Assembly: GCA_030649955.1 (NCBI GenBank)
Contig: JAUSFD010000005.1
Location: 124,001 to 188,000 of the forward strand
From: Candidatus Peregrinibacteria bacterium
GTDB taxonomy: Bacteria; Patescibacteriota; Gracilibacteria; Peribacterales; Peribacteraceae
Direction: 5' to 3'
Length of the DNA: 64,000 nt
In this document: positions 1 through 64,000 of the stretch, one piece after another
How positions within the stretch are numbered: position 1 is the first letter of the stretch
How the letters are laid out: each line of letters begins with the position of its first letter
The notes under the pieces: model-generated
What the model was told of the DNA's origin: nothing
Database searches by the model: none
What the model saw: only the letters and a program-made list of their open reading frames with translations
Program-made: the position numbers and the translations under genes

Positions 1-892
1 TGTCGAGGAGGAGGTTGATGCCGATGGAATCCGAAGCCATGTGGCTGCACTGCACCATATTCACATGGTGCTTCTTGGCTTCCTCCAGCGTCTTCTCCGT
101 CGCGTGCATCGTGAGGATGGTGCCTACTCCCGCGCGCGATTGCGACTCGAGGAATTCCTCCGGGCCGTTCGTTCCCCCCGTGAATTCCGTTGCGGCAATC
201 TTCCCTGTGCGACCAGAGCGTCCACCGTTCACGATGATCGGCGGGTTCCCCTTGCGCGCGTACTCCGCGTACTCCGGGATCTCCAGGATCGCCTTGAGGA
301 GTTCTCCCAGATCATCGTACTCATGGTTGCTGATCGTCTTCTCCATGAACTGCCACACAAGGTTATCCGTGATCGTGTGGCAGCAGAACGCAGGGAACCC
401 GAGGAGCTCCGCCGCGCGCTCCGTGCGGAAGAGGTTATCCGCGTGGATCGCTCTCCACACCTTGTCCATGCGCGGTCGCAAATTTGCCTCCGAGTGGTTC
501 ACGGGCACGCCCACCAGCTCGAGCACGTCGACCTGGAGCGCCATCACCTTGTCGAGGTCAGCGAGTGCGCGGCCCTCCGGGTGGTGGATGAGGAGGCAAT
601 CGATCTTCGTACCCTTCTCGCGCAGCCTGTCTGCGAGCAGCACCTCCTGTGTCTCCACATCGATACCGACCATCAGGTGCGTCACGTCCTCCTCACCGGT
701 TCCTGCGATGATGCGCGAATCGCTGTACGGGTTCCATGTCCGCTCCTGATCGAAGAGCTCCTTCTCCTTCCCCTCGAGCTTCTGGTAGCGGTCCTTCTGC
801 TTCTTCAGCATCTTCTCGAGGCTTTTCTTGCTGCGGGGATCCGCTTCCATACCGATGGCAACTGCACGGGCAAAGAGTTTCTGGAGTTTCAT
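1..892 (-). CDS. Nif3-like dinuclear metal protein (partial, C-terminus beyond window)
   Basis: The reading frame runs leftward from the ATG at 892 and is still open at base 1, so only the first 297 residues are visible. It contains LIHHPEG (H103-H104), a metal-ligand signature of the Nif3/GTP-cyclohydrolase-I-type-2 family, and near the visible end a segment with MHATEKTLEEA and NMVQCSHMASD that looks like a later metal-binding part. Family members bind two metal ions; the substrate is generally unknown. The first 60 residues are a charged helical extension not typical of short Nif3 proteins. The family call rests on motifs read by eye; a precise function cannot be given. Confidence 0.7.
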   Translation of the reverse strand, partial: MKLQKLFARAVAIGMEADPRSKKSLEKMLKKQKDRYQKLEGKEKELFDQERTWNPYSDSRIIAGTGEEDVTHLMVGIDVETQEVLLADRLREKGTKIDCLLIHHPEGRALADLDKVMALQVDVLELVGVPVNHSEANLRPRMDKVWRAIHADNLFRTERAAELLGFPAFCCHTITDNLVWQFMEKTISNHEYDDLGELLKAILEIPEYAEYARKGNPPIIVNGGRSGRTGKIAATEFTGGTNGPEEFLESQSRAGVGTILTMHATEKTLEEAKKHHVNMVQCSHMASDSIGINLLLD

Positions 893-1358
893 AGGGAGGG
901 TGAGAAGATGCCCTAGGATAGCGCTCTCCAGAGCGAAAGGCAAAGATTGAGGGAAAGGTTTTCCGCTAGCGGCCGCTCCACTCCGATTCTCCGACGGACG
1001 CCTGCTTCCCGTAAGAGTTCCTCCGCTCGTGCGTCACACACTCCGCCACATGGCACACTCCTCCCCACTTTTTTCTATGACGAACCAAACGAAGCAAGAA
1101 GATAAGGGCGTGAAGCAGACCACAGAGAGCCACACAGGCCTCTCCGCGGGTAAGCCTTCCCCCGATTCCGTTGGTCTCTCTGCCGGAACGCCGTCGGAGA
1201 AATCCATTGGCATGGGCACGGGCGACACGAAGTAACGCCCCCTATCCCCAACCCCTTTCCCCCGTCTGCGGGAGAAAGGGGCTTTTTTTACACGTAACAC
1301 TTCCTTCCCCTCTCCCCGCGAGGGGGGAGGGGTTAGGGGTGGGGGCAGTGTTGCAGAT
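893..1358. repeat. intergenic region with GC-rich palindromic repeat block (about 1240-1345)
   Basis: Apart from the small ORF at 1077-1235, this stretch holds a repeat block at about 1240-1345. Two words occur, CCCCAACCCCTTTCCCCC with a facing GGGAGAAAGGGG, then CCCTCTCCCC with a facing GGGGAGGGGTTAGGGG, each able to fold into a hairpin. The same word family recurs at 13157-13275 and 36646-36690. Nothing else is recognised between 893 and 1076. Confidence 0.6.
1077..1235 (+). CDS. small hypothetical protein with internal repeat (52 aa)
   Basis: Possible short gene. The product is polar and contains two near-identical blocks (GLSAGKPS and GLSAGTPS) followed by GMGTGDTK, so it would be a disordered, repeat-bearing peptide. 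It is followed directly by a GC-rich repeat block. No Shine-Dalgarno site or -10 box at the usual distance is seen, so it may not be expressed. An in-frame ATG at 1029 would add 16 residues. Confidence 0.25.
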   Translation: MTNQTKQEDKGVKQTTESHTGLSAGKPSPDSVGLSAGTPSEKSIGMGTGDTK

Positions 1359-2327
1359 TCATCGGTGCGTGATGAATTTCACTACGCTGCGAATCGTGAG
1401 AATTGGATGTTTCATCGCGAACGCCACGAGCGCCGACGATCCTCCCGAGGAAACCCTTTTTCCTCCTCGGACTCTTTGAAAGAATGCGCGGATCATTTCT
1501 GCGAGGTGATCGACGAGACTGCTCTCCACTTGCTTGCGCTCCGCTTTGGGAATGAGCGGAAGGACGAGCGCCAGGCAGCGGATACGTTCGAAGATGCCTG
1601 ACCCACGCTCGGAATTTGCAGCACTCGCTCCGTGCGCATGCACTCGGAATGCCCCGAGTTCCTTTGCGAGGTAGTACCAGTTCCCCGTTTTCAGCAGTCG
1701 TACCCAGTACTCGAGGTCGAGGAGTTGTCGCATGTCCTCACAGAAGAGTCCCGCACGATCGATGTTTGATTTACGCATCAGCACGAAACTCGGCTCCCCA
1801 ATGACGTTGGGCTTGAGCCCGCGCGCTGCCCAGCGACTGAGGAATGCCTGAGCCTCCTGCTTCCCGGGTTTGAGGAATGCACGCTTGAGGTCGACGAGGA
1901 GTTTCAAGTTGTGATCGGGAGCGAAGTCCTCTGCTCGCTTGCCGGCTTCGTCCCGGTACGCGTGGTTCGCGGCGGTGAACGCGATCGTAGGATCGGCTTC
2001 CAGTACAGCAAGACTGCGCGTCAGATACGTCGGCTCCCACGTGTCATCTTGGAAGAGGAATTGCACGTACGGCGCGTTCGCCAACTGCAAGCACGCATTC
2101 CAGTTCCCTCCGATGCCTCGACGTACTTCACTCCTGATGAAGCGAAATCGTGGGTCCTCGAGGTACTTGGAGATGATCGATGCGACATCGACCTTCGATG
2201 CGTCATCGTGAATGATCACCTCCCACCGTTGCTCGGTTTGCTGGACGAGCGAATCCAGTGCAGCCTGCAGGTGATCCGCCTGCGGCTCGTACGTGGGGAT
2301 GAGGATGCTTATGAGGGGTTCTGGCAC
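1359..2327 (-). CDS. family 2 glycosyltransferase
   Basis: A 322-residue GT-A fold glycosyltransferase that would transfer a sugar from a nucleotide sugar, probably during surface polysaccharide assembly. The N-terminus ISILIPTYEP starts the nucleotide-binding half, HDDAS (D41-D42) is the nucleotide-contacting acidic pair, and QDD (residues 93-95) is the DxD-like metal site. There is no membrane segment. The start is GTG at 2327, chosen because TACACT lies at 2334-2339, six bases upstream. Acceptor and donor sugars cannot be deduced. The next gene downstream (Nif3-like) is on the same strand but about 470 bp away. Confidence 0.85.
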   Translation of the reverse strand: MPEPLISILIPTYEPQADHLQAALDSLVQQTEQRWEVIIHDDASKVDVASIISKYLEDPRFRFIRSEVRRGIGGNWNACLQLANAPYVQFLFQDDTWEPTYLTRSLAVLEADPTIAFTAANHAYRDEAGKRAEDFAPDHNLKLLVDLKRAFLKPGKQEAQAFLSRWAARGLKPNVIGEPSFVLMRKSNIDRAGLFCEDMRQLLDLEYWVRLLKTGNWYYLAKELGAFRVHAHGASAANSERGSGIFERIRCLALVLPLIPKAERKQVESSLVDHLAEMIRAFFQRVRGGKRVSSGGSSALVAFAMKHPILTIRSVVKFITHR

Positions 2328-2333
2328 GTTCTC

Positions 2334-2339
2334 AGTGTA
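2334..2339 (-). promoter_or_regulatory. -10 box TACACT, six bases from the GTG of the glycosyltransferase
   Basis: TACACT on the minus strand ends six bases before the start codon at 2327. No ribosome-binding site can fit between them, so the transcript is predicted to be leaderless. Confidence 0.5.
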
Positions 2340-2380
2340 GGTGTGGTTGCTGTCCGACTGAAAGAGGAGGTTCAGTGGAA

Positions 2381-2475
2381 GGAGACCAAAGAGACCAAAG
2401 AGTCCAAGGAAAACTGATCGAGAAGATAGGATTCTGTGGGGGTTTCGTTCCTTGGTATCGTTGGTCTCATTGGAC
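2381..2475. repeat. facing short-word repeat arms (GAGACCAAAGAGTCC family)
   Basis: The left arm at about 2384-2412 repeats GAGACCAAAGA and GAGTCCAAGG. The right arm at about 2449-2475 is close to its reverse complement (CCTTGGTATCG, TTGGTCTCATTGGACTC). The arms face each other across about 40 bp between the glycosyltransferase and the acyl-CoA synthetase. The same word family is at 9973-10020, 47097-47172 and 48186-48312. Confidence 0.7.
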
Positions 2476-2484
2476 TCTTTTCTC

Positions 2485-4551
2485 TCAGTCTACAATCACC
2501 TTCGCATCCAGCACCGTTACCTTGCTGCTATCCACACGCACAGGATTGAGGTCCAATTCGCGGATTCTCGGGCAGTCGGCGACGAGGCGGGAGGTTGCAG
2601 CGATAAGCTTCGCCAGTGATGCGATATCCGATTGCGGTTTGCCGCGCATCCCCAGGAGGATTTTCCAGGACTTGAGCTCCTGCAGCATCCCGTACGCTTC
2701 CTCTTCAGAAACGGGCGCGATGCGGAACGTGCGATCACCGAAGAGCTCCGTGTAGATGCCCCCGAGTCCCACCATGATGAGCGGACCGAAGGTGGGGTCG
2801 CGCAGCGAGCCGACGATGAATTCGTTCCCTGCGGGCAAGAATTGCTGAATGAGCACGCCGTTCACATTCGCATTCGGTGCATGCTTCTTCGCATTCTTCA
2901 GAATTTCCTTGAATGCTGCCTTCACTTCCCTTTCGTTCTGCAGATTTGCCCGCACTCCGCCAATGTCCGTCTTGTGCACGATTGCCGGTGAGCTCACCTT
3001 TGCGATCACCGGGTAATCGATCTCCTTTGCGAGTCGTACAGCATCCGCTTCATTTGTCGCAACTGCTTGCTTCGGGATCGGCAGTCGGTAGAGAGAGAAG
3101 AGTTTCTCCGTCGTTGTTTCGGAGACAAGGCCATTCACCTTCTTCAGGAGTTTCTCCGCATCATTCGCTGTGCCGCTGCGCTTCATAATCACCTTCGGCT
3201 TGCGTGCGCCATTGGTTTTCAGGAGAGCGCGCATTGCGTGGATTGCCGCTTCGGGACTGGGGAAATTGGGTATCCCTCCCCCTTGGAGCGTCCGCACAGC
3301 ATCGCGCACATGGTCACCTCCCATGAAGCTCGTGACGATGGGAATCAAGCGATGCTTCTTCTGTGCTTCGAGGAGAATCCCCGCGACCGCCTTCGCAGGT
3401 GTCATGATCTGCGGTGTGAGGACCACAATGATGCCATCGACACCCTTGTCCTTTGCACACGCAGAAATTGCAGCAGCGTACCGATCTTCCAGTGCATCGC
3501 CCAGGACATCGATCGGATTCTCCGCACTCGCTGCAGGGGGCAGGCCCTGCTTCAGCGCTTCCTTCAGCTTCGGCGTGAGGGGTGCGAGTACGAGTCCCTC
3601 CCGCTCCGCAGCATCGGTTGCGAGTATCCCCGGTCCGCCGGCGTTCGTAATGACGACGATGTTCGGCGAGAGGAGCGGCGGCTGGTGCGCGAGCGTCCGC
3701 AGCATGTCGAGGAATTCTCCAGAAGAGGACGCTCGAAGGATTCCCGTGTCCCGGCACGCCGCATCGATCGCCGCATCGGATCCCGCGAGCGCTCCCGTGT
3801 GTGACGAGACCGCGTGCTTCCCGCGCTGCGACACTCCCGACTTGATGAGTACGATCGGCTTCGTCTTCGCGATCCGCCTTGCGATCGTCAGGAATCGCTC
3901 CCCATCTTTCACACTCTCGAGATACATCCCAATGACCTTCGTCTCTTCATCACCCTCACAGATTTCGAGGAAATCACACTCATCCATTGCCGTCTTGTTC
4001 CCCATGCTCACGATGAGCGAGAACCCGAGGCCTAAATCCTTCGAGGCATCCATGATCGCAACGGCAACTGCCCCAGACTGGCTTAGGAGAGCGATATTTC
4101 CAGCATCCGGCAGATCCTCCGTGAACGACGCATTGAGCCCGATGGACGGCCGCAGGTACCCCAGGCAGTTCGGTCCGATGAGCTGCATCTTGGCTCGCTC
4201 CACGATCTTGAGGAGCGATGCCTCCTGTTTCTTCCCTTCCTCTGTTCCCGTTTCTCCAAATCCTGCAGTGATGACGACGAGTGTCTTCACCCCTTTCTTC
4301 GCGCACTCCTCCGCGAGGGGGACGACGGTCGGCGTGGGAGTGACGATCACCGCTAACTCCACAGGTCCGGGGATTTCTCCAACGGAAGTGAATGCCTGCT
4401 TTCCCAGGATCTCCCCGCCCTTTGGGTTCACCGGATGCACCTCGCCGCTGAATCCCTGCGTTAGGAGATTCTTCAAGAGGAAGTGCCCGAGCTTCTTCTC
4501 GTCCGCACTCGCCCCGATGACGGCGACCGACGCAGGGTTGAGGATTCCCAT
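2485..4551 (-). CDS. ADP-forming acetate--CoA ligase (fused alpha and beta)
   Basis: A 688-residue ADP-forming acyl-CoA synthetase: acyl-CoA + ADP + Pi gives acid + CoA + ATP. The N-terminal CoA-binding domain starts SVAVIGASADEKKLGHFLL. The phosphohistidine loop is in SSHTGALAGSDAAI. The C-terminal ATP-grasp domain begins near LFSLYRLPIPKQA and contains VIAKVSSPAIVHKTDIGGV. Fused length is normal for the family. With KorAB encoded 2 kb away it would allow substrate-level phosphorylation from 2-oxoacids. Acetate as main substrate is the usual assumption and is not shown here. No SD or clear -10 box precedes the ATG at 4551. Confidence 0.93.
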   Translation of the reverse strand: MGILNPASVAVIGASADEKKLGHFLLKNLLTQGFSGEVHPVNPKGGEILGKQAFTSVGEIPGPVELAVIVTPTPTVVPLAEECAKKGVKTLVVITAGFGETGTEEGKKQEASLLKIVERAKMQLIGPNCLGYLRPSIGLNASFTEDLPDAGNIALLSQSGAVAVAIMDASKDLGLGFSLIVSMGNKTAMDECDFLEICEGDEETKVIGMYLESVKDGERFLTIARRIAKTKPIVLIKSGVSQRGKHAVSSHTGALAGSDAAIDAACRDTGILRASSSGEFLDMLRTLAHQPPLLSPNIVVITNAGGPGILATDAAEREGLVLAPLTPKLKEALKQGLPPAASAENPIDVLGDALEDRYAAAISACAKDKGVDGIIVVLTPQIMTPAKAVAGILLEAQKKHRLIPIVTSFMGGDHVRDAVRTLQGGGIPNFPSPEAAIHAMRALLKTNGARKPKVIMKRSGTANDAEKLLKKVNGLVSETTTEKLFSLYRLPIPKQAVATNEADAVRLAKEIDYPVIAKVSSPAIVHKTDIGGVRANLQNEREVKAAFKEILKNAKKHAPNANVNGVLIQQFLPAGNEFIVGSLRDPTFGPLIMVGLGGIYTELFGDRTFRIAPVSEEEAYGMLQELKSWKILLGMRGKPQSDIASLAKLIAATSRLVADCPRIRELDLNPVRVDSSKVTVLDAKVIVD

Positions 4552-4633
4552 CGGCGATCACTCTGACCGATTTCTCTCCATTGCACAATTTCAGCTCCTT
4601 GCACTTCGCCCAAGTCGGCCTACGGTTCGCGCA

Positions 4634-4894
4634 ATGGCAGGTGTCCTCGAACTTCGGGATGAACACATCGCAGTCCTCCGCATAGTGAAGATGCACCTCG
4701 TCGTCACGCCAGAAGTTCTGGAGGTCGAGGCGCACGTGTCTGATTTGCAAGCGGTAACCCGTGCATTAGAGATTCGCAATCTCCTCGAACGACGCAATGG
4801 TTCCTCCTACGCACTCACGAAACAAGGTTGGGACCATTGTCGTGAGGACAAAGCGAACCACAGGAATGGAAACGGTGTGTACAGAGCGTTCTGA
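4634..4894 (+). CDS. small possible winged-helix protein (86 aa)
   Basis: Encoded divergently from the acyl-CoA synthetase with 82 bp between starts. The segment AVTRALEIRNLLERRNGSSYALTKQG has the pattern of a recognition helix followed by a beta wing, so a winged-helix DNA-binding role is possible. A terminator-like hairpin follows 8 bases after the stop, which supports a real gene ending here. The minus strand also has a long open frame over this region, so the call is weak. No homologue is recognised. Confidence 0.35.
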   Translation: MAGVLELRDEHIAVLRIVKMHLVVTPEVLEVEAHVSDLQAVTRALEIRNLLERRNGSSYALTKQGWDHCREDKANHRNGNGVYRAF

Positions 4895-4901
4895 TGCATT
4901 A

Positions 4902-4935
4902 TTGAAACCGAGCAGCACCCGTCCTCGGGTGCGGT
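4902..4935 (+). terminator. hairpin terminator, first of two 34-bp identical copies
   Basis: GCACCCG-TCCT-CGGGTGC forms a 7-bp stem followed by GGTTTTCT, a usable rho-independent terminator for the small gene ending at 4894. All 34 bases recur exactly at 6080-6113 in the same orientation, on the other side of the divergent gene pair. Confidence 0.65.
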
Positions 4936-4939
4936 TTTC

Positions 4940-5389
4940 TCAGTGTGACGGTGATTCTTGCAGCTGCGTACCAAATGGTTCAATGGCAGCCATGGCGTTT
5001 CGAATCTGCCCCACTCTCTCGAGGAGATTCAAGTCCAGTGGTTGCTCTTGAGGTTCTCGTTCTGTCATGGAAGGCGGAATCATCTTGTCTATCCATTCCA
5101 GGACTTCTGGAAAGTACATGTTCACTGTCTCGAAAATTCTATGAATTGCTCTCTCTATCTTTTCCCGTCTCATTTGTCTCAATTTTTTCATATCATCGGC
5201 AATTTCATATACATGCACAGCATGTGATAGGGCTCTACATAAACTATTGATGGTCTCACGTGCCACTAATCCTTCTGCATCGGTAATGTAGCTCCTGTTT
5301 TTGGCTAATCCTTCCAGGGCGGTTCCTCCGAGGTGTTGCTGCAGTAAGTCACCCAATTCATCACACGTTAATCGCTGCGCTTCGTTCAT
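4940..5389 (-). CDS. hypothetical protein (149 aa)
   Basis: No family is recognised. The product is helical and charged, with blocks such as ADDMKKLRQMRREKIERAIHRIFETV, no membrane segment and no signal peptide. The frame continues upstream to 5566, but the start at 5389 (MNEAQRLTCDEL) is preferred because TACAGT lies six bases before it (5396-5401). It has lower GC than its neighbours. It forms a divergent pair with the next gene, and both lie between the two 34-bp direct repeats. The stop codon almost abuts the left copy. Confidence 0.5.
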   Translation of the reverse strand: MNEAQRLTCDELGDLLQQHLGGTALEGLAKNRSYITDAEGLVARETINSLCRALSHAVHVYEIADDMKKLRQMRREKIERAIHRIFETVNMYFPEVLEWIDKMIPPSMTEREPQEQPLDLNLLERVGQIRNAMAAIEPFGTQLQESPSH

Positions 5390-5447
5390 GGAGAAACTGT
5401 ATGGAGAGTGACTGTGAACGTCAATTTCATACGTGCCCAGCGATGTG

Positions 5448-5476
5448 TTGCGTAAAATTAAATAATATTGTATAAT
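5448..5476 (+). promoter_or_regulatory. sigma-70-type promoter TTGCGT-17-TATAAT, seven bases from ATG
   Basis: TATAAT at 5471-5476 with TTGCGT at 5448-5453 (17-bp spacer). The ATG at 5484 begins seven bases after the -10 box, so the mRNA would start at or next to the start codon. Confidence 0.6.
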
Positions 5477-5483
5477 ATTCTCA

Positions 5484-6035
5484 ATGTACATCAATAACAA
5501 AGAGAAGGATTCTGCCTCAAAAGAACCGCAGCGCGGCTCTCCTGCTGAGGACAGTTCTTTCTTCAAAGCTGTTCAAAATGCGGCAGAAGCTTGCAAGAAG
5601 GCAATGGACGCAGTCGATTGGAATATTCCACTTACTGAACGTTCTCCTGATGAGAGGAAGGAAATTGAGCGGATCTCAAGTGACGTGAAAGCTGGTGTCG
5701 CACAGATGCATGCTGTTCTCGCGGGGAAGAATGTCGCCATCAATGCGGGGTACATCGCAGCGTGCACAACGCTGCAGGCGTTCCGCCTCGGGCTCTACAT
5801 TGATGTGTCAAAAGTGCTCGCGGAGATCAATGGAATGTATGCCGAGTTGCAGAAGAAGGGCGCGATCGCGCGTGTCCAGGAACAAGAAATCATCACTCCC
5901 TCAACTCCATCCAAGGAAGCTGCACCGGTTACTCCTCCTCCGCCGCCTCCACCTCGTCCGTGCAGGAAGAGAGGTGCGCTCCCTGCTGCACAACGATTGC
6001 TGCACACAGCAGCATCATTGTTAGGGCTGGTGTGA
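5484..6035 (+). CDS. hypothetical protein with proline-rich tail (183 aa)
   Basis: No family is recognised. Residues 30-125 are predominantly helical (AVQNAAEACKKAMDAV; AGVAQMHAVLAGKNVAINAG). This is followed by PVTPPPPPPPRP and a short basic and hydrophobic C-terminus. The start at ATG 5484 is supported by the promoter seven bases upstream. It is transcribed away from the 149-residue protein, and a copy of the terminator hairpin lies 45 bp after its stop. The composition is more AT-rich than its neighbours, which hints at acquisition as a cassette. Confidence 0.5.
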   Translation: MYINNKEKDSASKEPQRGSPAEDSSFFKAVQNAAEACKKAMDAVDWNIPLTERSPDERKEIERISSDVKAGVAQMHAVLAGKNVAINAGYIAACTTLQAFRLGLYIDVSKVLAEINGMYAELQKKGAIARVQEQEIITPSTPSKEAAPVTPPPPPPPRPCRKRGALPAAQRLLHTAASLLGLV

Positions 6036-6079
6036 TGGACCGCACCGCGGAGCAGTGCTGCTCAGGAGAAAAGAATAGT

Positions 6080-6113
6080 TTGAAACCGAGCAGCACCCGT
6101 CCTCGGGTGCGGT
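6080..6113 (+). terminator. second copy of the 34-bp terminator hairpin
   Basis: Identical over 34 bases to 4902-4935. Here the run after the stem is GGTCGTCT rather than GGTTTTCT, so termination may be weaker. It is placed after the 183-residue protein. Confidence 0.55.
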
Positions 6114-6176
6114 CGTCTCGCAGTGAAGCCAGGAAAACGCGGTCGCATTCCGATCGTGTTGCTCCGGAAGTCGTAT

Positions 6177-6182
6177 TACAAT
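6177..6182 (+). promoter_or_regulatory. -10 box TACAAT, six bases from the GTG of the flavodoxin
   Basis: TACAAT at 6177-6182, then CCCCCC, then GTG at 6189. A leaderless start is implied, and it begins the flavodoxin-korA-korB gene run. Confidence 0.55.
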
Positions 6183-6188
6183 CCCCCC

Positions 6189-6695
6189 GTGGCTTCCCTC
6201 CCCATCGTCTACGCATCGACGAGCGGACACACCGAGTACGTGGTGGATACCCTCATCGCGTTCTTGAAGGAGCGCCTTCCGTCGCTCGTGATCGGGAAGA
6301 AGTGCGTGGAGTTGGCCACGGCGACTGATCTCGATGGTGATTTCCTCATCCTCGCGAGCAGTACATGGAATACCGGCGGGCCGGAGGGGCAGCTCAATCC
6401 GCACATGTACGCATTCGTGTACGGTCCGGGAAAGGATGTCGTGCTCAAGGGGAAGAAGGTCGCGGTGATCGGCCTCGGGGATGCGCGGTATTATTACACC
6501 TGCCGCGCAGCGGAGCATCTGGAGAAGTACGTGAAGGATCACGGTGGTACCGTCGTCGCGATGATGAAGATCATCAACGAGCCCTACGGACAGGAAGCGA
6601 AGGTGAGAGCATGGGGGGAGAAGTTGCTTGAGATACTTGGGAACGGAGAGGGGAATAGGATTAGGATTGGGATTAGGGATGGAAGCGATCGATAA
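6189..6695 (+). CDS. flavodoxin domain protein
   Basis: A 168-residue flavodoxin. STSGHTEYVVDTL is the FMN-phosphate loop, SSTWNTGGPEG the second FMN-contacting loop, and GLGDARYYYTCRAAEHLEKYV the C-terminal flavodoxin signature. It is cytoplasmic and would carry electrons at low potential. The GTG start is set by the -10 box six bases upstream and gives the expected N-terminus (VASLPIVYASTSGHT). It lies 57 bp before korA, and the KorAB set here has no ferredoxin-like subunit, so this flavodoxin is a good candidate for its electron acceptor. The last 18 residues are encoded by a short-word repeat (GGATTAGGATT) and are not native flavodoxin sequence. Confidence 0.85.
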   Translation: MASLPIVYASTSGHTEYVVDTLIAFLKERLPSLVIGKKCVELATATDLDGDFLILASSTWNTGGPEGQLNPHMYAFVYGPGKDVVLKGKKVAVIGLGDARYYYTCRAAEHLEKYVKDHGGTVVAMMKIINEPYGQEAKVRAWGEKLLEILGNGEGNRIRIGIRDGSDR

Positions 6696-6752
6696 TTTCT
6701 TACTATTTTATTTTTCATTCACTTTCCTAATCCAAATCCTAATCCAAATCCT
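6650..6752. repeat. facing arms of the GGATTAGGATT word, reaching into the flavodoxin 3' end
   Basis: Left arm ATAGGATTAGGATTGGGATT at about 6656-6675 codes for the end of the flavodoxin. Right arm CTAATCCAAATCCTAATCC at about 6727-6750 is its complement and ends right before the GTG of korA. Together they can form a hairpin of about 28 bp in the spacer. Confidence 0.75.
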
Positions 6753-8612
6753 GTGCCACGGACTTCCATCAAAATCACAGGCGCTGCAGGGCAGGGGATC
6801 GATTCGATCGGGGAGATCGTCGGAAAGGGATTGAAGCGCGCAGGGTACTGCGTCTTCGGGTACCGCGAGTACATGTCGCTCATCAAAGGCGGGCACTCGA
6901 GCTACCAGCTAGACGTGAGCGACAGAGTGATCCGCTCGAGCGAGACCAGTATCGACATTCTCGTTGCGTTGAATCACCACGGACTCGAGCTGAACATTCC
7001 CGAATTGAAGCGCGGTGGCATCATCATTCACTTAACAGAAGGATGGAAGTTCCCGCCGGAGATTCAGAAGATCATCGACAAGCGAAAACTCTCCATCGTC
7101 TACCTTCCGGTTGAGAACATTCTCGCATCCTTGAAGGCGAAGCCGATTCTCGGGAATGTGCTCCTCACCTCCGTCCTCTTCGGAATCCTCGGACGAGATC
7201 GCGCAGGATTGAAGGAACTCGTCACGGAGCAGTTCGGGCACAAGAAGGATCTCCTGGAACTGAACATGCGCTGTATCGACGAGGGGTACAAGTCGAAGGA
7301 GAAATTCGCGCCGACTCTCACGATTCCTCTCCCGGAGCCGAATCCCGTTTTCCGCAGCCACATGCTCCTCACAGGCAGCAAGGCGATGGGACTCGGTGCC
7401 ATCCACGCGGGTGTTCGCCTCTATGCCGGCTACCCCATGACACCCTCGAGTCCGCTCCTCACGTACATAGCGGACATGCAGAACGAGACGGGGATGGTCA
7501 TCAAGCAGGCGGAGGATGAGATCACTGCGGCACAGATCGTGAGCGGAGCGATGTACATGGGGACGCGTGCGCTCACCGCGACATCCGGTGGAGGGTTCGA
7601 TCTCATGAGCGAGACTCTCTCTTTGAATGGCATCATCGAGAATCCTGCGGTTTTCGTCCTCGCCCAGCGCCCAGGGCCTGCAACAGGATTACCGACATGG
7701 ACTGCGCAGGCGGATCTCCTCATGGCGATTAACACGGCGCACGGGGAATTCGCGCGCTGTGTTCTCTCCGTCTCCGACGCGCAGGACTGCTTCGATCTCA
7801 TGCCGATCGCGTTCAACCTCGCGGAGGTCTATCAAGCTGTGGTGATTGTCCTCACAGATAAGCACGTTGCGGAGGCGCTTTTCACGCAGGAGCCATTCTC
7901 GCAGGGGAAAGCCACTCTCAAGCGAGGCAAGCTCGTCACGGATCGCAAGGAACTCGCGAAGCTCAAGCCTGGCGATCGTTACGATCCGAAGGCGAAGGAT
8001 GGGATTTCATTGCGCTGGCTGCCCGGAGCGCAAGCGGCTACCTACTGTGCGCAGGGTGATGAGCACAATGCCGATGGCACAGTCGATGAGACGGCGTTCA
8101 ACGCGAAGGCCCAGCTCGAGAAACGGATGAAGAAGATGAAGGCGCTCGCGAAGGTGATGCCGCAGCCGGAACTCTGGATAGGGAACCGGGAACAGGGAAC
8201 CGGGAACAGGGTTACTGTGCGGTTGTCAAAGCAGGACGTGTCGTTGGATGTTCTCCTCGTGGGATGGGGAAGTACGAAGGGGGCCGTGTTGGATGCGATG
8301 GAAGAGATGGGGAAGGGCAGCGAGGGCAGCAAAGGCAGGAAGGGCAGAGAGAAACGGATTGGGTATTTGCACTTCACGTATCTGTGGCCGTTGAGAACCG
8401 AGCGCTTCGCTGCGCTTGCGAAGCGTGCGAAGGAAGTGGTGTTCGTCGAGGGGAACTACCAAGGACAACTTGCGATGCTCCTCAAGCAGGAGTGCGGTGC
8501 GAATACGGATGCGAAGATTCTCAAGTACGATGGCCGCCCCTTCTTCGTCGACGAACTCTCCTCAGATCTTCAGAAATATCTGAACCAAAAACCAGGAACC
8601 AAAAACCAGTAA
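6753..8612 (+). CDS. korA: 2-oxoacid:ferredoxin oxidoreductase, gamma-alpha fusion subunit
   Basis: A 619-residue fusion of the gamma domain (residues 1-190; ITGAAGQGIDSIGEIVGKGL, MSLIKGGHSSYQLDVSD) and the alpha pyrimidine-binding domain (about 200 onward; AGYPMTPSSPLLTYI, DEITAAQIVSGAMYMGTRALTATSGGG, NTAHGEF). With KorB it decarboxylates a 2-oxoacid to acyl-CoA, reducing a low-potential carrier. The fused order is typical of the 2-oxoglutarate/2-oxoacid group; the true substrate is not fixed by sequence. Two short in-frame blocks, GNREQGTGNR and KGSEGSKGRKGREK, are translations of repeat words found in intergenic regions elsewhere. The start is GTG. Confidence 0.92.
   Translation: MPRTSIKITGAAGQGIDSIGEIVGKGLKRAGYCVFGYREYMSLIKGGHSSYQLDVSDRVIRSSETSIDILVALNHHGLELNIPELKRGGIIIHLTEGWKFPPEIQKIIDKRKLSIVYLPVENILASLKAKPILGNVLLTSVLFGILGRDRAGLKELVTEQFGHKKDLLELNMRCIDEGYKSKEKFAPTLTIPLPEPNPVFRSHMLLTGSKAMGLGAIHAGVRLYAGYPMTPSSPLLTYIADMQNETGMVIKQAEDEITAAQIVSGAMYMGTRALTATSGGGFDLMSETLSLNGIIENPAVFVLAQRPGPATGLPTWTAQADLLMAINTAHGEFARCVLSVSDAQDCFDLMPIAFNLAEVYQAVVIVLTDKHVAEALFTQEPFSQGKATLKRGKLVTDRKELAKLKPGDRYDPKAKDGISLRWLPGAQAATYCAQGDEHNADGTVDETAFNAKAQLEKRMKKMKALAKVMPQPELWIGNREQGTGNRVTVRLSKQDVSLDVLLVGWGSTKGAVLDAMEEMGKGSEGSKGRKGREKRIGYLHFTYLWPLRTERFAALAKRAKEVVFVEGNYQGQLAMLLKQECGANTDAKILKYDGRPFFVDELSSDLQKYLNQKPGTKNQ
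8178..8346. repeat. two short-word repeat blocks inside korA
   Basis: 8178-8210 repeats GGGAACCGGGAACAGGG, the same word as the spacers at 21255, 34668, 37628 and 38219. 8312-8346 repeats GGGCAGCGAGGGCAGC, as in the spacers at 23846 and 31242. Both keep the reading frame. Confidence 0.7.
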
Positions 8613-8686
8613 CCCCCTCCCCTCTGTCCATTCCTCTCCAATCCACCGGCCCTTCGTCGCTTCGCTCCTCAGGGCAAGCGCCTTCG

Positions 8687-9541
8687 ATGCAGAGCTACTC
8701 GTGCGTGAACAAATGCACGTGGTGCGACGGCTGCGGTGATTACGGGATCTGGACGGCAGTGAAGCGTGCGCTCACGGAGAGCGGGCTCGCCCCGTGGCAG
8801 GTGTGCCTCTGCTTCGACGTCGGTTGCCATGGCAACGGTTCCGATAAATTGCAGGGCTACCGCTTCCACGGTCTCCACGGTCGCGTCATCCCATTCGCCG
8901 CTGGCGCAAAGCTGGCGAACCCCAAGCTCCCTGTCATTGCCTTCGGCGGCGACGGCGCCAGCTTCTCCGAGGGGATCGGGCACCTGGTGCACGGCATCCG
9001 CAGCGACTATCCCATTGTCTTCGTCCTCCACAACAACGCAAACTACGGGCTCACGCTCGGGCAGGCGAGTGCGCTCACATGGCAGGGGCAGAAGATGAAT
9101 ACGGCCCCCAATGGCATTCCCGAGCACACGCTCCCCTCCATGGATTTCGTCTTCTCGCTCGAGCCCACCTTCGTCGCGCGCAGCTTCTCCGGAGATATCC
9201 CGCAGATGACGGAGATCATGAAGGCAGCGCTCAAGCACCGCGGCTTCGCCTTCGTCGACATCCTCCAAGCGTGTCCCACCTGGAACCACTTCGCCACGCA
9301 CGAGTACTTCCTCGAGCACTGCTACGACGTGACGACCGAGGGGCACGACACCTCCGACTTCGTGAAGGCTCGTGCTATTGCAGTCGATACCTCGAAGCGC
9401 ATCTCCACCGGAATTCTGTACCAACGTGAAGACATTCCTGACTTCTATGAGAAATTAGTTCCGCGACAAGGGAAGACGACGACACCCGTCGAGGAAGTCG
9501 CAATTACGGATGTCACTGCGTACATGAAGAAATTGCTGTGA
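8687..9541 (+). CDS. korB: 2-oxoacid:ferredoxin oxidoreductase beta subunit
   Basis: A 284-residue thiamine-diphosphate-binding subunit. The TPP/Mg motif starts at GDGASFSEG and ends with the Asn pair in VLHNNANYG. The N-terminal CVNKCTWCDGCGDYG gives the cysteines expected for the [4Fe-4S] cluster of this family. The ATG at 8687 is the first plausible start; the frame is open further upstream through a repeat-like spacer. No separate delta (ferredoxin) subunit follows, so electrons probably leave directly to a ferredoxin or the upstream flavodoxin. Forms an operon with korA (74-bp gap). Confidence 0.92.
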   Translation: MQSYSCVNKCTWCDGCGDYGIWTAVKRALTESGLAPWQVCLCFDVGCHGNGSDKLQGYRFHGLHGRVIPFAAGAKLANPKLPVIAFGGDGASFSEGIGHLVHGIRSDYPIVFVLHNNANYGLTLGQASALTWQGQKMNTAPNGIPEHTLPSMDFVFSLEPTFVARSFSGDIPQMTEIMKAALKHRGFAFVDILQACPTWNHFATHEYFLEHCYDVTTEGHDTSDFVKARAIAVDTSKRISTGILYQREDIPDFYEKLVPRQGKTTTPVEEVAITDVTAYMKKLL

Positions 9542-9552
9542 TTGAAAAAACC

Positions 9553-9590
9553 CCCGTGATCCACCTGCGCACTGCAGAAGGATCACAGGG
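9553..9590. terminator. hairpin after korB
   Basis: GTGATCC (9556-9562) pairs with GGATCAC (9580-9586), flanked by CCC/GGG, and CTGC/GCAG can pair inside the loop. There is no T-run on the plus side, so it may be an RNA-stabilising structure instead of a terminator. Confidence 0.4.
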
Positions 9591-9726
9591 AGTGACGGAA
9601 CTGGGCGAAAATATGGTTCCGTCCGCGCTAATCTACTAGTAAATCATCATTCGTCAAGATATTGGGCTTCAGCTCACAATGCGCGATTCTCCTGCAAAGA
9701 AGCGATCTTTCGCGTATCCTCTCCGC

Positions 9727-10431
9727 GTGCGCATCGATGTCCTCACCCTCTTTCCCGGCATGTTCCAGGGTCCCCTGACGGAGAGCATCCTCCAACGTGC
9801 GCGCGACGGTGATCTCCTCGACATCCATCTCCACGATCTCCGGGGATTCGGGAAGGGGAAGTACCGGCAGATCGACGATAGTCCGTACGGCGGGGGGGCG
9901 GGGATGGTGATGATGTGCGAACCCGTGGTGCAGGCAATTGAGCAGGTGAGCGGAATGAAGATTGAGCATGAGGCGGGAGGCCGAAGAGACCGAGGAGTCC
10001 GAAGAGTCCGAGGAACGAAGCCACACAGAATCTATCTGTCACCTCGTGGGAAGCGGCTCACGCAAACGAAGGTGGAATCGCTCGCGAAGAAGCATGAGTG
10101 GATTCTCCTTTTGTGTGGACACTACGAAGGTGTTGATCAGCGGATCATCGACGGGTGGATCGATGAGGAGATTTCCATCGGCGATTACGTGCTCACCGGT
10201 GGAGAGTTGCCCGCGATGGTACTCATCGATGCGTTGGCACGGCAGATTCCCGGTGTCCTCGGAAAAGATGAATCCTCGCAGGATGAGAGCTTCTCGAAGA
10301 GTCTGAATCGGAAGCGTGAGTACCCCCACTACACGCGCCCGGAGGAATTCCGGGGCATGCGCGTTCCCGATGTCCTCCTCTCCGGGCATCACAAGGCCAT
10401 CGAGGAGTGGCGGCGATCACAATTGCAGTGA
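9727..10431 (+). CDS. trmD: tRNA (guanine37-N1)-methyltransferase
   Basis: Methylates G37 of tRNAs reading CNN codons, using SAM. The 234-residue product begins VRIDVLTLFPGMF, exactly the usual N-terminus, so GTG 9727 is chosen over the upstream ATG at 9679; TATCCT precedes it by six bases. The knotted SAM site is seen in LLLCGHYEGVDQRI and EISIGDYVLTGGELPAMVLIDA. An unusual block at about residues 97-116 (EAGGRRDRGVRRVRG) sits where other TrmD proteins have a short loop and is the translation of a GAGGAGTCCGA-type repeat. The gene overlaps the next one by one base (TGATG). Confidence 0.93.
   Translation: MRIDVLTLFPGMFQGPLTESILQRARDGDLLDIHLHDLRGFGKGKYRQIDDSPYGGGAGMVMMCEPVVQAIEQVSGMKIEHEAGGRRDRGVRRVRGTKPHRIYLSPRGKRLTQTKVESLAKKHEWILLLCGHYEGVDQRIIDGWIDEEISIGDYVLTGGELPAMVLIDALARQIPGVLGKDESSQDESFSKSLNRKREYPHYTRPEEFRGMRVPDVLLSGHHKAIEEWRRSQLQ
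9973..10020. repeat. GAGGAGTCCGA repeat inside trmD
   Basis: Contains GAAGAGACCGAGGAGTCCG and GAAGAGTCCGAGGAACG, the same word family as the spacers at 2381, 47097 and 48186. It is kept in frame and adds a basic loop of roughly 16 residues. Confidence 0.7.
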
Positions 10432-10706
10432 TGGACGTCGATGCACTCCGCGGAAGGCTTGCGAACGATGGCTCTGTCACCCTCTCCGTGCGTGCCCGGC
10501 CCGGTGCGCATGAAACGAGATTCAAGGGCGAGATGAGCGATGGCAGCATAAAAATCGACATCGCATCATCCCCTGAGGATGGGAGAGCCAACGACGAGCT
10601 GCTCCGCTTTCTTGCAGAGCAATTCGATGTGAGTCGTCGTGATGTCGTTCTCCTCTCCGGCGCAACCGCGCGTCTAAAGCTGATTCGGATTACCGGTAAA
10701 TCGTGA
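10431..10706 (+). CDS. DUF167 (YggU) family protein
   Basis: A 91-residue member of the DUF167/YggU family, function unknown. The core RARPGAHETRFKG and SPEDGRANDELLRFLAEQFDVSRRDVVLLSGATARLKLIRI matches the family consensus. The start ATG overlaps the trmD stop in TGATG, so translation is probably coupled. Its last 17 bases overlap the 3' end of the convergent LRR gene. Confidence 0.85.
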   Translation: MDVDALRGRLANDGSVTLSVRARPGAHETRFKGEMSDGSIKIDIASSPEDGRANDELLRFLAEQFDVSRRDVVLLSGATARLKLIRITGKS

Positions 10707-12216
10707 GCGACGGCATGTAGAGCTGTAGCGCGTCGATCTTCGGTCCCTGGATGGGGTTACCATTGATCGAGAGCCAGCGCAGGCTCGTCAGCTCCGTCAT
10801 CGTGAGGGGGAGCTTCGTGATCCTGTTGTTCTCCATGCGCAGCTCGCGCAGCTGCTTCAAGTTCCCAATAGCGCGCGGCAAGTAGTCGATTCTGTTCTCA
10901 CTCACATCCAGGAACTTCAGATCCGGTGCGTTCCCCAGGCCTTCCGGGATCGTCGTGAGTCCGTTGTCCGCGACGGAGAGCTTCTCCAGAGCGGTCATCG
11001 TGCCCATGGTCTGCGGCAGAGTGGAGAGCAAATTGCTGTCTGCATTGAGCTCGATCAGGCGCGTGAGGTTGCCAATCGTAGAGGGCAGTGAGCGCAGGAG
11101 GTTGCCGTGCACATCCAGGACTGCGAGGTTCTCCAGTTCCCCGATTTCCATCGGGAGGTTCTGGAGCAGGTTCTCGGAGACGTCGAGCATGCGCAGCCTG
11201 TCCAGGCGGCGGATGGAGGTCGGGAGTGCGGTGAGCTCGTTTCCAGAGACATGGAGAACGCGCAGGTTGCTCAAACGTCCCAGGTCGTAGGGGAGATTTG
11301 TGAGCTTGGTACCATCCGCGTGGAGGACGAGGAGTCCTGTCAGTCTGCCGAACGTATCCGGGAACATCCCGATGGGGTTCCCATCGAGATCGAGGATCCG
11401 GAGGCTCGTGAGGTCGCCGATCTCTACGGGGAGTGCGGTGATCTCATTGTTCCCCGTCTCGAGCGTTGTCAGGTGGGGGATCGAGCCGATCGTGCCCGGG
11501 AGACTCTGGAGGTCGTTGCCGCCGACATGGAGGACGATCAGGTTCTTCAAGTTGCCGATCTCCGCGGGGAGTTCCTTCAGGCCAATCTCACCGATGTAGA
11601 GCTCCTGGAGGTTCGTGAGTTTCCAGAGCGATGGGGGGAACTCGACGAGAGGATTGCCATGGAGGATGAGTGTGTGGAGGTTCTGCAGTGTGCCCATCTC
11701 CGCTGGCAAGTCCGTGAGGGCGTTCCCACCCAAATCCAGAACGCTCAACTGCGTGAGTCCGCTGATCTGCGGGGGGAGGAGCTCGATGTCGTGACCGGAG
11801 AGGTCGAGCACGCGGAGCTTCTTCAAGCTCGTGATCGCGATTGGGAACTCTTCGAAGTGCACCTTGGAATCAGGGAAGTCGAGGAGCAGCGCGCACGCGG
11901 TGCTCGCGTGGCGCAGCGCATCCTGCAGGGAGTGGTACACGCCTGCCTTTCCGCACTCCAGATCCACGGTGCCGCCGATTCCCAATTCACCGAACGGGAC
12001 GGGTGGTACGCGCAGATCGATCCCTGTCCGTCTCCCCTGAGCGCCCTGGCCTCCTGGGGGAGCCTGCGTCGGGACGGGCGTGCTCGATTGCGAGGAGGGC
12101 ATCCACTCGGGCGGTTGCATCGAACCGCCAGCGAAGACGTTCCCGGAACTGAAGGTACCCGAGAGGGTGACCGTAATGAGGATCGCACTTAAGGAGTGCG
12201 GAGAGAGGATTGACAT
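10690..12216 (-). CDS. secreted leucine-rich-repeat protein
   Basis: A 508-residue protein with a hydrophobic N-terminus (ILSPHSLSAILITVTLSGTF) that looks like a signal peptide, a Pro/Gln-rich linker, then about 14 tandem 23-residue LRRs of the type LPxxIGxLxxLxxLxxxxNxL from about residue 130 to the C-terminus. LRR solenoids bind protein partners, so a surface or periplasmic adhesive role is possible. The start at 12216 is preferred over upstream ATGs because TACAAT lies eight bases before it with TTGAAA 16 bp further up. It ends in a short YMPSLTIYR tail without a cell-wall anchor. Confidence 0.8.
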   Translation of the reverse strand: MSILSPHSLSAILITVTLSGTFSSGNVFAGGSMQPPEWMPSSQSSTPVPTQAPPGGQGAQGRRTGIDLRVPPVPFGELGIGGTVDLECGKAGVYHSLQDALRHASTACALLLDFPDSKVHFEEFPIAITSLKKLRVLDLSGHDIELLPPQISGLTQLSVLDLGGNALTDLPAEMGTLQNLHTLILHGNPLVEFPPSLWKLTNLQELYIGEIGLKELPAEIGNLKNLIVLHVGGNDLQSLPGTIGSIPHLTTLETGNNEITALPVEIGDLTSLRILDLDGNPIGMFPDTFGRLTGLLVLHADGTKLTNLPYDLGRLSNLRVLHVSGNELTALPTSIRRLDRLRMLDVSENLLQNLPMEIGELENLAVLDVHGNLLRSLPSTIGNLTRLIELNADSNLLSTLPQTMGTMTALEKLSVADNGLTTIPEGLGNAPDLKFLDVSENRIDYLPRAIGNLKQLRELRMENNRITKLPLTMTELTSLRWLSINGNPIQGPKIDALQLYMPSLTIYR

Positions 12217-12224
12217 AGCGGGTG

Positions 12225-12252
12225 ATTGTATCTCTTGTTTCATTGATTTCAA
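12225..12252 (-). promoter_or_regulatory. promoter TTGAAA-16-TACAAT of the LRR gene
   Basis: Minus-strand TTGAAA (12247-12252) and TACAAT (12225-12230) with a 16-bp spacer. The ATG at 12216 follows eight bases after the -10 box. Confidence 0.55.
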
Positions 12253-12377
12253 GGTCAAATTGTTGCTTAGATAGCAAATGGGTACTTTCCCACTCCTGTA
12301 CGTTTCCTCGTGTTTCTTGAGAACCTGCCTCATCCTTTTTCCCCTAGCAGAAGGCAAATTCTCCTGTTTTTCCCCCC

Positions 12378-12397
12378 GGCGGGCAAGTATGCCCGCC
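12378..12397. other. GC-rich hairpin between the DsbA-like gene and the LRR gene
   Basis: GGCGGGC pairs with GCCCGCC across a six-base loop. On the minus strand, where both neighbouring genes lie, it is followed by GGGGGGAAAAA and not by a T-run, so it is not a standard terminator. Nothing else is seen in 12217-12420 apart from the promoter. Confidence 0.4.
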
Positions 12398-12420
12398 CTG
12401 ATAAAATACGGGGCAGGTTC

Positions 12421-13116
12421 TCAGTTCTCTCTTAGTGCCTTCTCAATGCTCCCTTTCAAATCGGGGTAGTCGGGCAGCCCCAGAGATTTTTCCCCATTGA
12501 GGAAGAACGTGGGAACCAGGGTGACCCCCAAGCTCTCTGCCATGCTCGCCTGCCGCTTGAGCGTTTCCCGCAGAGCGGGGTTCTCCATGCAGAGCCGCAG
12601 CTTCTCCATGTCGAGTCCCAGTTCCTCACCGTGTGCGAGGACGGCGCTTAAATTAATCTGCTCGTTCGTCACGAGGAACTGGTGCATGGGGAGTCCCTTC
12701 CCCTGCATGCCGCCGCAGAGGAGTGCTGTGCTCGTGAGTTCGCTCTGGGGGTACTTCCGGAGTGCGAGTTCGATCAGATGCAGCTTGAGCTTCCCCGGTC
12801 GCACGAAGTCGTTGATGAGCCGTGGGAGGTGGAGCCCTGTGAACCGCTCGCAGTACGCGCACGAGTGATTGAAGAAAATCAGCAGCGTCGCCGCGCTCTC
12901 CGGATTCCCAATCTCGAGTATCCCCGTATCCAGCACACGCTCGAGGAGCGCTCCGCTCCCATCGACCGCAGCGGGGGAGGGGGACGTCCGCGCATCACTC
13001 TCCGCGCGCGGCTGCCCATCCGCACTCGGCGAAGGTGCATTCGGCTGCGGTGCACAGGATGCCAGGCCGAGCAGCGTGGCAGCGACAATGGCGGATCGGA
13101 CGAGCGCGTTTCGCAT
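12421..13116 (-). CDS. DsbA-like thiol oxidoreductase lipoprotein
   Basis: A 231-residue lipoprotein with a thioredoxin-fold domain. The signal peptide MRNALVRSAIVAATLLGLASC ends in a lipobox (LASC), followed by a Pro/Ser/Ala-rich tether. The catalytic motif is CAYC in FFNHSCAYCERF, and the cis-Pro segment is GVTLVPTFFLNG. It would make or rearrange disulfides outside the membrane. The frame continues upstream to 13404 through a repeat block, but the lipoprotein signal fixes the start at 13116, with TATGGT eight bases before. Likely partners in the window are DipZ and the thioredoxin-like lipoprotein near 34 kb. Confidence 0.85.
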   Translation of the reverse strand: MRNALVRSAIVAATLLGLASCAPQPNAPSPSADGQPRAESDARTSPSPAAVDGSGALLERVLDTGILEIGNPESAATLLIFFNHSCAYCERFTGLHLPRLINDFVRPGKLKLHLIELALRKYPQSELTSTALLCGGMQGKGLPMHQFLVTNEQINLSAVLAHGEELGLDMEKLRLCMENPALRETLKRQASMAESLGVTLVPTFFLNGEKSLGLPDYPDLKGSIEKALREN

Positions 13117-13156
13117 GGGGTCGTACCATAACGTACGGAGAGTGAAAGGGGAACTG

Positions 13157-13275
13157 CCCTCATCCCCGGCCCTTCTCCCGGACTCGGGAGAAGGGTGACG
13201 ATGCAAGAGTAGTAACAAAACAGAAACATCCCCCTCTCCCGCATTCGGGAGAGGGGTTAGGGGTGAGGGCCCAAC
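13157..13275. repeat. two facing GC-rich repeat words
   Basis: CTTCTCCCGGACTCGGGAGAAG at about 13172-13194 is an almost perfect palindrome and recurs at about 36658-36679. CCCTCTCCCGCATTCGGGAGAGGGG at about 13231-13256 is a second hairpin of the same design. Both lie in the spacer between the divergent dsbA-like and WecG genes. Confidence 0.75.
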
Positions 13276-13315
13276 AAACAACAAACACCCAACAAAACCC
13301 TGATATCCTCTCCGC

Positions 13316-14065
13316 GTGGCATCCCCCCGCATCACCCTCCTCGGCATTCCCATTGATGCTGTCACGCAGACGCAGGCGATCGAAAAGCTCCGAGTACTCG
13401 TCACGCAACCTGGTCAGCACCACGTGATGACGCCGAACAGCGAGATGCTCGTCGCGTCCGTGCGCGATGCAACGTTCCGCTCTGTCCTCCAGAAGAGTGC
13501 TCTCAATCTTCCCGACAGCATCGGGCTCGTGTGGATGGCGAAGATGACAGGGCAGCACCTCCCCGAGCGGGTTACCGGTGTCGATACCGTGACGAAGTTC
13601 CTCACCACTCTTTCTCCTGAGCACTCCGTGTTCCTCCTCGGCAGCGCGCCGGGCATCGCCGATCGCGCTGCGGAGACACTCATGCAGATGAATGCGCAGC
13701 TGAACATCGTCGGAACGCATGCGGGGAGTCCTCGTGATGAGGATGCACCGGCAATCATCGAAAAAATTCGCAGTGCATTACCGTCCATTCTCCTCGTCGC
13801 CTACGGTGCACCAGCGCAAGATCTGTGGGTCGATCAACATCTCGCATCCCTCCCGAGCGTTCGCCTCGCCATGGGTGTAGGAGGAACGTTCGATTTCCTC
13901 GCAGGCACGCGCAAGCGCGCTCCTCTGATTCTCCAATCCCTCGGTCTCGAGTGGATGTGGAGACTTCTCCTCGAACCGAAGAGATGGAAGAGGATTTGGA
14001 ATGCGGTCGTTGTGTTTCCGTGGTTCGTGCTGCGCTACGGCAAAGAGACCCCCGTCTCGGCATGA
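13316..14065 (+). CDS. WecG/TagA/CpsF family glycosyltransferase
   Basis: A 249-residue GT26 enzyme that adds a sugar (ManNAc-type in studied members) to an undecaprenyl-linked intermediate. Family signatures are TPNSEMLVASVRDATFRSVLQKSALNLPDSIGLVW and FLLGSAPGIADRAA, then LLVAYGAPAQDLWV and GVGGTFDFLAGTRKRAP. Start is GTG 13316; TGATAT ends nine bases upstream. The wecB-like epimerase 3 kb downstream could supply UDP-ManNAc. Confidence in the family is high; the exact sugar is not known. Confidence 0.9.
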   Translation: MASPRITLLGIPIDAVTQTQAIEKLRVLVTQPGQHHVMTPNSEMLVASVRDATFRSVLQKSALNLPDSIGLVWMAKMTGQHLPERVTGVDTVTKFLTTLSPEHSVFLLGSAPGIADRAAETLMQMNAQLNIVGTHAGSPRDEDAPAIIEKIRSALPSILLVAYGAPAQDLWVDQHLASLPSVRLAMGVGGTFDFLAGTRKRAPLILQSLGLEWMWRLLLEPKRWKRIWNAVVVFPWFVLRYGKETPVSA

Positions 14066-14091
14066 ATCCCCGTAGCCGGGGTTATGACGCA

Positions 14092-14409
14092 TTACTCATG
14101 CAGCTTCTCCACCAACGACACATACCACTGCTCCCCACCCCACTTGAGCCGCACGAGCTTTGGTCCGTCTTTGGTCTCTGCGAGGTAATCCCTTTCCTCG
14201 GGTCGCTCGCGCAGGAGCGTCGTCGCACCAATCTCCTCTTCGGGTAGGAGGAGGTAGATCGCGATGTCCGGTTTCTCCGTGAGTGCAGCTTTGAGGTTCA
14301 GTGTCGCGCGTCCCAGTGCTGCGGCAATCCCCACAATTACGATGCTCACGAGGAGCGCCCACCCCATAGTGTGGAAGAAGCGCGCGCGGGAGATTTCATG
14401 CAGGTCCAT
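14092..14409 (-). CDS. small single-pass membrane protein (105 aa)
   Basis: One transmembrane helix near residues 15-35 (MGWALLVSIVIVGIAAALGRA), then a soluble domain of about 70 residues with LLLPEEEIGATTLLRERPEERDYLAE and KLVRLKWGGEQWYVSLVEKL. No family is recognised. The start at 14409 is supported by TATAAT six bases upstream. Its -10 box overlaps that of the divergent gpmI, so the two genes share a 20-bp control region. Confidence 0.55.
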   Translation of the reverse strand: MDLHEISRARFFHTMGWALLVSIVIVGIAAALGRATLNLKAALTEKPDIAIYLLLPEEEIGATTLLRERPEERDYLAETKDGPKLVRLKWGGEQWYVSLVEKLHE

Positions 14410-14414
14410 CTGAG

Positions 14415-14421
14415 TATTATA
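14415..14421. promoter_or_regulatory. overlapping divergent -10 boxes between gpmI and the membrane protein
   Basis: Seven bases, TATTATA, contain TATTAT for the plus strand (nine bases from the gpmI GTG) and TATAAT for the minus strand (six bases from the ATG at 14409). Only 20 bp separate the two start codons. Confidence 0.55.
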
Positions 14422-14429
14422 GCAGAAAA

Positions 14430-15965
14430 GTGCACTCCAATGGTAGTGTGCGCTCCGTGCGGAGGCTATGCCTGATTGTGATCGACGGCTTCGGAGTGGC
14501 GCCTCCAGGTCCGGGGAACGCCCGGACGCTGGCGCGCATGCCCACCGTCCAGGCGCTAGAAGCTCATGCCCCAAATGTCCTCATGGAAGCGGCGGGGAAT
14601 GCGGTGGGGCTCCCAGAAGGGCAGCAGGGTGCGAGCGAGCCGGGGCACTTGACGATTGGCGCAGGGAGGGTCGTATGGCAGCCACTCGAGGGGATAAACC
14701 GGGCTATTCACACGGGGGAATTCTTCGCGAATCCCGTCCTCGTCTCTGCCTGCAAGCGTGCGAAGGCGCAGGGGAAGACGCTCCATCTCATCGGTCTCTA
14801 TTCGTCGGGTGGTGTGCACAGCCACGCCGATCACTTCCACGCGATGATCCAGCTCGCGAAGAAAGAGGGAGTCACGCGCCTGGTCCTCCACCTCTTCGGC
14901 GATGGACGCGATGTTCCAGAGCAGCACTTCTGCACGGATTTTCAGTTACTGCAGTCGGAGGTATCTCGTGCTGAGCTGGGGACCATCGTGTCGCTCGTGG
15001 GGCGTTACTTCGCAATGGACCGGGACCAGCAGTATGTGGAGCGCACGAAGATCGCCTACGATCTCCTCACGCGCGGGGAGGGGAGCGAAGTTGCCGATCT
15101 CTGTAAGGGTGCTCGGGAGTGGTACCTGGAGGCGACGGACAGGGAGAAGACGGACTACTACATCCGCCCACTGAAGACGCCCGATTTCCAGCCCATCGCT
15201 GCGGATGACGTCGTCGTCTGCATCAATTTCCGCTCTGACCGGATGATCCAGATCGTCACCGCGCTCGAGGCGGCGGAGTTCAATGAATTCCCGCGGCCTG
15301 TGCGGATCAAGGACGTCGTCTGCATGGGTCCGTACTCCAACCATTTGCCCGTTGCCTATCCACCAGCGGATGTGCCGAATACCCTCGGGGAGATTGTTTC
15401 CAAAGCAGGATTGAAGCAGCTCCGGATCGCGGAAACGGACAAGTTCGCCCACGTCACCTTCTTCTTCAACGCGCAGCGACACGAGCCCTATCCCGGAGAG
15501 GAGCGCCTCCTCGTTGAGTCCCCGAAGGTCAGTAACTTCGCGGAAGCGCCGGAGATGAGTGCTGATCAGCTCACCGATGAACTCATCACCAAGGTGAAAG
15601 CACAGGAGTACGACTTCATCGTCGCGAACTTCGCGAATCCCGATCTCGTCGGTCACGGTGGCAAGATCGATGCAGTAGTCACGGGGTGCGAAACAGTGGA
15701 TCGCAACTTGGCGCGACTCCTCCCCATCCTCGAGGCCCACGGCTACGACTGGATCATTACAGCCGATCACGGGAACGCCGAGGAGATGTACTACCCTGGT
15801 ACGACGACCATCTGTCCCAGCCACACGACGAATAGGGTTCAGACCTTCGTGCACTCAGAAAAAATCAAATCATCGCATGACCTGAAGAAGCTCACAGGAC
15901 TAAAAGATATTGCGCCGCTTGCCCTGAAGATCATGGAGATTCCGGTGCCCAAGGAGATGCGGTAA
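14430..15965 (+). CDS. gpmI: 2,3-bisphosphoglycerate-independent phosphoglycerate mutase
   Basis: Interconverts 3- and 2-phosphoglycerate in glycolysis using two Mn ions. The 511-residue length is normal. LIVIDGFG (D19) is the first metal ligand, and GASEPGHLTIGAGR holds the Ser nucleophile (S69; most relatives have GNSEVGH). HSHADHFHAMI, FGDGRDV, NFRSDRM and ADHGNAEEM are the remaining family motifs. GTG start is supported by the -10 box nine bases upstream. It is the only glycolytic enzyme in the window and is transcribed alone. Confidence 0.94.
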   Translation: MHSNGSVRSVRRLCLIVIDGFGVAPPGPGNARTLARMPTVQALEAHAPNVLMEAAGNAVGLPEGQQGASEPGHLTIGAGRVVWQPLEGINRAIHTGEFFANPVLVSACKRAKAQGKTLHLIGLYSSGGVHSHADHFHAMIQLAKKEGVTRLVLHLFGDGRDVPEQHFCTDFQLLQSEVSRAELGTIVSLVGRYFAMDRDQQYVERTKIAYDLLTRGEGSEVADLCKGAREWYLEATDREKTDYYIRPLKTPDFQPIAADDVVVCINFRSDRMIQIVTALEAAEFNEFPRPVRIKDVVCMGPYSNHLPVAYPPADVPNTLGEIVSKAGLKQLRIAETDKFAHVTFFFNAQRHEPYPGEERLLVESPKVSNFAEAPEMSADQLTDELITKVKAQEYDFIVANFANPDLVGHGGKIDAVVTGCETVDRNLARLLPILEAHGYDWIITADHGNAEEMYYPGTTTICPSHTTNRVQTFVHSEKIKSSHDLKKLTGLKDIAPLALKIMEIPVPKEMR

Positions 15966-16013
15966 CTATTGCGGCTTGCCTTGCTCATTCGCTCGCTGCA
16001 TTGCAGGGCGCTC

Positions 16014-16484
16014 TTAGAACTCGTAATCGTGGGAATCCCAGGCCTCCAACGTCTCCGCCGGTATTACCACATCGAGAGGGTCTTTTCCGAAGGGAACTTC
16101 ATCCCCCTCAGCGAGGTGAGCAATGTCCTCCCATGTGACGACTTGTGCCTGCCGCACCACGGTTTTAACTATCTCGTGCTCTGGATCGAGGGTTTCCAGA
16201 TCTCTTGCAGTGCCCTCTCCAACAACGGTTACTGTACATTCGTCTAGAGATGCAGCTATGACACTGAATGTTGATCCTCGAAGTAATTTCTCCGCAGCTC
16301 TTCGCATCGTCTCGAATTCTTCATCGAGGTTAGCGTGGTAACCCTGCCACGCGTTCGTGTTTGCGTCCAGTTCGAGCGCAGTGTGTAGGCCAATCTTTTC
16401 CGTTTCGAATTTCGGTGTTGGCCTCAGTTCAAGGGTGAATTTCCCCATGGCCACGAATCGTACTTCTTCGGCGACCGGAAGCAA
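16014..16484 (-). CDS. hypothetical protein (up to 156 aa)
   Basis: No family is recognised. A soluble alpha/beta protein: GKFTLELRPTPKFETEKIGLHTALEL, then NLDEEFETMRRAAEKLLRG, STFSVIAASLDECTVTVVG and an acidic C-terminus. The ORF opens with TTG at 16484; an ATG 12 codons later (MGKFTLEL) is an equally good start. It is divergent from wecB with only 14 bp between the outermost starts. Confidence 0.5.
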   Translation of the reverse strand: MLPVAEEVRFVAMGKFTLELRPTPKFETEKIGLHTALELDANTNAWQGYHANLDEEFETMRRAAEKLLRGSTFSVIAASLDECTVTVVGEGTARDLETLDPEHEIVKTVVRQAQVVTWEDIAHLAEGDEVPFGKDPLDVVIPAETLEAWDSHDYEF

Positions 16485-16486
16485 GG

Positions 16487-16492
16487 TATTCT
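16487..16492 (+). promoter_or_regulatory. -10 box TATTCT, six bases from the wecB ATG
   Basis: TATTCT then GGCTCC then ATG at 16499. guaA has the same arrangement (TATTCT at 19462-19467, ATG at 19474). Confidence 0.5.
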
Positions 16493-16498
16493 GGCTCC

Positions 16499-17836
16499 AT
16501 GAAGGAAATTACGTACCGCTCAGCGACATTTTTGGATGACGTCGCGGACGCTTCGGATCCGCACGTGCATCTGATCCTCATCGCGACGAAGCCGGACATC
16601 ATCAAGCAGGTGCCGCTCTACCGCGAATTGAAGAAGCGCAGACACTGCGTTGTGCTTGGGCACACGGGGCAGCATTACGATGAGAATCTGAGTGGCGGCA
16701 TGCTCAAGGAGTTCGGCGTTGAGCCCGATTTCAACTTGAACGTCCGCGGCTCCATGCACGAGGTTGTCTCGCAGATCATCGGCCGCTTAGGCCATGTGAT
16801 GGGAGAATTGAAGTCGCGTGGAAAAGTGGTGATTCCCTACGTTCACGGTGATACGACCACGGCGATGGCCGCAAGTAATGCAGGTTATTGTCACATGTTC
16901 GCATCGGTCCATGTTGAAGCGGGAATTAGAACCCTTACGCCCGATTACCATGATTCAAGATTCAAGATTCAAGATTCAACGTCGTTCGATGTTTCCTCTT
17001 GGCGACAATTCCTCATGGATCGAAAGAATTGGAAGCGTGGCAGCCTGGAGCCCTATCCCGAGCAATTCAACACTCGCTGCTCCGAAGCCGCGACGGGCAT
17101 CCACCTCGCTCCCGTGGAACTCGATCGAGAATTCATGCTCGGCGAGGGATTCCCTGATGATCGGATTTTCGTTGTCGGGAATTCCGTTGTGGATGCGACG
17201 GAGGAAGCCGTTGCCAATGCGAAGAACGCGACCGTGTTCGATCGCTTTCCTGTACTCAAGGATGGCGACTTCGTGCGCTTCTGCATTCACCGGCGTGAGA
17301 ATTGCATCTCCGAGCTGCGCTTCCGTGCGATCTACGATGCGATGAAATCCCTCATCCTCGATGGGAGGAAGGTGCTCCTCATCTCCATGATCCAGACTGA
17401 GATCGCCTTCGATCGCTTTGGGCTCAAGAAAGAAGTGGAGGCACTCGCGAAGGAGCACAAGAACTTCGTCTATTCTCCGGTCTGGCCCCAGTACACAGAT
17501 GTCATTGCCGCGATGCAGCGCGCTGCAGTCTGCGCCACGGATTCCGGTTCCATGCAGGAGGAGATGAACACCCTCGGTGTTCCGTGCGTCACTCTGCGCT
17601 TCGGCTCCGATCGCAGTGAGTCCGCGATTGCGGGCGGAAATTTGATCGCACCACCGGTCGATGCAGCACTCGTGAAGAAGATCATCGAGTTCGCTTGGGA
17701 TAACAAGGATATGCGCTCTGCTCCCAAGCTCTACGGCAAGAATGTGAGTGCGAAATCCATCGATGCTGTCGAGAAAGTCCTCAAGAATGGAGAAGTGTTT
17801 CGTGCAGAAGAGGAACGGTTGAGAATGAAGAATTAG
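16499..17836 (+). CDS. wecB: UDP-N-acetylglucosamine 2-epimerase family
   Basis: Interconverts UDP-GlcNAc and UDP-ManNAc for surface polysaccharide. GT-B fold motifs: PDIIKQVPLYRELKKR, GHTGQHYDENLSGGM, VHGDTTTAMAASNAG, HVEAGIRT, ATDSGSMQEEMNTLGVPCVTLR. At 445 residues it is longer than the usual 370-390. Part of the excess is DSRFKIQDS, the translation of a CAAGATT repeat at 16949-16979, inserted between HVEAGIRT and the second half. TATTCT lies six bases before the ATG. Supplies a likely substrate for the WecG-type transferase. Confidence 0.88.
   Translation: MKEITYRSATFLDDVADASDPHVHLILIATKPDIIKQVPLYRELKKRRHCVVLGHTGQHYDENLSGGMLKEFGVEPDFNLNVRGSMHEVVSQIIGRLGHVMGELKSRGKVVIPYVHGDTTTAMAASNAGYCHMFASVHVEAGIRTLTPDYHDSRFKIQDSTSFDVSSWRQFLMDRKNWKRGSLEPYPEQFNTRCSEAATGIHLAPVELDREFMLGEGFPDDRIFVVGNSVVDATEEAVANAKNATVFDRFPVLKDGDFVRFCIHRRENCISELRFRAIYDAMKSLILDGRKVLLISMIQTEIAFDRFGLKKEVEALAKEHKNFVYSPVWPQYTDVIAAMQRAAVCATDSGSMQEEMNTLGVPCVTLRFGSDRSESAIAGGNLIAPPVDAALVKKIIEFAWDNKDMRSAPKLYGKNVSAKSIDAVEKVLKNGEVFRAEEERLRMKN
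16949..16979. repeat. CAAGATT tandem repeat inside wecB
   Basis: Three to four tandem copies of TCAAGAT within the coding sequence, keeping the frame. Unlike the spacer repeats there is no facing arm. Confidence 0.7.
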
Positions 17837-17905
17837 GAATTATGAATTAAGGATGAGGTTTTTCGAGATTCTTTCCTAATTCGTAATTCTTAATTCATAC
17901 TTCTC
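17825..17905. repeat. facing arms of the AATTAGGAATTATGAATTA word
   Basis: Left arm GAATTAGGAATTATGAATTA at about 17828-17849. Right arm TCCTAATTCGTAATTCTTAA at about 17874-17893 is complementary. They fill the spacer between wecB and the O-antigen-ligase-like gene. Confidence 0.75.
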
Positions 17906-17910
17906 GTTAG

Positions 17911-19335
17911 GTGTTCTCATTCATGAAACAACTTCGCGAATCTTTGGCGCTCGCACTGCTCGCCGTGCTGCCGTTCTCCGCGTTCCTCGTGACCGTGGGG
18001 ACGCGCGTAATTGCTGGGCCAAATCAAGCGCCGCTCACGATGCTCGCATTCTGGAAGGAGGGGCTCCTCGCGATCCTCTGCGGGATGGTCATCCTGGAGG
18101 TGCTTGGTTCGAGTAAGCGAGATCACGACGGCATTCCGGGGTTCGACATGCTCGACGCATGCATCGTGCTCCTCTTTGTTCTCTCCGTGATTGTCCATCG
18201 CTTCACGCATGGGGAGCTCCGCGCGTACATCTACGGATTCCGCTACGACTTTATCCCTTTGGTCGCGTTTCTCATCGTTCGTCGCGTGCAATGGTCAGAT
18301 GCATTCTGGAAACGCGCATTTGCAGTGCTCCTCTCCGTGGGCGTCCTCATTGGACTCTATGGAATCGCGACAATGATGCTGCCAGTGTCGTTCTTCACCG
18401 CTCTCGGCTACTCCGATCTCCACTCGCTCTATTTGCCAGATGCGCCCATCGCTGCATTTCAGCAGATCGGCGGCACCGGTATCCGTCGCGTTCAGAGCGT
18501 GATGAGCGGACCGAATCAACTGGGCTTGTGGCTGCTGATTCCGTGGAGCATTGCACTCGTCTCTCTGCTCAGAACAATTCCATCGCGGAAGGCATGGATT
18601 CAGCCGCTTGTGATCTTCGCCATGCTCGATCTCGTACTCTCCCTCACCTTCTCCCGCGCTGCATGGCTCAGTGCGACGGTGATCTTCGTGATCGCTGCTC
18701 TCCGCATTCTCCCGCGGAAGTATGCTCTCGTAGGGATTGGAGCAGTTGCCGGTATCGGCATCGTGAGTGTTGGAGCGCTCTCGTTCCTCGCACCGGAAAT
18801 TGTGATGCGTGCAGCTTCGACACGTGATCACCTCACTCGTCCCATCGCAGCAGTGCGGATGATCCGCGACCACCCCATCGGTCTCGGCCTCGGCGCTGCA
18901 GGTCCCGCAAGCAATCGACTCAGTGATCCGTGTGTCTTCCTCGAACCCGGCGCGGATGCAGCTTGGGCGAAGGATCGCCCTCAGCTTTGCGTGTTCGTCG
19001 GCGGTGAGCAGGTGCAGCCCTTCGACTCCGCTCAGGGCGGGCCTCCTGAACCGTGCAATTGTCCGCTCCTCCCGGAGAACTGGTACCTGCAACTGGGCGT
19101 GGAGCTCGGTATTGCAGGGTTCCTCCTGTTCCTCGGTTGGACGCTGCTTGCCCTATTCGGTCTCGCGAGGATCGATCGCGAGCAATTCCCCGTCTTCCTC
19201 GCATTCCTCGGCATCAGCGTCGCCGCACTCGTTCTCCACGCTTGGGAGGATAGTGCTGTTGCATACTCGATGATGATTCTCGTAGCTGCGTGCCTTCCAG
19301 TTATGGGCAGTACCGGTGTTCGTGCTCGGAGATGA
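17911..19335 (+). CDS. O-antigen ligase / Wzy-like membrane protein
   Basis: A 474-residue polytopic membrane protein with about 10-12 hydrophobic helices. The pattern matches O-antigen ligase/polymerase proteins: a central MSGPNQLGLWLLIPWS, a loop GLGLGAAGPASNR, then a large outer loop ending in PENWYLQLGVELGIAGFLLF, the typical Wzy_C motif. It would join or transfer lipid-linked oligosaccharide outside the membrane. The start could be GTG 17911 (CATACT nine bases before) or ATG 17923. The long periplasmic loop has a Cys-rich stretch (CVFLEPG, CVFVGG, CNCPLLPE). Confidence 0.78.
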   Translation: MFSFMKQLRESLALALLAVLPFSAFLVTVGTRVIAGPNQAPLTMLAFWKEGLLAILCGMVILEVLGSSKRDHDGIPGFDMLDACIVLLFVLSVIVHRFTHGELRAYIYGFRYDFIPLVAFLIVRRVQWSDAFWKRAFAVLLSVGVLIGLYGIATMMLPVSFFTALGYSDLHSLYLPDAPIAAFQQIGGTGIRRVQSVMSGPNQLGLWLLIPWSIALVSLLRTIPSRKAWIQPLVIFAMLDLVLSLTFSRAAWLSATVIFVIAALRILPRKYALVGIGAVAGIGIVSVGALSFLAPEIVMRAASTRDHLTRPIAAVRMIRDHPIGLGLGAAGPASNRLSDPCVFLEPGADAAWAKDRPQLCVFVGGEQVQPFDSAQGGPPEPCNCPLLPENWYLQLGVELGIAGFLLFLGWTLLALFGLARIDREQFPVFLAFLGISVAALVLHAWEDSAVAYSMMILVAACLPVMGSTGVRARR

Positions 19336-19339
19336 TTCT

Positions 19340-19435
19340 GCTGATGCTCGTTTATTGGTTTACTCGTTGATTCGTTTATTCGAAATGAAACACAGCGAAT
19401 AAACGAATAAACCAATCAACTAATCAACGAATCCA
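19340..19435. repeat. facing arms of the ATTCGTTTATTCG word
   Basis: GTTTACTCGTTGATTCGTTT at about 19360-19378 and GCGAATAAACGAATAAACC at about 19396-19414, with further copies. The same words are found at 28295-28360 and 43822-43905. Confidence 0.75.
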
Positions 19436-19473
19436 TGGGTACATGAATGCTCACAGAGGAGTATTCTACGTCC

Positions 19474-21249
19474 ATGCAGAAAGGGAGCATCGTCATCCTC
19501 GATTTCGGGGGACAGTACGCGCACCTGATCGCGCGTCGGGTACGGGAGTGCGGGGCGTTTTCCGCGATCCTCCCGCCGGAGACGCCAGCGGAGAAATTGA
19601 AAGATGCCGCGGGGATCATCCTCTCCGGAGGGCCGCAGAGTGTGTACGAGGAGGGGAGTCCGCAGGCAGATGCGAAGATCTTTGAACTCGGCATCCCCAT
19701 CCTCGGCATCTGCTACGGGCACCAGTGGACGGCGCATGCGCTTGGGGGGACAGTGAAGCCGGGGAAGATCAAGGAGTACGGGCACACCTCGATCGACGTC
19801 CTCGGCGGATCGCTCTTCGAAGGTCTCCCGAAGAAGTTCACCGTGTGGATGTCGCACGGAGATGAAGTGTCGGTCGTTCCTTCCGGGTTCTCCGTCTTCG
19901 CGAAGTCCACGACGTGCCCCATCGTCGCGATGGGGGATGAGCGGAGGAAATTCTTCGGCACGCAATTCCACCTGGAAGTCGTCCACACCGAGAATGGGCA
20001 GGAGATCCTGAAGCGCTTCGTCTCGCTCTGCGACCACGCGCCGTGGTCTGTCGATGATTTCTCGAAGCGCATCCGCGAGCAGGTGAAGGCGGATGTCGGC
20101 GATCGAAAAGTCTTCATGCTCGTTTCGGGTGGTGTCGATTCCACCGTCGCGTTCACGCTCCTCAACGATGTCCTCGGTACCGATCGCGTGCAGGGATTAC
20201 TCGTCGATACAGGACTCATGCGCAAGGATGAAGTGAAGACGATCCAGAAGACGTTCGCGGAACGTGGCATCACGAACTTGCATGTGGAAGATGCATCCGA
20301 GGAGTTCTTCACAAACCTCGAGAACGTCTACGAGCCAGAGCAGAAGCGGAAAATCATTGGTGATACCTTCCTCGCGGTGCAGAAGCGCGTCTCAGAACGA
20401 ATGGGACTGCGCGCGGAGGACGGGTGGATGCTCGGACAAGGCACGATCTACCCGGATACCATTGAGACCGGGGGCACGAAGCATGCGGATAAGATCAAGA
20501 CGCACCACAACCGCGTTCCCGCCATCGAGGAGCTGATCGCGAAGGGTCTCGTTATCGAGCCACTCAAGGAGCTCTACAAGGATGAGGTGCGCAAGCTCGG
20601 CGAGGAACTCGGATTACCGCACGATCTCGTGTGGCGTCATCCGTTTCCCGGGCCGGGTCTTGGAGTGCGTATCCTCTGCGCACAAGAACCATCCTCGACG
20701 GAGGAGGGATCCGTCCCGTGCGATGTTCCGTACGCAATGCTCCCGCTCAAGTCCGTCGGAGTGCAAGGCGACGGTCGCACGTACCGTCACGCGCTTGTGC
20801 TCTTCGCGGATTTCGATGCAGAGCCTGCGAAATTCGCTCCACTCGCGACGACCATTCCCAATGCCGATCGCCGATTCAATCGCGTCCTCCTCTGCCTCAC
20901 GAAGAATGAACGCACGGACTTCACATTCGCATCTCGCTCGATTACCCGTGAGCGTGCTGATCTCCTCCGCGAAGCGGATGCCATTGTCGATGAGGAGATC
21001 CGACGTGCAGATCTCTATCAATCGATTTGGCAGTTCCCCGTCGTCCTCCTCCCCGTCGGATTCACAGACTCTGGTCAGACCATCGTGCTCCGTCCCGTCG
21101 CTTCGCAGGAGGCGATGACGGCGAATGCGGTCCTTCTCAAGCGTGCGCAACTTCAGTCAATTGTGGAGAGGATCCAGAAGCTCCCAGGTATCGATGCCGT
21201 CCTCCTGGATCTCACGAATAAGCCACCGGCGACGATTGAGTGGGAATAG
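19474..21249 (+). CDS. guaA: GMP synthase (glutamine-hydrolysing), long form
   Basis: Converts XMP to GMP with ATP and glutamine. The glutamine amidotransferase domain shows ILDFGGQYAHLIARR, the nucleophile C80 in LGICYGHQ, and FHLEVVHT (usually FHPEV). The ATP pyrophosphatase P-loop is VSGGVDSTVAF. The C-terminal dimerisation domain ends in DLTNKPPATIEWE. At 591 residues it is about 65 longer than the E. coli enzyme; the extra length lies after VGVQGDGRTY, as in eukaryotic GMP synthetases. The start at 19474 is chosen because TATTCT sits six bases upstream and MQKGSIVILDFGGQY is the usual beginning. Confidence 0.95.
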   Translation: MQKGSIVILDFGGQYAHLIARRVRECGAFSAILPPETPAEKLKDAAGIILSGGPQSVYEEGSPQADAKIFELGIPILGICYGHQWTAHALGGTVKPGKIKEYGHTSIDVLGGSLFEGLPKKFTVWMSHGDEVSVVPSGFSVFAKSTTCPIVAMGDERRKFFGTQFHLEVVHTENGQEILKRFVSLCDHAPWSVDDFSKRIREQVKADVGDRKVFMLVSGGVDSTVAFTLLNDVLGTDRVQGLLVDTGLMRKDEVKTIQKTFAERGITNLHVEDASEEFFTNLENVYEPEQKRKIIGDTFLAVQKRVSERMGLRAEDGWMLGQGTIYPDTIETGGTKHADKIKTHHNRVPAIEELIAKGLVIEPLKELYKDEVRKLGEELGLPHDLVWRHPFPGPGLGVRILCAQEPSSTEEGSVPCDVPYAMLPLKSVGVQGDGRTYRHALVLFADFDAEPAKFAPLATTIPNADRRFNRVLLCLTKNERTDFTFASRSITRERADLLREADAIVDEEIRRADLYQSIWQFPVVLLPVGFTDSGQTIVLRPVASQEAMTANAVLLKRAQLQSIVERIQKLPGIDAVLLDLTNKPPATIEWE

Positions 21250-21251
21250 CG

Positions 21252-21325
21252 ATCGAGGGAACAGGGAACCGGGATCAGGGGGGAAAAGGGCCCTGTTCTC
21301 TGTTCCCGGTTCCCGGTTCCCTTTT
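21252..21325. repeat. facing arms of the GGGAACCGGGA word
   Basis: AGGGAACAGGGAACCGGGAT at about 21257-21276 faces CTGTTCCCGGTTCCCGGTTC at about 21300-21319. It lies between guaA and the ECF sigma gene. The spacers at 34668-34738, 37628-37708 and 38219-38262 carry the same word. Confidence 0.78.
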
Positions 21326-21344
21326 TGCTATACTCTGCGCTCAC

Positions 21345-21914
21345 ATGCCCCCTATCCCGCTGACGGAGGCGGAACTCAAAGCTCTCGTGCGGCAAGCGCA
21401 GGAGGGGTCTGCCGAAGCCTTCGGGAAAGTGTACGATCACTACTTTCTGCAAGTGTATCGCTACAGTGCGTTCCGGCTCCCCGCGGAGATTGCGGAGGAC
21501 ATCGTCGCGGATGTCTTCGTGAAGGCGTGGGAGAAGCTCTCGACGTACAAGGATCAGCAGGACATCCCCTTCGGTGCGTGGCTCTTCCGCATTGCGCGCC
21601 ATACGGTCATCGATGCGTACCGCACGCAGCGGGGATTCGAGGAAGTATCGGAAACACTCCCCGATCCCGATGTCTATAACAGGGCAGAGAGTGCCTTCGA
21701 GCGCAAGGAGACTCTGCGCATCGTGCGCAAAGCGATGGATGGTTTGCCCGCCCGTTACCGTGAGGTGCTCGTCCTCTCCTTCATCGGCGAACTGCCCCAC
21801 AGTGACATTGCGCGAGTACTCCGCATGACGGAGGGGGGCGTGCGCATTCTCAAGCTCCGGGCATTGCGAAAACTCGAGGGTCTCCTTCCCCCAGAAATCG
21901 CCGAACGGGCGTAA
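21345..21914 (+). CDS. ECF-type RNA polymerase sigma factor
   Basis: A 189-residue sigma-70 family protein with regions 2 and 4 only. Region 2: EAFGKVYDHYFLQVYRYSAFRL and AEDIVADVFVKAWEKLSTY, GAWLFRIARHTVIDAYR. Region 4: LPARYREVLVLSFIGELPHSDIARVLRMTEGGVRILKLRALRKL. TATACT at 21329-21334 is ten bases before the ATG. The next gene, 35 bp downstream, is a membrane FecR/DUF5667 protein, so this is a sigma/anti-sigma pair. The signal and regulon are unknown. Confidence 0.9.
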   Translation: MPPIPLTEAELKALVRQAQEGSAEAFGKVYDHYFLQVYRYSAFRLPAEIAEDIVADVFVKAWEKLSTYKDQQDIPFGAWLFRIARHTVIDAYRTQRGFEEVSETLPDPDVYNRAESAFERKETLRIVRKAMDGLPARYREVLVLSFIGELPHSDIARVLRMTEGGVRILKLRALRKLEGLLPPEIAERA

Positions 21915-21949
21915 CAGAAGGCTTCCTGCATCGTTTCTCTCCATGGAAA

Positions 21950-23842
21950 ATGGATGATTCGCCCTCCCTCCGTCGGCTCCGCGAGACTCTGGGCCCTCCA
22001 CCAGATGTGGAAGCCAGAATCCGCGCGCGCGTCCAGCGCAGGATCGTGGGCCCGAGCCTGCTCACCGAAGCAAGGAAAGCACTCACTCCCGCCTCACACA
22101 CACAGGAGCGTGTATGGCAGCGCATCGGTCGTGCGATTGCCCTCCCTGCGACTACACTCTTCGATCGCCTCCGCACATGGCTTAATCCGGAAGCGTCGGT
22201 GCAGGCCATTCTCAAGCAGCGCATCTTCCTCAAACTCCAGCCCATCACGAGCCCACCGCTCGTCCGCGCATCGTTCAAGTGGGTGGCTGCATTTGCGCTC
22301 GTCGCACTCTTCGTCCGTGTGAGTCCGCTCCTCTTCATCGCTCCGCGCTCCGTTGCGGAATCCCCGATCATTCTCCTCCCCACACAAGGGGATGTTTCGA
22401 TGCTCATCGGGGGACTGTGGCAGCCGCTCAAGAACGAGGTCACGCTCACGTCGAGCGTGCTCCTGCAAACTGCGGAGGGTGAAGCGACGATCCTCCTCCA
22501 CGATGACGGCGTTGTCCGCTTGGGTCCGCACACCACCGTCGCACTCCACGATGTGAGTGATCGTCCCGCACTCCCGGAACACGACCCTACCCTCACGCTC
22601 CACACCGGGAGTATCTGGGTGCAGGGCCTGCTTCCGGTGACTCTGCAGGGCCTCAGCGTTGGCACGCCGCAGGGCAAGGTGATCGTGCACGAGGGGAGCG
22701 TGGCCATCGATCAGACCGATGCCGTCTCCGTTCGTGTGTTCGATCGCCATGCAGAGGTGGAACGCACAGAGAGTGATCTTGCACTCGTCGCTGGGGAGCG
22801 GGTGGAACTCAGTCACGATGCAGCGGTGCTCGTGAAGAAGATCACCGCGCAGCAGTACGAGGAAGGGTGGGTGACCCAGAACCTGAAGCGTGATGCGGTG
22901 CACCGCCGCGAGATCGCGCAGCTCCAGCAGGAGCGTCGCGCGGCGTCCGCCGGCATCCTCCCCACCTCGCGACTCTACCCCGTGAAGCGCGCTGCCGAGG
23001 CAGTGGATGTCCTCCTCACCTTCGGGGAGGAAGCGAAGGCGCAGAAGCGTCTGGAGCAGGCAGAGACGCGTTTCAACGAGGCTGCGGCTCTCCTCGCGGA
23101 AGGCAGCCCCGATGTCACAGCATCCCTCGATGAGTATCGGGAGACATTGCTCGCGGTCTCCACAGGATCCGGGCAGGGGAGCCTCGTCGACTACCTCGTC
23201 CAGCAGAAGCTCACAGAGGCGACGGCGGATGTCTCCGCGTCCCTCCCGGATGACGAGAGTTACCCGCTCAAGAAGGCCGTGCTCGAGACCAGTGCCGCCC
23301 TCTCCGGCAGTGCCCTGAGCCTGGAGGGTGTCCTCGTGTTCGACTCCCTCGCTGCATTCTCCCGCGCGGTAGAAGAGGGAGACTTCGCGAGTGCCAATGC
23401 TACCTTCCAGCAGCTCTCGCCCCGCTTGAGTTCCCTCGACCAGGATCCAGGGCTCACTCCCGCGATGCGCAAGGAAGTGCGCGCTTCCCTCACGACCATC
23501 GCTACTGCGATCGGTGCGCACGAGGGTGAGGAAGCGGCACTCGATTTCCTCAAGGATGCCGTTGCCGAGTACGTGACTCCCGCTGCGGTCTCGCAGAGTG
23601 TTACGCTCACCGAAGAGCAGATCGCCCAGATCGTCGCGGGCATCGAGCACCGCATCTTCCTCTACAAGCAGCCCCGCTCCCGCTGGAACCAGCTCCAACA
23701 TGAGCTCCGCCAGCTCCGCGGTCACGACTACCAGGGTCCCATCCTCCGCCGTCTCTTCCACGCGCTCCCAGAGAATGGCCTCGCCAAGTACGTGCGCACG
23801 GAGATCCAGAAGGTGCGCGGGGAGAAAGAAGGGGAACTCTGA
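21950..23842 (+). CDS. membrane FecR-like / DUF5667-like protein, probable anti-sigma factor
   Basis: A 630-residue protein. Residues 1-105 are a basic cytoplasmic part, 108-131 a transmembrane helix (KWVAAFALVALFVRVSPLLF), about 140-285 a FecR-type beta domain (DGVVRLGPHTTVALHD, TLHTGSIWVQGLL, GKVIVHEGSVAI), then a long helical outer region with two DUF5667-type blocks (LPTSRLYPVKRAAEAVDVLLTF; PDDESYPLKKAVLETSAAL). The order fits an anti-sigma factor that binds the ECF sigma inside and senses something outside. It is co-transcribed with the sigma gene. Confidence 0.78.
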   Translation: MDDSPSLRRLRETLGPPPDVEARIRARVQRRIVGPSLLTEARKALTPASHTQERVWQRIGRAIALPATTLFDRLRTWLNPEASVQAILKQRIFLKLQPITSPPLVRASFKWVAAFALVALFVRVSPLLFIAPRSVAESPIILLPTQGDVSMLIGGLWQPLKNEVTLTSSVLLQTAEGEATILLHDDGVVRLGPHTTVALHDVSDRPALPEHDPTLTLHTGSIWVQGLLPVTLQGLSVGTPQGKVIVHEGSVAIDQTDAVSVRVFDRHAEVERTESDLALVAGERVELSHDAAVLVKKITAQQYEEGWVTQNLKRDAVHRREIAQLQQERRAASAGILPTSRLYPVKRAAEAVDVLLTFGEEAKAQKRLEQAETRFNEAAALLAEGSPDVTASLDEYRETLLAVSTGSGQGSLVDYLVQQKLTEATADVSASLPDDESYPLKKAVLETSAALSGSALSLEGVLVFDSLAAFSRAVEEGDFASANATFQQLSPRLSSLDQDPGLTPAMRKEVRASLTTIATAIGAHEGEEAALDFLKDAVAEYVTPAAVSQSVTLTEEQIAQIVAGIEHRIFLYKQPRSRWNQLQHELRQLRGHDYQGPILRRLFHALPENGLAKYVRTEIQKVRGEKEGEL

Positions 23843-23940
23843 GAAAGGGCAGGAATGGCAGAGAAGGCAGGAACGGCAGGAAGGTCTTTCACATTCTGCC
23901 TTTCCTGCCCTGCCTGCCTTTCCTGCCTTTTCTATTGGTC
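23843..23940. repeat. facing arms of the GGCAGGAA word
   Basis: AAAGGGCAGGAATGGCAGAG at about 23844-23863 and TGCCTTTCCTGCCCTGCCTG at about 23896-23915, with extra unit copies on both sides. It fills most of the spacer between the anti-sigma gene and efp. Confidence 0.75.
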
Positions 23941-24002
23941 TTGAGTGATCTTCGACTCGGCCATTGACACCTTTGCTGAACACCCAGCAGACTACTCTGG
24001 CT

Positions 24003-24560
24003 ATGTACACGATTACCGATCTCAAACCCGGCCGCGCCATCAACATCGATGGCGATCCCTACCTCGTCGTCTCCTCGCAGTTCGGGAGGAAGAGCCAATC
24101 GAAGGCGAACATGCAGTGCAAGTTGAAGAATTTGAAAACCGGTGCCGTCATCTCCCGGAATTTCCAAGGCTCAGAGAAGATCGAGCCCGCGGATGTGGGG
24201 TACCGTAAAGTGCAGTTCCTCTTCCGCGATCAGACTTCCTGCACGTTCATGGACCTGGAGACGTACGATCAGTTCAGTCTCCAGCTCACGACACTCGAGG
24301 GTGTTGCGGATTTCCTCACCGATGGTCTCGAGGTGGATGCCCTCCTCTTCGGTGAGAATCCCATTGGCATTCAGCTGCCCTCTACGGTGAACTTGAAAGT
24401 CGTCGAGACGATCCCCGGTGTGAAGGGCGATACCGCGACCGGGGGCAACAAGCCCGCCAAGCTCGAGAGTGGCCTCACCGTGAACGTCCCTCTCTTCGTG
24501 AATGAAGGAGATAGAGTGAAGGTGAATACGGAGACGGCGGAGTATATGGAGAGAGTCTGA
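24003..24560 (+). CDS. efp: translation elongation factor P
   Basis: A 185-residue EF-P that relieves ribosome stalling at polyproline. Three beta-barrel domains: KOW-like N-terminus (ITDLKPGRAINIDGDPYLVV), middle domain (FLFRDQTSCTFMDLETYDQF) and C-terminal OB domain (VNLKVVETIPGVKGDTATGG and GLTVNVPLFVNEGDRVKVNT). The tip loop of domain I reads GRKSQSKA. Aligned by eye on the following KLKNLKTG, the position of the modified Lys34 of E. coli holds Gln32, with Lys at 30 and 34. Confidence 0.93.
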   Translation: MYTITDLKPGRAINIDGDPYLVVSSQFGRKSQSKANMQCKLKNLKTGAVISRNFQGSEKIEPADVGYRKVQFLFRDQTSCTFMDLETYDQFSLQLTTLEGVADFLTDGLEVDALLFGENPIGIQLPSTVNLKVVETIPGVKGDTATGGNKPAKLESGLTVNVPLFVNEGDRVKVNTETAEYMERV

Positions 24561-24574
24561 ATTCCTGCTGGCAG

Positions 24575-24603
24575 TTGACACAATATTAGTAAAAGTTTAA
24601 AAT
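24575..24603 (+). promoter_or_regulatory. consensus promoter TTGACA-17-TAAAAT
   Basis: TTGACA at 24575-24580 and TAAAAT at 24598-24603 with a 17-bp spacer. Unlike most genes here it leaves a leader of about 20 nt before the ATG at 24630. Confidence 0.7.
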
Positions 24604-24629
24604 GCTCATACTCATTTTCCACTCATTAC

Positions 24630-25049
24630 ATGACACTCCGTGCATACCCTGAAGAGATGCCAGGAACTCCTGGAAAGCAAGTGCTCGTGCTGAGTGAAGG
24701 ACAAGAGGTTCCTGATTCTGTTCGACGCAACACGGCTGCTCGTTTTTGGACTCTCGTTCGGATGCCTGATGGTACTGAGATGTCTGTTGAAGATTGGGAA
24801 AAGAACCATGCACCTAATCGTGAGTCCGCAAATGTAAGACCTCTAGTTCAGATTGTACGAGGCATGCAGGAAGATGAAATGAAATACTGGTTGAACGAAT
24901 GTTTCAGAAAAAATAATGATTATTCTATAAAAGAAGGAATGCCACAGTCTGTAAAAAAACTATGCACAGGTATCAATCAGAAAACTTTTACAGATGATGA
25001 AGTCTGGACACAGATTAGGCATGAGTGGAAGGAGTACTTTGGTTACTAA
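24630..25049 (+). CDS. hypothetical protein (139 aa), low-GC islet
   Basis: No family is recognised. N-terminal half extended and charged (GKQVLVLSEGQEVPDSVRRN), C-terminal half helical and aromatic (EDEMKYWLNECFRKNNDY, DDEVWTQIRHEWKEYFGY). Codon use is much more AT-rich than in the flanking efp and gatB, which suggests transfer. Preceded by a near-consensus promoter. The next gene begins 8 bp after its stop, so the two form an operon. Confidence 0.6.
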   Translation: MTLRAYPEEMPGTPGKQVLVLSEGQEVPDSVRRNTAARFWTLVRMPDGTEMSVEDWEKNHAPNRESANVRPLVQIVRGMQEDEMKYWLNECFRKNNDYSIKEGMPQSVKKLCTGINQKTFTDDEVWTQIRHEWKEYFGY

Positions 25050-25057
25050 ATCTTCTC

Positions 25058-25513
25058 ATGTCTCATGAAGCAGAAATTGGAACATCGGACTATTCCCCAG
25101 AGGTGAAAGCCAAATTTGAGGCAGCTGAGGTACTTCTAAGAGAAATTGCACCTGATATTGCGGAAGAAATAAGAGATCGCTTGGAAGAACCCAATTGGTT
25201 GGCAAAACAACAAGCTGAATGGGCAGCCATAGAGAAGAAAGAGCAGGAAGATAGAGAAAACGTACTCAAGCTACTGGAAGGACCGCGTTCAGATGAAGAA
25301 AATCGATTACTGCAATCACTTTTTGAAAATCTGCGTCCGCGTGAAAAAAAGACACTTGAACTTCGGTATGGTCTTACTCAAACGGGACTTCCTCTATCGG
25401 TTGCACAGGTTGCTGTACAGATAGAATATTCGAAGTCTCATACAAGAAATATCTTGAGGAGAGCAATGGATAAACTTATTACTGCTAGAGAGAGATATGG
25501 AAAATTTTCCTAA
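25058..25513 (+). CDS. HTH protein with sigma region-4-like C-terminus
   Basis: A 151-residue protein. Residues 1-90 are helical and acidic. The C-terminal part LRPREKKTLELRYGLTQTGLPLSVAQVAVQIEYSKSHTRNILRRAMDKL has the layout of sigma-70 region 4: a first helix with LELRYGL, then a helix-turn-helix. No region 2 is present, so it is not a complete sigma factor and may be a DNA-binding regulator. AT-rich like its partner upstream. It ends with a 4-bp convergent overlap with gatB. Confidence 0.6.
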   Translation: MSHEAEIGTSDYSPEVKAKFEAAEVLLREIAPDIAEEIRDRLEEPNWLAKQQAEWAAIEKKEQEDRENVLKLLEGPRSDEENRLLQSLFENLRPREKKTLELRYGLTQTGLPLSVAQVAVQIEYSKSHTRNILRRAMDKLITARERYGKFS

Positions 25514-26973
25514 TTCTCGTCAGGTGTTTCTAACAACTTCCGCAACATCTCATTCACCTTGGCCGGATTCGCTTGTCCTTTGGTTTCCTTCATCACCCAC
25601 GCCATCACGGCGCCTAGGGCAGCTTGCTTGCCGGCTTTGTAGGACTCCACTGCTTTCTGATTCTCCGCGATCGCGCGGTCGACGAGAGTTTGCAGTGAAG
25701 AGTCATCGGAGATCTGTTGCATGCCCTCCGCCGCGATGATCTCCTTTGCGCCCTTCCCCGTTGTGATCATCTTCTCGAGCACGTCTTTTCCTGCGTTGCC
25801 AGAGATCGTTCCGGATTCGATCGCATCGACCAGTTCCAGAATGGCGTCTTTGCTCGGTCCCTGATCGAGGGTTTTGCCCTGTTCCTTCAGGAATCCGATG
25901 AGTTGCGTGAGCACGATGCCGGAGGCTTTCTTCACGTCCTTCGTGCGCTCGAGCACTGCGTCGAAATGAGAGCGAAGGAGGGGATCGTCCATCAGTTGGA
26001 GCGCCTTCGCTTCGGGCAGGCCGAGCGCTACGTACTTCTCCCTCTGCGCGCGCGGGAGCACCGGCAACTTCTTCTTCACCTCTTCGATGAACGCTGCCTC
26101 GAAGTGGAGCGGTGGAATATCGGGCTCCGGGAAGTAGCGGTAGTCCTGCGCATCTTCCTTCTCACGGAGTACCCGCGTCTTCTCCTCATCGTCCATCCAT
26201 CCCACAGTGATGTTCCCTTTGAGAGGTCCGCTCTGTTCCTCCCAGAGATTGCGTAGCCGCTTCTCTTCGTAGAGGAGAGCCCTCTCCAGTGATTTGAACG
26301 AGTTCAGGTTCTTGATTTCACTGCGCGGATTCAGCTTCTCCGTTCCCTTCTCCCGCAGGGAAATCGATGCGTCGAACCGCATCATCCCCTTGAACATATC
26401 CGCCTCACTCGCCTGGATGGCGACGAGGACGCGGCGCAGCTCCTGCGCGAATGCTACAGCCTCGTCCGCACTACGGAGATCCGGCTCTGTCACGATCTCC
26501 ATGAGCGGCGTTCCTGCACGGTTGTAGTCACAGAGTGTCCGGCTCCCCACGTGCGTGAGTTTCCCCGCGTCGTTCTCCATGTGCAGGCGGTGGATCCGGC
26601 ACGTCTTCTCCGCGACTTTTGCGCCGCCCGCATCCAGAATGTCGTACGTGATCGTCCCGTGGTTCGCGAGCGGGAAGTCGTACTGTGAGATCTGGAATCC
26701 CGAAGGGAGATCTGGGTAGAAGTAGTGCTTGCGGTCGAAGTGGCTGTCCCCGTTCACCGTGCATCCGAGTGCCAGCGATGTGCGGATCGCCTTCTGCACT
26801 GCTTCTCCGTTCGGGACCGGGAGCGTTCCCGGGTGCCCCATGCAGATGGGGCACACCGTGGTGTTCGGTTCCTTCCCAAATGCGTCGTTATCGCACCCGC
26901 AGAACATCTTCGTCCGCGTGCTCATCTGCGCGTGGACTTCTAACCCGATGATTACCTCGAGGGTCACAGGCAT
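25510..26973 (-). CDS. gatB: aspartyl/glutamyl-tRNA(Asn/Gln) amidotransferase subunit B
   Basis: Phosphorylates and transamidates mischarged Glu-tRNA(Gln) or Asp-tRNA(Asn) within GatCAB. EVIIGLEVHAQMSTRTKMFCGCDN and CPICMGHPGTLPVPN hold the zinc cysteines. HFDRKHYFYPDLPSGFQISQYD, RIHRLHMENDAGKLTH and YNRAGTPLMEIVTEPD are GatB signatures. The C-terminal YqeY-like tail domain ends in NPAKVNEMLRKLLE. The 487-residue length is normal. gatA and gatC are not in the window. Confidence 0.95.
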   Translation of the reverse strand: MPVTLEVIIGLEVHAQMSTRTKMFCGCDNDAFGKEPNTTVCPICMGHPGTLPVPNGEAVQKAIRTSLALGCTVNGDSHFDRKHYFYPDLPSGFQISQYDFPLANHGTITYDILDAGGAKVAEKTCRIHRLHMENDAGKLTHVGSRTLCDYNRAGTPLMEIVTEPDLRSADEAVAFAQELRRVLVAIQASEADMFKGMMRFDASISLREKGTEKLNPRSEIKNLNSFKSLERALLYEEKRLRNLWEEQSGPLKGNITVGWMDDEEKTRVLREKEDAQDYRYFPEPDIPPLHFEAAFIEEVKKKLPVLPRAQREKYVALGLPEAKALQLMDDPLLRSHFDAVLERTKDVKKASGIVLTQLIGFLKEQGKTLDQGPSKDAILELVDAIESGTISGNAGKDVLEKMITTGKGAKEIIAAEGMQQISDDSSLQTLVDRAIAENQKAVESYKAGKQAALGAVMAWVMKETKGQANPAKVNEMLRKLLETPDEN

Positions 26974-27106
26974 ATTCGTGGAGCAATGAGCGATTCCATA
27001 GAGGTCCTGAGCGGAGCCGAAGGGCCGATGATTGTTTCCAGAGAAGGCATGGTGAACTCGTGTATAGAGGGAAATTACCGTATGTATTCAGGAAATAAAA
27101 GGCATG

Positions 27107-27134
27107 TTGACGTTTCTGTGTTTTATAGTATATT
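27107..27134 (+). promoter_or_regulatory. promoter TTGACG-16-TATATT, six bases from ATG
   Basis: TTGACG at 27107-27112 and TATATT at 27129-27134. The ATG of the second ECF sigma starts at 27141, where transcription itself is expected to begin. Nothing else is recognised in 26974-27106. Confidence 0.65.
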
Positions 27135-27140
27135 TTCTCT

Positions 27141-27746
27141 ATGCTCGAAGGAGCCAACCATGGTTTGGAGAGACCCGAAGTCCCAGCGCATTGGGAGAGA
27201 GCGCAGGGAGTGTATCTGCAATTTCGTGTGAATCCTCAGGAACGCAGTGCCATGTTCACGGAATTTGAGCAACTGGTGTCTCCAGATCTCCACAGGTACT
27301 TATCCTCCATTCTCCATGATGAAGACCTCGCCGATGATGTGTATCAAGAAGTGCTCATTCTCCTTGTCAAGAAAGCGGAGCAATTCCACGAAGATCGTTC
27401 CCTCCGAGGATGGGTGTACAGCATTGCACGCCGTCGAGCTATTGATGCACTCAGGGCACGTGGTCGTAATCCTGTGTTGGGTTTGTGCGAGGGGACAGAC
27501 ATAGCGGAATCCACACCCTCGACTCCTTTGGATGCTCTCCTGAGAGCGGAAAGTACTGACTACATGACTCAGGAATTCAATGCTCTTTCTGATGTGGATC
27601 GAGAGATTATTGAGCTTCGGTATGTGCATTCTCTGAAGCACAGAGAAATTATGGGCATTCTCGGTATTACTCTGGCGAATGTACGGATCCGTCTCTACAG
27701 AGCGAAGAAACTCTTGCAGCAAAAGATGGAGCAATATTGCGCATGA
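27141..27746 (+). CDS. second ECF-type sigma factor
   Basis: A 201-residue sigma-70 family protein. Region 2: LHRYLSSILHDEDLADDVYQEVLILLVKKAEQF, RGWVYSIARRRAIDALRARGR. Region 4: ALSDVDREIIELRYVHSLKHREIMGILGITLANVRIRLYRAKKLL. It has about 35 extra residues at the N-terminus; an internal ATG at residue 38 (MFTEFEQL) is an alternative start, but the promoter favours 27141. No anti-sigma gene follows; the convergent def gene begins one base later on the other strand. Lower GC than its neighbours. Confidence 0.85.
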   Translation: MLEGANHGLERPEVPAHWERAQGVYLQFRVNPQERSAMFTEFEQLVSPDLHRYLSSILHDEDLADDVYQEVLILLVKKAEQFHEDRSLRGWVYSIARRRAIDALRARGRNPVLGLCEGTDIAESTPSTPLDALLRAESTDYMTQEFNALSDVDREIIELRYVHSLKHREIMGILGITLANVRIRLYRAKKLLQQKMEQYCA

Positions 27747-27747
27747 C

Positions 27748-28194
27748 TCATGCGGTCACGTAATCCACGATGAGAATTCCCTCCAGGTGATCCACTTCGT
27801 GCTGCACGACGCGCGCGGAGAAATCGGTGAGCTTGCGCTCCTGCGTTTTCCCCGCAGTGTCCGTGTACTTAAGTGTGATCTCTGTCGAGCGCGGGATCTG
27901 CAGCCAGACCTTTGGGAGGCTCAGGCAGCCCTCCTCATCGAAGGCCTTCTCCCTACTCCGGGAGGTGATCTTCGGATTGATGAGCGGCGTCACCTTGCCA
28001 TTCACGAGCGCCAGGCAGACGCGCAGGCTCTCTCCCACCTGCGGTGCTGCCAGCCCCACGCCATCGGCAGCGCGCATCGTCTCCTCCATGCTCTTCAGGA
28101 GTGTAAGCACAACCTTCGTCACCTTCGGCACGCGCTTCGTCTTCTTCCGCAGAATCGGGTTGTCTTCGCCGATGAGAATGGGGAGGACGGCTAT
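27748..28194 (-). CDS. def: peptide deformylase, apparently starting at ATA
   Basis: Removes the formyl group from nascent proteins. All three motifs are present: GVGLAAPQVG, EGCLSLP and QHEVDHLEG (Cys and two His bind the metal). The first ATG/GTG/TTG-type start is GTG 28131, which would remove a conserved segment; the frame upstream encodes AVLPILIGEDNPILRKKTKRV, a typical deformylase N-terminus, before any ATG, GTG or TTG appears. The codon at the natural start is ATA (28194), and TACAAT stands exactly six bases before it, as for the leaderless genes here. That gives 148 residues. An assembly or sequence error in ATG is possible. Confidence 0.85.
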   Translation of the reverse strand: MAVLPILIGEDNPILRKKTKRVPKVTKVVLTLLKSMEETMRAADGVGLAAPQVGESLRVCLALVNGKVTPLINPKITSRSREKAFDEEGCLSLPKVWLQIPRSTEITLKYTDTAGKTQERKLTDFSARVVQHEVDHLEGILIVDYVTA

Positions 28195-28200
28195 GAGGGT

Positions 28201-28206
28201 ATTGTA
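28201..28206 (-). promoter_or_regulatory. -10 box TACAAT, six bases from the ATA of def
   Basis: TACAAT on the minus strand, followed by ACCCTC and then ATA. The spacing equals that of the flavodoxin and thyA promoters. Confidence 0.5.
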
Positions 28207-28289
28207 CTGCTGTCGGGCTGGTGGAGGTACTGACTCCGATGGAATTCAGACGATTCCGAAGAGAAGCGATGGAGAAGGAAAGGTCGGGT

Positions 28290-28362
28290 TTGCTGTTTAT
28301 TCGTTTATTCGCTTTGTTGCATTTCGAATAAACGAGTAAACCAATAAACGAATAAACGTCAT
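28290..28362. repeat. facing arms of the TTATTCG word
   Basis: TTTATTCGTTTATTCGCTTT at about 28300-28319 faces GAATAAACGAGTAAACC and AATAAACGAATAAACG at about 28326-28357. It lies between def and the exonuclease gene. Confidence 0.75.
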
Positions 28363-28389
28363 CCGAGATTTCTCGCTCTTCAATCTCCA

Positions 28390-28971
28390 TCACTTCACCA
28401 ACTGCTTCACCCCCGCAAACTTCCGCAAATCCTCCATACTGCGTACCTTTCCCGTCTCCGTCATCTTCAGGAACGCCTCCGCTGCCAGGAGCGCATCGGC
28501 GAGGGCGCGGTGGCGCTCGTCTGGCACAGTGAGACCAAATTTTCGGCAGAGGATGTCCAGGCTATGGCGGAACTCCGTGGGATTGAGCGACTGACTCAGC
28601 CGCATCGTGCAGAAGCACTCGGGGAGGTCCACGTAGCCCCAGCAGTACTCCTTCTCGCGCTCCAGGAAGCTCATGTCGAAGGTCGCGTTGTGCGCGATGA
28701 GCGCAGAACCCTGCGAGAATTCGAGGAACTTCGGCAGCACGACATCGATGGTCGGTGCATGCTGCACTTCCTCATCCGTGATCTTGTTCACTTGCTTCGC
28801 TTCCCACGGAATCTCACGCTCTGGGTTCACGAAAGAAACGAACGTTCGTTCAGTTAGAACTTTGCCATCCTCAATCCGCACTCCAGCGATTTCGATGATT
28901 CTGTGGCCTTTCTTGGGATCCAGCCCGGTCGTTTCCAGATCGAAGACCGTCAACGGAGGGAGCATGGGCAT
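28390..28971 (-). CDS. DEDDh 3'-5' exonuclease (DNA polymerase III epsilon-like)
   Basis: A 193-residue DnaQ-like exonuclease. The three Exo motifs are VFDLETTGLD (Exo I, Asp and Glu), HNATFDMSFL (Exo II, Asp) and HRALADALL (Exo III, His and Asp), so the DEDDh metal site is complete. It could proofread with PolC/DnaE or act as a stand-alone nuclease; no polymerase domain is attached. The ORF is open upstream to 29070, but starts near 28971 (MPMLPPLTVFDLE) fit the family; GAGAAT lies seven bases before. Divergent from nth. Confidence 0.88.
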   Translation of the reverse strand: MPMLPPLTVFDLETTGLDPKKGHRIIEIAGVRIEDGKVLTERTFVSFVNPEREIPWEAKQVNKITDEEVQHAPTIDVVLPKFLEFSQGSALIAHNATFDMSFLEREKEYCWGYVDLPECFCTMRLSQSLNPTEFRHSLDILCRKFGLTVPDERHRALADALLAAEAFLKMTETGKVRSMEDLRKFAGVKQLVK

Positions 28972-29018
28972 ACGGAGAATTCTCAGGGGCTGGAGGAGGG
29001 TGCAATCGTAAGCAAAGG

Positions 29019-29765
29019 ATGGCGAAGAAAGAATTACGGAGTGAGAATTTCGTGGTGTACCGTACATCACGGAAAACGATGCTCCCTTCCTCCGCGTTTC
29101 TCGTGAAGAAATCAGCCCTCACTGCACCCATTGTCTTGCAGAAACTCAAGGCGATCTACACCCCACCGCGCACCTTCCTCACGTGGAGGACGCCACTGGA
29201 TTTGCTCATCGTCACGATCCTGAGTGCCCAGTGCACGGACGCACGCGTGAACATTGTGAGCAAGGCGCTCTACCGGAAGTACAAGACACCGCAGGATTAT
29301 CTCCAGGTGTCTCGAATAGAGCTCGAGCAGGACATCCACAGCTGTGGAACATATCGCAACAAGGCGAAGTTCATCCAGGAGCTGTGCGCGATCCTCCTCG
29401 AGAAACATGGCGGGAAAGTTCCGCAGACGATGGAGGAATTGATCGCACTTCCTGGAGTGGGACGGAAGACAGCGTCGATCATTCTGTACGCCGCCTTTGG
29501 GAAAAATGAGGGAATTGCCGTCGATACGCACGTCCTCCGCCTCGCTCGCCGTCTTGGCCTCACGCGTGCGAAGGTGCAGCACAAGATCGAACTCGACCTT
29601 ATGCGGGCGACGCCGAAGGAGGACTGGGGGCTCCTCAATACCCTCCTCATCAGTCATGGGCGTGCTGTCTGCACAGCCAGGAACCGGCAGTGCGGCAAAT
29701 GCGTATTCCAGAAGGAGTGCCCCTCATCCCTCGTTTTGGGGAAGAGAGATCTCGCAAAAAACTGA
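29019..29765 (+). CDS. nth: endonuclease III
   Basis: DNA glycosylase/AP lyase that removes oxidised pyrimidines. The helix-hairpin-helix is LPGVGRKTAS, the catalytic Asp is in VDTHVLRLARRLGL, and the [4Fe-4S] cluster ligands are in CTARNRQCGKCVFQKEC (C-x6-C-x2-C-x5-C). At 248 residues it is longer than the 211-residue E. coli protein, with about 30 extra N-terminal residues rich in Arg/Lys/Ser. A shorter start at 29079 (MLPSSAFL) is possible. Confidence 0.94.
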   Translation: MAKKELRSENFVVYRTSRKTMLPSSAFLVKKSALTAPIVLQKLKAIYTPPRTFLTWRTPLDLLIVTILSAQCTDARVNIVSKALYRKYKTPQDYLQVSRIELEQDIHSCGTYRNKAKFIQELCAILLEKHGGKVPQTMEELIALPGVGRKTASIILYAAFGKNEGIAVDTHVLRLARRLGLTRAKVQHKIELDLMRATPKEDWGLLNTLLISHGRAVCTARNRQCGKCVFQKECPSSLVLGKRDLAKN

Positions 29766-29814
29766 GAAGGAGAACGCTTTGAGGAAGAGCTGCTCATCTA
29801 AACCTAGCATGGAG

Positions 29815-29839
29815 AAAAGGCGGCACGTGCCGCCTTTTT
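29815..29839. terminator. bidirectional terminator between nth and amt
   Basis: A near-perfect palindrome: AAAAGGCGGCAC followed by GTGCCGCCTTTTT. The stem has a T-run on both strands, serving nth on the plus strand and amt on the minus strand. Confidence 0.85.
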
Positions 29840-29860
29840 CTTGCTCTTGATGATGGAAAG

Positions 29861-31219
29861 TTAGTGTTTCGCGATTGCAGGCTCCTGTTTCATCTGCCGC
29901 ATCATGATGTTCTTGAGTGTCTGCTGCGCGGGAACAGTCTCCAGAGCAGATGCGGGGAGGAGATCGTACGCAGAACCCCCGTGCTCCCCAATGTCCAAGC
30001 CCTCGAGTTCCTCCACAGCGGAGACGCGCATGCCCGTGACCGCGCGGATCGCGAACCACGAGAGTGCGGAAGCTGGGAGCACGAAGGCACCTACTGCAGC
30101 GACGCCCGTGAGCTGAGTAATGAAGAGCGAGGAACCTCCCCCGTAGAAGAGTCCGTTCACGGTCGCGAGGGAACCCGCCTGTGTGGCGAAGAGGCCGTAC
30201 GCGAGCGTGCCCCAGACGCCGTTGAGGAGGTGGACGGAGAGCGCACCCACCGGATCATCGATCCTCATCTTGTCGAAGGCGAAGACGGACGGAACAACGA
30301 TGATGCCCGCGATTCCTCCGATCATGAGAGCTCCGAGCATTGAGACTCCGTCGCAACCAGCAGTGATGGCGACGAGGCCCGCGAGGGTTCCGTTGATGAT
30401 CATGCCTAGATCAGGTTTCCTCTGGAGCATCCAGGACATGAGCAGTGCGGTGATCGATCCCGCAGCCGCTGCCAAGTTCGTCGTGAGGGCGATGTGGGCA
30501 ATGGCGCGGCCATCCGCAGCCATCGTGCTCCCCGGGTTGAACCCGAACCACCCGAGCCAGAGGATCAATCCACCGAGGGTAGCCGCCGTGACGTTGTGCG
30601 GCTTGATGGCGTTCACGGTCCCGTCCTTCGCGTACTTCCCGATGCGCGGGCCGAGGATCATCGCACCCGTGAGCGCTGCCCATCCTCCGATCGAGTGGAC
30701 GACCGTGGAGCCGGCGAAGTCGTGGAAGCCGAGTGTGCTCAGGAAGCCTCCGCCCCAGATCCAGTGCCCGGCGATGGGGTAGAGGAGGGAGGTCATGACG
30801 AACGAGAACAGGATGAAGGCAGGGAACTTGATGCGCTCAGCGACGGCGCCGGAGACGATCGTGGCGGCCGTGCCCGCGAAGACGAGCTGGAAGAAGAACT
30901 TCGCTGCCATCGGCACGCTGGTCCAGTCGAGAGAGCTGAAGGATGCGGAACCGTTGATCAGTGCAGGAGCGAAGCCCGTGAGACCGATGAAGCTGTTGCC
31001 GTTGCCGAACATCAAGCCGAAGCCGACGAGGAAGAAGGCGATCGAGGAGATGGCGAAGACGATGTAGTTCTTCGCGAGGATGTTGACGCAGTTCTTCGCT
31101 TGGCAGAAGCCGGATTCCACGAGGGCGAAGCCGGCGTTCATCCAGAAGACCAGGAAGGCGGTCATGAGCACCCAAACGGTGTCGAGGTTCACTTTGAGGA
31201 CGTCGAGCGTGAGTTCCAT
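29861..31219 (-). CDS. amt: ammonium transporter
   Basis: A 452-residue Amt/Rh channel with about 11 transmembrane helices. Recognisable segments are VFWMNAGFALVESGF near the N-terminus, DFAGSTVVHSIGGWAALTGAM with the pore His, and LGWFGFNPGSTM. The second pore His is in SVHLLNGVWGTLAYGLF. It is downstream of glnA on the same strand (90-bp gap), so the two form an ammonium-assimilation operon. No glnB/glnK gene is next to it, which is unusual. The start at 31219 excludes a repeat-encoded N-terminal extension. Confidence 0.95.
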   Translation of the reverse strand: MELTLDVLKVNLDTVWVLMTAFLVFWMNAGFALVESGFCQAKNCVNILAKNYIVFAISSIAFFLVGFGLMFGNGNSFIGLTGFAPALINGSASFSSLDWTSVPMAAKFFFQLVFAGTAATIVSGAVAERIKFPAFILFSFVMTSLLYPIAGHWIWGGGFLSTLGFHDFAGSTVVHSIGGWAALTGAMILGPRIGKYAKDGTVNAIKPHNVTAATLGGLILWLGWFGFNPGSTMAADGRAIAHIALTTNLAAAAGSITALLMSWMLQRKPDLGMIINGTLAGLVAITAGCDGVSMLGALMIGGIAGIIVVPSVFAFDKMRIDDPVGALSVHLLNGVWGTLAYGLFATQAGSLATVNGLFYGGGSSLFITQLTGVAAVGAFVLPASALSWFAIRAVTGMRVSAVEELEGLDIGEHGGSAYDLLPASALETVPAQQTLKNIMMRQMKQEPAIAKH

Positions 31220-31239
31220 GAGAGAGAAGGGGGAGGATG

Positions 31240-31305
31240 AAAGGGCAGGAAGGGCAGGAAGGGCACCCTCCTTCGCCAAGGCTACGGAGGGCAGGGGAAA
31301 GGGCA
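31240..31305. repeat. GGGCAGGAA repeat between glnA and amt
   Basis: AGGGCAGGAAGGGCAGGAAG at 31242-31261 followed by a second block CTACGGAGGGCAGGGGAAAG. The same word occurs at 23843-23940 and inside korA. Confidence 0.65.
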
Positions 31306-31308
31306 GAT

Positions 31309-32805
31309 TTAGACGTCGTAGTAGCGCGCGTACTCACTTGCTGTGGGGCGCATGCGCTCCTCCGCGACTTCGCCGCGCTTCTGGGCGATGTACGCCTCCA
31401 GGAACTTCTCGGAGAAGACGCCGGGCTTCGTGAGGAACTCGTGGTCGGCTTCCAGAGCATTGAGCGCCTCCTCGAGGGAGGCCGGTGCGTGCTTGATCTT
31501 CGCGAGCTTCTCCTCAGACATTTGATACAGGTTCTCGTCCGTGTGCATCCCGGGATCGAGCTTCCGCTGGATGCCATCGAGGCCTGCGAGCATGAGGGCA
31601 GAGAAGGCGAGGTAGGGGTTACACGCGGGGTCCGGCATGCGGAACTCCACGCGCTTCGCCTTCGGGTTATTCGAGTACATCGGGATGCGGATGGCGGCCG
31701 AGCGGTTGCGGGCGGAGTAGATGAGGTTCACCGGCGCCTCGAAGCCCGGCACGAGTCGCTTGTAGCTGTTCGTCGTGGGGTTGCAGAGTGCACAGAGTGC
31801 GGGGGCGTGCGCGAGGAGGCCGGCGAGGTAGTGGAGCGCCATCTTCGAGAGACCGGCGTACTCGCTGCCTGCGAAGAGGGGTTTGCCCTCTTTCCAGAGG
31901 CTCTGGTGCACGTGCATTCCGGAGCCATTGTCGCCGAAGAGCGGCTTGGGCATGAAGGTCGCCGTCTTGCCGAAGCGCTTCGCCACGTTACGGACGATGT
32001 ACTTATAACGCATGAGTTTGTCTGCCATGATGAGGAGTTCGTCCCTCTCCATGTCGATCTCCGCCTGGCCCCCAGTCGCTACCTCGTGGTGATAGGTCTC
32101 GATCTTGATGCCGGACTGCTCCATCTCGCGCACCATGGAACTGCGGATCGTCTGCTGCTGGTCCATCGGTGGTACCGGGAAGTACCCCTCCTTGTGGCGG
32201 ATCTTGTACCCCATGTTGCCACCCTCCTCCTCCCGTCCGGTATTCCAGACCGCCTCCTCGGAATCCACTTCGTAGAACGCCTTGTTCGATGCCTGCGAGA
32301 AGCGGACAGAATCGAAGATGAAGAACTCTGCCTCCGGTCCAAAGTACGCGCTATCCGCGATGCCACTGTCCTCCAGGTACTTCATCGCCCTGCGGGCGAT
32401 CGTGCGGGGGCTACTGTCGTAGAGCTGCCCGCTCAGCGGATCGCGTACATCGCAGAGCACGGAGAGCGTTGGCTCGAGCGAGAAGGTATCCAGGAATGCG
32501 GTAGCGATATCGGGAATGAGGAGCATGTCGGACTCCTCGATCTGCTGAAATCCGCGGATGCTCGAGCCGTCGAAGCCTGCACCTCCTTCGAGAACACCCT
32601 CCAGTTCGTGCAGAGGCTTGCTCGTGTGCTGGAGTGTCCCGGGCACATCGACGAACGTGAGATCCAGCATGGTGGTCTGGTGCTTCTTCGCAAAAGCCAT
32701 GAGGTCCGCTGCGGTCTTGATCGCCGGGGTGAAGTCGAGGTCGACTCCCTGCACCGTCTTCATGTGCATCATCTTCGCGAGGTCCGTCGTGGTGATCGCA
32801 GGCAT
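31309..32805 (-). CDS. glnA: glutamine synthetase type I
   Basis: Makes glutamine from glutamate, ammonia and [67 protein letters not shown] and [26 protein letters not shown] are the GSI signatures in order. The adenylylation-site region is [10 protein letters not shown], so the Tyr is present. The product has 498 residues, slightly longer than usual. The ATG at 32805 is the first sensible start; no SD precedes it. It is divergent from a TrmB-like regulator, which could control it. Confidence 0.95.
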
Positions 32806-33033
32806 AGAGAGAGGAGGGGAAAGGGACAACAGCAGAGGTTTTTCCCTCTTTCTCACGTCGAGTTCAAGGCTCTCTTGAGCACAAACTTAACACTGTACCT
32901 CATTTTAACAACACAACAGGACACGAGGTTTTCCTCAAGAGTAAGCTGATTTGTGGTCTGAACACTCCTGGAGTATCCTCCCCTACTGGTTTCTGTTGTT
33001 CGGAACTATTACACATTGCACACCCCGTGAACT
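32806..33033. promoter_or_regulatory. divergent control region of glnA and the TrmB-like regulator
   Basis: 228 bp without genes. On the minus strand TGTTAAAAT (about 32903-32911) looks like an extended -10 element about 100 bp before glnA, which would give glnA a real leader. No palindrome convincing enough to call an operator was found. Confidence 0.35.
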
Positions 33034-33801
33034 ATGGCCAAGGACCTCGCATCCATCGTCCAGGCAATCGGCCTCACAGAGAAGCAGACGGCGCTCTACC
33101 TCTCTGGCTTGCAGATCGGCACTGCTCCCGCCTCCGATTATGCAAAAACTGCAGGCATGAACCGCATTACCGCCTACAACACACTGGAGGAGCTCGTTTC
33201 CCTCGGCTACTTCACGACGGTGAAGAACGTCCGCGCGAAGTCCTACGCTCCGGTTGCTCCGGAGTACCTCGCCCTCGAGGCGCGGAAGAATGCGGAGGCG
33301 CTCGATCACGCACTTCCCGAATTGAAGTCGCTCCAGCGTGCCAAGTACCGCAAGCCGCACGTTCGGTTCTTCGAAGGCTGGGAAGGAGTCCGACACGTCT
33401 ACGAGGACACCCTCACGACGAAGGGTGAACTCCTCAACTTCGCGAACTCCAGTGTCGTCCGCAAATTCTGGCCGCTCTACGATGAGGAGTACGTCGCCGA
33501 GCGCGTGAAGCGTGGCATCCACCTTCGTGGTATCTCCCCTGATGATGCGACGGGCCGGAAAGTCCACGGGGAAGACCGCGAGCGCGTGCGAGAGATCCGC
33601 CTCGTGAGCGCGAAGGACTTCGACTTCAAGAACGAAATCAACATTTACGACCACAAGGTAGCGATATGCTCCTTCGACTCCGGTCTCCGTGGCGATAGCG
33701 ACATGTTCGGTGTGATCATCGAGAGCAAGGAAGTCGCGGAGACCCAGCGCCAGATTTTCGAGATGGCCTGGCGGTATGCGAAGCATGAGGGGAAACGGTA
33801 G
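33034..33801 (+). CDS. TrmB-family transcriptional regulator
   Basis: A 255-residue regulator. Residues 1-70 form a winged HTH (LTEKQTALYLSGLQIGTAPASDYAKTAGMNRITAYNTLEELVSLGYF). The C-terminal part (KPHVRFFEGWEGVRHVYEDTL; KVAICSFD; VIIESKEVAETQRQIFEMAW) resembles the effector domain of TrmB/archaeal-type sugar regulators seen in many CPR genomes. Target genes are unknown; the divergent glnA is the nearest candidate. The gene is followed by the cloverleaf element. Confidence 0.8.
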   Translation: MAKDLASIVQAIGLTEKQTALYLSGLQIGTAPASDYAKTAGMNRITAYNTLEELVSLGYFTTVKNVRAKSYAPVAPEYLALEARKNAEALDHALPELKSLQRAKYRKPHVRFFEGWEGVRHVYEDTLTTKGELLNFANSSVVRKFWPLYDEEYVAERVKRGIHLRGISPDDATGRKVHGEDRERVREIRLVSAKDFDFKNEINIYDHKVAICSFDSGLRGDSDMFGVIIESKEVAETQRQIFEMAWRYAKHEGKR

Positions 33802-33814
33802 GGGGAATTGAAAA

Positions 33815-33896
33815 AAACAACCGCGCCCCAGAAAGGGCGCTCTCGTGGTTCCATAAAAAAATCCACGAGAGCGGGGTTTCTGCCCCGCGGTTGTTT
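33815..33896. other. perfect four-stem cloverleaf element
   Basis: An outer stem AAACAACC (33815-33822) pairs with GGTTGTTT (33889-33896). Inside, three hairpins follow with no unpaired base between them: GCGCCC/GGGCGC with a 6-nt loop (33823-33840), TCTCGTGG/CCACGAGA with a 14-nt loop (33841-33870), GCGGGG/CCCCGC with a 6-nt loop (33871-33888). All 28 base pairs are Watson-Crick. Position after the TrmB-like gene and the flanking A- and T-rich ends would suit a terminator, but the three-hairpin design is not that of an ordinary one. Confidence 0.75.
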
Positions 33897-33991
33897 CACC
33901 ATGTGTTCGTGTTAGCTCCCTAAGGCCAAAACCTCCTCTTGCAAATCTGTAGAATATGGTAGAATACATCATAAATTTCCCTCAACCTGCT

Positions 33992-34654
33992 ATGCGCATT
34001 CATGCACTTCCTCTCGTTGGTGTCTCCTTTCTTCTTCTCACTGGCTGCGAGTACTTGCAGCAATCGAACGGAGAGACAGAGCCAGAGACAATCATTATCG
34101 ACCTCGAAGGTTCCTCGAGCTCTGTCGCTTCCTCTGTGGAGAGCGCAGACTCCTCCTCCTCAGTCACAAGCACTGCGGCACAGGAACAGAGCGTGAGTAG
34201 CGCTGGAGCATCCGTGACTCCCGCCGCGTCTTCCAAGTCTTCTCGTACGGAGGCAGGTGTCGAAGCGGAAGTGAAGGCAGAGACGACACTCACTGTCACG
34301 AACGAAGGCAGAGATAGGCAGGCGCAAGAGACGAGTCAGGCTGCTGTCGCGAAGGGTGTGTACACCGCCTACGCGGATGGCGTCATCGGGAACGGCAAGA
34401 AGTCCGTTCTCTTCTTCCATGCAGGCTGGTGCCCCATCTGCAAGTCCGCGGAAGCGGATCTGAAGCAGTGGTACAGCGAGGAGGGATTCCCCCTCACCAC
34501 GTACAAGGTTGATTACGATGCCGAGACGGAGCTCAAGACGAAGTACGGCGTCACCTACCAGCACACGTTCGTCGTCATCGACGGACAGGGGAATGTCGTG
34601 CAGAAGCTCCAGGGACCCTCTGATGCGGAGCTCCAGGCGCTGCTGAATAGCTAA
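33992..34654 (+). CDS. thioredoxin-like lipoprotein
   Basis: A 220-residue lipoprotein. The signal peptide ends in LLTGC; a 90-residue Ser/Ala/Glu-rich tether follows (SSSSVASSVESADSSSSV). The thioredoxin domain (about 115-220) has the active site WCPIC in FFHAGWCPICKSAEADL. It would work outside the membrane, probably receiving electrons from the CcdA-like part of DipZ encoded 90 bp downstream. The start at 33992 (not 33956) fits the signal peptide; TAGAAT at 33960-33965 with TTGCAA upstream gives a leader of about 20 nt. Confidence 0.85.
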   Translation: MRIHALPLVGVSFLLLTGCEYLQQSNGETEPETIIIDLEGSSSSVASSVESADSSSSVTSTAAQEQSVSSAGASVTPAASSKSSRTEAGVEAEVKAETTLTVTNEGRDRQAQETSQAAVAKGVYTAYADGVIGNGKKSVLFFHAGWCPICKSAEADLKQWYSEEGFPLTTYKVDYDAETELKTKYGVTYQHTFVVIDGQGNVVQKLQGPSDAELQALLNS

Positions 34655-34659
34655 TGGAC

Positions 34660-34742
34660 TAGAATGGAGGGAACAGGGAACCGGGAACAGAGTAACAGGG
34701 GCCCTGTTCCCTGTTACTCTGTTCCCGGTTCCCGCATCCTCG
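34660..34742. repeat. facing arms of the GGGAACCGGGAACAG word
   Basis: GGGAACCGGGAACAGAGTAA at about 34677-34696 faces GTTACTCTGTTCCCGGTTCC at about 34714-34733 with GGGGCCC near the centre: an almost perfect hairpin of over 20 bp in the spacer between the two redox genes. Confidence 0.8.
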
Positions 34743-34743
34743 T

Positions 34744-36273
34744 ATGGCCCTCTACGTCACTCTCTTCCTCGCCGGCGTCCTCACGATCCTCCTGCCGTGC
34801 ATCCTGCCGCTCGTTCCCATTGTCGTGGGGGTAAGCATCACGGGACGGAGCAAATGGAGGCCGCTGCTCACGGTGCTCGGGATGCTCGTGAGCTTCGTGG
34901 GATTCACGTTCCTCCTCCAGGTTGTCCTGAGTGAGTTCGTCGCAGCTGCGGACTTTGTCCGCATCTCCACCTATTACATTCTCCTTCTCTTCGGTCTCGG
35001 GTTCCTCACGTCGAATCGGTACGTCCTCCTCATTGGCTCTGTTCTCGGTGGATTCTTCTTCTATGACAAGGGCTGGATTGCGATGACGATTGCAGAGACG
35101 ATCGGGGCGACTCTCGTTTCGATCGGACCGAAGATCGCGCAGAAGATTCAGCAGCTGGGAACTTCCGCACAGCAGGGAGCGCGCAGCGAATTCGGTGAAG
35201 GCTCGCCCCTCTCCGCACTCCTCATTGGTCTCACGCTCGGGCTCGTGTGGGTGCCCTGCGCTGGCCCTGCCCTCGGCTTCGCCTTCGCATTGGTTCGCGA
35301 CAAGCCTGGCCTCATGGCACTCGCAGCCCTCACCGCGTATGGCCTTGGTACAGCTCTCCCACTGCTGCTCGTTGGCTACGGTGGCCAGGCGGCAGTCCAC
35401 TCCGTGCGCGCACTCACGAAGTACTCCGGCAGAATCAAGCAGGTCGCCGGTGCTCTCCTCATCCTCTCCGCCCTCGCACTCCAGTACGGCTGGTTTACGG
35501 ACCTCCAGACTTGGCTCGTCCAAAATACGGAGTACGGCACGCTCGGCACGGACATCGAGGAGCGTCTCTTCGGTGATGAGCTCACAAACTCTGCAAGTTC
35601 TGCATCGAGTTCCACTTCCACCCCAAATCCTCATCCCAATCCAAATCCTCGCATGACGCTCCCCAAGATCACTCGGGCTCCAGAGTTCACCGGCCTCAGC
35701 ACCTGGCACAACTCACAGCCTCTCACGATGAAGGAGCTCAAGGGGAAGGTCGTCCTCGTCGACTTCTGGACCTACAGCTGCATCAACTGCATCCGCACGT
35801 TGCCGTACATGCGTGGGTATTGGGAAAAGTACGGTTCGACTTCGCTCACCGCAAGTCAAGACTCGCCGTTCGTGCTCGTGGGTATTCACACCCCGGAGTT
35901 CGTCTTCGAGAAGGACCCCGGCAACGTCGCCGATGCGATCAAGCGCCATGAGCTCACGTACCCCATCGCGCAGGACAACAACTTCGGCACGTGGAACGCC
36001 TTCGCGAACCACTACTGGCCCGCGAAGTACTTGATCGATGCGGAGGGGTACATCCGATACACGCACTTCGGCGAGGGTGCTTACGAGGAGACGGATGAGG
36101 CGATAGCTGCATTGCTTTCGGAGATTGATGTTGCTTTGAATGAGCCGGATCAAGTGGACAGTGGACAGAGAACAGGGGGATGGGGAGGAGTCAGACGCCG
36201 GAGACATACCTCGGCTCGCGTAGCTGGAGTGCTTTCGGCAACGGGAGCTTCCTCCCGACGGAGGATGCGGTGA
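34744..36273 (+). CDS. dipZ: DipZ-type CcdA-thioredoxin fusion, frameshifted near its end
   Basis: Residues 1-230 are a CcdA/DsbD-beta-like membrane domain with about six helices and the redox Cys pair LPCILPL and PCAGPALG; it carries electrons across the membrane. After a Ser/Pro/Asn-rich linker (partly the translation of an AATCC repeat), residues 325-480 form a thioredoxin domain with SCINC in DFWTYSCINCIRTLP. DipZ proteins continue with a C-terminal beta domain beginning TPETYLG. Here that domain is present but in the +1 frame from about 36180, so this frame ends in an unrelated Arg-rich tail. Confidence 0.85.
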   Translation: MALYVTLFLAGVLTILLPCILPLVPIVVGVSITGRSKWRPLLTVLGMLVSFVGFTFLLQVVLSEFVAAADFVRISTYYILLLFGLGFLTSNRYVLLIGSVLGGFFFYDKGWIAMTIAETIGATLVSIGPKIAQKIQQLGTSAQQGARSEFGEGSPLSALLIGLTLGLVWVPCAGPALGFAFALVRDKPGLMALAALTAYGLGTALPLLLVGYGGQAAVHSVRALTKYSGRIKQVAGALLILSALALQYGWFTDLQTWLVQNTEYGTLGTDIEERLFGDELTNSASSASSSTSTPNPHPNPNPRMTLPKITRAPEFTGLSTWHNSQPLTMKELKGKVVLVDFWTYSCINCIRTLPYMRGYWEKYGSTSLTASQDSPFVLVGIHTPEFVFEKDPGNVADAIKRHELTYPIAQDNNFGTWNAFANHYWPAKYLIDAEGYIRYTHFGEGAYEETDEAIAALLSEIDVALNEPDQVDSGQRTGGWGGVRRRRHTSARVAGVLSATGASSRRRMR

Positions 36274-36605
36274 TGTACGATGCGCCGACATCGGTGGCAT
36301 TACATAAGTATTACCTGGTGGGAGATTGGCAACTCGAGGAGGATGAGCGGCAAGTACTCCGGAGTACATTCGGAAAAGTGACAATGCGATTCGTCGGTAG
36401 TGAAGTGAATCTCGTCCTTGGACTCGCTCCGGGAAGCGACCCTGTTCTCGCTGAAGTACACGTCGACGGAGAAATCTATGACCGATTTGCCATCGATCAT
36501 CATGACCTCTACAACCTCTGGAAAGGGGATTATGGCGAGCATACCGTCTCTATCCTCTTCGATGGCAAAGGGGTAGAAGGTTATGCCTTCACGTTTGGGG
36601 CGTGA
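36180..36605 (+). pseudogene. C-terminal DipZ domain in a shifted frame
   Basis: The frame gives SQTPETYLGSRSWSAFGNGSF, YYLVGDWQLEEDERQVLRS, VNLVLGLAPG, VHVDGEIYDRF and EGYAFTFGA, the complete C-terminal domain of DipZ. It begins where the upstream frame loses similarity, next to ACAGGGGGATGGGGAGG, a G-rich stretch where an indel is likely. One missing or added base would restore a single protein of about 620 residues. Either the gene is broken, or frameshifting occurs, or the base count is wrong. Confidence 0.75.
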
Positions 36606-36639
36606 GGAGCGGAGAGAGCAGCCCGGTTGCCATGTCTGC

Positions 36640-36695
36640 TGCCCTCATCCCCGACCCTTCTCCCGGACTCGGGAGAAGGGTGACGATGCTATAGA
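36640..36695. repeat. GC-rich palindromic repeat before thyA
   Basis: CTTCTCCCGGACTCGGGAGAAG at about 36658-36679 with flanking GCCCTCATCCCC and GGTGACGATGC, nearly identical to about 13157-13204. Confidence 0.75.
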
Positions 36696-36774
36696 ACAAC
36701 AAAGCGATTTGAGGGTTCCGAGCATAGAACAAGGGGGATGTATTGTCTGTTGCTTCGACAGGCGTTGTGCCCTG

Positions 36775-36780
36775 TACAAT
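36775..36780 (+). promoter_or_regulatory. -10 box TACAAT, six bases from the thyA ATG
   Basis: TACAAT, CCTCCC, ATG at 36787. The spacing matches def and the flavodoxin. Confidence 0.5.
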
Positions 36781-36786
36781 CCTCCC

Positions 36787-37629
36787 ATGCGCCAGTACTT
36801 GGATCTCCTGCAGGCAGTCCTCGAAGGAGGGAAAGAGAAGAATGACCGTACGGGGACGGGGACGCTCTCGCTGTTCGGCCACCAGATGCGCTTCGATTTG
36901 CAGGAAGGATTTCCGCTGCTCACCACGAAGAAGCTCTCCACTCGTTCGATCTTCCATGAGCTCCTCTGGTTCCTGCGTGGGAGTACAGATGTGAAGGCAC
37001 TTCAGGAGCAGGGGGTGACGATCTGGGATGAGTGGGCGACACCCGAGCAGACGGCGAAGTATGGGCGGGGGGCGGGGGATCTGGGTCCCGTGTACGGTCA
37101 CCAATGGAGGAACTTCGCAGCGACGAAGGATGCTGATGGAACGTACGCGAAAGATGGCGTCGATCAGATCGCGCGTGTTGTGGAGATGATCAAGAACAAC
37201 CCCAATAGTCGTCGGTTGATTGTTACCGGTTGGAATCCCAAGGAAGCGGATGAGGTCGCGCTGCCGCCCTGCCACACGTTATTTCAGTTCTATGTGCAGG
37301 ACGGTCGGCTCTCCTGTCAGCTCTACCAGCGCAGTGCGGATATCTTCCTCGGTGTCCCCTTCAATATCGCCTCGTACGCCCTCCTCACGCACATGATCGC
37401 CCAGGTGTGCGATTTGGGTGTTGGCGACTTCGTCCACACCCTCGGCGATGCGCATCTCTACAGCAATCATCTCGATCAAGCGCGCGAGCAGCTCACTCGT
37501 GAGCCGCGACGATTGCCAACGCTCAAGCTAAATTCTGCAGTGCGATCGATTTTTGAGTTCACGTACGGGGATATTCAGGTGGAGAATTACGATCCGCATC
37601 CTGTGATCAAAGCACCGATAGCCGTGTGA
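36787..37629 (+). CDS. thyA: thymidylate synthase
   Basis: Methylates dUMP to dTMP with methylene-tetrahydrofolate. [41 protein letters not shown], the catalytic Cys in [35 protein letters not shown] and the C-terminal [10 protein letters not shown] are all present. The 280-residue length is normal. The longer frame from 36583 is rejected because the conserved start MRQYLDLLQ is at 36787. Followed 81 bp later by folA, which regenerates the cofactor. Confidence 0.96.
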
Positions 37630-37708
37630 GAGGGAACAGGGATCGGGGAACAGGGTCTCGGAGGGGAAGCAGGTTCCTGTTATTCTGTTCCCTGTTCCCG
37701 GTTCCCTC
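37628..37708. repeat. facing arms of the GGGAACAGGG word between thyA and folA
   Basis: GAGGGAACAGGGATCGGGGA at about 37630-37649 faces TTCTGTTCCCTGTTCCCGGT at about 37683-37702. A further copy without a clear partner is at 38219-38262, after folA. Confidence 0.75.
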
Positions 37709-37710
37709 GT

Positions 37711-38208
37711 ATGATTCTCTCTCTCATCGCCGCGGCGGACGAAGGCAATGTCATCGGAAAGGACAATGCCCTCCTTTGGCGCCTCCCGGGGGACTTCGCA
37801 CGCATGAAGGAACTCACGAAGGGGCATACGCTCATCATGGGGAGGAAGACGCACGAGTCGATAGGACGTGCGCTGCCGAATCGCCGAAACATCGTCATTT
37901 CGCGCCAGGAGGGGATCGAGTTCCCTGGTTGCGAAGTGACCTCTTCCCTGGAAGATGCTCTGGCCCTGGCTCGCGAGAGCGGTGATGAGGAAGTGTTCAT
38001 CTTCGGCGGTGGCGAGGTGTACCGCCAGGCGCTCCCGCTCGCGCACCGCATCTACCTCACGCGTGTCCACGCGCACTTCGATGGGGATGCCTTCTTCCCC
38101 GAGCTTCCACAGAAGGAGTGGCTGGAGATCCAGAGCGAGCCGCATGATGCTGATGATGAGAATCCGTATGCCCATACATTTCTCGTGTACGAGCGCGTGC
38201 GAGAGTGA
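37711..38208 (+). CDS. folA: dihydrofolate reductase
   Basis: Reduces dihydrofolate with NADPH. LIAAADEGNVIGKDNALLWRLPGDFARMK contains the Met20-type loop and the acidic proton-relay residue (Asp in LPGDFARMK). MGRKTHESIG and FIFGGGEVYRQALPLAHRIYLTRV are the NADPH-binding and central-sheet signatures. It has 165 residues, the normal size. Operon with thyA. Confidence 0.95.
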   Translation: MILSLIAAADEGNVIGKDNALLWRLPGDFARMKELTKGHTLIMGRKTHESIGRALPNRRNIVISRQEGIEFPGCEVTSSLEDALALARESGDEEVFIFGGGEVYRQALPLAHRIYLTRVHAHFDGDAFFPELPQKEWLEIQSEPHDADDENPYAHTFLVYERVRE

Positions 38209-38310
38209 AGAGCAACGGAGAAGGGAACAGGGATCAGGGAACAGGGATCAGGGAACGATGCCCAGTTCCCAATGCAGAATCTCTTCACAGCACCTTTCAC
38301 AAGAACACAC

Positions 38311-38334
38311 TTGTTGGCTTATATAAGCCAACAA
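38311..38334. promoter_or_regulatory. 24-bp perfect palindrome, possible operator
   Basis: TTGTTGGCTTAT is followed at once by its exact reverse complement ATAAGCCAACAA. There is no T-run after it and no loop, so it reads as a dimer-binding operator better than as a terminator. It lies 62 bp before the 173-residue protein gene. The rest of 38209-38395 holds a GGGAACAGGG repeat and nothing else recognised. Confidence 0.5.
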
Positions 38335-38395
38335 ATCCACCATGTCGCGTTTCCTCGACTTCTTGACTGTTGTAAAAATTCTAGGGTGAGAAACT

Positions 38396-38917
38396 ATGGC
38401 CATGGAAACCTTCGCCACCAGACAGGAACTCGTATCGGCACTGAGAGACCACGAGACGGGCGTACTCGCACCGCAACAGCGCGAGAAGCTCGCAGAGAGC
38501 CTCCTGCTGAAGGCGCGGCAGATCCGCGAGGCGATCAACAAGGAGCGCATCTCTGGTCGCGAGCAGATCGATGAGGTTGTGAATCTCCCCCTCGAAGAGC
38601 TCGACATGGGACTCATTGCCTTCGAGGAAGGAAAGATCCGCACGGCGGAGGATGGGCTCAAGCTCGCGCAGGTGCTCGAGAGCAAGGCACGGCAAGTTCT
38701 CACCTCTGTCCAAGCGCAAACAGCCGAGCAGGTGCGAGATGTCCTCCAGCCGAAGGAAGGTGAGCCCGCTGCGCCGCCGGAAGCGATCGCTGGAAGGATC
38801 GGTCCAGAGACTGCACCTGCAGGTCCCGCTTCCACTCCAGCGGGTGGAGGAGCTGGCGGAGGGGCGGGTGAGGGTGGTGGATCGGGTGGGAGTGGGGCAG
38901 CTGCGCAGGCAGCGTAA
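38396..38917 (+). CDS. hypothetical helical protein with Gly-rich tail (173 aa)
   Basis: No family is recognised. Residues 1-125 are strongly helical and charged (LVSALRDHETGVLAPQQREKLAESLLLKARQIREAINKERI). The C-terminal 45 residues are Pro/Ala, then Gly-rich (GGGAGGGAGEGGGSGGSG) and likely disordered. No signal peptide. The start is supported by TAGGGT eight bases upstream. It is followed 29 bp later by another unknown gene on the same strand. Confidence 0.6.
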   Translation: MAMETFATRQELVSALRDHETGVLAPQQREKLAESLLLKARQIREAINKERISGREQIDEVVNLPLEELDMGLIAFEEGKIRTAEDGLKLAQVLESKARQVLTSVQAQTAEQVRDVLQPKEGEPAAPPEAIAGRIGPETAPAGPASTPAGGGAGGGAGEGGGSGGSGAAAQAA

Positions 38918-38946
38918 CAAGTCTTTTACCCTCATTTTTCACTCGT

Positions 38947-39798
38947 ATGGAACGCTCTCCTTCAGCAACGGCTAGCCCAGAAACTCTCGTCCGTGCAGAC
39001 CTTAAAGAAGCGTTGCGCGCCTCCTCCGCTGCGACCGTCGGTACTGTTCAAGAGGATGCACGTGCGAAGGTGCAGCAGAGAATTCGCACAGGGGAAATTC
39101 TCACAGATGCTCCTGAGATTGAGAGCGATGCAGAAGTAACGCAGACCGGCCCCCTCACGCACGCCCATGCAGAGGAGGGGAACAGAGAGGAGAAATTCGA
39201 GGCAGCACTTGCGAAGGTGAGTGCGGAACTCGAAAAGATGACACAAGGGACAGAGCACCTTCACACGGAGAAACTCGCCGATGAAATTAAGGGACAGGCG
39301 GAGCCAGGTGCAGGCGAACGCGGCATTACAGCGAACCAGAACGATCTTCCGGATCTCATCGGTCCGAACAACAAGAAAGCGAAGGAGGGCTACGAGCTCA
39401 TGATCGCGCATGAGGAGAAGCACGCGGATGAGGTTACGCTCACTGGTGAGGTGAAGATCGACGAGAAGGACACCCTGAAGCCATTCGATGGAAGCGAGGG
39501 CAGGGCGGAAACCGGATCGCAGGTAGGAGTCGGCAATGCAGCGTCCACTCGGCGCGAGGGGATGCCTGAAGAGTATGAGCAGGCTCAGCGAAAGTACCTT
39601 CGTCTCCAGAAGCTTGTCGGAGAGGAGACGGTGGAGAAGGCGATGACGAGCGGCAATGGTTCACCCCAATACCTGCAGAGTGAAGTCCTCAAGGCACGTG
39701 TGAAGAAGGGGGAGATCAATCGATTTGAGGCTCTCATCGAAGCCCAGGAGAGCGGAATGGATGAAGAGGGGCTGGCAGAAGTGATCGGGAAGAAATAG
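38947..39798 (+). CDS. hypothetical protein with an HExxH motif (283 aa)
   Basis: No family is recognised. Acidic and helical, rich in Glu/Ala/Lys. Residues around 158-162 read HEEKH in MIAHEEKHADEV, which fits the HExxH zinc-peptidase pattern with a following acidic residue, but no third ligand can be assigned with confidence. The C-terminus (YEQAQRKYLRLQKLVGEETVEKAM, FEALIEAQESGMDEEGLAEVIG) resembles helical adaptor regions. Probably co-transcribed with the 173-residue protein. Confidence 0.55.
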   Translation: MERSPSATASPETLVRADLKEALRASSAATVGTVQEDARAKVQQRIRTGEILTDAPEIESDAEVTQTGPLTHAHAEEGNREEKFEAALAKVSAELEKMTQGTEHLHTEKLADEIKGQAEPGAGERGITANQNDLPDLIGPNNKKAKEGYELMIAHEEKHADEVTLTGEVKIDEKDTLKPFDGSEGRAETGSQVGVGNAASTRREGMPEEYEQAQRKYLRLQKLVGEETVEKAMTSGNGSPQYLQSEVLKARVKKGEINRFEALIEAQESGMDEEGLAEVIGKK

Positions 39799-39801
39799 CG
39801 C

Positions 39802-40350
39802 TTAGCCTCGCTGTCCGATCAACTGCAGGAATTCCTGCCGCGTGCGGGCATCCTCTTTGAATAAGCCCTTCACGGAGCTTGTGACGGCGCTGCTGTGCTG
39901 CTTCTCGACGCCGCGCATCATCATGCAGAGGTGATTCGCTTCGATGACGACGCCGATGCCTTTGGGCTTGAGGACGGACGCGAGCGCATCGCAGATCTGC
40001 TGACCCATCCGCTCCTGCACCTGCAACCGGCGGGCGAACATGTCGACGATGCGGGCAATCTTGCTGAGGCCAATCACGTGCTTCCGGGGGATGTATCCAA
40101 CATGCACCTTGCCGAAGAAGGGGAGCAAGTGGTGCTCGCAGAGCGAGTAGCATTCGATGTCCTTCACGATGACCATACCGTCGGTATCCGCGGGGAAGAG
40201 CGCACCCTTCACAATGTCCTTCAATTCCTGATCGTACCCGGAGGTGAGGAATTTCATTGCGTCACTCGCGCGCTCCGGCGTCTTCTTGAGCCCGGGCCGG
40301 TTGGGATCCTCGCCGATGGCTTTGAGGAGATCGCGGAAGAGGCGGTCCAT
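39802..40350 (-). CDS. folE: GTP cyclohydrolase I
   Basis: First step of folate synthesis, GTP to dihydroneopterin triphosphate. [20 protein letters not shown] holds the zinc Cys and the catalytic His. [39 protein letters not shown] and a second zinc Cys (HLCMMMRG) complete the site. 182 residues, normal. Convergent with the upstream helical protein, 3 bp apart. With folB and folK it forms a dispersed folate set. Confidence 0.96.
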
Positions 40351-40386
40351 GGATCATCAGTATGCCAAATTCCTCTCCAGAGCCAA

Positions 40387-40415
40387 ACAAAAAACCCTCC
40401 CCGTGGGGGAGGGTT
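40387..40415 (-). terminator. rho-independent terminator of the cysteine-rich gene
   Basis: On the minus strand AACCCTCCCC pairs with GGGGAGGGTT across a 3-base loop and is followed by six T residues. Confidence 0.85.
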
Positions 40416-40428
40416 AGTTTCTTGATTC

Positions 40429-41682
40429 TCAGTTACTGCTCGAGCTCCCTCCTCCCGCGCAGCGGACGCAGGAGCCCGCGCAGGCAGTATTGCCGCACGC
40501 GTTCCCTGTTTGCACGGGGCCGGTGAATCCTCCGTGTCCATCATCGCAATCAACAACGAATTCGTGACACTTGTTATCAAAGAATCCTTTCGTGCAGGAT
40601 GCATTATTCGGGCAATTCTGGAATGCATCATTCCCCTGTGACGATGAGGTGCTGCTGGATGACGATGAACGCTTCTTCTCTGGCTTGCACTTCGCAGAAC
40701 AGCCATCGCCATTCACCCTGTTCCCATCGTCGCACTCCTCGTTCGCCTCTCTCTCGAGTACTCCGTTGCCGCAGAGCAGTGAGCACTGGCTGGGGTGCCC
40801 AAATCCGTTGTCGCAGTAGTACCCGAATTCCGTCTTGCAGCGCGCGCATCCGTCTCCGTTCACTGCATTCTGGTCGTCGCACTGCTCCGGTGAACCCTCT
40901 TCAACGATGCCGTTGCCGCAGAGAGCGGTGCATACACTCGGTTGCTGAGTATCGCCGTTGTTGGGCTGATCGCAGATGAATCCGCGTTGCACTCTGCAGA
41001 CCGGAGCACACCCGTCTCCTGCTTGGAGGTTGCCGTCATCGCACTCTTCAGCGGCATCGACATCGAGCTTCCCATTGCCGCAGAGGAGCGTGCACGCGTT
41101 CCCTTCGCAAATGTAGCCCGGCTTCGTTTTGCAGTTCTGGTTGCACCCTTCCGCCATACTCGCAATCGCGATATCGCACTGCTCGCCAATGTGCACATCC
41201 ACGGTACCGTTCCCGCACATCTTCGTGCAGAGACTCCGGGGACCCAGAACTGAGTCCGTATTGGGATCGACCCCGGGATTCACGCACCGCCACCCGAAGG
41301 GTACTTTGCACTGTGGGGAGCATCCGTCGCCTTTTGCTCTGTTCCCATCATCGCACTGCTCTCCTGCGATCCTCTGAGGCACGCCATTCCCGCAGGTTTC
41401 GGTGCAAATGCTCCGTTGGTCGCCCCGTCCGTCCTGCTGTTCGCAAGTATAACCAGGCTCTACTTTGCACTTGTTGCTGCAGCCATCCTTATCACTCGTG
41501 TTCCCATCATCGCACTGTTCTGCTGCACGCAGATTCAGAACACCGTTCCCGCAGAGCTGCGCGGGACTGTTCTGTGCTTGCGCGGCGAAGACGCCGTCGA
41601 GCCTCCCCGTTGCGGAGAGCGTGATGACCACGGCCATACACGAACCGCCGAGGACGAGCGAGAGGGACTGTGTACGTGTCAT
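40429..41682 (-). CDS. secreted DUF4215-type cysteine-rich repeat protein
   Basis: A 417-residue secreted protein. After a signal peptide (LVLGGSCMAVVITLSA) come six tandem repeats of about 37-50 residues with the pattern CGNGxxxxxEQCDDGN...GDGCSxxCxxExGYxC (the myxococcal-type cysteine-rich repeat). The third repeat is degenerate (EQCDIAIASMAEGC). A Ser-rich linker and a final Cys-rich block (CPNNASCTKGFFDNKC, CGNTACAGSCVRCAGGGSSSSN) end the protein. Function is unknown; such proteins are extracellular and disulfide-rich. TATACT with TGGCAA lies about 26 bp before the ATG, so this gene has a leader. Confidence 0.85.
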   Translation of the reverse strand: MTRTQSLSLVLGGSCMAVVITLSATGRLDGVFAAQAQNSPAQLCGNGVLNLRAAEQCDDGNTSDKDGCSNKCKVEPGYTCEQQDGRGDQRSICTETCGNGVPQRIAGEQCDDGNRAKGDGCSPQCKVPFGWRCVNPGVDPNTDSVLGPRSLCTKMCGNGTVDVHIGEQCDIAIASMAEGCNQNCKTKPGYICEGNACTLLCGNGKLDVDAAEECDDGNLQAGDGCAPVCRVQRGFICDQPNNGDTQQPSVCTALCGNGIVEEGSPEQCDDQNAVNGDGCARCKTEFGYYCDNGFGHPSQCSLLCGNGVLEREANEECDDGNRVNGDGCSAKCKPEKKRSSSSSSTSSSQGNDAFQNCPNNASCTKGFFDNKCHEFVVDCDDGHGGFTGPVQTGNACGNTACAGSCVRCAGGGSSSSN

Positions 41683-41810
41683 GTGTGTGTTGGGAAATGT
41701 TCGTCACTAGTATAGCAAAAAATGGCATCAATTGCCAGTTCTCGCTCTGTGAGCTGCTACTACATACCCTCCGTGGAAGGCAATCGGCTGAAAGGTCCGC
41801 ACCTACTCAT

Positions 41811-41936
41811 CGGCTTTGCGATGAAAACACCATCAATGGCTGCTGCAGTACATCAGCAATATCGGCGTAGCGCTACGCCGATATCAGTGTTGCTCCACAG
41901 CGACATACATGGCGTTTCTATTGCGAAGTCGTATCA
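41811..41936. mobile_element. MITE-like palindromic element, copy 1
   Basis: A 126-bp element with imperfect terminal inverted repeats (ATACGGCTTYGCRAT type; this copy begins CGGCTTTGCGATGAAAAC and ends with the complement of CGACTTCGCAATAGAAAC) and a perfect 26-bp palindrome in the centre (ATATCGGCGTAGC and its complement). It matches 59806-59932 in the opposite orientation, with only about ten differences. It carries no ORF. Its right end supplies the last codons and stop of the MOSC gene. The rest of 41683-41917 holds the promoter of the cysteine-rich gene and nothing else recognised. Confidence 0.75.
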
Positions 41937-42889
41937 ATGCGCTTGAGCGTATCCCCCACGTAGAAGTAGCCAGGTTTCGCAACGAGCAGGTAGCGTCCGA
42001 AGATTTGCTGGAACTGCTGAACAATGACCTTGAGAGGTCCGTTCGCGATGCGCTCCCCCGTTTCTTGCAGTACATTCACCATCGAGCACCGTGTGCACCC
42101 GCGAACATCGAGGAGCTCCGCGCTTCCCAGCCTGATGCGGCCGAGGGGTTGATTGAGCGCGAGATCTCCTCCGCGTGTCACGATGTTGGGGCGAAACTGA
42201 TCCATCGTCACCTCAGGGAGACCATTGGCACGCAGGATCACATTGAGTTCCTCGACCCATTCCTGGGCGATCATCAGCACGTGTGCACCGTCCGCGAGGC
42301 TCGCCTCCGTCGTGGGAGGGGTATGCGCGCGTTTGCTCAAGAGGCGCTTCCCCTCCTGTCGCACCAGGCGCGCCTCCTTGGCGATATTGGCCTCTGGTGT
42401 ATTTCTGACATTGCTGTGGAGAAGCAGGAGCGCGCGCAGCCATTCCGAGCACTGCATCGGCTCCCAGGATCCGTCGTCCCTCTCCACGTGGGCACTCTCG
42501 AGGATCGCGCAGTCCGCGGCATCCCCCCAGATATCGATGCTGAGGATGCCCGCATGCCCCTTCCGTAGCGGTATTCGTATCCGCCGCATGCCCTTCGTCG
42601 TGAGGAAGAGGTACTCCCCTGCGACGCTCGGCTGCACGAGGGCGAGCTTCTCGAATCCCGGATCGCGCTGTGTCCGCTTCTCCCACGCGAACGTGTCCCG
42701 ATTCTTCCCGATCACCGCGAATCTCCGGTCGCAGGCGAATCCGTATGGATCCCGTGCTGGGTGCGCTGCCAAGCCGCGCTCGTCGACGTGGACCTCATCC
42801 TTCCCGAACGAAACGGCACCGCCGGACTTCACGGGATAGTAGCCGACCCACGTGACGATGGGTTTCGCATCACTGGTGGAGGATTCCAT
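41918..42889 (-). CDS. MOSC domain protein
   Basis: A 323-residue protein of the MOSC superfamily (molybdenum-cofactor sulfurase C-terminal fold). The N-terminal MOSC_N barrel starts VTWVGYYPVKSGG and continues through YGFACDRRFAVIGKNRDTFAWEKRTQRDP. The MOSC core has MDQFRPNIVTRGG and the conserved Cys in LDVRGCTRCSMVNVLQETG. Such proteins bind Moco or carry sulfur, but here no Mo-cofactor gene is nearby. The last codons (TTSQ and stop) come from the MITE-like element. TAAATT nine bases before the ATG implies a leaderless mRNA. Confidence 0.82.
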   Translation of the reverse strand: MESSTSDAKPIVTWVGYYPVKSGGAVSFGKDEVHVDERGLAAHPARDPYGFACDRRFAVIGKNRDTFAWEKRTQRDPGFEKLALVQPSVAGEYLFLTTKGMRRIRIPLRKGHAGILSIDIWGDAADCAILESAHVERDDGSWEPMQCSEWLRALLLLHSNVRNTPEANIAKEARLVRQEGKRLLSKRAHTPPTTEASLADGAHVLMIAQEWVEELNVILRANGLPEVTMDQFRPNIVTRGGDLALNQPLGRIRLGSAELLDVRGCTRCSMVNVLQETGERIANGPLKVIVQQFQQIFGRYLLVAKPGYFYVGDTLKRIDTTSQ

Positions 42890-42898
42890 TGTGTGGAT

Positions 42899-42926
42899 AA
42901 TTTACAATAGTATTGCAATAATGCAA
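42899..42926 (-). promoter_or_regulatory. promoter TTGCAT-16-TAAATT of the MOSC gene
   Basis: Minus-strand TTGCAT (42921-42926) and TAAATT (42899-42904), nine bases before the ATG at 42889. Confidence 0.55.
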
Positions 42927-42927
42927 C

Positions 42928-43437
42928 TTACAGTTTTAGGCTCACTGAACTGCATTTCTGATCTCCAAGGCCCATGAGGAGCTCATGGAACGTTCGATGG
43001 GAGATGGGGTCTTCCTCCTCCCTTCCGATGAGCTCTATGAGCGGCTCCAGCACGAACCGACGCTCGTGCATCCGCGGATGGGGGATGACCAAATCACCTT
43101 TGGGCCATTCTTCTCTATTCGGGAGAACAGCATTCCCGTAGAGGAGGAGATCCAAGTCAATCGTTCGCGGCCCGAAGCGGAATGGTAGTTTCTTCCCGAG
43201 TTCCTGTTCGATTTCCATGAGTGTTCGGTGAATGACCTGCGGAGATTCCTTCGTCTCGATCTGTGCGACAGTATTCAGGAAATCCGGCTGATCCGTGAAG
43301 CCTTGCGGTGCGGATTTCCACACGGAGGAGAAGCGAACATTCGGCCAGTGTTCGCGGAGGAGTGCTGCAGCGCGCTGCAGGTTTTTCTCTGCATCGATGT
43401 TCGAGCCCAGGCCGATGCAGCAAGAGTTCTCCTTCAC
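42928..43437 (-). CDS. folK: 6-hydroxymethyl-dihydropterin pyrophosphokinase
   Basis: Transfers pyrophosphate from ATP to hydroxymethyl-dihydropterin. CIGLGSNIDAEKNLQRA, FLNTVAQIET, EIEQELGKK, FGPRTIDLDLLLYG and VIPHPRMHERRFVLEPL are the HPPK motifs in order (the Asp pair in DLDLL binds Mg). 169 residues. Its first four bases overlap the stop of folB (ATGA), so the two are translationally coupled. Confidence 0.95.
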   Translation of the reverse strand: MKENSCCIGLGSNIDAEKNLQRAAALLREHWPNVRFSSVWKSAPQGFTDQPDFLNTVAQIETKESPQVIHRTLMEIEQELGKKLPFRFGPRTIDLDLLLYGNAVLPNREEWPKGDLVIPHPRMHERRFVLEPLIELIGREEEDPISHRTFHELLMGLGDQKCSSVSLKL

Positions 43438-43778
43438 GGCCGCGTGATCGTGAGGTTCACGCAGCGCACACCGGGGACTGTGACCTTTGTGACGGTGACG
43501 CGGACGGAGTCTGGTCGGAACTTCAGGAGGATTACCGCGGCGATGTCCTCTGCGAGAGCTTCGATGGTGCTGCGCTCCTCCTTGCCCACTTCCTGTACTG
43601 CGGCGATCACCTGTGCGTAATCGATGCCCTTCCGAACATCATCATTCTTCGCAATGGCAGCAGCATCCTGGGGGAACTCGATCACGATGAGGATCTGCTG
43701 CTCCTTCGCACGTTCCTCCTCCGTGACTCCGATGCGGGTCCAGAGGGAGAGGTCAACGATAGTGAGCGTATCGGACAT
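43434..43778 (-). CDS. folB: dihydroneopterin aldolase
   Basis: Cleaves dihydroneopterin in folate synthesis. The 114-residue product shows TIVDLSLWTRIGVTEEERAKEQQILIVIEF (with the catalytic Glu) and DYAQVIAAVQEV, then TIEALAEDIAAVILLKF and VRVTVTKVTVPG. This is the normal length. TACTAT lies six bases before the ATG. folP (dihydropteroate synthase) is not in the window. Confidence 0.93.
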   Translation of the reverse strand: MSDTLTIVDLSLWTRIGVTEEERAKEQQILIVIEFPQDAAAIAKNDDVRKGIDYAQVIAAVQEVGKEERSTIEALAEDIAAVILLKFRPDSVRVTVTKVTVPGVRCVNLTITRP

Positions 43779-43821
43779 GGTGCGATAGTATCGCTCTCTT
43801 GGCAGGATTCAACAGACAACG

Positions 43822-43905
43822 TTGATTCGTTGATTGGTTTATTCGTTTACTCGTGTACTCATCTATTCGAATAAACGAATCAACGAAGAAACGAATAAAC
43901 GAACT
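43822..43905. repeat. facing arms of the ATTCGTTTATTCG word
   Basis: GTTGATTCGTTGATTGGTTT at about 43822-43841 faces GAATAAACGAATCAACGAAG at about 43868-43887 and another copy up to 43905. Between folB and secD. Confidence 0.75.
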
Positions 43906-43924
43906 GTGGACTCATCAGCTTCTC

Positions 43925-46348
43925 TCAGACTTTCTTCACTCCAAACAACCCCAACCGCTCCGCTACTGGCATCGTGGCGATCTTCCTGAGCATCCACCGC
44001 GTCACGGTGATCGCGGAGAACATCGAGAGGAGGACGCCCATGCCCAGGGTGATGGCGAAGCCGCGGACGATGGAGGTGCCGACGAGGAAGAGGATTGTGC
44101 ACGTGATGATCGTCGAGACGTTGCCGTCGCGGATGGCGGGCCAGGCGTGCTGGAAGCTCGTTTCGACTGCGGTCTTCATCAGCTTCCCCTTCCGCAGTTC
44201 TTCCTTCATGCGCTCGAAGACGAGGACGTTCGCATCCACGGCCATGCCGATCGAGAGGATGATGCCGGCCATGCCCGCGAGGGTGAGGACGACGTAGGTA
44301 TCCGAGAGGAGGAAGAGCGGGAGCTTCAGAATCGCGAAGAAGATGACGGCGTAGATGAGGAGCGCTCCGGAGGCGATAACGCCGAGCAGCCGGTAGACGG
44401 CGATCAAGTAGACGATGAGGAGAAGTACTCCGAGGATGGCTGCCTGCAGTGACGTCTGGAGGGCAGTATCGCCGAGGGTTGCTTCGATCGTCTGCTGACC
44501 TACCAGGTGGATGGGCGCGGGGATGGCGCCGGTGTTCAGGTCCTGGGCCAAGCGACGAGCCTCCTCGAAGTTCTGGCTACCGGTGATCACCGCCGTGCCG
44601 CCGCTGATCTCCTGCTGCACGACCGGAGCGGAGACGAGCTCGCCGCCGACGAAGATGGCAATCGACTTTCCGATGTTCTTCTTCGTGAGTTCCTGGAACA
44701 GCCTGCCGCCCTCCTCGTCGAAGTTGATCTGCACCACGGGGATATTCGTCACGGGGTCGAGCGTCACCGCGGCGGAGCGGAAGTGCTTGCCGTCGAGCGT
44801 CGTGTCCTTCCAGCCCGTCGGTTCGAGCGAGAAGAAGAGTATGCGCAGAGTGGAGACCTCTTCCGTCGTCGTCACCTTTCCCGCCTGCAGGCGAGCCACC
44901 AGCTCCTGCGCGCGCGTCGCAGCGCCTGATCCCGTGATGACGAGCTCATCGAAGTTCGCGTTGTCCGGACTCGTGGATGCAGCCTTGTCTACACGAATGA
45001 GGTGGTAGCCGAAGGGAGTCTCTACAGGATCGCTGACGGAGCCTGCTGGCTGCGTGAAGGCGACGGTCTCGAACGCAGGGACCATGGTCCCGCGGGTGAA
45101 CGTGCCCAGGTTTCCACCTTCTGCGCGAGAGGGACCATCGGACTCCTGTCGCGCGAGCTGTGTGAAGTTCTCCCCCTTCGCGACACGCGCCTTGAGGGCC
45201 TGTGCCTTCGTGAGGGCTTCATCCTTCGTACGCGTGACCGTTGCCGGTGCTTCCTGTGCGTCCTTGTAGGAGACGAGGATGTGGCTCGCGGCGACTTCCT
45301 GGCGACCGGGATTGAGGATGCGCAGGAAGAGTACGCGTGCGGAGCCATCCGAGAGTGTCACCGGTTTCAAGTCGCCCGGTTGCATGCCGCGGAGCGTCGA
45401 GATGATCGTTGGCGTGATCTTCTCATCCAGAAGAGTCTCCTCATTGTACTTGTACGAGAGCCCCTGCTCCGTTGTCGACAGGACGGAGAATGCTTTGGGT
45501 GCCTCATTGATCACGCGCCCGGTCTGCGTGGGAGGATTCAGGACTTCTGCGAGGAACACGCCCGGAATCTCCCGTTCCTTCACACTCCCATCCGGCGCCT
45601 GCTCCGCGGCGGTCACACTGCCCTCTATCTTGCGCACCTCGCCGGGTTTCGTGGTCCATATGCTGTCGAGCCCGTCTGGGAGCGCGTCGCGGAAGTAGGA
45701 GCGGGTGTCGATGTAGCTGATGCCGAGCTCATCGCTCAAGTCCTGCCCCAGGTCCTGGAGCGTGATGCCGCTCTGCCCCTTCGTGATCTGGTCGTAGCTG
45801 GCCTGCGCTTTCGTGCGCACGCCCGCCGTGAAGTCCTCCGTCACCTCCGTGAACTCCTCCTTGAACTCCAACTGGATGGTCTTCCCCACAGTCGCAATAC
45901 ACTCCTGCGTGTCGATGATGCCCGGACACTCCACGAAGAGGTGCTTCTCTGCACCGATGTACGACGGGGTGATGGTCGCTTCACTGACGCCGAGCGCGTT
46001 GATGCGTCGCTCGATCACGGTGCGGATGGCCTCCACGATGGAGCGCTGCTGCTCCTGGATACTGAACTCCTCCGCTTGGATTTTTGCGATCTCCTCTGCG
46101 GAGGCGCCCTGCTTCTCAAGGGTTTCGCGCTCCTGCTTCAGTCGCGCGAGCTGCTCCTCCATCTCCTGCTCACTGATGCGGAAATCCAGCTGTGTTCCCC
46201 CCGCGAGATCGAGTCCCAGGTGGAGCATTGGTGCCCGGAGGAACCCCGGTGCCCAGCCCTTCCACGCATCGGGAAGTGCGATGATGACGATGAGCACGGC
46301 GACGAGCACCGTGAGCACTGACCAGACGGGGGAGCGGCGCGCAGACAT
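43925..46348 (-). CDS. secD: SecD with an embedded parvulin-type peptidyl-prolyl isomerase domain
   Basis: An 807-residue membrane protein of the Sec export machinery. TM1 is at about 10-27; the first periplasmic domain has LGLDLAGGTQLDF, ERRINALGVSEATI and VECPGIID. Residues about 351-456 are a complete PpiC/parvulin domain: ASHILVSYKDA, GENFTQLARQESDGPS, GGNLGTFTRGTMVPAFE, VSDPVETPFGYHLIRV. SecD sequence resumes with FDEEGGRLFQELTKKNIGKSIAIFV and five TM helices with GMAVDANVLVFERMKEELRKGK. Normal bacterial SecD has no such domain. No secF lies next to it. It is 3 bp downstream of a SecD-like lipoprotein gene. Confidence 0.92.
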   Translation of the reverse strand: MSARRSPVWSVLTVLVAVLIVIIALPDAWKGWAPGFLRAPMLHLGLDLAGGTQLDFRISEQEMEEQLARLKQERETLEKQGASAEEIAKIQAEEFSIQEQQRSIVEAIRTVIERRINALGVSEATITPSYIGAEKHLFVECPGIIDTQECIATVGKTIQLEFKEEFTEVTEDFTAGVRTKAQASYDQITKGQSGITLQDLGQDLSDELGISYIDTRSYFRDALPDGLDSIWTTKPGEVRKIEGSVTAAEQAPDGSVKEREIPGVFLAEVLNPPTQTGRVINEAPKAFSVLSTTEQGLSYKYNEETLLDEKITPTIISTLRGMQPGDLKPVTLSDGSARVLFLRILNPGRQEVAASHILVSYKDAQEAPATVTRTKDEALTKAQALKARVAKGENFTQLARQESDGPSRAEGGNLGTFTRGTMVPAFETVAFTQPAGSVSDPVETPFGYHLIRVDKAASTSPDNANFDELVITGSGAATRAQELVARLQAGKVTTTEEVSTLRILFFSLEPTGWKDTTLDGKHFRSAAVTLDPVTNIPVVQINFDEEGGRLFQELTKKNIGKSIAIFVGGELVSAPVVQQEISGGTAVITGSQNFEEARRLAQDLNTGAIPAPIHLVGQQTIEATLGDTALQTSLQAAILGVLLLIVYLIAVYRLLGVIASGALLIYAVIFFAILKLPLFLLSDTYVVLTLAGMAGIILSIGMAVDANVLVFERMKEELRKGKLMKTAVETSFQHAWPAIRDGNVSTIITCTILFLVGTSIVRGFAITLGMGVLLSMFSAITVTRWMLRKIATMPVAERLGLFGVKKV

Positions 46349-46351
46349 TGC

Positions 46352-47011
46352 TTACGTAGAGGGAGTGAATGTCACGCGGAGACCCACGTTCACGTCGTCG
46401 GCGAAGATCTCTGCCATCTCCGCGGAGGGAATATCCGTAATGATGATGTCATCCTTCACCTCCGCGGACTCGACGGTGAGCTTGGAGACCAACTTCTCGC
46501 GAACGAAGAGGCCGATGGACTTGCCCTTATTCTCCTTGAACACCTTGCCCATGATCGTCCTCCCCTCTGGGGTAAAGAGCAGCTGCACGGAGCCCTTCCC
46601 TCCCTCATCCTTCCCCGCGATGACCCACTGGAGGTGCTTTTGCGTCAGGCCCGTCTCTGAAAAGCCGCCGTGCCCCTCCACGACAATGTCTGCTTTCTCT
46701 GTTGGTGCCTCCTGCATGACGCGGAGGCTGAAGGGGGCGATGAGTTCTGCCGTGAGTGCATCAGCCGCTTCACTGCTGTCGATCTCCAACTTGAGAGTCA
46801 CCTCATCATCGCTGACTTGCACCTTCTTATCAGAGAGGTTCGCGGCGAGGTGCGAAAGCCTGCGCTCGACGACGCGCATGCTCGCGGCGATGAGTTCGTC
46901 TCGCTGCTCTGGAGTATCCGTCCTAATGGCGAGCTTGTAGTACACGACTGTGGATCCACCGCATGCTGCGAGGAGGAGACTCACCGAAAGGAGGGCACCA
47001 AGGCGTTTCAT
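46352..47011 (-). CDS. lipoprotein resembling the SecD periplasmic domain
   Basis: A 219-residue lipoprotein (signal MKRLGALLSVSLLLAAC). Its two halves resemble the SecD first periplasmic region by eye: ASMRVVERRLSHLAAN matches the helix before the P1 sheet, and VQLLFTPEGRTIMGKVFKENKGKSIGLFVREKLVSKLTVESAEVKDDIIIT matches the later base segment. It ends 3 bp before secD, so the two are co-transcribed and may act together at the translocon exit. TAGACT is seven bases before the ATG. The homology needs a profile search. Confidence 0.65.
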   Translation of the reverse strand: MKRLGALLSVSLLLAACGGSTVVYYKLAIRTDTPEQRDELIAASMRVVERRLSHLAANLSDKKVQVSDDEVTLKLEIDSSEAADALTAELIAPFSLRVMQEAPTEKADIVVEGHGGFSETGLTQKHLQWVIAGKDEGGKGSVQLLFTPEGRTIMGKVFKENKGKSIGLFVREKLVSKLTVESAEVKDDIIITDIPSAEMAEIFADDVNVGLRVTFTPST

Positions 47012-47096
47012 TGGGCGAAGTCTAGGGAAATTCTCGGGAGGGCGCAATTGGAAGAATGAAGGTACATTGTGTCTATTTCATCATTGGAGTGGATTT

Positions 47097-47172
47097 ACGA
47101 GACCGAGGAGTCCGAGGAGACCGACGAACGAGACAAGTTCCTCGGACTCGTCGGACTCTTCGGTCTCCTCGG
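47097..47172. repeat. facing arms of the GAGGAGTCCGAGGAGACCG word
   Basis: AGACCGAGGAGTCCGAGGAG at about 47100-47119 faces CTCGGACTCGTCGGACTCTT at about 47142-47161. It lies between the lipoprotein and the nucleotidyltransferase gene. No gene is seen in 47012-47185. Confidence 0.78.
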
Positions 47173-47185
47173 AATCCTGTCCAGA

Positions 47186-48148
47186 TCAATTCTCTCGCAC
47201 TAACTTTGTCCCTTCCCTCAGCATCTTCCCCTCCAGATCGATTCCCTCCAGCGTGCAGTGCTCGTCGATGACGCAGTTGCGCAGTGTGCAATCGCGGATG
47301 ACGCAGTGCGGGAAGATGATGCAGTCCGTGAGGTCGCTCCCCTCGATCACGCACTCCCGATCGATGGACACACTCCCTTCCAGTGTGGATCCGTTTACCA
47401 CTGCGCTTGGATCGATCATGCTCTTTCCTCCAATCAGCAGCCGGTGTGCCTCCAGGTACGAGGCGAAGGATCCGATATCGAGCCACGGCTCCGCGAAGGC
47501 GAAGCAGTCTACTTCTATTCCCTGGCGTAGGAATTCCTCGAAGATCCCACCCATGTTATCGGGGTGCTCTCGCGCGAATGTCACGAGGATTCCGAGCGTC
47601 TCCTTCGGTAATACGGCACAGCCCGCGCTCACGAGCGTCGTCTGCGGCTCTTTTGGCTTCTCTTCGAATGCTTTGATGTGCGTTGGATGTTGCGGGTCAA
47701 CGATCACCGTCCCGAACTGCTTCGCCCGCTCGCGGTCCCGGATATCGTGCGCTGCGAGAATGGGAATACCCAGACGCTGCCTTCCTAGGAAGTTCTCCAT
47801 GCGGAACCCCAGGTAGTTGTCCCCCGTGAGCAGCAGCACATCATCGGCGATGGCGTACTCCTCTACCCAGCGTGCGACTGACCCGAGTGCCCCCAGCTTG
47901 TGCGCATCACTGCGCGTGTCCTCTACCACGACGTGCACGTCTGCCCTATCGATCGTCTTCTTCCACTCCTCGAACCCCTCCGCGAACGCTGCGTTCGTGC
48001 TCACCGTCACGGGGATACCTGCTGGGATCTTTGCGAGGAGGTGCGAGAGGATCGGCTTCCCCGCGATGGGCAGGAGCGGCTTCGCCCTCTTCTCCGTCAA
48101 TGGCCACAGACGCGTTGCGAATCCGCCGGCGAGGATGAAGGCATGCAT
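47186..48148 (-). CDS. sugar nucleotidyltransferase with beta-helix tail
   Basis: A 320-residue NTP transferase that would make a nucleotide sugar from a sugar 1-phosphate. AFILAGGFATRLWPLTEKRAKPLLPIAGKPIL is the nucleotide-binding signature, LLTGDNYLGF the metal Asp region, EEKPKEPQ the typical insert, and AEPWLDIGSFASYLEAHRLL the sugar-binding end. The last 80 residues have hexapeptide-like repeats (MIDPSAVVNGSTLEGSVSIDRECVIEGSDLTDCII), a left-handed beta-helix. The exact sugar (mannose or glucose) is not clear. TAAGCT precedes the ATG by seven bases. Confidence 0.88.
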   Translation of the reverse strand: MHAFILAGGFATRLWPLTEKRAKPLLPIAGKPILSHLLAKIPAGIPVTVSTNAAFAEGFEEWKKTIDRADVHVVVEDTRSDAHKLGALGSVARWVEEYAIADDVLLLTGDNYLGFRMENFLGRQRLGIPILAAHDIRDRERAKQFGTVIVDPQHPTHIKAFEEKPKEPQTTLVSAGCAVLPKETLGILVTFAREHPDNMGGIFEEFLRQGIEVDCFAFAEPWLDIGSFASYLEAHRLLIGGKSMIDPSAVVNGSTLEGSVSIDRECVIEGSDLTDCIIFPHCVIRDCTLRNCVIDEHCTLEGIDLEGKMLREGTKLVREN

Positions 48149-48185
48149 CGGGAGCAGCTTAGCGGTTTCTGAGGGATTGATGCTA

Positions 48186-48312
48186 CGAGGGAGGAGACCG
48201 AAGAGACCGAGGATTCCGAGGAGTCCGAGGAACTACCAGGCAAACCCTAGAACGCAGTGTACGTCTCGTTCATTGGTCTCCTCGGAATCCTCGGACTCTT
48301 CGGAATCCTTCA
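48186..48312. repeat. large GAGGAGACCGAGGATTCCG repeat hairpin
   Basis: A left arm of about 48 bp (GGGAGGAGACCGAAGAGACC, then ACCGAGGATTCCGAGGAGTC) and a right arm of about 42 bp (TTGGTCTCCTCGGAATCCTC, then GGACTCTTCGGAATCCTTCA) that ends inside the stop region of the truncated transferase gene. Confidence 0.78.
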
Positions 48313-49113
48313 GCGAAAGAACCACTGAATCAGCGATTGCTTCGGTGCGACGACTGCCACGGGATACCCCTCCAGCGAATCGATCCTCCCATCCCGCTCC
48401 ACGATGCCGAGGACCGAGGGGAGGAGGAGGTACGTGATGCCGCGGTTGCGGCAGGCACTCAGGAGGTTGATGGACTGCTCGAGGTCACTGCACTGGATCA
48501 CGTGCGTGATATGCAGCTCTGTGAGGGTGCTTTCCAGGCGATCCAATTTCCCGAGCACGGGGATACTGTGGATTTCCTTCTCCTTCACGCCGATCGCATC
48601 GAGAATGGCCACGGGTTTGATCGCACTCTTCCTCTCCTCGAGCGTTGCAATGAGCGCTTTCGACTCGCGCGTGACACCGATGATGAGTGCGGGGAATGTT
48701 GGGGGATTCCTCCGGAGGATGCGTCGCCCGAGTGCATCGAAGGCGATGTGCCAGAGCCAGATGCACGCCCCCGTCAGTACCAGTGCGTAGATCAGGAGGA
48801 GCCTGCTGAAGAATGCGGTGTACGCGAAGTAGTACGCGAGCGTGAAGATTGCCACGCCGACGAGCGCTGCGTATCCAATGTACGCACCGTTACGCAGGCT
48901 CGCCTGGTTACGGCCCAAGTGGAATGTCCGTGTCGTTGCGAGCACGAGGAGCCAGAGGGGAGCGACCGCAGCGACGACGGTGATGTACGGCGCGAAGGGG
49001 AAGTCCGTCGAGAGGATCCAGCCGACGCGCAGAAAGTACGCGAGCGCGTACGCCGCGACGAAGATCAGGAGATCCGTGATGAGCCAGAGGGCGAGGAGGA
49101 CGTGGGAGCGCAC
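48310..49113 (-). CDS. polyprenyl glycosylphosphotransferase lacking its catalytic domain
   Basis: A 267-residue protein with four N-terminal transmembrane helices (LALWLITDLLIFVAAYALAYFLRV and further) and a nucleotide-binding-like domain (FPALIIGVTRESKALIATLEE; SIPVLGKLDRLESTLTELHITHVIQC). This is the N-terminal two thirds of WbaP/WcaJ-type initiating transferases. It stops at QSLIQWFFR, where the catalytic sugar-transferase domain (K-R-x-x-D-type start) should begin, exactly at a repeat hairpin. The start is GTG 49113 (TACATT seven bases before) or TTG 49122. It might be a remnant or a regulatory partner. Confidence 0.72.
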   Translation of the reverse strand: MRSHVLLALWLITDLLIFVAAYALAYFLRVGWILSTDFPFAPYITVVAAVAPLWLLVLATTRTFHLGRNQASLRNGAYIGYAALVGVAIFTLAYYFAYTAFFSRLLLIYALVLTGACIWLWHIAFDALGRRILRRNPPTFPALIIGVTRESKALIATLEERKSAIKPVAILDAIGVKEKEIHSIPVLGKLDRLESTLTELHITHVIQCSDLEQSINLLSACRNRGITYLLLPSVLGIVERDGRIDSLEGYPVAVVAPKQSLIQWFFR

Positions 49114-49182
49114 AATGTACAATGTAGAATGTTCAATGGAAAATGTAGTCGCATTCTACATTTTTCATTCTCCATTCTCCAT
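49110..49182. repeat. facing arms of the AATGTAGAATG word
   Basis: TACAATGTAGAATGTTCAAT at about 49118-49137 faces CATTCTACATTTTTCATTCT at about 49152-49171, with more CATTCTCCATT copies after it. Between the transferase and the metallopeptidase gene. Confidence 0.75.
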
Positions 49183-50205
49183 TCAGTTATTCCATATGTA
49201 CGGCAGCTTCGTTGCATCCCAAGGGACTGATTTCCCGTCCCACGTGTGCGTGCCCGTTGCGATGCTGGGAGGCTTCGAGATATACCTCTCCATCCACTGG
49301 AGCTTGAGGGCTATCGTCGCATTCGTCTGCGCGCGTGCGCGGAAGGCGCTCTCCTGGAGGATGTAGTAGGTCACAGATTCCGCGAGATCTTCGAAGGCGT
49401 CCCACGATGCGTACCCGGAGACGAAGTCGCTCTCCCTTGTATCACTCTTCCGCACGCGCTCCGTGAGCCAGCTGATAGCGTAGAACTCTGCGCTGGGATC
49501 GTCGTTGTAGATGATATCCGCACCATCGCGGAATGCAGAGGTGCCGCTTGCTGGTGTGCCCAGGAGGCAGCCGAGTTCGAAGAAGTGTCCCATCGCTTCG
49601 TGCACGATGAGTGCGCGGAACTCGTCATCGGGGACGGTGCCACTGATGATCACCGTTGATTTCCCCGCGAGGCCGCGGTGCTCTGGCGAGTCGTAGCGGA
49701 CGTAGAAGTTCCGGAGGGAGGGGATGCAATTTGCCGGGAGGAGAGAGAGAACTTCGTTCGCGATCTCCTTGTGTCGTTGCTGAATGCCCACCTGATCCAC
49801 GACCGCGAGGAACGCTCGGGAGGTTACAGAAGAGGAAGACGATGACGATGAGGAAGAGCTCACCTGTGGCGTCTCCTGTGCGAGGACGATCTGTGAAGCT
49901 GCCGCGACCTGGGGGAGAGAACTCCCCAGATTCAGCGGGCGCCAAGCGGTGATGCCCTTCGTCTTCTTCGCTGTGCTCTTCGCCACCGTTGCAGTCACCT
50001 TCGTCTTCTTCGCCACTCTGCGCGATTTCCGGAAGAGCATGTTCCGGGGTGTGGCTGGGTGGGATTCCACGAACCCAGAGCTCGATGTTGCCCTTGCGGC
50101 AGTATCGGTCTGTGCTACGCTCTCGCCGAGGTCGAGAGCGAGTGAGGTACTCGTCAGAGCGATGCCGGCGATGATCAGGACGTTCGCTCTCAAGGGGGGA
50201 GGCAA
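49183..50205 (-). CDS. secreted metallopeptidase-like protein with HExxxH
   Basis: A 340-residue protein with a hydrophobic N-terminus (VLIIAGIALTSTSLAL), a basic stretch, a run of Ser (about 116-126) as a linker, then a domain with HEAMGH (202-207) in FRALIVHEAMGHFFELG. A later FEDLAESVTYYIL (272-276) resembles the ED-x-x-E helix that supplies the third zinc ligand in HExxH peptidases. The first His pair is spaced HExxxH, as in TldD, and not HExxH. The start is TTG 50205, set by a consensus promoter nine bases upstream. Substrate unknown. Confidence 0.65.
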   Translation of the reverse strand: MPPPLRANVLIIAGIALTSTSLALDLGESVAQTDTAARATSSSGFVESHPATPRNMLFRKSRRVAKKTKVTATVAKSTAKKTKGITAWRPLNLGSSLPQVAAASQIVLAQETPQVSSSSSSSSSSSVTSRAFLAVVDQVGIQQRHKEIANEVLSLLPANCIPSLRNFYVRYDSPEHRGLAGKSTVIISGTVPDDEFRALIVHEAMGHFFELGCLLGTPASGTSAFRDGADIIYNDDPSAEFYAISWLTERVRKSDTRESDFVSGYASWDAFEDLAESVTYYILQESAFRARAQTNATIALKLQWMERYISKPPSIATGTHTWDGKSVPWDATKLPYIWNN

Positions 50206-50214
50206 AAGGAGCTA

Positions 50215-50243
50215 TTTATACTACAATTTCAGTTTGATGTCAA
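50215..50243 (-). promoter_or_regulatory. consensus promoter TTGACA-17-TATAAA overlapping the rlmD start
   Basis: Minus-strand TTGACA (50238-50243) and TATAAA (50215-50220), 17-bp spacer. The -35 box lies inside the first codons of rlmD, whose own -10 candidate TACAAT (50222-50227, nine bases from its ATG) lies between the two boxes. The two promoters physically exclude each other. Confidence 0.65.
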
Positions 50244-51688
50244 CTCTGTCGCAGATGCTCGCCCCTGGGCAGCAGCACACCGTTACTATTGAGAAATTGA
50301 CGTTTGGCGGCGCCGGGCTGACCCATATCGACGGAATGCCCATATTCGTGCCTGGAACGATCCCTGGGCAGCAGGTGGCTATTGTCCTGACGAAGCGCAA
50401 GGACAACTACGCCGAGGCCAAGGTGGAGAAGATCCTGCGCAAGGCCAAGGACGAGATCCCTGCCCGCTGCGCCCACTTCCATGACTGCGGTGGGTGCGTC
50501 TGGCAGAACCTCCCCTACGACAAGCAGATCGCCTACAAGGAGGACATCGTGCGCGAGACGCTCCTCCACCTCACTCCTATCCCAGAGGAGGAGCGCAAGA
50601 CTCTCCCGGGGAGAGTGCTCAAGATCGTCCCGAGCCCGCAGCTCTACCACTACCGGAATAAATTGGAGATGAGCTTTGGGTTCGAGTCGATGCGCAGCGA
50701 GGACAAGGGAGGGCGCCGCATCTACTTCGACGAGAATCCGACGATCGGATTCCACCAGCCGGGGCAGTGGTCGACGGTGCTCCCCATCACCGAGTGCCAC
50801 CTCTACGACGAGCAACTCGCGATGCTCCTCGCCGACGTGCGCCGGTTCATGCAGGAGACGCGGCTCCCCGTGTACAACCCCAAGACGCAGAAGGGGATGC
50901 TGCGCACCCTCCTCCTCCGGCGCGGCGTGCACACGGACGAGCAGATGATCTGTTTTCTTGTCCAAGCGAGGAAGAAGGAGCTCGAGCCCCTTTTCCAATA
51001 CTTCATGCGGTTCTTCGCCGGACGGTCGCACCTCGCGTCTCTCCTCGTCGTCGAGCACATGGGTCTCAACGATAAGCCGGAGTTTCCAAAGATCCACACG
51101 CTCATCGGCAAACCCTCCATCACTGAGCGGCTCTTCGACCTCTCCTTCGAGATCTCCCCCTTCTCCTTCTTCCAGACGAACACGCTCGGTGCGGAGAAGC
51201 TCTACCGCGCAATCGCGGAAACAGCGGACCTCTCGCAGCGCGATGTCCTCCTGGATGCGTACTGCGGCATGGGCACGATTGGCCAGTACCTCGCACGCTT
51301 CTGCGAGCGGGTCGTGGGCATCGAGAGCCATCCCTCCGCCATCGATGATGCGCTCAAGAGCGCCGGGAAGAACCGCATCGGCAACATCAGTTTCTACAAG
51401 GGTCGCGTGGAGCAGGTGCTCCGCGATCAGCTCAAGGCTGGTGGTAAGTACGCCTTCACCGCCGCGGTCGTCGATCCTCCGCGTGCAGGACTCCACCCGA
51501 AGGCCCGTGAGGCGCTCATCGCCCACGGCCCCCAGAAGATCGTCTACGTCTCCTGCAATACAGCAACCTTCGCCCGCGACCTCGCAGGGTTCCTCCAAGG
51601 TGGCTACGAGCTTAGGACTGTTCAACCCGTCGATCTCTTCCCGCACACCGCGCACATCGAGACCGTTGCGCTCCTGCAGAAAAAGTGA
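50237..51688 (+). CDS. rlmD: 23S rRNA (uracil-5-)-methyltransferase, RlmD/TrmA family
   Basis: A 483-residue SAM-dependent m5U methyltransferase. An N-terminal TRAM domain (VTIEKLTFGGAGLTHIDGMPIFVPGTIPGQQV) binds RNA. The [4Fe-4S] cysteines are in CAHFHDCGGC with the fourth in TECHLYDE. The SAM domain has DAYCGMGTIGQYLA, the AVVDPPRAGLHPKA motif and the nucleophile Cys in VYVSCNTATFARDL. The frame is open upstream to 49949 opposite the metallopeptidase, but the TRAM start and the -10 box favour 50237. The target uridine (1939 or 747) is not fixed by sequence. Confidence 0.92.
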   Translation: MSTLSQMLAPGQQHTVTIEKLTFGGAGLTHIDGMPIFVPGTIPGQQVAIVLTKRKDNYAEAKVEKILRKAKDEIPARCAHFHDCGGCVWQNLPYDKQIAYKEDIVRETLLHLTPIPEEERKTLPGRVLKIVPSPQLYHYRNKLEMSFGFESMRSEDKGGRRIYFDENPTIGFHQPGQWSTVLPITECHLYDEQLAMLLADVRRFMQETRLPVYNPKTQKGMLRTLLLRRGVHTDEQMICFLVQARKKELEPLFQYFMRFFAGRSHLASLLVVEHMGLNDKPEFPKIHTLIGKPSITERLFDLSFEISPFSFFQTNTLGAEKLYRAIAETADLSQRDVLLDAYCGMGTIGQYLARFCERVVGIESHPSAIDDALKSAGKNRIGNISFYKGRVEQVLRDQLKAGGKYAFTAAVVDPPRAGLHPKAREALIAHGPQKIVYVSCNTATFARDLAGFLQGGYELRTVQPVDLFPHTAHIETVALLQKK

Positions 51689-51782
51689 TTTCGTGTGTCT
51701 ATGGACGAAGAACAATCACCCCCGAGAAGCTGCTGTTGCTTCTCTCACCTAAGTGCGGGCATTCTGGGCTCCATTTTTTTCT

Positions 51783-52349
51783 ATGCGGACACTCGATCAC
51801 AACGGGCATGAGGGAAATGGCGACGTTCCCCAGAGACTCGCATTGAACGAAGTCCGCTTTCTCCAGGAGGAGCACATCCAACAGATGCTGCAGATGACTC
51901 CTTCGCCCTATTCAGAAGATGATTTGAGGCAGTACTGCAGTGATCCACTCATCGAAGGGGTGTACGGGAGTGCTGCCGTTCCTCTTTCGCCTGATGAACC
52001 TATCGTTGCGAGACAGCGGGAGAGGATCGTGACGATTCTCTTCGCGAGTGCAGTGGCGTATCAGAACTCGCTCCGCGAAGAAGTGGAAATTACGGCAATG
52101 ATCACCGACTGTGGAATCAATGCCGATCTCGCTGAATCATGGTTGGTAGATCAGCTGAAGAGACGCAAGGCTGAGCGAGGGTGGCGAGTCATTACGAAGA
52201 ACTTCGAAAAAGACGATAGCGAAGGGGAGCAGTTCTACCTCGATAAGGGATTCGTATACGATGCACGCTTCACTCGAGCGGATATGTGTCGCATGGTCTG
52301 GCCTCCGGATTTCCGGAAGAGGCGACGAAGTCGGTCGCATCAAGGCTAG
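51783..52349 (+). CDS. hypothetical protein, possible acetyltransferase-like C-terminus (188 aa)
   Basis: No sure family. The N-terminal half is helical (NEVRFLQEEHIQQMLQM; RERIVTILFASAVAYQNSLREEVEIT). The end, RGWRVITKNFEKDDSEGEQFYLDKGFVYDARFTRADM, resembles the last helix and strand of GNAT acetyltransferases (QFYxxxGF). The basic tail RKRRRSRSH may bind nucleic acid. A longer start at 51753 is possible. It lies 94 bp after rlmD on the same strand. Confidence 0.45.
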   Translation: MRTLDHNGHEGNGDVPQRLALNEVRFLQEEHIQQMLQMTPSPYSEDDLRQYCSDPLIEGVYGSAAVPLSPDEPIVARQRERIVTILFASAVAYQNSLREEVEITAMITDCGINADLAESWLVDQLKRRKAERGWRVITKNFEKDDSEGEQFYLDKGFVYDARFTRADMCRMVWPPDFRKRRRSRSHQG

Positions 52350-52398
52350 GCATTGCTCTCACTGGTGTTTTTCTTTACTGGAAGCGCCGAATCCTAGT

Positions 52399-52427
52399 TT
52401 TACAAAAATTAGTAATATTGCTAAATT
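52399..52427 (+). promoter_or_regulatory. promoter TTTACA-17-TAAATT, nine bases from ATG
   Basis: TTTACA at 52399-52404 and TAAATT at 52422-52427 with a 17-bp spacer, then nine bases to the ATG of the phosphatase gene. Confidence 0.65.
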
Positions 52428-52436
52428 ATATATTGA

Positions 52437-53492
52437 ATGACCTTGAGCGATCTCTCCACAGTCCTCATTCCCGATGTCCACGGAGATCGCGATGCCCTCG
52501 ATGATGCACTCATCCACTCCGGATCTGCGGAGCAGAAACAGGGTCGACTGCGCGTCCATGACGATGTCGCCGTGGTGCAAACGGGAGACCTCCTCGACCG
52601 AGGGAAGCAGAATCTCCTCGTCCTCGATCGGTTGCTCGAACTGCGCGAGCAGATGGGAGACCGTCTCACACTCCTCATCGGCAACCACGATGGAACACTC
52701 CTCCAGTGCATGCAGCATCCGGAGGATGTACAGAGTGTAGAGCACTGGCTCTGTCGCCTGGGTGGGATGAAGGTCCTCATGAACATTGCAGAGCGCTTCC
52801 AACTCACACTCGCGAAGCCCTCACTCGAGACCTTCCCTGTCTCACTCAGCTCTCTGACGTCATTGGAAAAAGTACTGACCGAAGTGACGTGGGGGAATAC
52901 GGTGAAGAAGTACAATGCCTCATCCACGGATTTCCCACGAGCCTTCGAGAAGGCCAGACAGCTCTTCCTCGGGAGGGGAGAGTACGCGAGCGTGTTCCGT
53001 GCGATGCACCTCGCGTGTGCTCCGCGTCCGAATATCCTCGCCGTGCATGCAGGAGTAGATCGGGAACATTGTGCATCTTCTCCAGAGGAACTCACGCAGC
53101 AGTACAGGACCCTCTACCGGCAGAAGTCCCTCTCCGTCTTCTCGTACAGTGATGCGCCCTTTGGAGAGTTCATCTGGATGCGCAGAGGTGAACAGCCTCG
53201 CAAGAAGCTCCTGGATCGTCCCACGTCGGAAGCGCTCCTTGGGCAGGAGAAGGATCTCCTCATCCACGGGCACGATATTCTCTGGGGTGGCGTACAGGAA
53301 CACCGCCAGTGCTACGGTGTGCGCGATATGAATGGTGATGTGGGCATGAGCCACGGGTACAGGCAGTCCCCGAGTCACTGGGGTTACATCAAGATTGATG
53401 AGTCGAATTCCATTACGGCGAACAACGATACATCCGGAGAGCAGGACTTTGGGCGGATCGACGATGACCGTTACGTACCGCCCAAGCGCTGA
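52437..53492 (+). CDS. metallophosphoesterase (PPP-type phosphatase)
   Basis: A 351-residue calcineurin-like phosphatase with the full PPP set: LIPDVHGD, QTGDLLDRG, LIGNHD, AVHAGVD and IHGHD, which bind two metals. Closest in layout to bacterial Shewanella-like PPP phosphatases, which act on phosphoprotein or small phospho-compounds. No signal peptide, so probably cytoplasmic. The C-terminal 50 residues (SHGYRQSPSHWGYIKIDE) extend beyond the core. The start is fixed by the promoter nine bases upstream. Confidence 0.87.
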   Translation: MTLSDLSTVLIPDVHGDRDALDDALIHSGSAEQKQGRLRVHDDVAVVQTGDLLDRGKQNLLVLDRLLELREQMGDRLTLLIGNHDGTLLQCMQHPEDVQSVEHWLCRLGGMKVLMNIAERFQLTLAKPSLETFPVSLSSLTSLEKVLTEVTWGNTVKKYNASSTDFPRAFEKARQLFLGRGEYASVFRAMHLACAPRPNILAVHAGVDREHCASSPEELTQQYRTLYRQKSLSVFSYSDAPFGEFIWMRRGEQPRKKLLDRPTSEALLGQEKDLLIHGHDILWGGVQEHRQCYGVRDMNGDVGMSHGYRQSPSHWGYIKIDESNSITANNDTSGEQDFGRIDDDRYVPPKR

Positions 53493-53538
53493 CGGCGCGT
53501 AGATCTGATTCCTGCGCGAATGGATGTAGGATGTGCGC

Positions 53539-54003
53539 ATGCAGCGCATCACCCTCCTCACCGTCGGGAAACTCAAGGAATCTTGGGCGATCGAAGGGTG
53601 CTCGCAGTACATCGATCGCCTGGTGCGCGCAGTGGATCTCGCAATCGTCGAACTCCCCGCGAGCAAGGAGCGCGATCCAGAGAAGCAGCGCATCGATGAG
53701 TCGCAGCGCCTCATCCGCACTATGCAGAAAATGGATGCTGGCGTATGGCTGCTCGACGAGCGTGGTGAAACTCTCACATCACCGCAATTCTCACAGGTGA
53801 TCGGTGCAGCTCGCGATGCCGGTCGTTCCCTCTGCTTCCTCCTCGGTGGATCCTACGGCGTCACGGATGCCCTGCGCTCGGTTGCCCAGAGGAAACTGCG
53901 CCTCAGTACCATGACTCTTCCCCATGAACTGTGCAGGGTGGTGTTTCTGGAGCAGCTGTACCGGGCGATGGAGATACTCAAGGGGAGCGGATATCACCAC
54001 TAG
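53539..54003 (+). CDS. rlmH: 23S rRNA (pseudouridine1915-N3)-methyltransferase
   Basis: A SPOUT-family methyltransferase of 154 residues. ITLLTVGKLKESW at the start, LLGGSYGVTDALR as the SAM knot and LPHELCRVVFLEQLYRAMEILKGSGYHH at the end match RlmH throughout. TAGGAT lies six bases before the ATG at 53539. It methylates the pseudouridine in helix 69 of 23S rRNA. It is immediately upstream of tRNA-Glu. Confidence 0.95.
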   Translation: MQRITLLTVGKLKESWAIEGCSQYIDRLVRAVDLAIVELPASKERDPEKQRIDESQRLIRTMQKMDAGVWLLDERGETLTSPQFSQVIGAARDAGRSLCFLLGGSYGVTDALRSVAQRKLRLSTMTLPHELCRVVFLEQLYRAMEILKGSGYHH

Positions 54004-54015
54004 TGTGGGATTCCC

Positions 54016-54045
54016 TTGGTGGACAGGAAATGATTTCGTTATACT
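54016..54045 (+). promoter_or_regulatory. tRNA promoter TTGGTG-18-TATACT
   Basis: TATACT at 54040-54045 with TTGGTG at 54016-54021, starting 27 bp before the tRNA. Confidence 0.45.
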
Positions 54046-54072
54046 GCCGCAGCTCTCATCTTTCGAAGCTAC

Positions 54073-54147
54073 GGCCTCATCGTCTAACGGTTAGGACACC
54101 AGGTTCTCATCCTGGAAATCGGGGTTCGATTCCCCGTGGGGCTGCCA
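54073..54147 (+). tRNA. tRNA-Glu (anticodon CTC)
   Basis: 75 nt including an encoded CCA. Acceptor GGCCTCA pairs with TGGGGCT; the anticodon arm is CCAGG-TTCTCAT-CCTGG with anticodon CTC; the T arm is CGGGG-TTCGATT-CCCCG. Its 3' part overlaps the end of the serine recombinase ORF on the other strand, which marks it as the attachment site of the adjacent element. Confidence 0.95.
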
Positions 54148-55771
54148 ATGTATTATCAGCGACTTCAAGATGCTTGATTGCCTCATATACAAGCGAAAAC
54201 TTTGGTGTTCGCTTATCTTGTAGTGAATCGGAGTGAATTCCTTCGGGAAAAATGAGTTCTTGTAAGCGGTTTTGGTCTTCCACTTCGGAAATATTCCAGA
54301 GTTCGCTTGCATGTTCTAGGTAGTAATTACAGTAGCTCACGACAATTTCCGCATCGTACTCCTCATTCTCTTTGGCATCCCGCTCACTGATTGCCTCCGT
54401 TAGCTCTGCATCAACCCGATCAAAGTCATTCTGCAATTCTGCAACAAGAGCGGGTTTGTCTTTACTCATTTTCATGAGTTCAAGAATATCTCGTTTTTCC
54501 TCTTTCAACTTCACAGCCTTCTTTGCCGCCTCGATACTCTCACGATTGAATTCTTTGTACTTCTCCTCCCATACGTCTAGGACGATGGCTTTAAAGAGGG
54601 CTAATAATTTCGGCTTTGGAGCCGTCTTTTTCAGATAGTTCATGAATTGTTTATGGACTTCCCGTGGCTCCATGCGGAATTCACACGATGAATTCTGACA
54701 ATCGTAGTACATGTATTTTGTCTTCATTTTGCCTACGGAAGCAGCTCCACGGGCTGGTTCGCTACAATGAGAACATCGGAGAAACCGTCGAAGCGGGAAA
54801 TCGGGATTGAATTTTCTCCTCCGTTTAATGAGTGGATGTTCTTTGCCTCGATTGAGTGTCTTCTGCAAAACATGCCACTCTTCTGCCGATATAGCTCCAT
54901 CGAACTTCGCACAAATCAATTTGCCACCAGTCCATTCTTCTCTCATCAATCCTCCCATTACAGGATTGCGGCAGAGCTTCAACCATGATTGTGGCGAAGG
55001 AGGATTGCGCACCCTCTCTTTTGTTTCTCGGTTCACTGTCTCACGCATGAGAAAGCCCTTTTCACGCAATTCTTTCGCAACTTCAACCTGTGATGCACCT
55101 TTCATCTGCTTACGCAGTCCATAGCAGAGAAGCTCCCATTGCTTCTTATCGGGGTCAGGAAGCAGTATCGGCCTTCGTACCGGCTTGCCATCCCTATATC
55201 CTACGATGATGGAGCCATTGATAAAGCCTGTTGGAGCGGGTCTGCACCAATAACCCTCTGCTGTGAGCATTTTTTCAACATTGATCGTGTTCTCAGTGCG
55301 GTTACGATTTTCAAGCCTCGCCACCACAGCCAAAATACCCTCCATTGCTTCACCACTCGGTGTCTCATCAATGTTTTCGGTGGCAGATTCCAAGCGGATA
55401 CCATTTCGCTGCAATATCACCCTGAAAGCATAATATTCGTTCAATCCACCACGCGAAAATCTATTTACTCTATGGATGACCACCACTTGGATCTTCGCCT
55501 TGTTTCTCACGCAGAAATCGAGAGCTTCTTTGAACTCCGAACGCTCTTTGCCTCTGTCTGATGTCTCTGCGAGTTCAAACTCTTTGAATGGATAATAGCC
55601 CTTGCTGCGCATGTAGGCATTGTTTCCGCGTCGCTGTGATTCAATGCCCTCTCCTTTTTGCTGCTTCTTTGAGGATACCCGAAGGATGGACACGGCGTTC
55701 TCTTTCATGCCGCTTGATTCTCCGTCATTGGCAGAATAAAAACAATCGTGAACATCCTTTTCAGTAATCAT
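54107..55771 (-). CDS. large serine recombinase (integrase)
   Basis: A 554-residue site-specific recombinase. The catalytic domain begins VSILRVSSKKQ (nucleophile S33) with ESQRRGN and VIHRVNRFSRGG. A recombinase DNA-binding domain follows (RPAPTGFINGS; GFLMRETVNRETKERVRNPPSPQSWLKLCRNPVMGGLM). A zinc ribbon has RCSHC and DCQNSSC, and a long coiled coil spans about 405-480. The ORF ends inside tRNA-Glu (RGIEPRFPG is the tRNA read backwards), so the true end was set by integration into the tRNA 3' part. Low GC. It overlaps the small upstream gene by 4 bp. Confidence 0.92.
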   Translation of the reverse strand: MITEKDVHDCFYSANDGESSGMKENAVSILRVSSKKQQKGEGIESQRRGNNAYMRSKGYYPFKEFELAETSDRGKERSEFKEALDFCVRNKAKIQVVVIHRVNRFSRGGLNEYYAFRVILQRNGIRLESATENIDETPSGEAMEGILAVVARLENRNRTENTINVEKMLTAEGYWCRPAPTGFINGSIIVGYRDGKPVRRPILLPDPDKKQWELLCYGLRKQMKGASQVEVAKELREKGFLMRETVNRETKERVRNPPSPQSWLKLCRNPVMGGLMREEWTGGKLICAKFDGAISAEEWHVLQKTLNRGKEHPLIKRRRKFNPDFPLRRFLRCSHCSEPARGAASVGKMKTKYMYYDCQNSSCEFRMEPREVHKQFMNYLKKTAPKPKLLALFKAIVLDVWEEKYKEFNRESIEAAKKAVKLKEEKRDILELMKMSKDKPALVAELQNDFDRVDAELTEAISERDAKENEEYDAEIVVSYCNYYLEHASELWNISEVEDQNRLQELIFPEGIHSDSLQDKRTPKFSLVYEAIKHLEVADNTLAAPRGIEPRFPG

Positions 55772-55932
55772 GATTGTGTGGGTGAAGGTGGTCGAACTTT
55801 GGGATGCTCTTCGATGTACTTTTCTGTCAGCATGTCTGCGAAGCCGTAGAGGGTCTGTCTGATTTCCTCAACGTCCTTGTCGCTGAGGCGAGGGTCAGCC
55901 AATATTTTTCGGCACGCTGAAATACTGAGCAT
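55768..55932 (-). CDS. small protein upstream of the recombinase (54 aa)
   Basis: A short helical protein (MLSISACRKILADPRLSDKD, then EEIRQTLYGFADMLTEKYIEEHPK) whose stop overlaps the recombinase start in ATGA, so the two are translationally coupled. Family is not certain. The coupling suggests a role in recombinase control or directionality. A terminator-like hairpin with a T-run ends just before its ATG. Confidence 0.7.
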   Translation of the reverse strand: MLSISACRKILADPRLSDKDVEEIRQTLYGFADMLTEKYIEEHPKVRPPSPTQS

Positions 55933-55935
55933 ATA

Positions 55936-55958
55936 AAAAACGCCTCGGCTCCGCAGAG
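55936..55958 (-). terminator. terminator/attenuator just before the recombinase operon
   Basis: On the minus strand CGCCTC pairs with GAGGCG across a nine-base loop and is followed by TTTTTT, then ATATG with the start codon of the 54-residue protein. Transcripts from upstream would stop here unless antitermination occurs. A small frame (from about 56024) reads through it and could be a leader peptide. Confidence 0.6.
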
Positions 55959-56183
55959 GCGAAGCCGTTGTACTGCTCCTGAGTTCCTACGGCAAACGAC
56001 CATTTCTCTCTTCTTCACCTTCATTCCACTTCATTCTTTTTCATTCAAGATTTTACTGCGAATATTTATTCAAATTAATCTCTTACTGAACTCAATAAGT
56101 ACGATTCAGTGGCAATCAAATAAACAATTGAATTGAAAAAAAATCAATCTATGACTTACTATTTCTGTCACAGAATTATATTC
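55959..56183. other. AT-rich spacer of the integrated element
   Basis: About 225 bp of AT-rich sequence between the recombinase leader and the HTH gene. It contains TTCATTC words at 56024-56048 and runs of A/T, but no convincing gene beyond the possible leader ORF. Confidence 0.4.
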
Positions 56184-56735
56184 CTACTTTGTTGCCGCTG
56201 CATGGGCTTCACTCTCAGCCCTCCCTGCTCTGTACTTTGCAATCATTGCCTTGGTATGTTCACTCAAACTCACAGGTTCGGGAGGTTGTGCCAACGGGGT
56301 ATCAACACCAAATTCCTGTCTTTCCGTACGCTCCAAGAGCCGCCACGCATCATCCGTCCCCGAGTTTTCCTTTCTGATTTCATCCACAATCTTTTTCTTG
56401 GCGATATAGGCAGGGGTTCCCCTCCACATTTCCAAGAGGTCGTTAAACCTGATTTCTTCTCCCTCGTAGGTCAGGAGCGTCCCTTCCTGCTTGTGACGTT
56501 TCAGGGCGGTGAGAGAGCAATGAGCTTCCATAGCGGCCTGTGCGAGGGTAGCACCGTTACGAAAGGCTTCTTCCAACTGTTTTATCACAATGCCTTTCCC
56601 CAAGATGGACTTCTTACCCTCCCTCTTTTGGGTCGTTTTCCTCCTCGTCTTTGGTAGAGAGGATTTGTGGTTTTCTCCTACCGCAAGAGAAGAATCTGAC
56701 TTCGGATTCTGCGGAGAAAGTGACTGTTCGGACAT
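56184..56735 (-). CDS. phage-type HTH protein (terminase small-subunit-like)
   Basis: A 183-residue protein. The N-terminal 45 residues are Lys/Ser-rich and disordered. Then comes a HTH (LEEAFRNGATLAQAAMEAHCSLTALKRHKQEG) followed by a helix with AYIAKKKIVDEIRKENSGTDDAWRLLERTERQEFG. The pattern is that of phage DNA-packaging or HTH proteins in which A-WxLER-x-x-x-x-YG follows the HTH. No large terminase is near, so it may act as a regulator. TAGAAT lies six bases before the ATG. Confidence 0.6.
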   Translation of the reverse strand: MSEQSLSPQNPKSDSSLAVGENHKSSLPKTRRKTTQKREGKKSILGKGIVIKQLEEAFRNGATLAQAAMEAHCSLTALKRHKQEGTLLTYEGEEIRFNDLLEMWRGTPAYIAKKKIVDEIRKENSGTDDAWRLLERTERQEFGVDTPLAQPPEPVSLSEHTKAMIAKYRAGRAESEAHAAATK

Positions 56736-56741
56736 GAGAAT

Positions 56742-56747
56742 ATTCTA
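56742..56747 (-). promoter_or_regulatory. -10 box TAGAAT, six bases from the ATG at 56735
   Basis: Minus-strand TAGAAT, then ATTCTC, then ATG. It shows that even the low-GC element follows the leaderless layout. Confidence 0.45.
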
Positions 56748-56779
56748 TCTCATTCTGCTCGGATTGAGGAGCTATGAGA

Positions 56780-57988
56780 TTATGGCAAAGACTTAACCAA
56801 TTTCATTATCGCCTCATTTGTTTTGATTGCTGATTCACTTTCCGATTTCGTGGGCAATTTCCCCTTATGAGTGACAGGTATACGGATCGCGTCATAATCA
56901 ATTTCCCATGCTGCATATTCCATTGGATGCAAAGAAGAAAACTCGTTGCCGAGGAATGTGGCAAACCTATATTTAAGTCTGGTTTTCGTTGTCCCCTGTA
57001 TTTCACTCTCTGCTTCGATTGCTGTCTTTCCAGCCGCTTGATGTTTGTTGAGTAGGTAATTTTCAACACAAACGTCCGTGGCGATGAATGACTCAATAAC
57101 AGCCATTTTGTAGTTTTGAACATGGAAAGACCACTGAGCATTTGCGATAAGCAATTCTGTCACGTCAGGCTCAAAATCGGATTCCAATAACGATTTAAAT
57201 TCACCCACTTTATCAAGTGCAACATTCATCACGGCGCTGCCGATACCAAAACCGACAAGTGGCAAAAAACCAGTATTAACTGTGGGGAAATATATGTCTG
57301 TTATCACAAGTTTGCTTAGTGGTTGCACATGTATTTCCTTTGTCACGCTCTGATAAATTTTCAATGTCCGATTGATGGCTTCTAAGACAGTTTTCTCGAT
57401 CTCTTTTGCAATTATTACTGGCTCTTCCTTTGATGGGTCATGTGTACTATTAAACTCGATAGTCATAATCGTATATCGCATCGTTCCATGTGTGTCTCTC
57501 CAACGTTCCACATTTTTGCCTGTAAAAACTGGTTGCCATCCTTCCGTGGGATCGAGAGGAAGCTTTGGCGTAAGCAATTTTGCCTGACCAGCCACGTATG
57601 TTTTTTGCTCAGCTAAAATATCAAACTCATCGGATTCGGGGGTTGCCGAAGTCCATTGTTTCTTGAAGTGTAAAAATGCTGGAAAAGGATGTTGTATGTC
57701 ATATGAAAGTTCATTTGGAATATGAAGCGTATAAGGCAAATGAACAGTAACTATGGTATTAAATTTGCTTGAACGTGGAACATGTGGACTGTATGTCAGA
57801 CAGGAATCATCAATACGGAAGGAGGGTTCAAACATGAAATGGGGGCCAAGACTTTCTAGGTATTTGTGTGCCTCTTTGGGATTATCTTTGTAAATTCCCA
57901 TAAATGTATCATCGGCAACAATGCTGAGATTCACTTCGCTTCCATCCTTCTTGTGTCCGTTGATCTTGATGATTTTCTCTAAATCCAT
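56780..57988 (-). CDS. unknown cargo protein with HEPN-like C-terminus (402 aa)
   Basis: No family is recognised over the whole length. The N-terminal 270 residues are mixed alpha/beta. The C-terminal 130 are helical: LIANAQWSFHVQNYKMAVIESFIATDVCVENYLLNK, then RFATFLGNEFSSL and RIPVTHKG (R369-x4-H374), the arrangement of HEPN RNase domains (Rx4-6H) found in Abi and other defence proteins. Very AT-rich. No signal peptide. As cargo of an integrated element, a defence role is plausible but inferred. Confidence 0.55.
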   Translation of the reverse strand: MDLEKIIKINGHKKDGSEVNLSIVADDTFMGIYKDNPKEAHKYLESLGPHFMFEPSFRIDDSCLTYSPHVPRSSKFNTIVTVHLPYTLHIPNELSYDIQHPFPAFLHFKKQWTSATPESDEFDILAEQKTYVAGQAKLLTPKLPLDPTEGWQPVFTGKNVERWRDTHGTMRYTIMTIEFNSTHDPSKEEPVIIAKEIEKTVLEAINRTLKIYQSVTKEIHVQPLSKLVITDIYFPTVNTGFLPLVGFGIGSAVMNVALDKVGEFKSLLESDFEPDVTELLIANAQWSFHVQNYKMAVIESFIATDVCVENYLLNKHQAAGKTAIEAESEIQGTTKTRLKYRFATFLGNEFSSLHPMEYAAWEIDYDAIRIPVTHKGKLPTKSESESAIKTNEAIMKLVKSLP

Positions 57989-58016
57989 AAATTCATTAAA
58001 GAGAAAGATTAGAAAT

Positions 58017-59192
58017 TTACATTATTTTCAACCTCCTCATATTTACCAGCACTATAAGGCTTAGGCTGCCATAGAGCATGGCTGAAAAGAGCAAAGCTGT
58101 TTGCAGAGAATAAGCGTCAGCAACGACACCAATTAATGGTCCAAGGACACAATAGATTAATTTCTGCGCCAAGTTCTTCACGGAGAGTACTGTCGCGCGA
58201 ATATCAGAACCTACCATAGAGTTCACATAGTGTTGCAAAATAGGTATATGCATACCACGCACAAAATAGAAGCCAAGCAGCGCGGGAAGAACAACAAGGG
58301 AAGGAGCAAGGCCTAAAATGAGGTACGTAATGCAGCCAATGATGGGAAAAGAAATCAGCGCACGTTTCTTCCCCATCCACTTTTCATATTTATCTGCATT
58401 GTGTGAGAACAAGGCCATAATAAATAGCTGTGCCGCCCACAGAACACCGAACCAAGCCAAGGGTATTCCGATAAGCTGATAGTACGGTTGAGTAAGCCAC
58501 ACCATTGTATGAGTAAGTGTTCCCATTATTGCTCCGTAGAATATCAACCATTTAATTTCTTTATGGCCATGAAGTGCGTATTTCGTAATACGCAGTACAT
58601 CCTTCCACGGATGCTCTGCTGCACTCATGATGCGCTTGGGTTCGGTCAGTAACAGGGCAAGGGGGATTGTTAGACCATAGGTTATTGCCTGAGCGATGAG
58701 CGGAGTGCGCAGGCTAACGATAGCTAAAAAACCACCAATGAAACTTGCCGTGGCCTCGCTTATTCCCATAAAACCGTTGCCGTGTGATTCATAGCGCAAA
58801 TACTCTTTCTCATTGCCCTCAGCAGCAAAGCTGTCATATGCCAATGCAGAATCTGCACCTGAAATAAACGTATAACCAATGCCTAGTACGAACTCTGCTA
58901 GCAGCAATGGGTAGAAGCCGTAGGACATGCTGTATAAAACAAAGCCCAACGTTGATAGGAGTGCCCCAAGAACAATGCTTGTCTTTCTCCCTGCAACATC
59001 AGCAAAGTACCCACTCGGAACCTCCAATAAAACGATAGTGATAGCAAACAGCGATTGCAGAATATAGATCTGTGTCTGACTCAAACCATTCTCCTGATAG
59101 AAAGGTACGATGATCGGAACAAACAGCGCAAAGTTTCGTATTACGCGGAAGAATTGGAGCAATGTGATATTGCGCTTCATCAAACTATTCAT
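58017..59192 (-). CDS. major facilitator superfamily transporter
   Basis: A 391-residue membrane protein with 12 hydrophobic helices in two halves. Typical MFS loop motifs are seen after TM2 (GYFADVAGRKTSIVLGAL) and in the second half (HNADKYEKWMGKKRALISF). Helix 1 has FALFVPIIVPFYQENGLS. The substrate is unknown; drug or sugar efflux types share this layout. TAGTAT is seven bases before the ATG at 59192. It is 28 bp upstream of the 402-residue cargo gene on the same strand, so the two may be one operon. Confidence 0.85.
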   Translation of the reverse strand: MNSLMKRNITLLQFFRVIRNFALFVPIIVPFYQENGLSQTQIYILQSLFAITIVLLEVPSGYFADVAGRKTSIVLGALLSTLGFVLYSMSYGFYPLLLAEFVLGIGYTFISGADSALAYDSFAAEGNEKEYLRYESHGNGFMGISEATASFIGGFLAIVSLRTPLIAQAITYGLTIPLALLLTEPKRIMSAAEHPWKDVLRITKYALHGHKEIKWLIFYGAIMGTLTHTMVWLTQPYYQLIGIPLAWFGVLWAAQLFIMALFSHNADKYEKWMGKKRALISFPIIGCITYLILGLAPSLVVLPALLGFYFVRGMHIPILQHYVNSMVGSDIRATVLSVKNLAQKLIYCVLGPLIGVVADAYSLQTALLFSAMLYGSLSLIVLVNMRRLKIM

Positions 59193-59260
59193 ATCCCAAA
59201 TACTACCTAATGGGGCTTTGTTCTCCTACGCCAAAGCCATCCCTCCTCACTAGGGTTCTA

Positions 59261-59392
59261 CTAAACATGAGCAAGAGTATTGCCGCTCCGCTCCATGCCT
59301 TTCTGAACGGCAGGTATCTGTTTGAGGACCTTATACCAGTCAATCATGGCCTCTATGGTAGAGTTCGTAATAGCACTCTCACGGGCTGCCAT
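59261..59392 (-). CDS. possible small protein or gene remnant (43 aa)
   Basis: Reads MAARESAITNSTIEAMIDWY and on to GMERSGNTLAHV. Just upstream another short frame (MVKVHPKWNAAVQ) ends at a stop, so the two may be pieces of one decayed gene. No family recognised. It lies in the gap 59193-59529, which otherwise holds the antitoxin promoter region. Confidence 0.3.
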   Translation of the reverse strand: MAARESAITNSTIEAMIDWYKVLKQIPAVQKGMERSGNTLAHV

Positions 59393-59529
59393 CTTGCGCC
59401 AAAGAAAGCTAGCGTTCGGTTTCGGGTGCCTGAACGGCTGCGTTCCATTTCGGGTGCACTTTCACCATGCCAACACACCCCCTCCAATGTATTGCATTTG
59501 TATGACATTTGCTATACAGTGGATGCACT

Positions 59530-59808
59530 ATGGCAAAGCACCCCACTACCATCCGGCTCGATTCCGCCCTCTACAAGGAGGTTCTCCGCGAGGCTCGGAA
59601 AACTGGATTGAGCTTCAGTGGGGTGGTTCAACTTCTCCTCCACGCCTTCGCTGAAGGCACGATTCACATCGGGGTGAGTCAACACACAGAAGCCTATGTG
59701 AGAACCCTCGAGAAGGAATCCGCTGCACTGAGTCGTCTCTATAAGGCAGGCAAGGTGAAGGGGTATACTAATTCAAAAGAGCTTTTTCGTGATATCCTCG
59801 GAGAGTGA
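59530..59808 (+). CDS. RelB/DinJ-like antitoxin
   Basis: A 92-residue protein with a ribbon-helix-helix N-terminus (HPTTIRLDSALYKEVLREARKTGLSFSGVVQLLLHAFAEG) and a charged helical C-terminus that would wrap the toxin (YVRTLEKESAALSRLYKAGKVKGY). Placed directly before a YafQ-like toxin. TATACA lies 11 bases upstream of the ATG. Antitoxins of this type repress their own promoter; a palindrome could not be assigned. Its stop codon forms the left edge of the MITE-like element. Confidence 0.75.
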   Translation: MAKHPTTIRLDSALYKEVLREARKTGLSFSGVVQLLLHAFAEGTIHIGVSQHTEAYVRTLEKESAALSRLYKAGKVKGYTNSKELFRDILGE

Positions 59809-59932
59809 TACGGCTTCGCAATTGAAACGCCATGTATGTTGCTATGGAGCAGCACTGATATCGGCGTAGCGCTCCGCCGATATTGCTGATGTACTGCAGC
59901 AGTCATTGATGAAGTTTTTATCGCAAAGCCGT
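59806..59932. mobile_element. MITE-like palindromic element, copy 2, between antitoxin and toxin
   Basis: An inverted copy of 41811-41936. The ends are ATACGGCTTCGCAATTGAAAC and the complement of a matching 21-mer with four differences. The centre ATATCGGCGTAGC/GCTCCGCCGATAT has one mismatch. It starts at the antitoxin stop (TGA 59806-59808) and ends one base before the toxin ATG (59933), filling the whole spacer. Confidence 0.78.
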
Positions 59933-60235
59933 ATGAAGTATGTGGTCGTACCATCGAAGCGGTTTCTCAAGAGGGTACAGAAGCATCGAAAGAGCGGGAG
60001 AAAACACATTTTGCGGGCAGTAGCGGAAGTCATTGAACTCCTCTCTGTTCACGATGATCGGTCTCTGTACGTGCTGGGCACCCGATGGAAAGATCATGCG
60101 TTACAGGGGGACAAGCACGGTATTCGCGAGCTCCATCTGAGTCAGGATGATCTCCTCCTCTATGAGTTCGATGAGCAGCTCAAGATCGTGAAGCTCCTCG
60201 ACATCGTCAGCCATGAGGAGCTCCGGAAGAGGTAA
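59933..60235 (+). CDS. YafQ/RelE-family toxin
   Basis: A 100-residue mRNA-interferase-type toxin. YafQ residues are all present: H55 in KDHALQGD, H68 in RELHLS, D72, and H94 in VSHEEL. The N-terminus (SKRFLKRVQKHRKSG) is basic. The start at 59933 is the ATG right after the MITE-like element; the frame is open upstream to 59906 inside the element. Because the element separates it from its antitoxin, expression may rely on the element. Confidence 0.8.
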   Translation: MKYVVVPSKRFLKRVQKHRKSGRKHILRAVAEVIELLSVHDDRSLYVLGTRWKDHALQGDKHGIRELHLSQDDLLLYEFDEQLKIVKLLDIVSHEELRKR

Positions 60236-60627
60236 TGCGGCTATGTCGCGATTGGCAGTATTTGTGCAGTGCTGACTACCATTTGGTTTGACGTGCTCAA
60301 CGGAGAAATTGCTAGAATCAGATCATGGCAAAGTGATGATTGCTCTAGAGAGGCCATGACTGGAAAGCGGATTCTATGGCTTCAATCCGACTTCGCCCCG
60401 TGCGCGGGGCTACGCCGGACGAGCGGCCTGGAGAAAGTATACCTGCTTGCGGAGTCGATGGTCTGATTCCCGGAGCTTGCTCCGGAAAAAGGAGTCCAGA
60501 GCTTGCTCTGGGGTTCACACCAGTGATTATGCTGAAATATCTGCTCCTCGAAGAATCATTCTTCAGAGAAATGTTGCGCGGAGGGGTATTTACTTATGTA
60601 TATATTATGGTATAGATATAATCAAAC
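60236..60627. repeat. spacer with tandem GAGCTTGCTC hairpins
   Basis: Three GC-rich hairpins: GCCCCGTG with GCGGGGC at about 60396-60411, CCGGAGC-TT-GCTCCGG at about 60474-60489, and CCAGAGC-TT-GCTCTGG at about 60496-60511. No convincing gene: the short frames there have no start signal. Left of the giant ORF the region turns AT-rich and carries its promoter (60594-60622). Confidence 0.6.
60594..60622 (+). promoter_or_regulatory. promoter TTATGT-17-TATAAT, five bases from ATG
   Basis: TATAAT at 60617-60622, TTATGT at 60594-60599, then CAAAC and ATG at 60628. Confidence 0.6.
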
Positions 60628-63600
60628 ATGGAAAAGGATTTGCCAGTTCAGCGGCCTGTACAAGGAGGATTGCCAGAGAGCAATACCCTTCCACAGAGTC
60701 CTACTCTGGGAGATGGGAGGGTAGTGGATGCTCTTGTTCACGAGGGACAGAGTTCCATGCGACGGAGTATGTCACTGTCCGCGAAGGCGAACGGCCGCGA
60801 GCAGAATGCTGAACATTACAACGGTGAGGTGAGTGGGACAGAGGCGAAGGAGAAGCGGATGACCACTCTCCGTGAGCTTCTTGTATACGAGGCAAATTAC
60901 GGGTTCCTCCCTCAGGATCATCCTGCAACACGGTTCGCGAACGCGCGCATGAGAACACTCTTTCCGGATTTGAGGGAAGGAGAATTTCCCGACATCCGGG
61001 TTCTCGCTTCCACAGGTGCACGTGCGAATGCAATGGCATTCTCGAACTGGACGGTGATCATCACTCCCGAAATGATCGATTTCTGTGGAGAATGCAGAGA
61101 GGCGCTAGATAACGTGATTCTCCATGAGGTCGTTCATCTCCTGATGCGTCATCATGCATTGATCGCCTCGGTCCGTGGGCAAAAAATCCTCGCGGCCATT
61201 GGCGCTCTGCGTTTTTCTGAGATGGAAGCGAACATGCAGGCTTTCTATCTCGCATCGGAGCCAGAGCGGGATACGAATCCTCTTGGCGCTGTTTGGCTTG
61301 CCGAAAAATTTTCGAGAATGCCTGAGCATGAACGTTCTTGGGATCTGGCGCATGGGGACATGAACAAGGAGATCATTCAGTACAACATTGCTCTGCGATT
61401 TTTGGAATTATTCGTGGAGCAACCACTCAGGCCCATTCCCAACAATGTCAGAGAGTCTGTGAAGAATTTGCCCAAGGGCCAGAGAGTCAAACAACTCCTG
61501 AGTCGCCCACCGTCACAACCCTATGAATGGGAGCAGTGGATTCATGACATACGAGGGCTCCTTCAACAGCCGACTCCATCCTTTCTCAAAATAGCATTCC
61601 CCATGAGTTTGCGGAGGTATGTGCGATACGAAAGCATCGGAGTGAAAGAACGACGTACTTCCAGTACCGGACAGCTGATGCCGAACACAGAGGCGATTCT
61701 CAATCAGACCAGTGGAATTCTCCGAGGCATGGAGCGTCAATGGGAAGTCCTGGAGCAGGGACAGTGCTCTGCACTCCCACAGACGGAGAGGACTGTGGCC
61801 CAGGGGATGCGCATGGAAATGGGCTTGCAAGCTCCCATTCTCTCGAAAAATCGTTCTACTCCTGCGCGTCAGATCTGCAAGGGCCGCATTGCCGGTGCGT
61901 ATGCCGAGTACGAGGAGGAGCAGACAGTGGAGGACAACACTCTGCTCCATTTGCCCGCAGCCATCCGTGCAATCGATTTCGCATTTCCACAATCGCAATT
62001 GTTCACGGTCATCGTCGCAGTCGCTCATCGGTGTCTGGGGGAGAACATGGTGTTTACGCGTGAGGAGGATGGTCCGTCCTCCTTCTGTGCGTACCTCGAT
62101 CAATCCGCCCGGGCGCTCGTCGCAGCACAGGAGGCAGAAGAACGGTTGGGAATGAGCGTTACAGAAGCTATGGATGAGGACGAGGAAAAAGAACGAGAAC
62201 CGCAGGAGGCTCGGGAACGTGCATGGGCCGATGTCGTGTTCGGTGGTGCGGTGATTCTCCAGACCGAGGAAGGAGCAATCCCCGCAGAGTATGCAGCAGA
62301 GGCAGAACGCATAGGTTCGCAGTACCACCTTCGCAACGTTGGACTGCAAGTCCATGGTCTGAGGAAGCACCAGGAGTCACTCGTTGAACTCGTCAAAGAC
62401 CGTCCTGGAGCGAAACACCATGCAGATGCGTTCAAGGCGTACGCGGAACAACACTGGATGCAGCTCCATCACCACTGCATCCGCGTACTGGAACGCCTGG
62501 GTGCACGCGAGGAATTCCTATCGAGTGCTGCTGGTCCTCATCAGGGTGATGATGCCTCCATAGCAACACGACCAACGCGGCTGCTCTCCGATAGCGATCC
62601 GGAGACACGGAAATTCCTCCAGGAGATAGCCTCTCTGATGCGTTCCCTTCCTGCGCAAATGGTCGTTGCAGGAGAGGAGGCACCCCCCCCATTTTGTCGC
62701 TATTCTGACCTTACGAAAAGCGGTGTTCTCGATCATCTCACGGACTGTCTCCACTCCCGAGATATCCTCGCCTCGGAGGATTGCTGTAGGACGCTCCTGC
62801 GCTTTGCACAGGCCATATGCTCCGATACTCAGGAGTACGGAGATGCGCTCCACAGAATATTTGTTGACGCTGATCTTGAAAAGGCAACGCTATCTCTCGA
62901 TCAGTGGAATAGCCTGTCCGAAGCCGCTGTAGACTTTTCCGATGCATCATCGCTCTACGGAGCTGCAGTCGGATTCGATCTCTCGAGATGGCAGTTCGAG
63001 AAGGTGGAGAGGGCCCAGCGCCTGGCCCTCTATCTCCTCTCGCGCGAGGCGAAGAGTATTGGCGATCCGGAGATGATATTTCCATTGCTTCGCTCCTATT
63101 TGCAGCACTGGAAATTGCCTCGACTTCATCCAGGCGAAGGAGGTGCATTGCCTTTCATGGATGCGCAAGATGCTATAGCAGAGAGGGCTCTCACTTGTGT
63201 CGATATGCTCCGTGTGAGCAATGATCCCCACGAGGCGCGCAAACTCCTCGATGCGAGCTTCTTCATCAGCAATCCGACGATCGCGAAGCCACTGCAGGAG
63301 TACGCGACGCGTCGTCTCATGCAGGGCGCTGATTTCCCACAATCACTCGCTCTCCTCACTCGCGAGTACAGCCTGCAGGGGATGATTGGGGGTCTGGAGC
63401 CCGTCGAGGAATTGGTCGAGCGCAAAGCGCAAACACCAGCGCATTTCGAGGAATTGCATGCATGTATGAAGGATTGGCGGAAGAATATCAGTGATCCCCT
63501 ACAGTCCCTTGGCGCTTCTGTCGCTCTGGAGTATCTCCTGCAGGAACGCATGGATACGGAGAGGAAAACACAGCTCCTCCGCGCTCTCTTGATGACGGGG

Positions 63601-64000
63601 CAAGATGAGCAGCCGTTGTGTCGAATACTCGCAGATGTATGGTCGAATCTGGCCCACAAGAAGATCGAACAGGATCGTGATGCTGCGGAAAAAACCGAGT
63701 CCTACCAGCAGCTCGTAGAGTGGGGGACGACACCGCCCCCGTACGCTGGGACAATGGTGGAGCAGCGCTGGGTCCCTGGTCTTACTGCAGAGTACATGCG
63801 ACAGTCGCTCTACCGTCTGAGCCCCATTGCTCTGCAGGCGCTCCTCATTGAACTCCTCGCGGGAAATGACGGCATGCTGCACACACCGAATGGTCGTGCC
63901 TCGCTCATCTCCATGCTCGAGGAAGAGTACCTGGATGTTGCTGCAGATCCCACACTCGGTGGCATCATCCACGATGCACTGGGGGCAGCAGTAGAAGTGG
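60628..64000 (+). CDS. giant protein with an M48-like zinc peptidase site (partial)
   Basis: At least 1,124 residues, open at the window end. No signal peptide or TM helix is seen in the first 100 residues. Residues 120-205 contain ARANAMAFSNWTVIITPEMI, then HEVVH (166-170) in NVILHEVVHLLMRHH, and EMEAN (198-202). M48 peptidases have the same order (NAF...HExxH...ExxAD), with Asn in place of Asp here. The rest is a long helical scaffold rich in Glu, Ala and Leu with no recognised domain. Cytoplasmic location is likely. It might be a self-contained effector or chaperone-like protein. Confidence 0.7.
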   Translation, partial: MEKDLPVQRPVQGGLPESNTLPQSPTLGDGRVVDALVHEGQSSMRRSMSLSAKANGREQNAEHYNGEVSGTEAKEKRMTTLRELLVYEANYGFLPQDHPATRFANARMRTLFPDLREGEFPDIRVLASTGARANAMAFSNWTVIITPEMIDFCGECREALDNVILHEVVHLLMRHHALIASVRGQKILAAIGALRFSEMEANMQAFYLASEPERDTNPLGAVWLAEKFSRMPEHERSWDLAHGDMNKEIIQYNIALRFLELFVEQPLRPIPNNVRESVKNLPKGQRVKQLLSRPPSQPYEWEQWIHDIRGLLQQPTPSFLKIAFPMSLRRYVRYESIGVKERRTSSTGQLMPNTEAILNQTSGILRGMERQWEVLEQGQCSALPQTERTVAQGMRMEMGLQAPILSKNRSTPARQICKGRIAGAYAEYEEEQTVEDNTLLHLPAAIRAIDFAFPQSQLFTVIVAVAHRCLGENMVFTREEDGPSSFCAYLDQSARALVAAQEAEERLGMSVTEAMDEDEEKEREPQEARERAWADVVFGGAVILQTEEGAIPAEYAAEAERIGSQYHLRNVGLQVHGLRKHQESLVELVKDRPGAKHHADAFKAYAEQHWMQLHHHCIRVLERLGAREEFLSSAAGPHQGDDASIATRPTRLLSDSDPETRKFLQEIASLMRSLPAQMVVAGEEAPPPFCRYSDLTKSGVLDHLTDCLHSRDILASEDCCRTLLRFAQAICSDTQEYGDALHRIFVDADLEKATLSLDQWNSLSEAAVDFSDASSLYGAAVGFDLSRWQFEKVERAQRLALYLLSREAKSIGDPEMIFPLLRSYLQHWKLPRLHPGEGGALPFMDAQDAIAERALTCVDMLRVSNDPHEARKLLDASFFISNPTIAKPLQEYATRRLMQGADFPQSLALLTREYSLQGMIGGLEPVEELVERKAQTPAHFEELHACMKDWRKNISDPLQSLGASVALEYLLQERMDTERKTQLLRALLMTGQDEQPLCRILADVWSNLAHKKIEQDRDAAEKTESYQQLVEWGTTPPPYAGTMVEQRWVPGLTAEYMRQSLYRLSPIALQALLIELLAGNDGMLHTPNGRASLISMLEEEYLDVAADPTLGGIIHDALGAAVEV

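Follow-up and report, generated by a model that had tools for sequence, protein, structure and literature searches.

The SecD protein encoded in the analysed window carries a parvulin domain at a defined position within its P1 ectodomain, with a conserved active site; this fusion is conserved across the lineage, and most of these genomes encode no other parvulin. We interpret it as a SurA/PrsA-like parvulin foldase fused into SecD and meeting the chains that leave SecYEG. We consider this reading likely, with a probability of roughly 0.7; isomerase activity, action on translocating chains, and the roles of the two further modules of the insert (A and B, below) are inferred.

The window is a 64-kb stretch of DNA (C28:124001-188000 of the draft genome G000, which comprises 34 contigs) and forms part of a longer contig. 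The secD gene (43925..46348 of the window, minus strand, as are all its features given below) is one uninterrupted open frame encoding 807 amino acids. The product passes the cut-off of the SecD equivalog TIGR01129 (332.2 bits vs. 244.4), and the Pfam domains SecD_1st, SecDF_P1_head, and SecD_SecF_C (PF21760, PF22599, and PF02355, respectively) are all above their cut-offs. According to the full-length AF2 model, which has low confidence there, the first transmembrane helix is formed by residues 8–24 (46277..46327). It is followed by the SecD GG motif LGLDLAGG (residues 44–51, 46196..46219), supported by a weak Sec_GG match and by our alignment A2, where G45, L46, D47, L48, G50, and G51 are invariant, and by SecD_1st, the first segment, or base, of P1 (residues 106–164, 45857..46033, PF21760, 5.9e-12). 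After the base part comes an insert of about 340 residues, and only then the head: a strand–helix–strand linker seen in the AF2 model leads from the parvulin to the P1 head (residues 463–508, 44825..44962), and the head itself (residues 514–611, 44516..44809) matches PF22599 at 1.1e-28. Helices TM2–TM6 (residues 627–791, 43976..44470), delineated by the SecD_SecF_C match at 618–789 and the model helices, contain the VDANVLVFER motif with Asp705, invariant in alignment A2, which we take to be the membrane Asp of the SecD proton path.

The non-insert part of the model matches SecDF 5yhf with Z 20.8 over 399 aligned residues, and the topology of SecD, with TM1 at 8–24 and TM2 starting at 627 in the model, puts the insert outside the membrane. 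The full-length model (pLDDT 77, pTM 0.36) does not fix the predicted placement of the insert relative to the P1 head. The Peribacteria protein is likely a working SecD that has taken a parvulin into its P1 ectodomain; its stimulation of Sec export via the proton-motive force is inferred.

The complete parvulin, referred to as module C (residues 350–460, 44969..45301), is the best supported part of the insert. Pfam Rotamase (PF00639) matches SecD at 356–454 with E-value 6.8e-26 and 91.5 bits, covering profile positions 1–96 of 97, and Rotamase_3 matches at 350–454 with 1.3e-26. The insert was also modelled alone by AF2 from seven Peribacteria sequences, yielding a mean pLDDT of 91.8; in this model the predicted fold of residues 348–455 is Pin1-like (Z 20.4, rmsd 1.5 Å over 108 residues), and the PrsA and SurA domains fit the same residues nearly as well.

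The active-site positions of module C are His356, Asp404, Leu414, Met422, Phe426, Phe446, and His449, and their conservation was assessed on 44 complete SecD-borne parvulin domains. Leu414, Phe426, and Gly447 are retained in all 44, Ser403 and His449 in 42 each, Met422 in 35, and His356 in 38 out of the 41 domains having a residue at this position, while position 404 is occupied by Asp in 28 domains and by Thr, Gln, or Glu in the remainder. Modules A and B do not have the catalytic residues of module C, and hence the pattern of conserved residues in the insert is that of a single functional module beside two non-functional ones, isomerase activity being an inference here. Module C is probably an active prolyl isomerase; this activity, too, is inferred, with no assay behind it. 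Some members of the class (families f97, f108, and f103) retain only degenerate inserts, and catalysis thus seems dispensable in some lineages.

The 340-residue insert as a whole is predicted by the model to consist of three parvulin-like modules, the first two being degenerate. Module A (approximately residues 166–270, 45539..45853), identified by AF2 and hhalign, has no catalytic His; its secondary structure elements are predicted in the parvulin order with pLDDT of about 90. The relation of module A to parvulins is supported by a chain of hhalign comparisons: module A matches module 1 of class relatives (96.9, E-value 1.6e-10), which in turn matches parvulins (96.8, 2.5e-10) and the first module of the Uhrbacteria-type SecD (96.1), the latter being recognized as a parvulin at 99.1. 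Module B (approximately 274–347, 45308..45529) is a shortened parvulin-like module, with the element order strand–helix–strand–helix–strand–strand in the AF2 model. The joint A+B profile aligns end to end with the counterparts from families f102 (95.3) and f97 (94.3), and module B alone is only weakly similar to the parvulin profile (1–7% in hhalign). Hence the parvulin origin of module B, which rests on the fold model and the alignment with relatives, is probable but not shown.

The first claims of the sequence-only reading fare well in this light. A PpiC-type domain at 44981-45298 of the minus strand (SecD residues 351–456) is confirmed by Pfam Rotamase, the predicted fold, and conservation; specifically, the Pfam analysis of residues 340–460 and of the SecD families yielded both Rotamase at 6.8e-26 and the SecD domains. 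Its location, given as between the P1 head and the base segment, also holds, and is refined to the order SecD_1st (base part), insert, head. Two partial pieces resembling parvulin tails, noticed at residues 225–345, are real and belong to the degenerate modules A and B, and the suggestion that more than one isomerase module may have entered SecD is supported by the AF2 model and hhalign. The proposed action of the isomerase on prolyl bonds of emerging chains is plausible, the function being inferred.

The length of the insert, measured from the end of SecD_1st to the start of the P1 head, forms a ladder. This gap is 0–61 residues in most CPR SecD proteins without a parvulin, 130–142 residues where there is one module or the insert has decayed, 202–265 residues in those with two modules, some of them decayed (lengths clustering at about 200–265), and 335–345 residues in those with three modules; a few proteins have gaps of 358–397 residues (a cluster at about 360–400). 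All inserts share one junction, and their lengths rise by roughly one module, which fits a single ancestral insertion site with subsequent gain and decay of modules. Insert length alone is no proof of a module, as in two loci (L009 and L012) an insert of similar length without any parvulin signal is a low-complexity acidic linker. Inserts of 130–260 residues at the same junction, having no intact parvulin, were also observed in the SecD proteins of loci L069, L070, L081, L082, L083, L089, L090, and L098–L100; these appear to be decayed modules, which is the likely explanation, and some lineages among these class members read TGA as an amino acid. The inserts of family f103, a code-25 lineage, match module 1 of relatives at only 74% in hhalign and are left undecided.

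The layout is present in all seven sampled genomes of Peribacterales. In the phylum sample, 91 out of 192 genomes have a parvulin match, and in 24 of them it lies inside the SecD frame (seven from the family, seven from the rest of the class, and ten from other families). In the class sample, a parvulin match is found in 38 out of 60 genomes, and all but one of these have it in the SecD frame; 35 of the 37 were checked on the fetched sequence, and the remaining two (G212 and G220) were inferred, as a SecD/SecF-type match lies in the frame that carries the parvulin match. The match in G196 is weak and below the cut-off. In the 38th genome, G201, the match falls into a lipoprotein resembling the SecD ectodomain. 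The SecD-borne parvulin is the sole one in 35 out of 37 class genomes, G217 and G227 having a free one as well; the only parvulin of the genome studied here is that of SecD.

The fusion also occurs in Uhrbacteria, Magasanikbacteria, and their relatives. When one genome per species was scanned with the parvulin domain, nine of the 80 best loci examined proved to be fusions, all from CPR (six from Peribacteria/Peregrinibacteria and the others from Magasanikbacteria, Uhrbacteria, and one Parcubacteria genome), and the remaining 71 were free parvulins. In some relatives (families f3, f5, f6, and f7 and locus L152) the insert sits within a fused SecDF. One CPR protein of 743 amino acids (L101:730-2958, minus strand), separate from SecD, has a single likely membrane anchor along with a pair of parvulin domains and resembles PpiD and SurA. 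No fusion was seen among the listed matches of a BLAST search with the whole protein in 343 genomes of other phyla, where the SecD matches end before the insert; this set combined 46 genomes owning a close parvulin with 149 and 150 genomes from the phyla of Halonatronum and Magnetospirillum, respectively, two being counted twice, and only listed rows were considered. Thus the earlier statement that no standard SecD with this layout is known holds for Bacillota, Pseudomonadota, and other sampled non-CPR genomes, but within this CPR class the layout is the rule.

Phylogenetic trees do not separate a single gain followed by losses from separate gains in two lineages. The tree of parvulin domains (103 rows, 119 columns) is too short to tell one origin from several. 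On the tree of the SecD core, the presence of a strong parvulin is clustered, requiring seven changes compared to 23 in shuffles; this is a quick tree only, and L071, L066, L072, and other rows of family f100 were badly sliced due to extra insertions, producing false long branches.

The secD gene adjoins folB and a lipoprotein gene. The latter (46352..47047, minus strand) lies directly upstream, with three bases separating its stop codon from the start of secD, and encodes a protein that resembles SecD P1 (PF22599 at 2.2e-5, below the cut-off) and has neither the membrane bundle nor a parvulin; its likely start is M13 near 47011, and the lipobox is LAAC. This gene precedes secD in all seven family genomes and in additional Peribacteria loci, and no separate gene of this kind turned up in the rest of the class sample. 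Two further lipoproteins, L102:747-2168 (plus strand) in G177 and L206:1018-2415 (minus strand) in G201, combine parvulin modules with P1-type flanks, again without a membrane bundle. In L102 the P1 head profile exceeds its cut-off, and the P1 parts of L206 were read by eye only. Hence a detached lipoprotein form of the P1 ectodomain, with or without a parvulin, likely exists in several lineages.

The only SecD found in the genome is accompanied by one retained SecF (G000:C11:49444-50316, 257 bits, above the cut-off), encoded on a different contig. At L204:1591-2892 and 2930-3949 (both minus strand) secF of this genome is seen to adjoin the trigger factor gene, apart from secD. The one cyclophilin of this genome is a predicted exported lipoprotein, and the SecD parvulin is thus not the sole extracytoplasmic prolyl isomerase. 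Elsewhere in the window, 40429-41682 (minus strand) encodes an exported protein with CGNG...EQCDDGN...GDGCS repeats and serine-rich stretches, and the product of 49183-50205 (minus strand) contains a long run of serines.

The function we propose builds on data from other bacteria. The P1 domain of SecD is believed to bind the chain as it comes out and to move in step with the flow of protons (PMC8669966, PMC9987972). The holo-translocon of E. coli is a binding partner of SurA, and in five out of five AlphaFold models the P1 and P2 PPIase domains of SurA are docked on the P1 head of SecD in its extended I form (PMC9987972). In the Peribacteria protein, insertion at the passage from the P1 base to the head would place the catalytic parvulin beside the head thought to bind the emerging chain. 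A chain leaving SecYEG would be bound by the parvulin module, its prolyl bonds would be isomerized, and its back-sliding would be hindered; the degenerate modules A and B may serve as a spacer or as a chain-holding surface, as is thought for the inactive parvulin domain of SurA. The fusion would replace free SurA, PrsA, or PpiD in reduced genomes, so that each export motor has one foldase tied to it. An outer membrane is believed to be missing from most CPR bacteria, and so the task of the fused foldase may resemble that of PrsA more than it resembles delivery to BAM.

A bolder reading is that the swings of SecDF, powered by protons, carry the P1 head and the fused foldase along together, and a single protein would then pull, isomerize, and hand over each chain. 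The motor coupling is inferred, and we offer this version only tentatively, the odds being clearly against it. If true, it would be a foldase coupled to the proton-motive force, and it would back the docking of SurA on the P1 head of E. coli SecD as a conserved export step, frozen as a gene fusion.

Among the alternatives, the one that survives best is that the insert works not as an enzyme but as a chaperone or docking arm, the conserved active site being a binding groove for an unfolded chain or a partner, e.g., the adjacent P1-like lipoprotein. This remains possible: two out of three modules are degenerate, and relatives with degenerate modules only still keep an insert of 130–220 residues. 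Moreover, the parvulin domain of PpiD and the first one of SurA are inactive, and both proteins show that parvulin domains can act as chaperones without needing isomerase activity. However, module C keeps both catalytic His residues and the hydrophobic pocket in nearly all SecD-borne copies, whereas these features are gone from modules A and B, which is the pattern expected with selection for catalysis in one module. A second alternative, that this SecD no longer serves SecYEG and has turned into another RND-type device, might be suggested by the position of secD next to folB and the lipoprotein gene, with secF not adjacent but on another contig by the trigger factor gene; it is very improbable, since this is the sole SecD found and one SecF is retained, the GG and VDANVLVFER motifs are invariant, and relatives have the same insert in a fused SecDF. 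Finally, an assembly chimera or misjoined genes, to which the unusual layout and the draft state of the genome might point, can be practically ruled out, because the search of CPR genomes revealed the same junctions in seven family genomes, about 30 further members of the class, and over ten genomes from other classes, all independent assemblies, so that the fusion is neither chance nor chimera.

Returning to the preferred reading of a foldase fused into SecD, we found no description of a SecD–parvulin fusion in the open-access literature searched, most subscription papers not being covered; the architecture may already be recorded in automatic domain databases. SecD and parvulins are each known, while the combination, the module ladder, and the lineage-wide presence appear to be new. 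It has not been settled how a chain that leaves SecYEG encounters a foldase, and in E. coli AlphaFold docking alone places the parvulin pair of SurA on the P1 head of SecD (PMC9987972). Two machines that are separate in E. coli, and apparently dock there, are joined in one CPR protein; a SurA-like parvulin pair built into the same part of SecD in CPR provides independent evolutionary support for the SurA–SecD contact, and the fusion offers a one-chain construct for testing it. The very small genomes of this class, mostly having no other parvulin, may cover the folding of exported proteins via the fusion.

The Peribacteria protein shares with known SecD and SecDF proteins (TIGR01129; T. thermophilus 3aqp and 5yhf; D. 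radiodurans 5xan) the GG motif, the P1 base and head, the six-helix RND bundle, and VDANVLVFER, and differs from them by the three-module parvulin-like insert, about 340 residues long, that separates SecD_1st from the P1 head. By fold, module C is closest to Pin1-type parvulins (rmsd 0.9 Å over 106 residues to 1pin), and it also has the TRTK-E-A motif ahead of helix 1; however, there is no WW domain. The phosphate loop of Pin1 has an arginine pair, which is absent from the sequence of the SecD parvulin, and hence no phospho-specificity is expected. PrsA (6vj4, 4wo7) and PpiD are, similarly, membrane-tethered extracytoplasmic parvulins tied to Sec export, and the module C region is 43% identical to B. 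anthracis PrsA over 93 residues; but the former is a lipoprotein, the latter spans the membrane once, and neither belongs to SecD.

The likeness to SurA (1m5y) concerns the tandem of parvulin domains, the first degenerate and the second with an intact active site and known to be active, in a protein acting at the translocon exit. When a profile of the two-module SecD proteins, built from 11 proteins, was searched against PDB, SurA was the first match (2.1e-33), with both its parvulin domains (171–369) covered in order, and SecDF was also matched over the P1 part. The SurA-type tandem is thus met by the two-module relatives, while in the SecD of the window the first modules are degenerate. No match to the N-terminal chaperone region of SurA (SurA_N families) was observed in the 807-residue SecD at E-values up to 1, and for this reason we do not call the insert SurA. 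SurA occurs free in the periplasm and has N- and C-terminal chaperone regions of its own, whereas the Peribacteria SecD holds the parvulin part only, inside a membrane protein.
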